A DNA stretch of 26,556 nucleotides from a virus. How positions within the stretch are numbered: position 1 is the stretch's first letter; each line of letters begins with the position of its first letter. The position numbers and the translations under genes are program-made. This document shows, piece after piece, positions 1 through 26,556 of this stretch. The stretch spans positions 1-26,556 of the IMG/VR virus record IMGVR_UViG_3300043446_001712. The stretch is one strand, 5' to 3'. The notes beneath the pieces are model-generated. The model ran no database searches. It had not been told where the DNA came from and saw nothing but the letters and a program-made list of their open reading frames with translations.

Positions 1-77
1 CGTTACGGGATTCGAACCCGCACCTGAAGGTTGTTACGCCCCCCGTCGTGATGCCCTAACATTTTGACCAAACGCAC
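1..77 (-). tRNA. Atypical tRNA, isotype unresolved, 3' end cut by window edge
   Basis: A clear T-arm is visible on the minus strand (GCGGG-TTCGAAT-CCCGT). The acceptor 5' strand GTGCGTT pairs with AACG..., and the window ends inside the 3' acceptor strand. The D-arm pairs GTC with GGC, and a short extra arm (ACC-TTCA-GGT) suggests a class II tRNA. The anticodon arm is odd: the best stem (TCACG/CGTAA, one mismatch) leaves an 8-nt loop ACGGGGGG at 39-46 without the usual U33. An alternative fold gives anticodon AAC but leaves too many bases before the anticodon stem. The isotype is therefore left open. Confidence 0.55.
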
Positions 78-84
78 ATAAACT

Positions 85-159
85 TGGTGGACCGCCGGGG
101 GATCGAACCCCGACCTGAGACGTGCAAAGCCCCCGTGCTCCCATTATCACTAGCAGCCC
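85..159 (-). tRNA. tRNA-Ala(UGC)
   Basis: A complete cloverleaf: acceptor GGGCTGC/GCGGTCC, anticodon stem GGGGC/GTCTC with loop TTTGCAC (anticodon TGC), T-arm CGGGG-TTCGATC-CCCCG, and discriminator A followed by an encoded CCA (85-87). Confidence 0.93.
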
Positions 160-165
160 AAAAAA

Positions 166-243
166 TGGTCGGAGTACAAGGATTCGAACCTTGGACCCCC
201 TGGTCCCAAACCAGGTGCGCTAGCCAGACTGCGCCACACTCCG
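166..243 (-). tRNA. tRNA-Pro(UGG)
   Basis: Acceptor CGGAGTG/TACTCCG, anticodon stem CCTGG/CCAGG with loop TTTGGGA (anticodon TGG), T-arm CAAGG-TTCGAAT-CCTTG, discriminator A and an encoded CCA (166-168). Confidence 0.95.
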
Positions 244-251
244 AATAAAAC

Positions 252-326
252 TGGTGCGTCCTGAAGGTGTCGAACCTCCGACCCTCTCGGTGTAAACGAG
301 ATGCTCTACCGCTGAGCTAAGAACGC
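252..326 (-). tRNA. tRNA-Val(UAC)
   Basis: Acceptor GCGTTCT/AGGACGC, D-stem GCTC/GAGC, anticodon stem TCTCG/CGAGA with loop TTTACAC (anticodon TAC), T-arm GGAGG-TTCGACA-CCTTC, and an encoded CCA (252-254). Confidence 0.95.
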
Positions 327-330
327 AAAT

Positions 331-406
331 TGGTTGCAGAGGGTGGATTCGAACCACCGACCTCCAGGTTATGAGCCTGGCCAGATACCACTTCTAACAC
401 TCTGCT
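331..406 (-). tRNA. tRNA-Met(CAU), possibly initiator type
   Basis: The anticodon stem CCAGG/CCTGG carries loop CTCATAA (anticodon CAT). The T-arm is GGTGG-TTCGAAT-CCACC and the 3' end CTCTGCA-A-CCA is encoded. Position 1 (A) does not pair with position 72 (A). The best D-stem (TAGA/TCTG) places an A-T at 11:24. Both are hallmarks of initiator tRNAs, and the 3' end resembles bacterial tRNA-fMet. The three consecutive G-C pairs of the initiator anticodon stem are not complete (AGG/CCT), so initiator identity is an inference. Confidence 0.85.
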
Positions 407-409
407 TCA

Positions 410-682
410 ATTTTATAAGCATACAACATTTTCACAAACAGAGCCTGTCTTATCAGCAGGGTGCGTTATATACTTATAAAATTGTTTAGCCACTTGCACC
501 ACACAAGCCCTAAACTGGATAGTTACCCCGTCCACGTTACCGTCGTTTGGTCCGGCTATTCGTCAACCTAGGATATTCTCAAGTCGCCCATATAAGCGGG
601 CCTTGCTGTAGATCCTACGCACAGTGCTCTTATGGTTTGGCAATTACCCCAGTAAATTAACGGCTACTGGCTCCGGGTTATT
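410..682 (-). ncRNA. Hairpin-rich stretch in tRNA array, candidate structured RNA
   Basis: No gene or tRNA is readable in these 273 nt between tRNA-Gly and tRNA-Met. The stretch folds into several perfect helices. A three-tier stem pairs 569-574 with 612-617 (TAGGAT/ATCCTA), then 580-583 with 602-605 and 586-589 with 598-601. A 6-bp hairpin pairs CCAGTA (649-654) with TACTGG (665-670). A CTTG/CAAG hairpin lies near 493-507. Position 670-674 can also pair with the acceptor end of tRNA-Gly (684-688). The minus strand is assumed from the flanking tRNAs. It lacks tmRNA or RNase P signatures that I can recognise. It could also be eroded tRNA genes. Confidence 0.35.
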
Positions 683-756
683 TGGAGCGGGGTAGGGGAA
701 TCGAACCCCTCGCTTTAGCTTGGAAGGCTAAGGTATTACCACTATACGAACCCCGC
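683..756 (-). tRNA. tRNA-Gly(UCC)
   Basis: Acceptor GCGGGGT/ACCCCGC, D-stem GTAT/ATAC, anticodon stem TTAGC/GCTAA with loop CTTCCAA (anticodon TCC), T-arm AGGGG-TTCGATT-CCCCT, discriminator T and encoded CCA (683-685). Confidence 0.95.
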
Positions 757-779
757 ATAATTTTACTTATGCTTAAACT

Positions 780-863
780 TGGTGCCCCAGGGGAGACTCG
801 AACTCCCACGCCTCTCGACACTGGCTTCTAAGACCAGCGTGTCTACCATTCCACCACCAGGGC
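780..863 (-). tRNA. tRNA-Leu(UAG)
   Basis: Acceptor GCCCTGG/CTGGGGC with wobble pairs, anticodon stem CTGGT/GCCAG with loop CTTAGAA (anticodon TAG), a long class II variable arm, T-loop TTCGAGT, discriminator A and encoded CCA (780-782). Confidence 0.93.
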
Positions 864-872
864 ATAAAAACT

Positions 873-949
873 TGGCTCCCCGAGCTGGGCTCGAACCAGC
901 GACACCTTGATTAACAGTCAAGTGCTTCTACCAACTGAGCTATCAGGGA
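873..949 (-). tRNA. tRNA-Asn(GUU)
   Basis: Acceptor TCCCTGA/TCGGGGA, anticodon stem CTTGA/TCAAG with loop CTGTTAA (anticodon GTT), T-arm GCTGG-TTCGAGC-CCAGC, discriminator G and encoded CCA (873-875). It starts 9 nt downstream of the 59-aa gene and probably shares its transcript. Confidence 0.95.
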
Positions 950-958
950 ATATAATAT

Positions 959-1138
959 TTACTCTTGATCGGCGTCCTTGTTTCTTTTAGTTGAAACTTT
1001 TGACTGCCTTTCCGCGGAAACTTGTGCGTCAATCATTGCACGTTTAAATCCATTCCGATCTTCTTGTGATCGGAATCGACCTGTTGCTAACATTGTTTTC
1101 ACAGTTTTATTAAGTTTGAATGTTGAAGTTGTTTTCAT
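959..1138 (-). CDS. Small basic hypothetical protein (59 aa)
   Basis: I do not recognise this protein. It starts MKTTSTFKLNKTVKTML and is rich in Lys, Arg and Gln, with a charged C-terminus ending DADQE and no signal peptide or membrane segment. The start at 1138 is chosen over an upstream in-frame ATG at 1186 for two reasons: AGGA lies 9 nt upstream of 1138, and a near-consensus sigma70 promoter (1158-1186) would otherwise lie inside the gene. The stop is followed closely by tRNA-Asn, so gene and tRNAs are probably cotranscribed. A small nucleic-acid-binding or host-takeover protein would fit the charge, but that is speculation. Confidence 0.65.
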   Translation of the reverse strand: MKTTSTFKLNKTVKTMLATGRFRSQEDRNGFKRAMIDAQVSAERQSKVSTKRNKDADQE

Positions 1139-1157
1139 ATTTTTCCTAACTGTTGCT

Positions 1158-1186
1158 AGTATATATGCAACATGCAAACTTGTCAA
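1158..1186 (-). promoter_or_regulatory. Sigma70-type promoter for the 59-aa gene and downstream tRNAs
   Basis: On the minus strand TTGACA (1181-1186) and TATACT (1158-1163) are separated by exactly 17 bp. The expected transcript start is near 1151, just upstream of the AGGA and ATG of the 59-aa gene. It would read on through tRNA-Asn, tRNA-Leu and tRNA-Gly. Confidence 0.8.
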
Positions 1187-1198
1187 TACCTTTTGGTT

Positions 1199-1467
1199 GC
1201 TAAATCTTTTTAGCGGCCCGTCATGGGGGCATATTGTTCATCCTAAGGTATTCTATAACACACTATTTGTTAATCTTGCCCAAGCCCTTGTGCCAAGGAA
1301 CCAAAGAATAGTGTGTTATAGAATACCCTGCGTTACCGCAGGATATGACAGGGTTAGTACCCTGCCCTGATTCTGACTCCCCGCGTTATCGCCGCGGGTT
1401 TTATGCTTCAGTACGCCCGTTTGCCAGTGTTTATAGTGCCTAGCGTGGACCTCGTTTCCACCTTTTT
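1199..1467. ncRNA. Dense hairpin array, candidate structured RNA (strand unclear)
   Basis: No convincing gene lies here. The stretch contains six hairpins: 1199-1214 (6 bp), a 21-bp perfect stem pairing 1247-1267 with 1307-1327 around a 39-nt loop, 1327-1342 (6 bp, tetraloop), 1349-1364 (6 bp, tetraloop), 1380-1398 (6 bp) and 1445-1461 (5 bp). On the minus strand the 1327-1342 tetraloop reads GTAA, a GNRA loop, which favours a minus-strand RNA like the neighbouring tRNAs. On the plus strand the last two hairpins are followed by TTTT and CTTTTT, which would suit a plus-strand RNA ending in terminators. I cannot decide between the strands. A mobile inverted-repeat element is another possibility. 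Confidence 0.45.
1380..1402 (+). terminator. Possible plus-strand intrinsic terminator
   Basis: CCCGCG (1380-1385) pairs with CGCGGG (1393-1398) around a 7-nt loop and is followed by TTTT. The T-run is short. A weaker second copy of this layout (GTGGA/TCCAC then CTTTTT) lies at 1445-1467. Confidence 0.45.
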
Positions 1468-1481
1468 ACACTTATATAAAG

Positions 1482-1643
1482 TTATGCGTAAGTTCGACTA
1501 TCTACTCGTTTGCGAATTTCAAAGTCTAACCTAGCACGTTCTAACTTTTCCCTAATCAACTTATCACGCTGATCAGGAGTCAGAGTGTGCTCTGTCATAA
1601 ACCTTACCTCACGCATTCGTCGTTTCAAATCTATCTTCTTCAT
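1482..1643 (-). CDS. Small charged hypothetical protein (53 aa)
   Basis: The frame opens with ATG at 1643 behind a strong ribosome-binding site (AAAGGAG, 4 nt spacing) and reads 53 codons to TAA. The product begins MKKIDLKRRMREVRFMTEHT and continues with LTPDQRDKLIREKLERARLDF. It is very rich in Arg, Lys, Glu and Asp and is likely a helical hairpin. I do not recognise the family. It lies just downstream of a minus-strand terminator (1662-1690), so it depends on read-through or on its own promoter; TATATAAA at 1650-1657 could contribute a -10 element. The ribosome-binding site and clean reading frame make it a probable gene. Confidence 0.7.
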   Translation of the reverse strand: MKKIDLKRRMREVRFMTEHTLTPDQRDKLIREKLERARLDFEIRKRVDSRTYA

Positions 1644-1661
1644 AATCTCCTTTATATAAAC

Positions 1662-1690
1662 AAAAACCCCAGGGTTTTTAATCCTGGGGT
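1662..1690 (-). terminator. Intrinsic terminator after the 46-aa gene
   Basis: An 8-bp stem pairs 1666-1673 (ACCCCAGG) with 1683-1690 (CCTGGGGT) around a 9-nt AT-rich loop. On the minus strand it is followed by a T-run (TTTTTG). It separates the 46-aa gene from the 53-aa gene. Confidence 0.75.
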
Positions 1691-1717
1691 CCTTTAGAGT
1701 TTTTTGTAGTGTTGTTT

Positions 1718-1858
1718 TTACGCTACAAGATCCTCCTGGACCCCGGTCACCTCTGGTGTACGATCATTACTTAGACTAATCGCAGACCAATAGGTGGGCA
1801 TAAAGCCTGCCTGTTTGGCTATGCAATGTTGCGCTAATAATGATCTAGTATTTTTCAT
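1718..1858 (-). CDS. Small hypothetical protein (46 aa)
   Basis: ATG at 1858 opens a 46-codon frame, MKNTRSLLAQHCIAKQAGFM..., ending in QEDLVA and TAA. I do not recognise it. It is bounded on both sides: a near-consensus sigma70 promoter (1869-1897) and a late promoter (1920-1927) lie upstream, and an intrinsic terminator lies 28 nt past the stop. The sigma70 start would fall about 4 nt before the ATG, giving an almost leaderless message; the late start would give a leader of about 55 nt. There is only a weak AGAG-type ribosome site. A short noncoding transcript covering the same segment is the alternative. Confidence 0.55.
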   Translation of the reverse strand: MKNTRSLLAQHCIAKQAGFMPTYWSAISLSNDRTPEVTGVQEDLVA

Positions 1859-1868
1859 AACAGTCTCT

Positions 1869-1897
1869 ATTGTAATTTATTTAGTCTTTGTTGTCAA
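1869..1897 (-). promoter_or_regulatory. Sigma70-type promoter upstream of the 46-aa gene
   Basis: Minus-strand TTGACA (1892-1897) and TACAAT (1869-1874) are separated by 17 bp. The expected start is near 1862. Confidence 0.75.
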
Positions 1898-1919
1898 CTA
1901 CTTTTGATTAATTTAAAAT

Positions 1920-1927
1920 TATTTATA
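1920..1927 (-). promoter_or_regulatory. T4-type late promoter TATAAATA
   Basis: This is an exact match on the minus strand to the T4 late consensus TATAAATA, lying in the gap between tRNA-Leu and the 46-aa gene. The expected start is near 1914. Confidence 0.6.
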
Positions 1928-1941
1928 CTTTTGTTTTAATT

Positions 1942-2029
1942 TGGTGCCCGGAGCCGGAATCGAACCGGCACGCTCTGTTCGAGCGAGAGATTTTAAGTCT
2001 CTTGTGTCTACCTATTTCACCATCCGGGC
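1942..2029 (-). tRNA. tRNA-Leu(UAA)
   Basis: Acceptor GCCCGGA/TCCGGGC, anticodon stem AGAGA/TCTCT with loop CTTAAAA (anticodon TAA), a long class II variable arm (CGCTC/GAGCG), T-arm GCCGG-TTCGATT-CCGGC, discriminator A and encoded CCA (1942-1944). Confidence 0.95.
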
Positions 2030-2038
2030 AATGTTTGT

Positions 2039-2067
2039 ATTATACGGCCTTAATAATTTCTTGTCAA
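2039..2067 (-). promoter_or_regulatory. Perfect-consensus sigma70 promoter for tRNA-Leu(UAA)
   Basis: On the minus strand TTGACA (2062-2067), a 17-bp spacer and TATAAT (2039-2044) match the sigma70 consensus exactly. The expected start near 2032 is only about 3 nt before the tRNA 5' end. The -35 box lies inside the end of the 81-aa gene. Confidence 0.88.
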
Positions 2068-2295
2068 TGCCATATAGCTCATCCACTGCAAAAAAGCATT
2101 GTACACTGTTTCTGCTTCTTTGTCATCCACTGGCACTTTCTCGCCTCGAACGTAAAATCCATCTTTAGCGACCCTGAGCATTTCAAGCGACCCAGTGTGT
2201 AACACAATTGCAGACGGCGGACAATCTTCTCGAATTGAGATTACTGAACTTGTTATGTCTGGTACTGCGCCGTATAATGGATCACTAATTCCCAT
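2050..2295 (-). CDS. Conserved hypothetical protein of T4-like phages (81 aa)
   Basis: The second half contains HTGSLEMLRVAKDGFYVRG followed by EKVPVDDKEAETVYNAF. As I recall it, this resembles a small protein family recurring in marine T4-like phages, with the pattern 'MLR-hydrophobic-DGFYVRG'. No enzymatic motif or membrane segment is visible, and its function is unknown. The ATG at 2295 is the only good upstream start, but it lacks a clear ribosome-binding site. It lies between tRNA-Ile/Met (2325-2402) and tRNA-Leu (1942-2029), so it may be read from the strong promoter at 2412-2440 through the tRNA. Confidence 0.75.
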   Translation of the reverse strand: MGISDPLYGAVPDITSSVISIREDCPPSAIVLHTGSLEMLRVAKDGFYVRGEKVPVDDKEAETVYNAFLQWMSYMALTRNY

Positions 2296-2324
2296 AAGTT
2301 GTTTACAGATTTATTTTTAATATT

Positions 2325-2402
<78 letters not shown>

Positions 2403-2411
2403 TATGAAACA

Positions 2412-2440
2412 ATTATATGATAATTAAGATTTAATGTCAA
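2412..2440 (-). promoter_or_regulatory. Perfect-consensus sigma70 promoter heading the tRNA array
   Basis: On the minus strand TTGACA (2435-2440), exactly 17 bp and TATAAT (2412-2417) form a full sigma70 consensus. The predicted start (about 2405) lies about 3 nt before the 5' end of the CAU tRNA, the same geometry as at 2039-2067. Confidence 0.9.
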
Positions 2441-2443
2441 CTA

Positions 2444-3664
2444 TTATCTGCGAGCACGTGGTGCAGATATTTCACGACTAGCTATTGATTTGACACGAGT
2501 TGGTCGTAATCCAGTAACGCCATGTGTGGTGTCAGCCACAGCAGCCGGATCCTTAACTTTAGATTTTTTTGATTTAGTCATTGGGATGACGCCGGCAGCT
2601 TGTCCTGCTGCTTTAAGAGCACCACCACTAATTGTAACTTTCATGCAATTACTCTGTGTGTCAGTCCAACTTGGAAAACTTACACTGAGTTGATCAGCTA
2701 TTGCAGCCACATCGTCGCCGCTGTTTACATATAAAAATCCAGTGACAGCACTGTCCATAATTATAATGCCATCGAAGTCTTTATCAGCTTTATAAACTTC
2801 AAAACTAGTTTTTAACATTTGTTTTTTTAATTCTGACCCATCTATGGTACCGTTAGGTCCTACAATTTTATTAACCATAGAAGATACATTAACACTAGGA
2901 TAGTGCATTTCTAACATAGCTTTTAATGCGGCTTTGACTTTTTTACTGTCATTTCCAAAAAATGCACTGAATGATGACATATTCAGTTTTGGATTAAATA
3001 TTTCCGATATTTGTGCGTTGTCGGTGGGTATTTCTGCTCCTGGTTCGATTTTTTTGATTACGGGAGCATATTCACGTGCAAATCTTCCCACAATAGCTTG
3101 ACTGCCAGCTGGACCTAATCTTCCATTTTGGCCTGCTTTTAATTCAATTTTAGTTCCATCTATATCCAAGTCCCCGGGGGCGCCGCGACGATTAACCCCA
3201 GGACTAATAATGTCCAGCATGTATTCGCCTTTGCCCACATCTCCTTTTTCGCCAATTTTACCAGATATTTTTTCAAATATATCCACTTTAATAGCATCAA
3301 ATGTTTTTCTAAATTCGCTATCGATAAGTTCAGCATAGCTATGCAATTTACGAGGAGTTAATAATTTCTTTTCATCCAAAATACCATCTGTACTTAATTT
3401 TTTTAGGAATTTTTTAACTTCAGCATCTGTCAAATTGGCATTGGCTAATGCTTCTAAAAATACATTGTTGACTATACCTTTATAGTTTCTTAGTGTAGTA
3501 AATTTTTCTACATCTTTTTTAATGCCATACTTATTAGTAAATTTTAAAATATCTGTTAAATCGCCTTCGTCAGGGATTTTAGATACACGCTTAGTAATTT
3601 CAGAACGTATTTCTTGCGGATCTTCATCCACTATGCTTATAAATTTTCTAATGTCGGTAGTCAT
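2444..3664 (-). CDS. Hypothetical protein with PD-(D/E)XK-like motif (406 aa)
   Basis: I do not recognise a named gene. The N-terminal ~130 residues are Lys-rich and helical. The middle holds GKGEYMLDII (E147), then GDLDIDG-TKIELKAG, with D165/D167 followed by E174-x-K176. This spacing of acidic residues and an E-x-K on adjacent strands is the layout of the PD-(D/E)XK nuclease fold. The same motif family also occurs in inactive structural proteins. The C-terminus is basic and ends APRARR. A late-type promoter (AATAAATA, 3672-3679) sits 7 nt before the ATG and there is no ribosome-binding site, so the message should be almost leaderless and late. A packaged nuclease or a virion protein are the main options. 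Confidence 0.7.
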   Translation of the reverse strand: MTTDIRKFISIVDEDPQEIRSEITKRVSKIPDEGDLTDILKFTNKYGIKKDVEKFTTLRNYKGIVNNVFLEALANANLTDAEVKKFLKKLSTDGILDEKKLLTPRKLHSYAELIDSEFRKTFDAIKVDIFEKISGKIGEKGDVGKGEYMLDIISPGVNRRGAPGDLDIDGTKIELKAGQNGRLGPAGSQAIVGRFAREYAPVIKKIEPGAEIPTDNAQISEIFNPKLNMSSFSAFFGNDSKKVKAALKAMLEMHYPSVNVSSMVNKIVGPNGTIDGSELKKQMLKTSFEVYKADKDFDGIIIMDSAVTGFLYVNSGDDVAAIADQLSVSFPSWTDTQSNCMKVTISGGALKAAGQAAGVIPMTKSKKSKVKDPAAVADTTHGVTGLRPTRVKSIASREISAPRARR

Positions 3665-3671
3665 GATATTA

Positions 3672-3679
3672 TATTTATT
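3672..3679 (-). promoter_or_regulatory. T4-type late promoter (AATAAATA), leaderless geometry
   Basis: The minus-strand AATAAATA ends 7 nt before the ATG at 3664. With T4 late spacing, transcription would begin about 2 nt before the start codon. Confidence 0.55.
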
Positions 3680-3702
3680 GTCGAATAAAATATTAGATTA
3701 CT

Positions 3703-3717
3703 TGTTGCAATGCAACA
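3703..3717. promoter_or_regulatory. 15-nt palindrome between divergent genes
   Basis: TGTTGCA-A-TGCAACA is a perfect 7-bp inverted repeat around one base. It lies between the minus-strand 406-aa gene and the plus-strand late promoter at 3716-3723, and touches the latter. An operator for a dimeric regulator is possible; no regulator is identified. Confidence 0.4.
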
Positions 3718-3723
3718 TAAATA
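3716..3723 (+). promoter_or_regulatory. T4-type late promoter (CATAAATA), plus strand
   Basis: CATAAATA precedes the two tiny plus-strand genes. The expected start is near 3729. The leader then carries a 12-nt direct repeat (AGTAGAAACACT at 3727-3738 and 3742-3753) before the ribosome-binding site GAGAGG. Confidence 0.55.
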
Positions 3724-3767
3724 CTCAGTAGAAACACTAATAGTAGAAACACTGAGAGGTATCTAAA

Positions 3768-3920
3768 ATGAAGTTGTTAACGTGGTTAAAGCAATTTTTA
3801 CAGCCTAACACATATGAAGAAAATGTTGATGCTTATGTGTCAAGTAAAAGACCAACGTCCGCTGCCGAAGTAGAGCTATGGATCAGAGAATTTGAAAGAA
3901 AGACAGGAAGTTTATTATGA
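3768..3920 (+). CDS. Small hypothetical protein (50 aa)
   Basis: The frame reads MKLLTWLKQFLQPNTYEENV... and ends RKTGSLL. It has an amphipathic N-terminal helix and a charged segment AAEVELWIREFERK. A GAGAGG ribosome site lies 7-8 nt before the ATG and a late-type promoter lies about 50 nt upstream. The stop TGA overlaps the ATG of the next gene (ATGA), indicating translational coupling. Small proteins of this look are common in marine phages, but I cannot name the family. It is one of only three plus-strand genes in the window. Confidence 0.7.
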   Translation: MKLLTWLKQFLQPNTYEENVDAYVSSKRPTSAAEVELWIREFERKTGSLL

Positions 3921-4021
3921 AATTACACAAAAAAATTATTGATTTTTTTATGATGTGGGGCCGCACAATGATCGAAGCTAGGCAAGAACTAGCTAAACGT
4001 AAAATTAGTAGCTACTATTAA
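3917..4021 (+). CDS. Tiny hypothetical protein (34 aa)
   Basis: It is translationally coupled to the preceding gene by an ATGA overlap and reads MKLHKKIIDFFMMWGRTMIE... to KRKISSYY. The first half is a hydrophobic/basic amphipathic helix, perhaps membrane-associated. The second half is basic. The stop codon overlaps the end of the convergent nucleotidyltransferase-cupin gene by 4 nt. No function is known; the call rests on the overlap and the absence of any other use for the segment. Confidence 0.6.
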   Translation: MKLHKKIIDFFMMWGRTMIEARQELAKRKISSYY

Positions 4022-4782
4022 TTTTTTCGTTCAATATCTTCTTCAATACAATTTTCACCGTATTGAATCTCAATAAGCTTTAGTGGCTGATCAGTTTCAT
4101 TGCACAACATGTGCCATTCATTGACATCTATAAATGTGCTTTGTTGAGCCATTAAGCTACACTTTAGATCATGATCTGTGCTAGAGTCTAATGTGTATAC
4201 CGCTGCTTGCCCTTGTGCTACAAACCAAAATTCTGCTCTTTTTTCATGCCGTTGCATACTCAGGCAAGTCTTAGGAGCTACAGTAAGTTCTTTAAGTTTA
4301 ACGCCCGGGCCGCAAGTGTGCAAAATTCTATAATAGCCCCATGCTCTTGAAGTTTTAGGCGCTTTCCATTCTTCTAATATCCAACTAGATGAATTACGTT
4401 TGTCTTGGCCACCGACACCAAACACAAATTCCAAATTGCTGTCCATGAATGCCATTTCAGGGATATTGTCTTTGGTTCTATCGCCGCCATTTGCAAAAAT
4501 GATTTTTGCATCGGGGTAAGCATCCCTGACCCGTTTAATTGCATCTATGCTAGAGCCATCATTGTCGTAAAATTCGTAGACAAAGTCTACCATTTTAAGA
4601 TTGTCGATTATCGAAGCACGTTCGTGCCATGGCATAAATGCTCTGCCTTTTTTACGTTCTAACCATGCATCGCTGTTGACGCCTACAATTAGCATGTCGC
4701 CTAATTGTTTAGCTGCTTCGAAATAGGCAATGTGCCCAGAATGTATAGGATCAAATCCGCCGGTTACTAGTACAATATTCAT
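4018..4782 (-). CDS. Nucleotidyltransferase-cupin fusion (254 aa)
   Basis: Residues 1-140 form a cytidylyltransferase-type nucleotidyltransferase: the motif TGGFDPIHSGH (7-17) is the (H/T)xGH signature and RNSSSWI (129-135) sits where the family's second conserved S/T motif is expected. Members join a nucleotide to a phosphorylated sugar or glycerol. Residues ~150-245 are a cupin barrel of the mannose-6-phosphate isomerase type (PGVKLKELTVAP, then QRHEKRAEFWFVAQG at 177-191, with H179 and E184 as likely metal ligands). The pairing suggests activation of a sugar derivative for a surface or nucleotide-modification pathway; substrate unknown. It is the last gene of the gp32-UvsX-UvsY operon, 8 nt after uvsY, and ends against the convergent tiny gene. 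Confidence 0.85.
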   Translation of the reverse strand: MNIVLVTGGFDPIHSGHIAYFEAAKQLGDMLIVGVNSDAWLERKKGRAFMPWHERASIIDNLKMVDFVYEFYDNDGSSIDAIKRVRDAYPDAKIIFANGGDRTKDNIPEMAFMDSNLEFVFGVGGQDKRNSSSWILEEWKAPKTSRAWGYYRILHTCGPGVKLKELTVAPKTCLSMQRHEKRAEFWFVAQGQAAVYTLDSSTDHDLKCSLMAQQSTFIDVNEWHMLCNETDQPLKLIEIQYGENCIEEDIERKN

Positions 4783-4790
4783 ACAACTAC

Positions 4791-5243
4791 TTATAAAGTA
4801 ATGTCTTCCATACCTGCAGTTCTGAGTCTGCTAACGTGCCCTAGCATAAAGTTTTTACTTTCTAAACCTTTCATAAGTCCTAACCATTTGTTACGGACCA
4901 AGGCAACTTCATTAATGATAGTTTCAAAATCGATTACTTCATCTTCCCCGTCTACATATTTTTCAGCATCCCTGCTGGTCAATGCCCGGGGATAGTTTTC
5001 TAAATATTTTTGAAAATGACGTTTTCTGATTTTTCTTAATTGTAGATTTAGAAATTGTAACACTGCTTCAATTTCTTGTAGCTGATTAAATCGTTGTTCA
5101 GTTACGCCCGGTAACGATGCAATATTTTTTTCTAAGTTGCCTTTTATGCCACATTCAAATTTTGCCTGCAACAATTCATCTTCATAATAATTTATGAATG
5201 CAGGAATATTACCCATGTCGGAAACAACTTTATTATACCACAT
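4791..5243 (-). CDS. uvsY: UvsY-like recombination mediator (150 aa)
   Basis: UvsY loads the UvsX recombinase onto single-stranded DNA coated with gp32. The protein is helical and charged and of similar length to T4 UvsY (137 aa). Its second half (KYVDGEDEVIDFETIIN, then NKWLGLMKGLESKNFMLGH and SRLRTAGME) follows the T4 C-terminal pattern of an acidic stretch, an aromatic helix, 'LxxxxSRGFxIxHIxxMR' and a short tail. The position two genes downstream of uvsX in the same operon supports the call. The ATG overlaps the stop of the 76-aa gene by one base. There is no enzymatic motif, as expected. Confidence 0.8.
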   Translation of the reverse strand: MWYNKVVSDMGNIPAFINYYEDELLQAKFECGIKGNLEKNIASLPGVTEQRFNQLQEIEAVLQFLNLQLRKIRKRHFQKYLENYPRALTSRDAEKYVDGEDEVIDFETIINEVALVRNKWLGLMKGLESKNFMLGHVSRLRTAGMEDITL

Positions 5244-5473
5244 TATTCTTCGTAGTCTTCGTCGATTTCGTCTTCTTCGTAATTACCAGCGTACTCATCA
5301 AAACTGCGTTTAGTGTAACTGTCTGTTCCACTAAATTCTTTGAGTTCTTTATCATCTAACATATCTACCAAAATGCTCATTAAGTTATCACTAGCTTCTT
5401 GGCGATCTTTCTGTGCTATATATTGTTTAAGTGTTTGATATGTTTCTACTAGAACATCTACTTCAATACTCAT
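5243..5473 (-). CDS. Conserved acidic hypothetical protein between uvsX and uvsY (76 aa)
   Basis: MSIEVDVLVETYQTLKQYI is followed by KDRQEASDNLMSILVDMLDD and a Tyr/Glu/Asp-rich tail ending DEIDEDYEE. A small protein of this pattern sits next to uvsX/uvsY in marine T4-like phages as I recall them. Its function is unknown. The acidic tail could mimic DNA or bind gp32 or UvsX. The stop overlaps the UvsY start by one base, indicating coupled translation. Confidence 0.8.
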   Translation of the reverse strand: MSIEVDVLVETYQTLKQYIAQKDRQEASDNLMSILVDMLDDKELKEFSGTDSYTKRSFDEYAGNYEEDEIDEDYEE

Positions 5474-5476
5474 ATT

Positions 5477-6052
5477 TTATCCTTTATTTCCAAACTGTAA
5501 GTTGGGGTGATCGTTAAACCATTCTCGAGCTGTTTTATAATCTGTATTAAAATGAATACTTAAAGTCCAGCGGTCTCCGGAATTTTCTATCCCGTGTGTT
5601 TTTTGTGTGTCTAATAACCATGCAGTATTTACTTCACTGATATATTTTTCTTTTTTTCCGTCATGTTCAACCCAAGTATAAGCAGAAGAATCTGAATTAT
5701 AAAAAATATAATTTAATGCAGTCTGCATATGCGGAAGATCTATATGTGCGGCGCCATTCCCTTTAATGTAACTTATTTCACCATCATTTGGTTTTATTTC
5801 TTTCATTAAAGACAACATGTCAGTTAACCATGGCATGGTTTTATGTAAAACAATGCCAGATAATCTATACCAATGGTCACTAGGAGTATGTTTGCTGATA
5901 TTGCCCAACGATCCTAACTCGAAGTGTTGTGAATTTCCGTAGCTGTAACTTTCAATTGAATTTTTTTCTAATTTTGATAATTTATGAAATTTATCAATAG
6001 TAGTTTTCCAATCGTGTTCAATTGTCAAAGATACTCTACTAAAATTATGCAT
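5477..6052 (-). CDS. Fe(II)/2-oxoglutarate-type oxygenase (191 aa)
   Basis: The protein shows the facial-triad pattern HxD...H: H103-I-D105 (AAHIDLPHMQTALNYIF), H153 (QKTHGIENSGDRW), and R161 as a candidate 2-oxoglutarate-binding arginine (RWTLSIHF). This order and the predicted beta strands match the Fe(II)/2OG dioxygenase double-stranded beta-helix, close to the aspartyl/asparaginyl hydroxylase-like branch. It would hydroxylate or otherwise oxidise a protein, sugar or nucleic-acid substrate, which I cannot name. It starts on the last base of uvsX and lies between uvsX and the 76-aa gene. Confidence 0.75.
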   Translation of the reverse strand: MHNFSRVSLTIEHDWKTTIDKFHKLSKLEKNSIESYSYGNSQHFELGSLGNISKHTPSDHWYRLSGIVLHKTMPWLTDMLSLMKEIKPNDGEISYIKGNGAAHIDLPHMQTALNYIFYNSDSSAYTWVEHDGKKEKYISEVNTAWLLDTQKTHGIENSGDRWTLSIHFNTDYKTAREWFNDHPNLQFGNKG

Positions 6053-7107
6053 TAGTCTTCGACAACAGTTGTATCAGTAATCCTGTGAGGATTTTTAGTA
6101 AAATCTTCGATGATTTTATCTAAGCTATTATCTTCGTTACGTTCCCATGCTTTACGAAATTGTTTAATAACTGTTCCGTCAGCAAGAGTATACTTAAGAC
6201 TATTTCCTTCTTTAGTAAGAAGTTGTTTAGATTCAAACATATCTACTGCACCGCTATATGGATTCATTCCTGTTTCGTAAGGAATTTTAATTTGAACATT
6301 TTCAAATGGTTTAGCATAGCGTGTTTTCATAATCTTACAAGCGGCACGAATACCTTTGACTTCACTAATCTTGTTACCATCCTCATCCTCTTTGAGTTTG
6401 AGTTTCTTCATAGCAACAACAATAGAACTTGCATAGATAAAACCTTGGCCGCCACTGATCTTGTCGTCAGGGTCAAACATATCTTGGCTAGCGTAGGTGT
6501 GGTTAGTTGCCACTAGGCCAATGTTTAGTGAACCAAACATATTAACACAGTTACGAACCAATGCAGTAAGTGCCTTGGGCTTACGACCCATGTCACCTTT
6601 CATATCACCTGCTTCAAATTGATTCACGTCTGTGGGAGTTAACAACATACCCAAAGAGTCTAATACAAAAAGAACCTTGGGTCTATCGCTCTCTGGCAGA
6701 GTTTTATATTCTTTGACGAACTCGCTGATCATTTTAGCAACGTCGTCAATCATAGCCATATTGAGTTTCAACAACTTGTCTTCACTGGTATCAACGCCCA
6801 AAGCTTTTAACCAATCTTCATCGAGTGCGTTTTCTGTGTCAATTAGGATAACATAAATTCCTTGCTGTTGTGCGTTACGAACAAGATTACCCGAACAGAT
6901 AAAACTTTTACCTGCGCCAGATTCTCCAGCAAAAACTGTAACTTTACCTAACGGAATGCCGCGGTTAAAGTCGCCACTAATAAGATAGTTAAGTGTATAG
7001 TTGCCTGTACTAACCCAATCTGTGGGATCGTTAAATCCGACACTAATGCCATCAATGCTTTTAGTGATGCTTTTACGAAACTTGCTTAGATCAAATGGTT
7101 TAGCCAT
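6052..7107 (-). CDS. uvsX: UvsX RecA-like recombinase (351 aa)
   Basis: UvsX forms filaments on single-stranded DNA and catalyses homologous pairing for phage recombination-dependent replication. Visible features are Walker A GESGAGKS (61-68), the catalytic glutamate region DTEN (E92), Walker B LFVLD (146-150), and ATNHTYASQ plus SGGQGFIYASS in the places of RecA loops L1/L2. Its length is near T4 UvsX (391 aa), a little shorter at the C-terminus. Upstream genes are gp32 and the accessory cassette; uvsY follows two genes later. The start codon overlaps the stop of the 70-aa gene by one base. Confidence 0.96.
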   Translation of the reverse strand: MAKPFDLSKFRKSITKSIDGISVGFNDPTDWVSTGNYTLNYLISGDFNRGIPLGKVTVFAGESGAGKSFICSGNLVRNAQQQGIYVILIDTENALDEDWLKALGVDTSEDKLLKLNMAMIDDVAKMISEFVKEYKTLPESDRPKVLFVLDSLGMLLTPTDVNQFEAGDMKGDMGRKPKALTALVRNCVNMFGSLNIGLVATNHTYASQDMFDPDDKISGGQGFIYASSIVVAMKKLKLKEDEDGNKISEVKGIRAACKIMKTRYAKPFENVQIKIPYETGMNPYSGAVDMFESKQLLTKEGNSLKYTLADGTVIKQFRKAWERNEDNSLDKIIEDFTKNPHRITDTTVVED

Positions 7108-7319
7108 TATTTAATTCCTTTCGTATTTTCTTTAGGTTGCACAACAATATCAGTTCTGCCAATGGCCTGAAGCCATGTGTTTAACCTATGAACTATCGTA
7201 GAATCGTCTTTGGGATTTTCAAAACTGATGTTGCAATCCATGATTGTATCACCAGTACCGTCCTCCCTACTACTGAAACTAAGATTAAAGTTTTCATTAA
7301 TTTTAATTGTTTTTGCCAT
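7107..7319 (-). CDS. Conserved small hypothetical protein upstream of uvsX (70 aa)
   Basis: The protein reads MAKTIKINENFNLSFSSRED and then DCNISFENPKDDSTIVHRLN followed by WLQAIGRTDIVV. It is a small beta-rich protein without catalytic motifs. It has a strong ribosome site (AGGAG, spacing 7) in a leader almost identical to that of gp32 (ATAGGAGAACATT-ATGGC), which suggests shared expression level or regulation. Its stop overlaps the uvsX start. Function unknown. Confidence 0.8.
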   Translation of the reverse strand: MAKTIKINENFNLSFSSREDGTGDTIMDCNISFENPKDDSTIVHRLNTWLQAIGRTDIVVQPKENTKGIK

Positions 7320-7339
7320 AAATGTTCTCCTATAGTTTT

Positions 7340-8497
7340 TTATGCTGATTGTGGTTCTTCATTGTTTATAACATTGTATAAATCTTTAAAAATTCTTTTG
7401 CTGTCTAATCCTCTACGTTGATCCAGTACTGACAATTTATCAATCGACAGTCTGGTATTTTTCTCGTAGGGAGTATTAATGTAGTGTAGCATATTTCGAT
7501 AACCATCTTCAAGAAGATAACCGGGTTTTTGATTGATTCTGTTTTGTAAACTACTCTTTAATGAGTTTAACACATTTTCCGGCAAGTGTCTAATATTTAG
7601 GTATTCAGGAAACAATAATGCCCCAATTACAAAACTATTGTTATGGAACCCCATGCTCTTCAAGAAATCCACACAATCAAATATAGAATTATAGTTTAAT
7701 AAAAAGTGTAACATATTAAACGATATCTTGTGATTTAGATTTTTAATTGTGATTAGATTATCCAAAAAATCCTGCCATGACCCACCGTATCTAATGTATT
7801 CAAATTCTTGCTCGATGGTTTCTACACTCACTATCCAATGCACATTGGGAAACTTACAAACAGCATCGAACACTCTGGTATCCACTTTACTCAAATTAGT
7901 GTTTATTCTAATGTTAGTATTGGGATTCAATTTTTCCAACAACACTAAATTTTCTTTCATTAACAGTGGTTCACCTCCGGCCAAATATACATGTTTAAGT
8001 TGTCCAGCGTGGTCGTAAATGTAGTTTTTAAAATCTGTTACTTGTTGATCGGTTGGTGTCTGATGACTGATTTTTAGTTCGTCACTCCATTTACTACTAA
8101 ACTCTGGACCACAATATACACAAGCAAAATTGCATAGATTTGTCCAACGTACATCTACTGTATTCAAATTAAAATTACCAGGCTGGTATGTACTAGTTGG
8201 TATGTCTTTTAATTCACGTATGTAAAATACACGGTCACTGATGTGATCAAATCCTCGTTTACCACGTTCCAGGTCGTAACAGGTATGACAAGTAGACACT
8301 GGTTGTTGATTAATAATTTGTTGTTGCCGCGGCAGATTGTTATCGACTAATATGGATTCGATTGATTGATCTTTTATATTACCAAGAGGCCCGGCACTAC
8401 GAATACAATTTTTTACTTTACCATCGAAGTTGTACATCATGCCAGTCCAAGGCATAGGACAAAATGTAGGGTTGGTCAGCATGTCTTTGGGTGTCAT
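7340..8497 (-). CDS. Radical SAM protein with N-terminal SPASM/twitch-like cysteines (385 aa)
   Basis: The radical SAM [4Fe-4S] motif is C122-NFA-C126-VY-C129, followed by AGGEPL (173-178), which contacts SAM methionine, and NTNLSK further on. The N-terminus carries a separate cysteine set (CPMPW C13, C31, and CHTC C70/C73) with the 'GxxxxC..GxLGNIKDQSIESI' spacing of twitch/SPASM auxiliary-cluster domains, here placed before rather than after the barrel. Family members modify peptides, proteins or small molecules by radical chemistry; the substrate is unknown. It is the last of five tightly overlapping enzyme genes, its start overlapping the dehydrogenase stop by 4 nt. Confidence 0.88.
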   Translation of the reverse strand: MTPKDMLTNPTFCPMPWTGMMYNFDGKVKNCIRSAGPLGNIKDQSIESILVDNNLPRQQQIINQQPVSTCHTCYDLERGKRGFDHISDRVFYIRELKDIPTSTYQPGNFNLNTVDVRWTNLCNFACVYCGPEFSSKWSDELKISHQTPTDQQVTDFKNYIYDHAGQLKHVYLAGGEPLLMKENLVLLEKLNPNTNIRINTNLSKVDTRVFDAVCKFPNVHWIVSVETIEQEFEYIRYGGSWQDFLDNLITIKNLNHKISFNMLHFLLNYNSIFDCVDFLKSMGFHNNSFVIGALLFPEYLNIRHLPENVLNSLKSSLQNRINQKPGYLLEDGYRNMLHYINTPYEKNTRLSIDKLSVLDQRRGLDSKRIFKDLYNVINNEEPQSA

Positions 8498-9039
8498 TTG
8501 TATATCGGCCCTAGAGAGATATCTGGTATAACTAAATTATTTGCTTGTGCCATGTTTAAAGTATATACCAATACTTTGGCCCAATTATCGACATCAGCTG
8601 CCGGAGGCACTGTTTTATCTTCACTGGTAGCAATGTTTCCCGGACGAACTATAGTAAAATTAACTTTAATTCTTTGATATCTTAATTGTTTTACAGCTTC
8701 TTCCAACGACATTTTTTGTAAACGATACGCGGTCATCTCGATTCCAGGTAGCACGCTCACAGGATCCTGTGTCATTATAGTACTGATAACCATAATATGC
8801 TTACCGGTGCCTTCCCAACGTCGTGCTATTTCAAACAACAATTCAGTCTGAGCATAGCCTGCTTGTGCGTTGTTTATAAACATGTCACAGGTTTCTATTA
8901 GATCTGCTATCTTTGGTATTGCTCGTATATTATGACCAGTGCGTCTGCTTAACCTTAGTACTTCATGACCAAGTGCTTCATACTCATTGCCTAGTGCTTG
9001 TCCTATTCCGGCCGTTCCTCCGGTAATTGCAATTTTCAT
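8494..9039 (-). CDS. Short-chain dehydrogenase/reductase (181 aa)
   Basis: The protein has the classical SDR elements in order: TGGTAGIG (6-13) for the NAD(P) Rossmann fold, FINNAQ (55-59, in place of NNAG), a serine at 86 (VISTIM), and Y105-xxx-K109 (AYRLQK). It ends at 181 aa, shorter than typical ~250-aa SDRs, lacking most of the substrate-binding tail. SRR at 31-33 after the second strand suggests NADP preference. It would oxidise or reduce a hydroxyl/carbonyl group in the same pathway as the flanking radical SAM and oxygenase genes. Both ends overlap their neighbours by 4 nt. Confidence 0.88.
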   Translation of the reverse strand: MKIAITGGTAGIGQALGNEYEALGHEVLRLSRRTGHNIRAIPKIADLIETCDMFINNAQAGYAQTELLFEIARRWEGTGKHIMVISTIMTQDPVSVLPGIEMTAYRLQKMSLEEAVKQLRYQRIKVNFTIVRPGNIATSEDKTVPPAADVDNWAKVLVYTLNMAQANNLVIPDISLGPIYK

Positions 9040-9647
9040 AATAAGTGTATGGGTTCTTTAAAAAACATACCTTGTAAACCTATTCTAGGAAATACAGGAT
9101 TTTCATAAAAGCCAACATCATGTGCAACTTGTCCATTCATAATAATTGGTTCATTTTTTGCAAAATCATGTCTTTCGACTTCATAAAAGTCTTTGTAATC
9201 AAATTGGTAATTGTCATTATCTTTACTGTCAGGATCTCCTGACCGTCTAACCAATGTATTAATATCAATCTGTGGATTTTTTTGAAGATAAAATCTCACA
9301 GATGTTCTTTCCATATTCAGTATGGGCCAGTTTAATTTCCAAACCACTGGAGGCTTGTCTATGTGTATCGGGCAACTAGTTTCCGAAGACACTGGAGAGG
9401 TAGTGGTCCAAGCCAACGTAAAATACATATCCTTAAGAGTTATATTCATGGAAGTAAACCAAGCAACTAATTTAGGATTAGATTTAACAAAATGCGTGAT
9501 GTCTTGATTAAATTTGTCAAGAAAATTGCAGTATTGATAGTTATCGCTTTTAGTAATAAGAGTGGTATACTTATGAACATAATCTATTAGATCATGATTT
9601 ATTTCTTGATAATTTGGACAGTTTAATATTCGATAATATTGACTCAT
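9036..9647 (-). CDS. Fe(II)/2OG-type oxygenase-like protein (203 aa)
   Basis: The likely iron ligands are H95-I-D97 (CPIHIDKPP) and H176 (GQVAHDVGF), with R188 (FPRIGLQGMFF) as the cosubstrate arginine. The same HxD...H...R arrangement occurs in the other oxygenase at 5477-6052, but the sequences differ clearly. No signal peptide. It overlaps the upstream radical SAM gene and the downstream dehydrogenase gene by 4 nt each, so all three are translationally coupled and likely serve one pathway. The catalytic assignment is from motifs only; a cupin-like non-enzymatic fold is less likely. Confidence 0.7.
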   Translation of the reverse strand: MSQYYRILNCPNYQEINHDLIDYVHKYTTLITKSDNYQYCNFLDKFNQDITHFVKSNPKLVAWFTSMNITLKDMYFTLAWTTTSPVSSETSCPIHIDKPPVVWKLNWPILNMERTSVRFYLQKNPQIDINTLVRRSGDPDSKDNDNYQFDYKDFYEVERHDFAKNEPIIMNGQVAHDVGFYENPVFPRIGLQGMFFKEPIHLL

Positions 9648-10585
9648 ACTATTCCCCTTAACGCATTTTGATTTTTCAGAAAGGTATCTAACTCAGTCTG
9701 ATTATTCCTGCCCACTGCTACTTGTCCAGGAATAATATCAAAATATGGTTCTGTCATTGAGTTTACATATTTGACATTTATCGGATCAGGATTTTGTAAT
9801 AAAGCCCAACTGTGTAACAGTTTATGTGTGGCAACAAACTCTTTAATATTTAAAAAATTGCCTATGTTTAAAGCACTGACTGTTGTCCAGGTATTTAGTT
9901 CATATAAATTCATTGACTGATACGCCATTAAATTTGCATAAAATCGATTCCACTTAATAGGCCATCGCACCTTATCGTGTACTTCTTCGATTCCATCCAG
10001 ACTTACAGTTACCGTTACTTTTACACCACGTGCAATCAATGGTTCTAATTCTGTTAACACTGTTGAACAATTTGTATTAATCCTGATACTAGTAATATTA
10101 GATGGCAGATTGGCAAGTATAAATTTATAGTTCTTGCTGGCACTGGGCTCGCCTCCATTGATATCTAAATGAACTACACGGGCTAGGGGCAATCTCCAAA
10201 ATGTATTACTATTATCAATGATAGGATAATCTTTGCTTTTTAAACTTCCAATTTTTGTACTTAGTTGTTCATTGCATGACAGACAAGCACTATTACACAC
10301 ATTGTCCAATACCCCGCCAACAATCAAATAATCTGATTTAGTTTGTTGTTGATCAAAAGAAATCGCATTCAGTCTTATACTGGTTTCATTAACCGCTTCT
10401 GTCTGCTGACACCGCAAACATTCTTTGGGCCAAGTGTCATGTTTAGTTTTGATGTCAGTTAACCAATCACTGGCATCCATTTGTTCTAGCGTAGTAAATC
10501 TGGGAGGATTAACCATATGACCACAACGACTTACTGTCCCGTCGGGATTAAATCTTACAAAATGGTCAAGTCTTGGGCAGTACAT
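9644..10585 (-). CDS. Radical SAM protein, second of the cassette (313 aa)
   Basis: The radical SAM motif is C97-NSA-C101-LS-C104, followed by DINGGEPSAS (141-150), which fits the GGEP motif, and RINTNCS. An N-terminal cysteine set (C3, C21 and CLRC C56/C59) resembles a twitch/SPASM-type auxiliary cluster domain placed in front, the same architecture as the 385-aa enzyme. It is shorter at the C-terminus. The start overlaps the sulfotransferase-like gene by 20 nt and the end overlaps the oxygenase gene by 4 nt. A peptide- or carbohydrate-modifying enzyme is plausible; the substrate is unknown. Confidence 0.87.
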   Translation of the reverse strand: MYCPRLDHFVRFNPDGTVSRCGHMVNPPRFTTLEQMDASDWLTDIKTKHDTWPKECLRCQQTEAVNETSIRLNAISFDQQQTKSDYLIVGGVLDNVCNSACLSCNEQLSTKIGSLKSKDYPIIDNSNTFWRLPLARVVHLDINGGEPSASKNYKFILANLPSNITSIRINTNCSTVLTELEPLIARGVKVTVTVSLDGIEEVHDKVRWPIKWNRFYANLMAYQSMNLYELNTWTTVSALNIGNFLNIKEFVATHKLLHSWALLQNPDPINVKYVNSMTEPYFDIIPGQVAVGRNNQTELDTFLKNQNALRGIV

Positions 10586-11192
10586 GTTCTAAAATATTTT
10601 TATGATTATGTCGATAATATTCTAGCAGTTTGTTCCAAGTAAATTCCTGACCTACAAGATTTAGCAGTATTTGATCTAAGTACAACCACAATTCGATGTC
10701 GTGGTTGTCTTTCATTAATTCTTTTACAAAGTCCGCGTCAGGAGGAATAACCCCTGCTCTAGATTTGATGTCGACCACTGAATCAAAATTTTGAAAATTC
10801 CTAAGACGTATTTTTGCATCAGCACGGAGATATTGTGCAAGATTGGCCAACCAATGAAATTGTGGCAAGTAGTGTGTATTTAAAAATTTATATCTCTTAG
10901 CAAACCAAAGTGCTGTATTAAAGTCTAGCTCAGGATGATCGCGTTGGAGATGCTGAAGGTATGTATTGATTCCGCTTATATATCTATCTCGAGGATTGCG
11001 TATGTATACGTCTACATAATCAAGTGCTTGAATTTCATTATTAGTAAATACCGCAAGATTATCTCTTTTCTGCTGAAGTCTCAGACTGCTATTTCCGTTT
11101 TTTTGAATTAAATAAATCCATTGTTTGTGAAGTGGTATTTCTACCACTTCACAAATATTTGGAAAAAGCTCTGTATCCAGGGCTGTTCGCAT
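10566..11192 (-). CDS. Sulfotransferase-like protein (208 aa)
   Basis: Two PAPS-binding elements are visible: IQKNGNSSLR (29-38), matching the 5'-phosphosulfate loop, and VYIRNPRDRYISG (62-74), matching the 3'-phosphate motif RxPxxRxxS. Total length and the intervening helices fit the small Golgi-type/Sulfotransfer_2 family found in bacteria and phages. It would transfer sulfate from PAPS to a glycan or other acceptor. It opens the five-gene enzyme cassette, and its start overlaps the stop of gp32, so it is read from the gp32 message. Confidence 0.8.
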   Translation of the reverse strand: MRTALDTELFPNICEVVEIPLHKQWIYLIQKNGNSSLRLQQKRDNLAVFTNNEIQALDYVDVYIRNPRDRYISGINTYLQHLQRDHPELDFNTALWFAKRYKFLNTHYLPQFHWLANLAQYLRADAKIRLRNFQNFDSVVDIKSRAGVIPPDADFVKELMKDNHDIELWLYLDQILLNLVGQEFTWNKLLEYYRHNHKNILEHVLPKT

Positions 11193-12193
11193 TACTTCTG
11201 ACGATTACGAATCATTGCCAAAATGTCTTCGGCACGTTGACTAGCAGGTTTGGCTGCTTGTACTGGTGCAGTAACTTCTGGTTGATCATCAACATCAAAA
11301 GGGGGCTCATCATCTGTAACAGACGGGGCAGGTTTAGCGGCTACAGCCTTAACCACTGGGGCAGGTGCAGGACTTTCATCTGCTTTGCTAGCGGCAGAGC
11401 CACCAGTCATACCTGCGGGCTTGTAATAAGCACCCCAAGCTTCCATGTCAAACGGCTCACCATTGACGCTGGCTTCAAACATATCTTTGATAACTTTGAG
11501 TTCAGTGTCTGATGGCTTCTTTGGAAGAAAATCACTTAGATTATACAATCCAAACTTTTCAATGGCTTCCAGCTCTGAAGAAGTCAGAGCCGACTCTTTA
11601 CGTGCCCAGGTACTGGTATTGTAGTCAGCATATCCACCTTTGCTAGTTTTCTTAATACTGAAATCTAGTCCTGCTTCATAATCAGTTGGCAAGTTTTCCA
11701 ACTCTGGATCCATTAAGGCATTCTTAATAAGATTAAAAATTTGTGGGCTGATAATAAAACGACGGATCGGATTATCAGTTGACTTGTCGTCGCTCAACGG
11801 ATTTTCATGCACAAAACCTTGCATGATGTAACTACGCTTCTTCCAATATTTACGACCCATTTCTTCAAGACTTTTATCCTTGAACCAGGTACGAACTTCA
11901 GCAAGAATTGGACAAGCTTCGCCCCACATTTCTACGCAAGGTACTTGCACAAAAGTAGGTTTGCTATCAACTTGACCTTTTACACCTGCAAAAGGCAATT
12001 TAATCATAAGTCGTTCGACCCAGAAAAAATCATTTTTTGTATTTGCGTCTGGAAGGAAACGTACACGAGCTGTAGTACCTTCTGGGATGTTCCAATGGGC
12101 GTAAATGCCATTGTCACCGCCTGATTGGGATCCTTGTCCCTTGTTTTCTTGTGCTTGAAGCTTTGCACGAATTTCTGCTAATGAAGTTGCCAT
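11192..12193 (-). CDS. 32: gp32 single-stranded DNA-binding protein (333 aa)
   Basis: gp32 coats single-stranded DNA during replication, recombination and repair and organises UvsX/UvsY. The N-terminus (SLAEIRAKLQAQENK) corresponds to the cooperativity B-domain. The core has the OB-fold pattern TTARVRFLPD (41-50) and an aromatic/basic region (RKYWKKRSYIMQGFV). T4 gp32 binds zinc through one His and three Cys; here only C86 and C94 are obvious, so the zinc site looks reduced. The C-terminus is Ala/Pro-rich with acidic DDEPPFDVDDQPE but ends in a basic helix (DILAMIRNRQK), unlike the acidic T4 tail. It has a strong ribosome site (AGGAG) and a structured leader (12228-12262). Confidence 0.9.
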   Translation of the reverse strand: MATSLAEIRAKLQAQENKGQGSQSGGDNGIYAHWNIPEGTTARVRFLPDANTKNDFFWVERLMIKLPFAGVKGQVDSKPTFVQVPCVEMWGEACPILAEVRTWFKDKSLEEMGRKYWKKRSYIMQGFVHENPLSDDKSTDNPIRRFIISPQIFNLIKNALMDPELENLPTDYEAGLDFSIKKTSKGGYADYNTSTWARKESALTSSELEAIEKFGLYNLSDFLPKKPSDTELKVIKDMFEASVNGEPFDMEAWGAYYKPAGMTGGSAASKADESPAPAPVVKAVAAKPAPSVTDDEPPFDVDDQPEVTAPVQAAKPASQRAEDILAMIRNRQK

Positions 12194-12227
12194 AATGTTC
12201 TCCTATAAATTTAAGATGGTCTTTATT

Positions 12228-12262
12228 GTGCCTAGATACACAGTACACCGTTGCACTGTATA
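12228..12262 (-). promoter_or_regulatory. Candidate gp32 translational operator (H-type pseudoknot)
   Basis: In the gp32 leader, an 8-bp stem pairs 12255-12262 with 12237-12244 (one G-T) around a 10-nt loop. GTGT in the loop (12245-12248) can pair with GCAC downstream (12228-12231), giving pseudoknot topology. Between it and the AGGAG is an AT-rich unstructured stretch including TTAAATTTAT. T4 gp32 represses its own translation through a leader pseudoknot followed by such single-stranded AU repeats. The second stem is short, so the pseudoknot is tentative. Confidence 0.45.
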
Positions 12263-12309
12263 ACAATATTATTTAGTCTAATTAGATGTAAAATAAAAAT
12301 TTTGTTAAG

Positions 12310-12329
12310 CACAGTTAAGTATAACTGTG
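12310..12329 (-). terminator. Hairpin after the 487-aa gene, possible terminator
   Basis: CACAGTTA and TAACTGTG form an 8-bp stem with a 4-nt loop, about 20-40 nt past the stop at 12348. On the minus strand a T-rich stretch (ATTTTTATTTT) begins about 10 nt further on rather than directly, so termination may be weak. The rest of the 154-nt gap to gp32 holds the candidate gp32 operator. Confidence 0.4.
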
Positions 12330-12347
12330 TCTACAAAAAATATCAAA

Positions 12348-13811
12348 TTATTTGGTAATACCCGCCAAAAGTTTCAGCAATCCGGGTTTTAATTCTTCCA
12401 TTACACCATTACTGTAACTGCCAATTTCTCTATCAGCAGTTGTGCTTCCGTAAGCACCGTACCCATAATCGTAAACCCCCATACGAGGGAATTCAAAATT
12501 TGGATTCCATGCTGCTATAATATCTTTGGCTCGTTCTATTTCTTCTTGACTTTCGAAATAGTAAACTCCGTCGCTGAATCGAAATTCAAATCCGTGTTCT
12601 TGAAAAAGCTGAACTAATCGATCATCTTCCGCATCACCGTCGATTACATTACCATCCGAATCGGCAGTGGTTAAACTATTTGCAAATGGACTAGCAGTGT
12701 TGCTATCGTCTTCTGCATCTTCTTCCATATCTAATTTTAAACTGGCATGCTTTTTATTTTGAATATCTATATTGTTGCCGATATTTTCAATAACACCATT
12801 TGCCCATGATTCAAATTCTTCGCCTACATGATTTTTATATTTGTTGTACGCTTTAAAAACAACAGGCAGAGCATCCATTAATCTGTCGTCAAAAATCTTC
12901 CTGGTAAAACGTTCGCGCAATGAATTTAAATCAACATCAGATTCGTCTATCAATTCTGGTTGCCATAGATCTTTATACTGTTCATACCCACGCTGACTAC
13001 GTATAGTAAAAAGATCTCTGTGCAGTTTACCGTAATGGTCTATTGCACTTTTTACCATTTGGCCAGTTTCCATATCTTCAAATGTTCTGCCGCGCATATT
13101 GCGAGTAAAAGTTTTTAATACATTCATCTCATTAATGACGCTAGTAATATGTTTACCAAAGTCATCATGTAATGCTCCGCCATTTTTGATATGTCTGGCA
13201 TATGCCCTTGCCCCATTTATTGTAGTGCCTTCTGGGCAACGATAACGTTCCCCTAAGGAATTCTCGATGTAGAACGATTCGATATTACGACTTCTTGCAC
13301 CGGGCTTTGTTTCGTCTACTATAGGCTTACTATGTCTTACAATGATTTTTACATTTTCAAATTTTTGATAACTGCTTCTACTGGTACCGTATAACTTACT
13401 TTCAGTAACTGTGATATCATCTTTGTTTAAAATTTCTGCATTTTTATTTGCATGTTTTAAATCTCTAAGATTAAGACCGCTTTTAGCAATGTCCCTAACG
13501 TCAAAACTTAACATGTTTCGTTTGGCAAACAGTCGCATTGATTTCAAAAAATTATACCAAACTATTTTTTCTTCAGTAGACATTTCATTGTCAATGTCTT
13601 TGTCGAAAAATATTTTTAAATTATTACTGTCTACTAGACTAATTGTAATATTGCCTAAGTTATTGTCGTTAACGACATAATCAAAATTAAAGAATCTTGC
13701 TTCTGTGGGGTCTAGTGTAGCTTTAGCATTTTCATCCCCAATATTAACCGAGTCGAATCGGCTACGGATTTTATCAAATAAATTTTCAGCTACTTTTTCA
13801 ATTTCAATCAT
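12348..13811 (-). CDS. Conserved hypothetical protein of T4-like phages (487 aa)
   Basis: I recognise the pattern but not a function. A central segment (ESFYIENSLGERYRCPEGT, then NGARAYARHIKNGG and DDFGKHITS) resembles a protein recurring in cyanophage-type T4-like genomes. The N-terminal half is mixed alpha/beta. Residues around 370-400 are acidic (MEEDAEDD, DGDAEDD). The C-terminal ~80 residues have FEFRFSDGVYYFESQEEIERAKDII. There are no nuclease or ATPase motifs. A CATAAATA late promoter 7 nt before the ATG and no ribosome site suggest a leaderless late message. It lies between gp17 and gp32 and may be a virion or DNA-associated protein. Confidence 0.75.
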   Translation of the reverse strand: MIEIEKVAENLFDKIRSRFDSVNIGDENAKATLDPTEARFFNFDYVVNDNNLGNITISLVDSNNLKIFFDKDIDNEMSTEEKIVWYNFLKSMRLFAKRNMLSFDVRDIAKSGLNLRDLKHANKNAEILNKDDITVTESKLYGTSRSSYQKFENVKIIVRHSKPIVDETKPGARSRNIESFYIENSLGERYRCPEGTTINGARAYARHIKNGGALHDDFGKHITSVINEMNVLKTFTRNMRGRTFEDMETGQMVKSAIDHYGKLHRDLFTIRSQRGYEQYKDLWQPELIDESDVDLNSLRERFTRKIFDDRLMDALPVVFKAYNKYKNHVGEEFESWANGVIENIGNNIDIQNKKHASLKLDMEEDAEDDSNTASPFANSLTTADSDGNVIDGDAEDDRLVQLFQEHGFEFRFSDGVYYFESQEEIERAKDIIAAWNPNFEFPRMGVYDYGYGAYGSTTADREIGSYSNGVMEELKPGLLKLLAGITK

Positions 13812-13818
13812 AGTATTG

Positions 13819-13826
13819 TATTTATG
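13819..13826 (-). promoter_or_regulatory. T4-type late promoter (CATAAATA), leaderless geometry
   Basis: The minus-strand CATAAATA ends 7 nt before the ATG at 13811, the same geometry as at 3672-3679. Confidence 0.6.
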
Positions 13827-13837
13827 CTAAGGAGTTA

Positions 13838-15403
13838 TCAAATCATGATGAAGGGCATGGGCATTAATACATCTTCGCTTTCATCTTTGAGTTTTTCATC
13901 TAAGTTGGGATCAAATTCTCTAAGAAATACTGCCATTCGCACAGCTAGTAGCATAGACATAACTAAATCATCAGTTTCCCCAATCTTAGCTGCATATCCA
14001 CTGCCCGATGCTACAAAAGTTTTTAACTCACTGACTAAAGCTTTGCTGGCAATATGTAGTTTATTAGTTTCTATTAGGTTTTTAAATTTAGAGCAAGCAG
14101 CTAGTTTAGTTTTATTTGTGGTAGTAAAGCCTTTTCGATAAGCTTTAACAGCTCCAGCACGTTTAGGTTCACTTAGGAAAATACCTTTAATATTTTCTTC
14201 TCCAAATTCGCTTATAGCCACTAAAGCCGCTTCTCCCAGTGTGTTATTTTCTACACTATAATAAACATCATTATTAGATTTTGTAGTTTCTACCAAAGTC
14301 TTAGTGATTTCAGACATTATCTTTACCTGCTGCTGTACCGACGTTTTGTTGTGTTGCCACTCAGCTATCTGTTTCATGCTAGGTAATTCTAAGACTTGTA
14401 TTGCCGCTGGATCACCGCCAGTACCTAAACTAGGATCTAATGCCACTACATAAACACTACCCGACTCAGGTTTTTTATACCACCTTACTTGTCCCTGTTT
14501 AATTAAAGGATCTATTCCCGACATTTCTGTTAGGAAAATAGGATTAATCAGAGTTTCGTCGTATATAATGAATTCACATTCCATTTCTCGGCGGAAACGT
14601 TCTTCGCCTAGCTGTGATTTCATTTCTGCGGCCCATTTATCATCCCTGTCGGGATGTTCTTGCCATTTACTACGATAAGCCCGGAATCCATTGACTCCCA
14701 ACTCGGTTTCATTGCCGTATTCATCTACACGTTTGTTTGCTTGTCTCCATATCTGTGCAAACTGATCTTCATCGCTGTTAGGAGTACTTGTAATAATACA
14801 CTTACCGCCTGTTGCCAATGTAGGGCTAATAGAAGTCCAAAACTCTGATGCAATACTGGGTCTTACGAATGCAAACTCATCGCAGTATAATAATGATATA
14901 GACATACCACGACCAGTATTTTCTGTGGTTGTTGCACTTATTATACGCGAACCATTGTCAAAATCTATGCTGCCTTTATTATAACTAGTAACACCTGCAC
15001 GAATATAATCAGGTACGCTTTCATATGCATATCTGATACGTTGCATGATCTCCTGTGATCCAGTATATTTGTGTGCGGCTACAAGCACAGTGCTGTCGGG
15101 AACGAACATCGCATACCATAAAAGATATCCAGCTGCGGTAGTAGATTTTCCAGTTTGACGGGGCATCAAACTTATGCTGAATCTATAATTATGGTACGTT
15201 TCAACCAGCCTTGTTTGATAATCAAAAGGTCGATACCGCATTCTACCTTTGGTTGGGTGCTGTATATAAAAATAATTTTCTAAAAAATACTGCGGGCCTG
15301 TATCGGGGTTGGCACATGCAATAACTTCCCGAATCTGTTCTTCTGTAAACGATTGTTTTACATTTGGTTTCTTAATAAGAACAGATTCTAATGGCTTAGA
15401 CAT
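13838..15403 (-). CDS. 17: Terminase large subunit gp17 (521 aa)
   Basis: gp17 is the DNA-packaging motor ATPase and the nuclease that cuts the concatemer. The ATPase domain shows Walker A MPRQTGKST (80-88), Walker B LLYCDEF (171-177) and the coupling motif TSTPNS (205-210). The C-terminal RNase H-like nuclease has the acidic triad D323 (VVALDPSLG), E385 (YYSVENN) and D479 (GETDDLVMS). Its length is near T4 gp17 (610 aa) but it lacks about 90 N-terminal residues. The late promoter TATAAATA (15443-15450) lies about 40 nt upstream. The small terminase candidate is about 5.5 kb away rather than adjacent, unlike T4. Confidence 0.97.
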   Translation of the reverse strand: MSKPLESVLIKKPNVKQSFTEEQIREVIACANPDTGPQYFLENYFYIQHPTKGRMRYRPFDYQTRLVETYHNYRFSISLMPRQTGKSTTAAGYLLWYAMFVPDSTVLVAAHKYTGSQEIMQRIRYAYESVPDYIRAGVTSYNKGSIDFDNGSRIISATTTENTGRGMSISLLYCDEFAFVRPSIASEFWTSISPTLATGGKCIITSTPNSDEDQFAQIWRQANKRVDEYGNETELGVNGFRAYRSKWQEHPDRDDKWAAEMKSQLGEERFRREMECEFIIYDETLINPIFLTEMSGIDPLIKQGQVRWYKKPESGSVYVVALDPSLGTGGDPAAIQVLELPSMKQIAEWQHNKTSVQQQVKIMSEITKTLVETTKSNNDVYYSVENNTLGEAALVAISEFGEENIKGIFLSEPKRAGAVKAYRKGFTTTNKTKLAACSKFKNLIETNKLHIASKALVSELKTFVASGSGYAAKIGETDDLVMSMLLAVRMAVFLREFDPNLDEKLKDESEDVLMPMPFIMI

Positions 15404-15411
15404 TTTTTTGG

Positions 15412-15440
15412 TTGATTAAATAAAGTAAATATGTTATACT
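15412..15440 (+). promoter_or_regulatory. Sigma70-type promoter of the HNH gene
   Basis: TTGATT (15412-15417), a 17-bp spacer and TATACT (15435-15440) lie on the plus strand. The expected start near 15447 falls inside the opposing late promoter box. Confidence 0.75.
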
Positions 15441-15442
15441 AT

Positions 15443-15450
15443 TATTTATA
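15443..15450 (-). promoter_or_regulatory. T4-type late promoter (TATAAATA) of gp17
   Basis: This is an exact late consensus on the minus strand. The expected start near 15437 lies inside the -10 box of the divergent HNH promoter and gives gp17 a leader of about 34 nt. Confidence 0.75.
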
Positions 15451-15473
15451 GTATTAACTTTTGAGAGTTCGAA

Positions 15474-15998
15474 ATGTCAGATGTACTGCTGTTGAACAGC
15501 GATTATAATCCAATTAGCATTTTGCCGCTAAGTGTTATCGGTTGGCAACATGCTGTCAAACTATATTTCTTGGATCGTATCACTGTGGTTGAAGAATACG
15601 AAGACTGGGTGATTCGCAGTGAAAATTTCAGTATGAATGTGCCCTGCGTCGCGGTTACCAAAGAATACTTCCACTTTAAAAAGTCGGCAAAATTTTCCCG
15701 CAGTAATATGTTTTTACGCGACATGTACCAATGCCAATATTGCGGTGAAGTATTCGATCACAAAGAATTAACGTTGGATCATGTTATTCCAAGAGCCCAG
15801 GGCGGAAAAACCACTTGGGAAAACAGTGTCACGGCCTGCAAAAATTGTAACCATAAAAAAGGTCACAAACTAATTAAGCCGTTACGAGCTCCGTACAAAC
15901 CAGATCATTTTCAACTTATTAAAAAGTGGAAAGAGCGGAATGTACAAGTCCGACACAAAAGTTGGTATCAATATTTGGGACTTGAACCGAAAAGTTAA
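15474..15998 (+). CDS. HNH endonuclease (174 aa)
   Basis: The C-terminal half is a canonical HNH/McrA-type nuclease: zinc cysteines C87/C90 (CQYC) and C122/C125 (CKNC), the catalytic LDHVIPR (D102, H103), WENSV (N117) and final N/H residues (CNHKKG). The N-terminal ~70 residues (LLNSDYNPISILPLS, then W-QHAVKLYFLDR) form the usual companion domain of phage and bacterial HNH proteins. Such genes often sit beside terminases and assist packaging or act as free-standing homing enzymes. It is the only sizeable plus-strand gene, inserted among virion genes, with its own sigma70 promoter and a GAGAG ribosome site. Confidence 0.93.
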   Translation: MSDVLLLNSDYNPISILPLSVIGWQHAVKLYFLDRITVVEEYEDWVIRSENFSMNVPCVAVTKEYFHFKKSAKFSRSNMFLRDMYQCQYCGEVFDHKELTLDHVIPRAQGGKTTWENSVTACKNCNHKKGHKLIKPLRAPYKPDHFQLIKKWKERNVQVRHKSWYQYLGLEPKS

Positions 15999-16204
15999 AT
16001 TGGCTTTTCGCCAGTGAGATAAGGTTTACTAAACCAAAGTTTGAACCAAGCATCGGTGCCCGGTTTGATGTCGTTTTTACGCATCAGCTGGGCTTTTTCA
16101 TTTCCAGTGACACTAATATTACTGCCAGGGTAACCTTCATAGGCAGTCCATTTGGGGCGATTGCCAATGCCGGCCAGCATTTTAAGTTCTTGAAGTTCGT
16201 CCAT
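15995..16204 (-). CDS. Small hypothetical protein (69 aa)
   Basis: The protein begins MDELQELKMLAGIGNRPKW and continues TAYEGYPGSNISVTG...DAWFKLWFSKPYLTG. The short 'ELKMLAGI' helix followed by a Trp/Tyr/Gly-rich segment resembles tails of phage head-associated proteins, but I cannot assign a family. Its start overlaps the stop of the 127-aa gene by one base, so it is the last member of the head-protein operon. The end overlaps the convergent HNH gene by 4 nt. Confidence 0.7.
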   Translation of the reverse strand: MDELQELKMLAGIGNRPKWTAYEGYPGSNISVTGNEKAQLMRKNDIKPGTDAWFKLWFSKPYLTGEKPI

Positions 16205-16587
16205 TATACACCAAATTTATTTTTCTTTGGTTTTGCGATTGGACTATCAATATTTACGTCGAGTGCTTCTTCACTTTTATCCGTAGACAATTGTTTTATA
16301 TCACCTGTATACTCTTTTCCTAAAATTTTCATAGCCAATTTTATAATTTCCATGTCAGCATCGGTATACCCAATAAGAGTCATATCTTCACCGAATGCAC
16401 TTTCGATGTCCATTGGGTTTGGACTCAATGCACTGGCTAATGCCATTCCCATTCTTAGTTGTTTGTAAGGATCTTGACTTTTTAACTTCGGAAACTCAAC
16501 CGCATTAGGCATAGCCCTTTTAACTCCAGGGATAAGACTACCAATACCGCCATGCTGTTGTTCGGTTAGAATTTCGTTGATTTTCAT
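16204..16587 (-). CDS. Putative capsid-targeted protein A (127 aa)
   Basis: The N-terminus MKINEILTE followed by Q resembles T4 capsid-targeting sequences (MKTYQEFIAE...), which direct internal head proteins into the prohead and are removed by the gp21 protease after (L/I)xE; here LTE ends at residue 9. The C-terminus SPIAKPKKNKFGV is shared with the upstream gene product. The middle (RMGMALASALSPNPMDIES, DADMEIIKLAMKILGKEY) aligns in pattern with the same neighbour, so the two are paralogs. The mature function is unknown. The start overlaps the neighbour's stop by 4 nt. Confidence 0.75.
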   Translation of the reverse strand: MKINEILTEQQHGGIGSLIPGVKRAMPNAVEFPKLKSQDPYKQLRMGMALASALSPNPMDIESAFGEDMTLIGYTDADMEIIKLAMKILGKEYTGDIKQLSTDKSEEALDVNIDSPIAKPKKNKFGV

Positions 16588-16967
16588 ACACCGAATTTAT
16601 TTTTTTTAGGTTTAGATACAGGGCTTACTTTGTTAGTGCCTTTTAATTCCTGACTTTCTAAATCACCATGATTTAAATCTTCATAATGACTACCTATCGC
16701 TTTAAAAGCTTGTTTTAACATTGCTTGCTCTTGATGAGTATAAGGAAAAGCCAAATTATTTCTGCCTGCCCAAGATTCGGAATCAATATCAATTTGTAAA
16801 GGATTAACGCCGTCTGCGGCAGCCACTGCCATCATAACTCGATTTAACTCATAAACTCGATCGGCGAATTGCTGATCACGAAATTTTGTTAATCCGACTG
16901 TAGACTGTTGAAGACGCGGGGGTATTTTACCCACTGCATCTTCTAATATAACTTCGTTAATTTTCAT
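16584..16967 (-). CDS. Putative capsid-targeted protein B, paralog of A (127 aa)
   Basis: I place the start at 16967 (MKINEVILED) rather than at the in-frame ATG at 17024, because the longer version would overlap the end of the preceding gene and lose the leader-like N-terminus. TAA of the preceding gene and this ATG are separated by one base. MKINEVILE has ILE as a candidate prohead-protease site. The body contains a helix VMMAVAAADGVNPLQIDIDSE and HQEQAMLKQAFKAIGSHYEDL, and the end SPVSKPKKNKFGV matches paralog A; both proteins are 127 aa. Confidence 0.75.
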   Translation of the reverse strand: MKINEVILEDAVGKIPPRLQQSTVGLTKFRDQQFADRVYELNRVMMAVAAADGVNPLQIDIDSESWAGRNNLAFPYTHQEQAMLKQAFKAIGSHYEDLNHGDLESQELKGTNKVSPVSKPKKNKFGV

Positions 16968-16968
16968 A

Positions 16969-17652
16969 TTACCAGGCCCTGCATGACCAATAACGTGCTT
17001 TCCAACGTGGGCCAGGATTTTCACAGTGGTGTCTTGCCCTAAAACTTTTTCGACGTTTAGGATTAGATTTTTTAATTTTCATTTTTTTGTCGCCAAAGTT
17101 CACTTTAACAACATTACCTTTTGGACCACGAACATAAACTTTAGATTTTTTAACATCACCTTGCATGGGTTTGCCTAATGCAACTTCACGACCTTGATAT
17201 TTGGCTTCTTGCATTTCATCGGTACCATAATCATCAGCTAGTTGTTCTGCCATGATATCGATAATTTGTTCAAAATCATCATCTGGGTGTAATCTATAAT
17301 CTATAGAAACATTGTCATACATATCTTGTAATTTTTCAGCTACGTAAGCTTCCTCTGCACCTTGAGGATTATTCATAACTGTGTAAATGTCTAGGTCTCC
17401 GCTAGCTAATTTTTGAAAAATTTCATCTACTTCGGCTATTCGACTTTCTTTTACATTATAATTATCCACTGATTCAAAAATTGCACCGCCCAGGCCCAAC
17501 AAAGCCATAGTCTTGTTATCGGCTTCTACGATGACGCCATCTGGCATGAATCCAACAACACCAGTTTCGATTATTAAATTGCCTAATTCAATGCCGAAAC
17601 TGTCTCCGAGTTTAATGTCATCTTGTTCAATTATAACGTCACGTATTTTCAT
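16969..17652 (-). CDS. Putative capsid-targeted protein with conserved basic C-terminus (227 aa)
   Basis: The N-terminus MKIRDVIIEQDD fits a capsid-targeting leader, and the first 60 residues hold several (I/L)xE sites (ends at E9, E29, E43, E60) that the prohead protease could use. The middle is strongly acidic (YRLHPDDDFEQIIDIM). The last ~80 residues are basic (VYVRGPKGNVVKVNFGDKK, SNPKRRKSFRARHHC) and end in PGPRWKARYWSCRAW; this tail, with C210/H208/H209 and C224, recurs in marine T4-like phage proteins as I recall. Acidic centre plus basic tail suggests a DNA-contacting head protein. The start overlaps the 846-aa gene by 4 nt. Confidence 0.78.
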   Translation of the reverse strand: MKIRDVIIEQDDIKLGDSFGIELGNLIIETGVVGFMPDGVIVEADNKTMALLGLGGAIFESVDNYNVKESRIAEVDEIFQKLASGDLDIYTVMNNPQGAEEAYVAEKLQDMYDNVSIDYRLHPDDDFEQIIDIMAEQLADDYGTDEMQEAKYQGREVALGKPMQGDVKKSKVYVRGPKGNVVKVNFGDKKMKIKKSNPKRRKSFRARHHCENPGPRWKARYWSCRAW

Positions 17653-20189
17653 TTTTTTACCTTAATGTCTTCATATTCTTTAATCAGTTTTAAACTCATG
17701 CTTTCTTTCATAGCTTGAGGGTTATCACCAAATTGATAACCATGAGGAGTCATTTTCTTTTCTTTGCCAGCTACGTCGCCGTCACCGCCTTTTGTCTGTG
17801 CTTGTACAGGCATTACATGCTCTTCTGGAGTAGTGTTTGCATGATAGCGCTCGTCTTTGGCTTCATCCACTTCTTGTTCTTCTGGAATGTCAGCTGACTT
17901 CTGCTGAATCCCCGAAGTCGGAACTTCCGATGGGGTTGGAGTTGTTGAGTTCGAAGGCTCTGGTTTAGCGGAATTCCCTGCACTTTGCTTCGACAACTCT
18001 TGACTCATTTTTTCCTTGCTGGCTATTGCTTGCTGTAATTTTTGCATATCGGCTGGATCTGGTTGACCGTCAGCTCCTATTTTAGGCAAAGGCATTCTTT
18101 CATTTAATTCTTCATCATCGTCTGTACTAACAACCATAACACCCTCTGGCTGTTCTTGCGACATTTCACCGCCGCCCATGCCTGCTAATTTTAACATTTG
18201 CATTAGTTCTAATGCAGAGTCACCGTCAGCAGTGATAGTTACACTTTTGTTACCGTCAGTGCTCATGTTAGTGCTGATATTCATTTTACCTTGACTATCT
18301 TGCATTTCTTGTGCATAGCCGCCAATTGGGCTCATACCACATTCTTGCAATCCTGCTAGTCTACGGAATAAGTTTAAAGATTCAGATACTTTATCATCGC
18401 ACTTGCACTTGCTTTCCCACATGCCACATTCGTTACACTTTTGTTCACCTTCGCGTACAGTTTCCATATCTCCATCACCGTCTAAGTCAGCTTTCTTCAA
18501 ACCTTTTTCTTTAGCAAGTCTGACTTGATTGCCAAAATAATTACCTTCTTCCATGTCAGCTTCGTCTACTGGCACTGGAACAGGTACGCCCTTTTCTCCA
18601 GCTTTTGGGGGATCACTGGTCCATACTCCGCCTTTGATAGTTCCCATTGCAGGTTCAGAAGCTTTTGGCATCGGTGTTTGCGGTGCCTTGGATGCTTTAG
18701 AAGCAGGGGACACACTTCCACCATCGATATTTTGTGGAACTGGTACATTAGGCTGACCTTTTTTTGGAGGATCACTGGTCCATACTCCTCCCTGTATACT
18801 TCCCTCAAATAAGTCAGCAAAGGTATCACTTATCAATCGTCGAGCAGCCGACGAACTTTCAAATGCATGTTTACGTGGTCTGCCGCGGCCGCGTTTAACG
18901 GGCTCACTTGTCCCATCACCTGTTTCGCCAGTTTTTGGATCATATCTTCTAGTATGTCTAATTCCTGTAGCAGTTTTTTCTATTTCGCCTTTTGCACCAC
19001 TACGTTTTTCTCCAGTTTTCATTCCATGGGCACGATCTTTAACTGCTTTAAGCATATCGTCCCATCCTTCAATGATTTGCTCTTTTGTATATCCTGCTTC
19101 CATCATCGAACGAATTGTTTCTTCTAACTTACCTTTGTTATGTGCTTTCCAAGCAGCGCCGTATGCTTTACGTTTTTCTACATCAGTTAACTTACCGTCC
19201 TTAGCATATCCTTTTTTAATATGCTTTACCATACGCTCTGCTTTAGCTCCTGGTGGTGCTACTTCTGCTGTAGCTGTACGTTTAGCATCTACTCTTTTAC
19301 TAATAGCAGCTTGCCTTGGTTTGTTTGGATCATTGGTCCATCTTTTTCCTAATTTATAATCGGCTATTTCAACACCTGCTTCGCGTTTTTTTGCAAGAGC
19401 TGTTGCTTGCGCTGGATTATCATAAACTTCTTCGCCTCTCTGTGCATCTTGATACTGCGACACCGAAGTACCTTTTGCTAGCTCACGTGCATGCCTAGAT
19501 TGATCTGTTGCTTTTTGTTTATATCTAGTTAATAGTTCTGGCGAAAGTTCATTTAAATTCTTTTTTCTTAATTTTTTGTCTTTAGCAGCTTTTTTCATTG
19601 GCTCAGTTTTGTTGCCGTCTTTGTCTAAATCGATGTAGTCTGGTTTTGAAGCTTCGCTTACCTTCTTTCCAGCTTTTTTCATTTCTGCGTCGTATGCTTG
19701 TTTAGTAACTTTTTTGCCATTAATGGTATATGTCTCTTTGGCTTCTGACATATCTTGTTCTTTTTTCTTTTCTTCTGAATCGCTGTCTGCTTTTAGTTTT
19801 ACATCCGAAGGAGTTAACTTTTTACCTGGTTCCAATGTAACAGATAATTTTTTTCCTTTTGGCGCAGTGGCGCTAAATCCAGTAGAAGTCGATTGTACAT
19901 AATCAGTTTGTTCACCTAATTTTTTACCGGCAGCAGCAGCTTTTTGAAATTTTTCTTTACCGTACTTTTTACGACCGATACTGGCAGCAACTGCTTCTGG
20001 ATTGTCTGCTCCGCCTTTTTTAACAGCAGCCACAGTCTTTTTAAATCCCATATACTTTTCCGACAGCACTTGATCCATGCTTTCTTGCAATTGTGTCTTG
20101 GCCTTAGACTGTGTTTGTGTAGCAGGCGTTACGGGCTCTTGAGCCACTTTGTTAAAATTGTTTAGAATGTTATAAATGTTATTGCTCAT
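17649..20189 (-). CDS. Large basic modular head/DNA-associated protein (846 aa)
   Basis: I cannot name it. Visible modules in order: LQESMDQVLSEKYMGFKKT (34-52) with (L/V)xE cut-like sites; Lys/Ala-rich basic repeats (57-95); an EF-hand-like loop DLDKDGNKTE (187-196); a long basic region; an AT-hook KRGRGRPRK (432-440); two copies of GGVWTSDPPK (467-476, 520-529), each followed by a VPVP stretch; a second EF-hand-like loop DLDGDGDMETVRE (568-580); a cysteine cluster CNEC...CKC (585-597); and a low-complexity Gln/Ser/Pro tail. This suits a DNA-binding scaffold or internal head protein, not an enzyme. It sits between the 210-aa and 227-aa head-type genes. Confidence 0.7.
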   Translation of the reverse strand: MSNNIYNILNNFNKVAQEPVTPATQTQSKAKTQLQESMDQVLSEKYMGFKKTVAAVKKGGADNPEAVAASIGRKKYGKEKFQKAAAAGKKLGEQTDYVQSTSTGFSATAPKGKKLSVTLEPGKKLTPSDVKLKADSDSEEKKKEQDMSEAKETYTINGKKVTKQAYDAEMKKAGKKVSEASKPDYIDLDKDGNKTEPMKKAAKDKKLRKKNLNELSPELLTRYKQKATDQSRHARELAKGTSVSQYQDAQRGEEVYDNPAQATALAKKREAGVEIADYKLGKRWTNDPNKPRQAAISKRVDAKRTATAEVAPPGAKAERMVKHIKKGYAKDGKLTDVEKRKAYGAAWKAHNKGKLEETIRSMMEAGYTKEQIIEGWDDMLKAVKDRAHGMKTGEKRSGAKGEIEKTATGIRHTRRYDPKTGETGDGTSEPVKRGRGRPRKHAFESSSAARRLISDTFADLFEGSIQGGVWTSDPPKKGQPNVPVPQNIDGGSVSPASKASKAPQTPMPKASEPAMGTIKGGVWTSDPPKAGEKGVPVPVPVDEADMEEGNYFGNQVRLAKEKGLKKADLDGDGDMETVREGEQKCNECGMWESKCKCDDKVSESLNLFRRLAGLQECGMSPIGGYAQEMQDSQGKMNISTNMSTDGNKSVTITADGDSALELMQMLKLAGMGGGEMSQEQPEGVMVVSTDDDEELNERMPLPKIGADGQPDPADMQKLQQAIASKEKMSQELSKQSAGNSAKPEPSNSTTPTPSEVPTSGIQQKSADIPEEQEVDEAKDERYHANTTPEEHVMPVQAQTKGGDGDVAGKEKKMTPHGYQFGDNPQAMKESMSLKLIKEYEDIKVKK

Positions 20190-20191
20190 GA

Positions 20192-20824
20192 TTATCTTCC
20201 GTTTCCTGCTTTCATACCACGTGGGTTGATTACTTTATTTTTATGAGTTCCGATTGGGCTTGCACTGCCTTGTGGCAATTCGTTTGTTGTTTTTGCTACA
20301 GGTGTTTTGCCTCCAGCAACTTCAGGATACTCGTATTTGCGAGTTTCCTCTAATTCTTTAATTAAATTAGGAATCCTGGCATCACCCACCAGAGCTTCTC
20401 CGTCTTTGCCAGGACGCTCTCGTTCCATATTGTCTTGCAATAACACGGATTCTCCAGGTTTGCCTCCTAGATTGCTGACTTCTGTGCCATCTAAAATTGC
20501 TTCATACGGGCTGTTCTTAGGATTAACTTTAATGCAAGCTAAATTTATGCCTGCACGTTCGGCCACTAATACTCGAATCTGCTCATCATTACATGGGTAA
20601 TTTAAACTAACATCAAAAATGTTAATTTCCACTGGTCCCATGTTAGGAAACTCTGGAGTCTCTTGTATGGGTAAGCGTTTTGGTTTAGTGACAGAATCTA
20701 GCTTATAAGCTTCTAGCACAGTTTTGATTTTAGATAGCAGATCATCTGGCAATTCGCAGGCTAATCTAATTCTAAAATCATATGTTTTATGACTTTCTGT
20801 TAGATAGGCTTTAAATGGTTTCAT
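20192..20824 (-). CDS. Conserved head-associated protein of T4-like phages (210 aa)
   Basis: The N-terminus MKPFKAYLTES resembles a capsid-targeting leader with LTE as the protease site. The rest (KTYDFRIRLACELPDDLLSKI, KPKRLPIQETPEFPNMGPVEI, NIFDVSLNYPC) follows a protein that I recall as widespread in cyanophage-type T4-like genomes, without known function. The C-terminal third is Gly/Pro/Lys-rich and probably disordered. AATAAATA (20844-20851) lies upstream and AGGA provides the ribosome site. It opens the transcription unit of head-type genes downstream of gp16. Confidence 0.78.
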   Translation of the reverse strand: MKPFKAYLTESHKTYDFRIRLACELPDDLLSKIKTVLEAYKLDSVTKPKRLPIQETPEFPNMGPVEINIFDVSLNYPCNDEQIRVLVAERAGINLACIKVNPKNSPYEAILDGTEVSNLGGKPGESVLLQDNMERERPGKDGEALVGDARIPNLIKELEETRKYEYPEVAGGKTPVAKTTNELPQGSASPIGTHKNKVINPRGMKAGNGR

Positions 20825-20843
20825 AAGTGTTCCTAATATACGA

Positions 20844-20851
20844 TATTTATT
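20844..20851 (-). promoter_or_regulatory. T4-type late promoter (AATAAATA) of the head-type genes
   Basis: The minus-strand AATAAATA lies 19 nt before the ATG at 20824. The expected start near 20838 gives a leader of about 14 nt that still includes the AGGA ribosome site. Confidence 0.5.
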
Positions 20852-20863
20852 AAAATTTGGTAA

Positions 20864-21355
20864 TTATTGCTTGGGTTTGTTTAGTATCTGGGCAAGTAAA
20901 GCATTTCTATCTAGTACTACACCTTGGCCTTCTATAGATTCATTGGTACTTGCCCCATCTTGTTTAAGCTGATGATCTAATCTCATTTTCTTTAATTGCA
21001 GGTCTACCATTCGTAATTTTTTATCTAGTTTGGCTTGTTTAGCTGTAATTGCGTGTCCTAACAGTACCCCAGCTGTTTGAAATACTTGGCCGCTGAACCT
21101 AGCTTCCATATTCATTCCCAAATCCATTAAATCGTTAAAACGATTTTTAGCTAAGTCAGCCAATTCGTCCATTTCTTGATCACTGGTATCCAACCCTTTT
21201 ACTTTTGGTAAAGCTTGATCAATTTTATCTATAGCATTATCTATGTCTGCAAAAACAGTTTTATGTTCTTCCAATGCTGCTGTAGCTTGTTCGGGTGTTA
21301 CATTATCCGGCAGCTGATCGGGTAAATTAAAAAGTTCTTCTAATTTTTTTGTCAT
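20864..21355 (-). CDS. 16: Probable terminase small subunit gp16 (163 aa)
   Basis: The small subunit recognises phage DNA and regulates gp17. The N-terminus MTKKLEELFNLPDQLPDN followed by acidic helices, a central long helical hairpin (DQEMDELADLAKNRFNDLM, then FQTAGVLLGHAITAKQAKLDKKLRMVDLQLKKM) and a weakly structured tail match the layout of T4 gp16 (164 aa), whose central coiled-coil mediates ring formation. The length is nearly identical. Sequence identity with T4 is low, so the call rests on pattern and size. It lies between gp4 and the head-type proteins, not next to gp17. Confidence 0.65.
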   Translation of the reverse strand: MTKKLEELFNLPDQLPDNVTPEQATAALEEHKTVFADIDNAIDKIDQALPKVKGLDTSDQEMDELADLAKNRFNDLMDLGMNMEARFSGQVFQTAGVLLGHAITAKQAKLDKKLRMVDLQLKKMRLDHQLKQDGASTNESIEGQGVVLDRNALLAQILNKPKQ

Positions 21356-21363
21356 AACGGTAT

Positions 21364-21798
21364 TTACCGTTTGCCTGTGCCAGCAAAAATATCGGTTTCG
21401 TTGACAACTCTGAAACTAAGCCCTTGTGCCGCACAAAACTTTCTTGCAGCTTCCCATTTATACATGTTTAGAGCTACGGCAGCTTTATCTCTTACACTCT
21501 TGGCTGCTTCCATGGTAGTTTCTTTTGTGGGCTTTACTTCAATTACTTCACCATGACGTTTACCGTTTTTATCAACATATATGATTAAAAAATCAGGAAC
21601 ATAAATTGTATTTTTACCTGTAAAAGGATTTCTATAGTTTACGTGAATTGCTTCGCTGGCCCATTGCAAAACTGCAGGATTATTATCACAAAATCTCATA
21701 AAAGCAAATTCCCAACTAGATCTATATGTGGGCTCACGTTTCCCTACATATTTGCTGGGATTTTGAATTGTATATTTCCCTTGACTATATTTGCTCAT
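21364..21798 (-). CDS. 4: Head completion protein gp4 (144 aa)
   Basis: gp4 (gp50/gp65 family) finishes DNA-filled heads before tail attachment. The start (KYTIQNPSKYVGKREPTYRSSWEFAFMRFCDNNP) follows T4 gp4 closely in spacing: '...NPSKYxG...YRSxWExxFMxxCDxNP'. VPDF (67-70) and EVIEVKPTK (84-92) form a PD...ExK pattern (D69, E87, K89), consistent with the nuclease-like fold of this family. KWEAARKFCAAQGLSFRVV completes the match. Length 144 aa against 150 in T4. The stop-proximal neighbour is gp16; the start overlaps the 130-aa gene by 4 nt. Confidence 0.93.
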   Translation of the reverse strand: MSKYSQGKYTIQNPSKYVGKREPTYRSSWEFAFMRFCDNNPAVLQWASEAIHVNYRNPFTGKNTIYVPDFLIIYVDKNGKRHGEVIEVKPTKETTMEAAKSVRDKAAVALNMYKWEAARKFCAAQGLSFRVVNETDIFAGTGKR

Positions 21799-22187
21799 GA
21801 CACAATCGATCGTGTAACATATGAATTAGTTGTCGGTTGTTGTTTGATCCCCAAGTAACTTGTGTTTACTCTAGATGAATTAAGATATAATGCCAGGGCC
21901 GCGCTTAATTGATCAGATGGTAAATTTTGAAATGAATTTAACACTGTTAACGGATCTTGTCTTTGCGCTTGTGCTGTTTCAATTACTGCTTGAACTAATA
22001 TTTTAGCACTGTCTACATTAGAAGTTTGTTGCTCGAAATAGCTTAATATTGCATCATTGATATTTTGACTTATTTGTATTGTAGGATCAAAGTAATTGTT
22101 AAAATAGTTTGTGGATTTAGTTAACCCTGAACTATTGAGATTAGTCGGCCCTAATAAGCTTAATTCATTTAATTCGTCTTTTGTCAT
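21795..22187 (-). CDS. Conserved virion-associated hypothetical protein (130 aa)
   Basis: It begins MTKDELNELSLLGPTNLNSS and contains a helical segment (DSAKILVQAVIETAQAQRQ) and a C-terminus LNSSRVNTSYLGIKQQPTTNSYVTRSIV. The 'NSSRVxTSYLG' ending resembles a small protein found near gp4 in marine T4-like phages, function unknown. Gln/Asn/Ser-rich composition and position between the 817-aa tube-like protein and gp4 suggest a baseplate or neck role. It follows the upstream gene by 2 nt. Confidence 0.72.
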   Translation of the reverse strand: MTKDELNELSLLGPTNLNSSGLTKSTNYFNNYFDPTIQISQNINDAILSYFEQQTSNVDSAKILVQAVIETAQAQRQDPLTVLNSFQNLPSDQLSAALALYLNSSRVNTSYLGIKQQPTTNSYVTRSIVS

Positions 22188-22189
22188 AG

Positions 22190-24643
22190 TTATCCTGGGA
22201 AATCCCCTAAACTTGCATTGAATTCTTGTATTTCTAAATCAGTTGGCCCGGGGCCTACATTACTCATGTCTAAGTTTTGTATCGACGATTGAACGCCTTC
22301 ATTCATTGCTTCCCATTCTCCCGGTTGTAATGCTTTTGGTTGTAAAGTTGGATCGCCGGCGTATAAGTATTCCCCGGTTCCTGTATAAATTGGTTGGCCG
22401 CTGCCATCAGTCCAAATAGTGCCATAATATGGGTTAACTGCGGACGGATCATTATTTTGTCCTGGAGAAGAATTAAAGAAATTCGTTAAGCTTGAATTTC
22501 CAGGAGCAGGCGTTAGAGACCGGTTACCATTTGGATCTTCGTATAATACGTCCCCGTTTCTAAACACAGTAGTAGTTCCACCGCCTGGATCATATGTTGT
22601 ACTTACAATATTGTCCAATGGTTTATTTGGATCATAACCGCCTGTGCCAGTAACAGAACCAACAACGTTTCGTATTTTTCCAGTTACGTCGTCAAATCCT
22701 TGAGTAATTCCGCCTGTTACTTTATTAATTATTGGTTGTAGTCCGTTATTTACTGCTCGCCCAATTGCCGCACCTGCTGCTGTGGATATTGCACCAGATA
22801 CCACTTGACCTATTACTGTTCTTCCCAAGCCAGTATTATTTAATGCACTGTTCAAACTTATCCCAGCATATAATCCAACTCCAGCGCCAGTGGCACCTGC
22901 TAGTGTATTTGTAAATAATGCTGATGTACTGTTTCCTACTGTGTATACTAGACCAGTATTTGGATCTGTTCTATATTGAACACTGTTAGCGGGTGCCACT
23001 ATGCCCGCCGATGCTGCTTGAGCAGCATTCATTGGATTTGTATTAACAGTCGAATTGGGAAGACCAAGAACTGTTTGAGTATTTGATCCGGGTATTATTT
23101 GTAAAGTATTTCCAGTGACTGCATCATAGTTAACTTGAGTACCATCTTTGTACACATTTTTAATTATTTCTTGACCGCTTGGATCTGTTACAGTTTGTGC
23201 ATAAATTAAATTTTCACTTAAATTATTTGGATTGTAAGATCCCGACTGAGTTCCAGATACTTGTACTCTAGCTATGGGATTTCCTTGACTATCTAAGTAT
23301 AGAGCTGTGGTTGTTCCAGTCCCAGGTTGCAATGAAGATGAGTTAACTCGTATTTGACCATTATTGTCGTATGCTGTATAAACAGCGTTACTGCCGGGAG
23401 TCGGCGGGAATATTGCATTAACTCCATTGTTAATTCCCTTATTAATTTCTGACCCGACAAGCTCTAAGCTTTGATTAAGAGTATTGACTGCTACTCCTGC
23501 TATAGAGCCGGCAGCAGCGCCTGCTATAGTTGCTCCAAAGTTTGGAATCGAACTACCGTACGGATAACTGGCTGCATTTATCCCTGCTCCCGCTACACCC
23601 GAACCATTTATTCCCGCCACACCTCCCCCTAAAGTAGGAAATGCATAATTTAAACCGTTATTAATTGTATTATTTAAAACTCCTACTCCGATCTGCCCCA
23701 GCGACGTTCCTACCACTGTTTTTAAATTTACATTTTTTAAATTATTGTACAACCTAAACATTGAAAGCAGACTGGATAAAGGGCCGCCTGCACCGTCTGA
23801 TCCGTCAGGCTTTCGCAGATCCTTGGGCACAGAATCCAATACTCCTAAAATTCCTGCATCAGTATAGATATTAGTTACGCTGGTACTAATCGGACTAGGT
23901 GTATTGTCGTAATGCAATAATGAAAATCCGTCCACACTAACAGGATTTACTAAACCAGTGTAATACTTTACAGTTTCATACGAAACTGTCATAGTATTTT
24001 CCATTAAAGATCTATCGTTGGAAGAGTCATGTTCTCCATGTCTCCATGCTGTAATTACTGGATTAACTAACAAGTACTCTGTAAATCGTTTATTGTGTAA
24101 ACTGAAAATTCTGATATTTTTTATAAAATTTGGCAAGGAACTGTTTCGTGGACTGAATCCCCATCCTATTTTACTTCGTGGTGCATATTTTTCTGGACGA
24201 GAATAATCATCTGCGTTATAGTCACTGTCTCTATAATAGTAAGTATAATAATCATTCCAAAAATTTGTTATAACGTCAGCGGAGTCATCATGAAAAGATA
24301 TAGATATTGGATCATATGTTATATTTGTCTGAATAGTATTTTTTCTATTGTATGCATTTAAGGTTTTAGTTGCTATACTAAATTTAGGCAATTCAACTCT
24401 TTTAACCAACATACCGGATTCTAAATTTTGAAATCTGTCTGCAAAACTTAGAACACCACCCAAAAATCCACTGCCTAATTGGGTTTGACTAGGATCGACA
24501 TTAATTACTACATAATATAAAAAACTTTGCTTTGGGGCAAGTCTATAAGTATCTGCCACAAATAATTTCGTGGCATGATTATAAGGATGTGTGTACGTAC
24601 CTTTAGATAAAGGTTTTAAATCAGCATTGTACAGTGAGGCCAT
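22190..24643 (-). CDS. Large tube-fold-like structural protein with Gly-rich extension (817 aa)
   Basis: Residues ~70-240 (MLVKRVELPKFSIATKTLN, ITYDPISISFHDDSADVIT, NFWNDYYTYYYRD) follow the pattern of the myovirus tail-tube/baseplate-cap fold (gp19, gp48, gp54). The remaining ~550 residues are Gly/Asn/Thr/Ser-rich, with several hydrophobic Ala/Gly/Val segments (FGATIAGAAAGSIAGVAVN, IGQVVSGAISTAAGAAIGR), YxG-type repeats and a Pro-rich end. It may be a tube cap or initiator with a tape-like or membrane-active extension. It follows gp18-gp19 after a terminator. GATAAATA 5 nt before the ATG and no ribosome site indicate a leaderless late message. Confidence 0.65.
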   Translation of the reverse strand: MASLYNADLKPLSKGTYTHPYNHATKLFVADTYRLAPKQSFLYYVVINVDPSQTQLGSGFLGGVLSFADRFQNLESGMLVKRVELPKFSIATKTLNAYNRKNTIQTNITYDPISISFHDDSADVITNFWNDYYTYYYRDSDYNADDYSRPEKYAPRSKIGWGFSPRNSSLPNFIKNIRIFSLHNKRFTEYLLVNPVITAWRHGEHDSSNDRSLMENTMTVSYETVKYYTGLVNPVSVDGFSLLHYDNTPSPISTSVTNIYTDAGILGVLDSVPKDLRKPDGSDGAGGPLSSLLSMFRLYNNLKNVNLKTVVGTSLGQIGVGVLNNTINNGLNYAFPTLGGGVAGINGSGVAGAGINAASYPYGSSIPNFGATIAGAAAGSIAGVAVNTLNQSLELVGSEINKGINNGVNAIFPPTPGSNAVYTAYDNNGQIRVNSSSLQPGTGTTTALYLDSQGNPIARVQVSGTQSGSYNPNNLSENLIYAQTVTDPSGQEIIKNVYKDGTQVNYDAVTGNTLQIIPGSNTQTVLGLPNSTVNTNPMNAAQAASAGIVAPANSVQYRTDPNTGLVYTVGNSTSALFTNTLAGATGAGVGLYAGISLNSALNNTGLGRTVIGQVVSGAISTAAGAAIGRAVNNGLQPIINKVTGGITQGFDDVTGKIRNVVGSVTGTGGYDPNKPLDNIVSTTYDPGGGTTTVFRNGDVLYEDPNGNRSLTPAPGNSSLTNFFNSSPGQNNDPSAVNPYYGTIWTDGSGQPIYTGTGEYLYAGDPTLQPKALQPGEWEAMNEGVQSSIQNLDMSNVGPGPTDLEIQEFNASLGDFPG

Positions 24644-24648
24644 ATCAA

Positions 24649-24656
24649 TATTTATC
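24649..24656 (-). promoter_or_regulatory. T4-type late promoter (GATAAATA), leaderless geometry
   Basis: GATAAATA on the minus strand lies 5 nt before the ATG at 24643. With T4 spacing, transcription would begin at the start codon itself. Confidence 0.6.
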
Positions 24657-24660
24657 CAAT

Positions 24661-24688
24661 AAAAAAGCTCGCCGAAGCGAGCTTTTTT
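24661..24688 (-). terminator. Strong intrinsic terminator after gp19
   Basis: GCTCGC and GCGAGC form a 6-bp GC-rich stem with loop TTCG on the minus strand, flanked by A6 and T6. The symmetric A/T tracts make it work in both directions, but only minus-strand genes end here. Confidence 0.93.
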
Positions 24689-24701
24689 GAGCTATGATCT
24701 A

Positions 24702-25319
24702 TTAACCAGTTATAGCTGCTGTGTTGAATTGAGTAATGCCTGCTGCTCCAACGCCACCACCTGTGGTTTGAAGAGCATTATCATAACGAATACTCATAGT
24801 AATAGTAACCATTTCATTACTACCGTAATCGACATCATTATAATTAACGTCAGTAAGGAAGCATCCATAAAGTTGCCATGTTTCTAATACTACCGGTTCA
24901 ACTGTGCCGTTTGCGCCATCTAACATTTCTAATGTAGTCATAAACTTATAGTCAATGCCAGAACTGGCGCTGGCTTGTTCCATGAAATCGAATTGTTTTT
25001 GTAGTTGTTCGCCTACAAGTCTAGTGACGTTACCACCAGCATCGTCACGCAACGATACTGCCACTGCGTTCCATGTTGGGCGACCTGCCAAATAAACTCG
25101 ACTATTATAAACTGGAACTTCTATTGGATCAAATGTTACTTGAGGACGAGCAAAAGTCATGATCTGTTTAGTTAGTTCTGTCTTAGGATTACTTACTCCA
25201 AAATTGTCAAATGTAGCTCTAAATCTAAATTTGAGTTTTGGCATTAGCAGACCTTGATTGGTGGCGCTTTGATTGCCACCTAGTGGTACTGTAAATCTTG
25301 TTAATGATGAAACTGCCAT
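24702..25319 (-). CDS. 19: Tail tube protein gp19 (205 aa)
   Basis: gp19 polymerises into the inner tail tube. The sequence shows the T4 pattern: LRxRF-type start (KLKFRFRATFDNFG), TFARPQVTFDPIEVPVYNSRVYLAG, PTWNAVAVSLRDD, WQLYGCFLTDVNYNDVDYG and NEMVTITMSIRYDNA. Length 205 aa versus 163 in T4; the extra length is mainly N- and C-terminal Gly-rich tails (QTTGGGVGAAG). It directly follows the sheath gene with a ribosome site (AGGAGC) overlapping the sheath stop, and is followed by a strong terminator. Confidence 0.95.
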   Translation of the reverse strand: MAVSSLTRFTVPLGGNQSATNQGLLMPKLKFRFRATFDNFGVSNPKTELTKQIMTFARPQVTFDPIEVPVYNSRVYLAGRPTWNAVAVSLRDDAGGNVTRLVGEQLQKQFDFMEQASASSGIDYKFMTTLEMLDGANGTVEPVVLETWQLYGCFLTDVNYNDVDYGSNEMVTITMSIRYDNALQTTGGGVGAAGITQFNTAAITG

Positions 25320-25320
25320 A

Positions 25321-26556
25321 TTATGCTCCTGTTCCTACGGCTGATGCGCTTGCTAAATTGCCGTCCTGTATTTCACCAGGGTTCTTTAATCTGATTGGAA
25401 TGTAGATAAACTCAACATCTTTAGTTGGCTGAATAGCCACATCCACATACAGTTCATTTCTGGCAATACGTTCTGGTGTATTGTTTGTTGAATCACAAAC
25501 TGCTAGGTAATCTGTGATACCACGCTTTGCTACTAGATCGTTTAACAAGCTATTGACTACTGCTAAGATAGCATTTCTTGTTATTGGATCATTAGGTTCA
25601 AATACAAACGGTCTACTAATAGTGTTTAGTGTTTGACGTAGATAGTTAACCAAACGTGCAACATTAATTCTATCCAATGCACTTGGAGAAGAACTTAATG
25701 TTTTTTGGCCGTAGATTAATAATCCGTTACCTGGAAGGAATGTCAGTGGATTAATCTTATTTGTATATAAGACGTCCCTTAGTCCCTGTGTTACGCCAAT
25801 GTTGATAAATTGTCCGCTTGCGCCATCGATATAACCGATTGCATTCAAATTATCAATTAATCCTCTACGTGTACCTGCAGGTGCTAACCAAGGATAACTT
25901 ATATTGTCACTCTTAATTACAGCTCTCAGTGCTGCATGGCTCGCAGGAACTACCACAGGATTTCCGCTTAAATCATTGGTTTGTCCTTGTGGATAATAAA
26001 TTCCAACATATGGGCTAATTGTTACAAGACCAGCTTCACCTGTTGCTGTTACACCTTCGCTGTTTTGTGCCCATGATTGAATTGATGTTCCTGTTCCTTC
26101 CAATCTCAATGGAGTATCACCAATAATAAATGCTGTATTATCACGATCCTCATTTAGTGCTACCATGTTTGGAATTAACTCAGTGTATCCAGGACATGTA
26201 ATAAGATTGAAATTATTTGCATCTTCTCTCAATGCAGTGCTGCTGTCAATTGCAGATTTTAATGCAGCAACAATAACGCCTCGAGGAGCCTTACGTCCAA
26301 AATTTGGAACTCCCATTGAATCAAATCCGCTAACAGTTACCCACGAATCTTTTTGCGACGGTAATGTTTCATTTGGATATGATGTGCTGTTAAAGTAGTT
26401 TACTCTGTATTCTTTAACGCTATACCCGCCGGCCCTTGTATTGAACAATAGCATACCACGTGGATACAGAGTTGCATCTGGAGCATCTAAATCTACATAG
26501 CTGCTGGTTGTCAAAGATGCTATTGTAGGAATAGTATCTAATGAAGGACTTATTGA
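25321..26556 (-). CDS. 18: Tail sheath protein gp18, C-terminal part (411 aa visible)
   Basis: The contractile sheath wraps the tail tube. The frame stays open to the window edge, 14 codons beyond a TTG at 26514 that could be mistaken for a start, so the gene is cut at its 5' end. Recognisable are PRGVIVAALKSAID, GYIDGASGQFINIGVTQGL, LLIYGQKTLSS, DRINVARLVNYLRQTL (the conserved sheath C-terminal domain), FEPNDPITRNAILAVVNSLL and EFIYIPIRLKNPGEI. T4 gp18 is 659 aa, so roughly 250 residues are missing to the right. gp19 follows immediately, as in T4. Confidence 0.95.
   Translation of the reverse strand, partial: SISPSLDTIPTIASLTTSSYVDLDAPDATLYPRGMLLFNTRAGGYSVKEYRVNYFNSTSYPNETLPSQKDSWVTVSGFDSMGVPNFGRKAPRGVIVAALKSAIDSSTALREDANNFNLITCPGYTELIPNMVALNEDRDNTAFIIGDTPLRLEGTGTSIQSWAQNSEGVTATGEAGLVTISPYVGIYYPQGQTNDLSGNPVVVPASHAALRAVIKSDNISYPWLAPAGTRRGLIDNLNAIGYIDGASGQFINIGVTQGLRDVLYTNKINPLTFLPGNGLLIYGQKTLSSSPSALDRINVARLVNYLRQTLNTISRPFVFEPNDPITRNAILAVVNSLLNDLVAKRGITDYLAVCDSTNNTPERIARNELYVDVAIQPTKDVEFIYIPIRLKNPGEIQDGNLASASAVGTGA

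Follow-up and report, generated by a model that had tools for sequence, protein, structure and literature searches.

Four neighbouring minus-strand genes of a viral DNA begin with short leaders that resemble N-termini cut away in the T4 head. Do these leaders direct their proteins into the head of the phage, and are they removed there? An earlier note on this DNA had reported the leaders at 16204-20824 (MKPFKAYLTE, MKIRDVIIE, MKINEVILE and MKINEILTE), likened them to the capsid-targeting sequence of T4 and taken the cluster for injected proteins or scaffold parts. We analysed the whole stretch of 26,556 bases, which is the entire virus record and is called the window here, together with related phage genomes. 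All four leaders were found. Comparison of the sequences indicates that the locus quite probably encodes precursors of prohead-core cargo, which would be docked by their leaders and cut by a gp21-type protease in a T4-like jumbo phage. Among the papers searched, none described leaders of this kind for the phage group.

The locus and its relatives

A structural block of the T4 kind (tail sheath, tail tube, another tube-like protein, a head-closure protein like gp4 and the large terminase) lies in the window, which also encodes a single-strand binding protein and a UvsX-like recombinase. The large terminase has its nearest matches, at 56% identity, in the PA5oct group of Pseudomonas jumbo phages, followed by those in Sinorhizobium phage Phosso and Agrobacterium phage Atu_ph07. 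The protease, portal and capsid genes lie off the window contig, and relatives were therefore used instead. A scan with g5 gave 38 loci and a second scan with the g5 family gave 53. G007, a 354,959-base record carrying a remote g5, was reached by scanning with the scaffold gene; G001 is the 338,510-base record of locus L014.

The genes of the locus are listed in Table 1. The order g6 - g5 - g4 - g3 - g2 - g0 - large terminase is common among the relatives, with losses, fusions and insertions. The paralogues g1 and g2 are 33-36% identical, and the gH gene comes after the large terminase gene. An opposite-strand HNH endonuclease gene (window positions 15474-15998) lies between g0 and the large terminase, and GIY-YIG- or HNH-like insertions occur at this gap in other loci too.

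Table 1. Features of the locus in the window, and the small gene behind the portal in related loci
Feature	Position	Strand	Remarks
g6, 163 aa	20864..21355	-	upstream edge of locus; small-terminase-like by position only
g5, 210 aa	20192..20824	-	leader, then ferredoxin-like domain (residues 15-102), disordered tail
g5 leader MKPFKAYLTE	20795..20824	-	T4 IP type: F4, Y7 targeting positions; L8, E10 processing positions
g4, 846 aa, low-complexity modular protein	17649..20189	-	11 [LI]xE sites, two LAG motifs
g4 LQE, residues 34-36	20082..20090	-	LxE kept here in homologues despite variable surroundings
g4 first LAG motif LNLFRRLAGL, then QE	18348..18377	-	
g4 second LAG motif LMQMLKLAGM	18177..18206	-	
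g3, 227 aa	16969..17652	-	leader, N-terminal body, C-terminal basic module
g3 leader MKIRDVIIE	17626..17652	-	MKSLKEYIAE (T4 IP type) in its place in relative G007
g3 MQE, residues 147-149	17206..17214	-	presumed cut site ahead of module; E149 invariant
g3 C-terminal module AKYQG...RRKSFRARH...	16972..17205	-	free-standing protein in small phages without T4-type protease
g2, 127 aa	16584..16967	-	leader MKINEVILE at 16941-16967
g1, 127 aa, g2 paralogue	16204..16587	-	leader MKINEILTE at 16561-16587
g0, 69 aa	15995..16204	-	LAG motif LQELKMLAGI at 16166-16195
Large terminase	13838..15403	-	downstream edge of locus
gH, 487 aa	12348..13811	-	C-terminal tail LLKLLAGITK at 12351-12380, resembles scaffold tail
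Small gene behind the portal	L071:702-932, L072:578-808, L073:527-760, L074:604-831, L042-region PA5oct 82921-83142		

Four leaders in the window

All four leaders end in (L/I)xE. The g5 leader resembles the T4 capsid-targeting propeptide MKTYQEFIAE, which was confirmed as the IPII leader in a T4 record, and those of g1-g3 resemble the N-terminus of T4 gp24, which begins MAKINELLRE and is annotated as cut by gp21. The start of g2 was corrected. Its longest ORF begins with GTG at 17024, while the leader requires ATG at 16967, and g2 homologues have the same leader at their own ATG, in agreement with a start at 16967.

Leaders were counted with the pattern ^MK.{4,6}[LIV].E, which matched 4 of the 27 genes of the window. 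The expected mean was 0.074 when residues 2-60 were shuffled (Poisson P about 1e-6); when the real second residue was retained, the shuffles gave a mean of 0.28 leader genes, and at least four were reached in none of 20,000. As the pattern was derived from the observation, tests outside the window weigh more. It matched 5 of 451 genes in G001 and 7 of 430 in G007, three in each lying in or beside this locus, and in these two genomes Glu at residue 9 after M[KR] was seen 10 times against 1.8 expected from other offsets. A chance origin of the leaders was ruled out by the shuffles together with the conservation described below.

Two more gene groups of G001, at 66433-71736 and 303267-311236 (loci L055 and L067), have leader-like N-termini ending in hydrophobic-x-E (MRASDFILE, MKINEVITE, MTNMRKLLE, MSDIRRLLE and MKSLDFLNE) and are possibly more head cargo. 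The small gene directly after the portal has a short leader ending in IFE or ITE (MLFKDIFE, MLDEIFE, MLKDIFE and MKINDIITE) and likely encodes a gp67-region core protein.

Protease, capsid cut site and virion proteins of relatives

G001 encodes a Peptidase S77 prohead protease (PF03420, E=4e-27) in a block with the portal, gp67-like, scaffold and capsid genes. Proteases of the gp21 type were found in G001, PA5oct, Atu_ph07, Phosso and other carriers. In 53/53 relatives LxE stands directly ahead of the presumed mature N-terminus of the capsid protein, and the site is also present in RaK2, GAP32, BF, 121Q, SCTP-2, Phosso and Atu_ph07. The counterpart stretch of the T4 capsid protein reads FLTE at the cut, followed by AEIGG.

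The PA5oct record marks 93 proteins as detected by ESI-MS/MS, a set that probably includes passengers. According to this annotation, gp282, the g5 homologue, and gp278, the gH homologue (E=1e-32), occur in virions. Three marked proteins encoded elsewhere in PA5oct carry leaders, namely gp333 (MKINDIITE), gp246 (MKIKDILVE) and gp104 (MKILEFNLTE). The strict leader was modestly enriched among the virion proteins of this phage (P=0.03); the loose N-terminal (L/I)xE pattern was not (P=0.2), and neither pattern serves here as main evidence. The marked protein gp281 has a g4-like position and the LAG motif but does not align with g4, and homology between the two was rejected for want of anything beyond these features. 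In RaK2, some virion proteins were without sign of cutting by gel size (PMC3622015), a measure by which the loss of 10 residues is hard to see.

A motif shared with the scaffold

The C-terminus of the scaffold in this phage group is EIKRLAGLK, or nearly so, in 78/78 relatives. Two copies of this pattern lie in g4 and one in g0, and a similar LAG tail ends gH. In G007 the strict motif was present in four of 430 genes, which are the scaffold, g4, g0 and gH, and in G001 it was present only in g4 (twice) and the scaffold. In PA5oct it lies twice in gp281, and also in the scaffold and in two more proteins detected in virions; one of these two is an ATPase, probably a chance match. The scaffold tail carries LAG in PA5oct, Phosso and Atu_ph07, LSG in RaK2-like phages and NAG in SCTP-2. 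We infer from this distribution that LAG may serve these proteins, like the scaffold, for docking. As a general T4 feature the LAG tail was rejected, since it is absent from the scaffolds of T4, S-SSM7 and phiM7. In Phosso (L069:2501-3913) and Atu_ph07 (L070:2501-3745), the annotation calls the scaffold gene a DNA double-strand break repair Rad50 ATPase; its position and sequence show that it encodes the gp22-like scaffold.

The LQE at residues 34-36 and the LSE at residues 42-44 that had been reported for g4 are both present. In total, g4 has 11 [LI]xE sites, where shuffled sequences would have 5.6 (P=0.018). Sites at about twice the expected number, together with the LAG motif of the scaffold tail, would suit scaffold or core components that, like T4 gp22, gp67 and gp68, are broken down and lost from the head instead of remaining there as cargo. 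We consider this explanation of the locus rather unlikely, because the g5 and gH homologues persist in PA5oct virions, where the scaffold of PA5oct itself was not detected, and because the conserved folded or module regions of g5 and g3 are without LxE sites that would destroy them. Scaffold parts, as the earlier note had proposed, are plausible for g4 only and not for the other proteins of the locus.

Conservation and exchange of leaders

F4, Y7, L8 and E10, among other positions, are invariant in the g5 family. Among g5 relatives selected via a body peptide, 29/29 keep F4, Y7, L8, T9 and E10, and positions 3, 5 and 6 are variable; only this set is readable as a rate, as some other loci had been found via leader peptides. 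Conservation in homologues, which the earlier note had named as one of the points on which its idea could fail, was thus found. The hydrophobic or aromatic residues 4 and 7 are F4 and Y7 in the g5 family and correspond to I3 and I/V6 in the 9-residue leaders of g1-g3. The annotated start of the g5 homologue of Atu_ph07, FDI40_gp113, is 29 codons too late (upstream stretch L041:10568-10654). With an in-frame ATG further upstream the protein gains MKTLQDYLTESKKCYTYHVKFLQEIDEEI, a stretch that aligns with the g5 family, and its leader then reads MKTLQDYLTE.

In T4 IPIII, targeting depends on residues 4 and 7 and processing on residues 8 and 10; with Asp at position 10 the protein is still targeted but no longer cut (PMC9026906). 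The remote g5 homologues of PA5oct (gp282, hhalign E=6e-12) and Phosso keep F4 and Y7, and E10 is absent. Targeting residues thus outlast processing residues in remote homologues, matching the prediction from T4 genetics.

The missing E10 weighs against cutting as a general step. The leaders could be docking helices that are never cut and keep their Glu for docking, not for a protease; gp282 is found in virions with only the targeting residues kept, and the Asp10 protein of T4 is still targeted. That the leaders target without being cut is nevertheless quite unlikely in our view. The Glu is invariant in the 29/29 closer relatives, in g3 leaders it shifts by one position together with the hydrophobic P3, and hydrophobic-x-E also stands at internal module borders (see below), where N-terminal docking is impossible.

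The leaders were also found on different bodies. The g3 orthologue of G007 has switched leader type (Table 1), and the g3 slot of L014 is occupied by a 461-aa protein with other modules and the leader MKVNDVITE. Proteins with the g3-type module in other contigs carry MKTLRDYITE, MKSFRDYLAE, MKTFQDYLIE, MKSFREYISE and others; a leader was present in 21/69 closed contexts, and 13 of these are of the IP type. Leaders are exchanged between unlike bodies, so that a constant leader stands on variable bodies as in T4. By these comparisons the leaders appear to behave like functional modules. A g2 homologue of G007 with the leader MKIREIITE lies upstream of the tail sheath (265198-265593, L171) rather than beside the large terminase, indicating that the leader-bearing gene moved as a unit.

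Presumed cut sites at module borders

The C-terminal 78 residues of g3 make up a basic module with a wide distribution. The search query for this module began at A150 and excluded the junction, so it could not select for the preceding residues. The residue before the module was Glu in 55/55 distinct upstream contexts (79 loci). P3 was L, V, M or I in 48/55 and P2 was free; Val, which lies outside the T4 motif L/I-x-E, was P3 in 17/55. The junction is absent in six small Pelagibacter or Roseobacter phages (HTVC111P, HTVC202P, Aegir, CRP-902, CRP-3 and CRP-6). In four of these the free-standing module starts at the same Ala (HTVC111P MAKYKG, HTVC202P MAKYKG, Aegir MAKYQG and CRP-902 MATYKG), and the starts in CRP-3 and CRP-6 are more divergent. 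Peptidase S77 was found in 4/4 complete phages with the junction (C48C1, HTVC008M, Melnitz-2 and immuto) against 0/6 without it (Fisher P=0.005, a value made optimistic by shared ancestry within each phage group). C48C1 has leader and module in one protein, which reads MKKFKQYIDE, then GCCEACKSLDEELELTE, then AEYQG.

A second, unrelated module (SLGDYRKKA) followed [LIVM]xE in 11/11 contexts with a readable start; it stands twice directly behind a leader and once inside a g3 relative. A third module (EFGAYYYEQ) was not counted, as it was found in 5 loci only, with VAEG or VVEGK ahead and the Glu not directly at the border. The junction Glu is present in phages with the protease and absent in small phages without it, indicating that the presumed cut sites mark module borders. 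The idea of the earlier note was right in kind and understated in extent. The note had missed both the presumed internal cut site at the module border and the LAG motif.

Roseobacter phage CRP-6 gp55 (L351:1001-1690) has a g3-type module ahead of a fused Peptidase_S78_2 (XkdF-like phage protease) domain, a fusion that connects the module, in an unrelated phage, to capsid maturation.

Leaders and junctions might instead be inherited with conserved domains, with neither targeting nor cutting, and the proteins could act in the neck, in the tail or in assembly: their genes stand between those for terminase and tail, N-termini of the MK-I kind are frequent where a genome is AT-rich, and the homologues in virions may sit anywhere in the particle. 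This is very unlikely, given that leaders pass between unrelated bodies, that free-standing g3 modules begin after the junction Glu, which is therefore not part of the domain, that P2 varies freely and P1 and P3 do not, that LAG ties g4, g0 and gH to the scaffold, and that the CRP-6 module is fused to a phage protease domain.

Structure and function searches

In the AlphaFold model of g5, residues 4-9 form a separate helix of low confidence, residues 15-102 are confidently modelled as a ferredoxin-like domain, and the tail is mostly disordered. The leader is predicted by this model to lie outside the folded body, as expected of a removable propeptide. PDB matches to the model were generic ferredoxin-like folds (ribosomal S6, HPPK) that gave no function, and a search of g5 against solved structures gave no sequence match. 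The structure model of g3 was too weak for use (mean pLDDT 55). The locus proteins had no match in Pfam and only weak matches in PHROG, to unrelated or unnamed families, and defence-system models gave nothing convincing. No sequence or fold similarity was found between the bodies and T4 IPI, IPII, IPIII or Alt (Pfam, PHROG and the g5 model). The internal proteins of T4 are unlike one another too, so body similarity is not a defining feature in T4.

Comparison with known systems

The system is best filed as a variant of the T4 scheme of capsid targeting and prohead cleavage. Like T4 IPI, IPII, IPIII and Alt (CTS), the proteins have an N-terminal leader of about 10 residues with aromatic or hydrophobic residues at 4 and 7, a hydrophobic residue at 8 and E10, and, as for the T4 internal head proteins, the leader is constant on variable bodies and a T4-type protease occurs in the same phages (relatives). 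The bodies at this locus, however, are unrelated to those of the T4 IPs, the genes lie between the terminase genes, and some carriers have extra presumed cut sites at module borders. The g1, g2 and g3 leaders match the gp24 propeptide of T4 almost letter for letter, but these proteins lack the capsid fold of gp24 and by sequence are not shell proteins. With its many LxE sites, g4 is like the T4 core proteins gp22, gp67 and gp68, which are prohead proteins cut at several sites; it shares LAG with the jumbo-phage scaffold but has no similarity to these three.

In the large phages phiKZ, 201phi2-1 and SPN3US, too, a prohead protease cuts many of the head proteins after x-E (PMC9026906, PMC7411985). 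The cut motif of the phiKZ-like phages is S/A-x-E, whereas here L, V, M or I stands at P3 of the leaders, of the capsid site and of the module borders. No homology to the processed head or ejection proteins of phiKZ-like phages was found, and the short CTS-like leader differs from them.

A proposed scheme for loading the head

The interpretation of the earlier note holds in part. Its core, cleavable leaders of the T4 capsid-targeting kind, is well supported at the level of sequence by the conserved T4 positions, leader exchange, the capsid LxE, the protease of relatives and the virion mass spectrometry of PA5oct. In such a scheme, the N-terminal helix of 9-10 residues would dock the precursor on the scaffold core, by analogy with T4. 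A gp21-type prohead protease would cut after [L/I/V/M]-x-E and remove the leader, and in g3 and its kin it would also split the chain at the module border. The mature bodies would remain in the head with the DNA, which would be the place in the particle of the g5 and gH homologues detected in PA5oct virions. The LAG motif of g4, g0 and gH would probably serve as a second means of binding the prohead interior. The candidate cargo may also be injected into the host.

By the same comparisons, widespread giant T4-like phages probably load modular cargo by a T4-like system of tagging and cutting. We propose more tentatively that T4-like environmental and jumbo phages load modular cargo polyproteins, made of an exchangeable leader and modules that would be cut at hydrophobic-x-E after packaging; one docking would then deliver several free proteins, and a subset would dock via a copy of the LAG tail. 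Many virion proteins of giant T4-like phages have unassigned roles, and such an address-and-cut code could place many of them inside the head from sequence alone. It would also predict mature N-termini and make cargo entering with the DNA directly testable. The code would also offer natural leaders and cut sites for loading chosen proteins into phage heads. The position of the presumed cut sites further suggests that the head protease may shape where phage protein modules recombine.

Other genes of the window

The window encodes a 406-aa protein (2444-3664) without any family match. Its N-terminus, MTTDIRKFISIVDE, resembles the N-termini of some module carriers elsewhere (MTDIKNYISAIDG in L294). 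A cluster at 7340-10585 looks like a small modification pathway: it encodes two radical SAM proteins, of which one has a SPASM domain, and beside them a protein resembling short-chain dehydrogenases and one without family match. The gene at 4018-4782 encodes a single phage protein in which a cytidylyltransferase-like domain is fused to a cupin of the mannose-6-phosphate-isomerase type.
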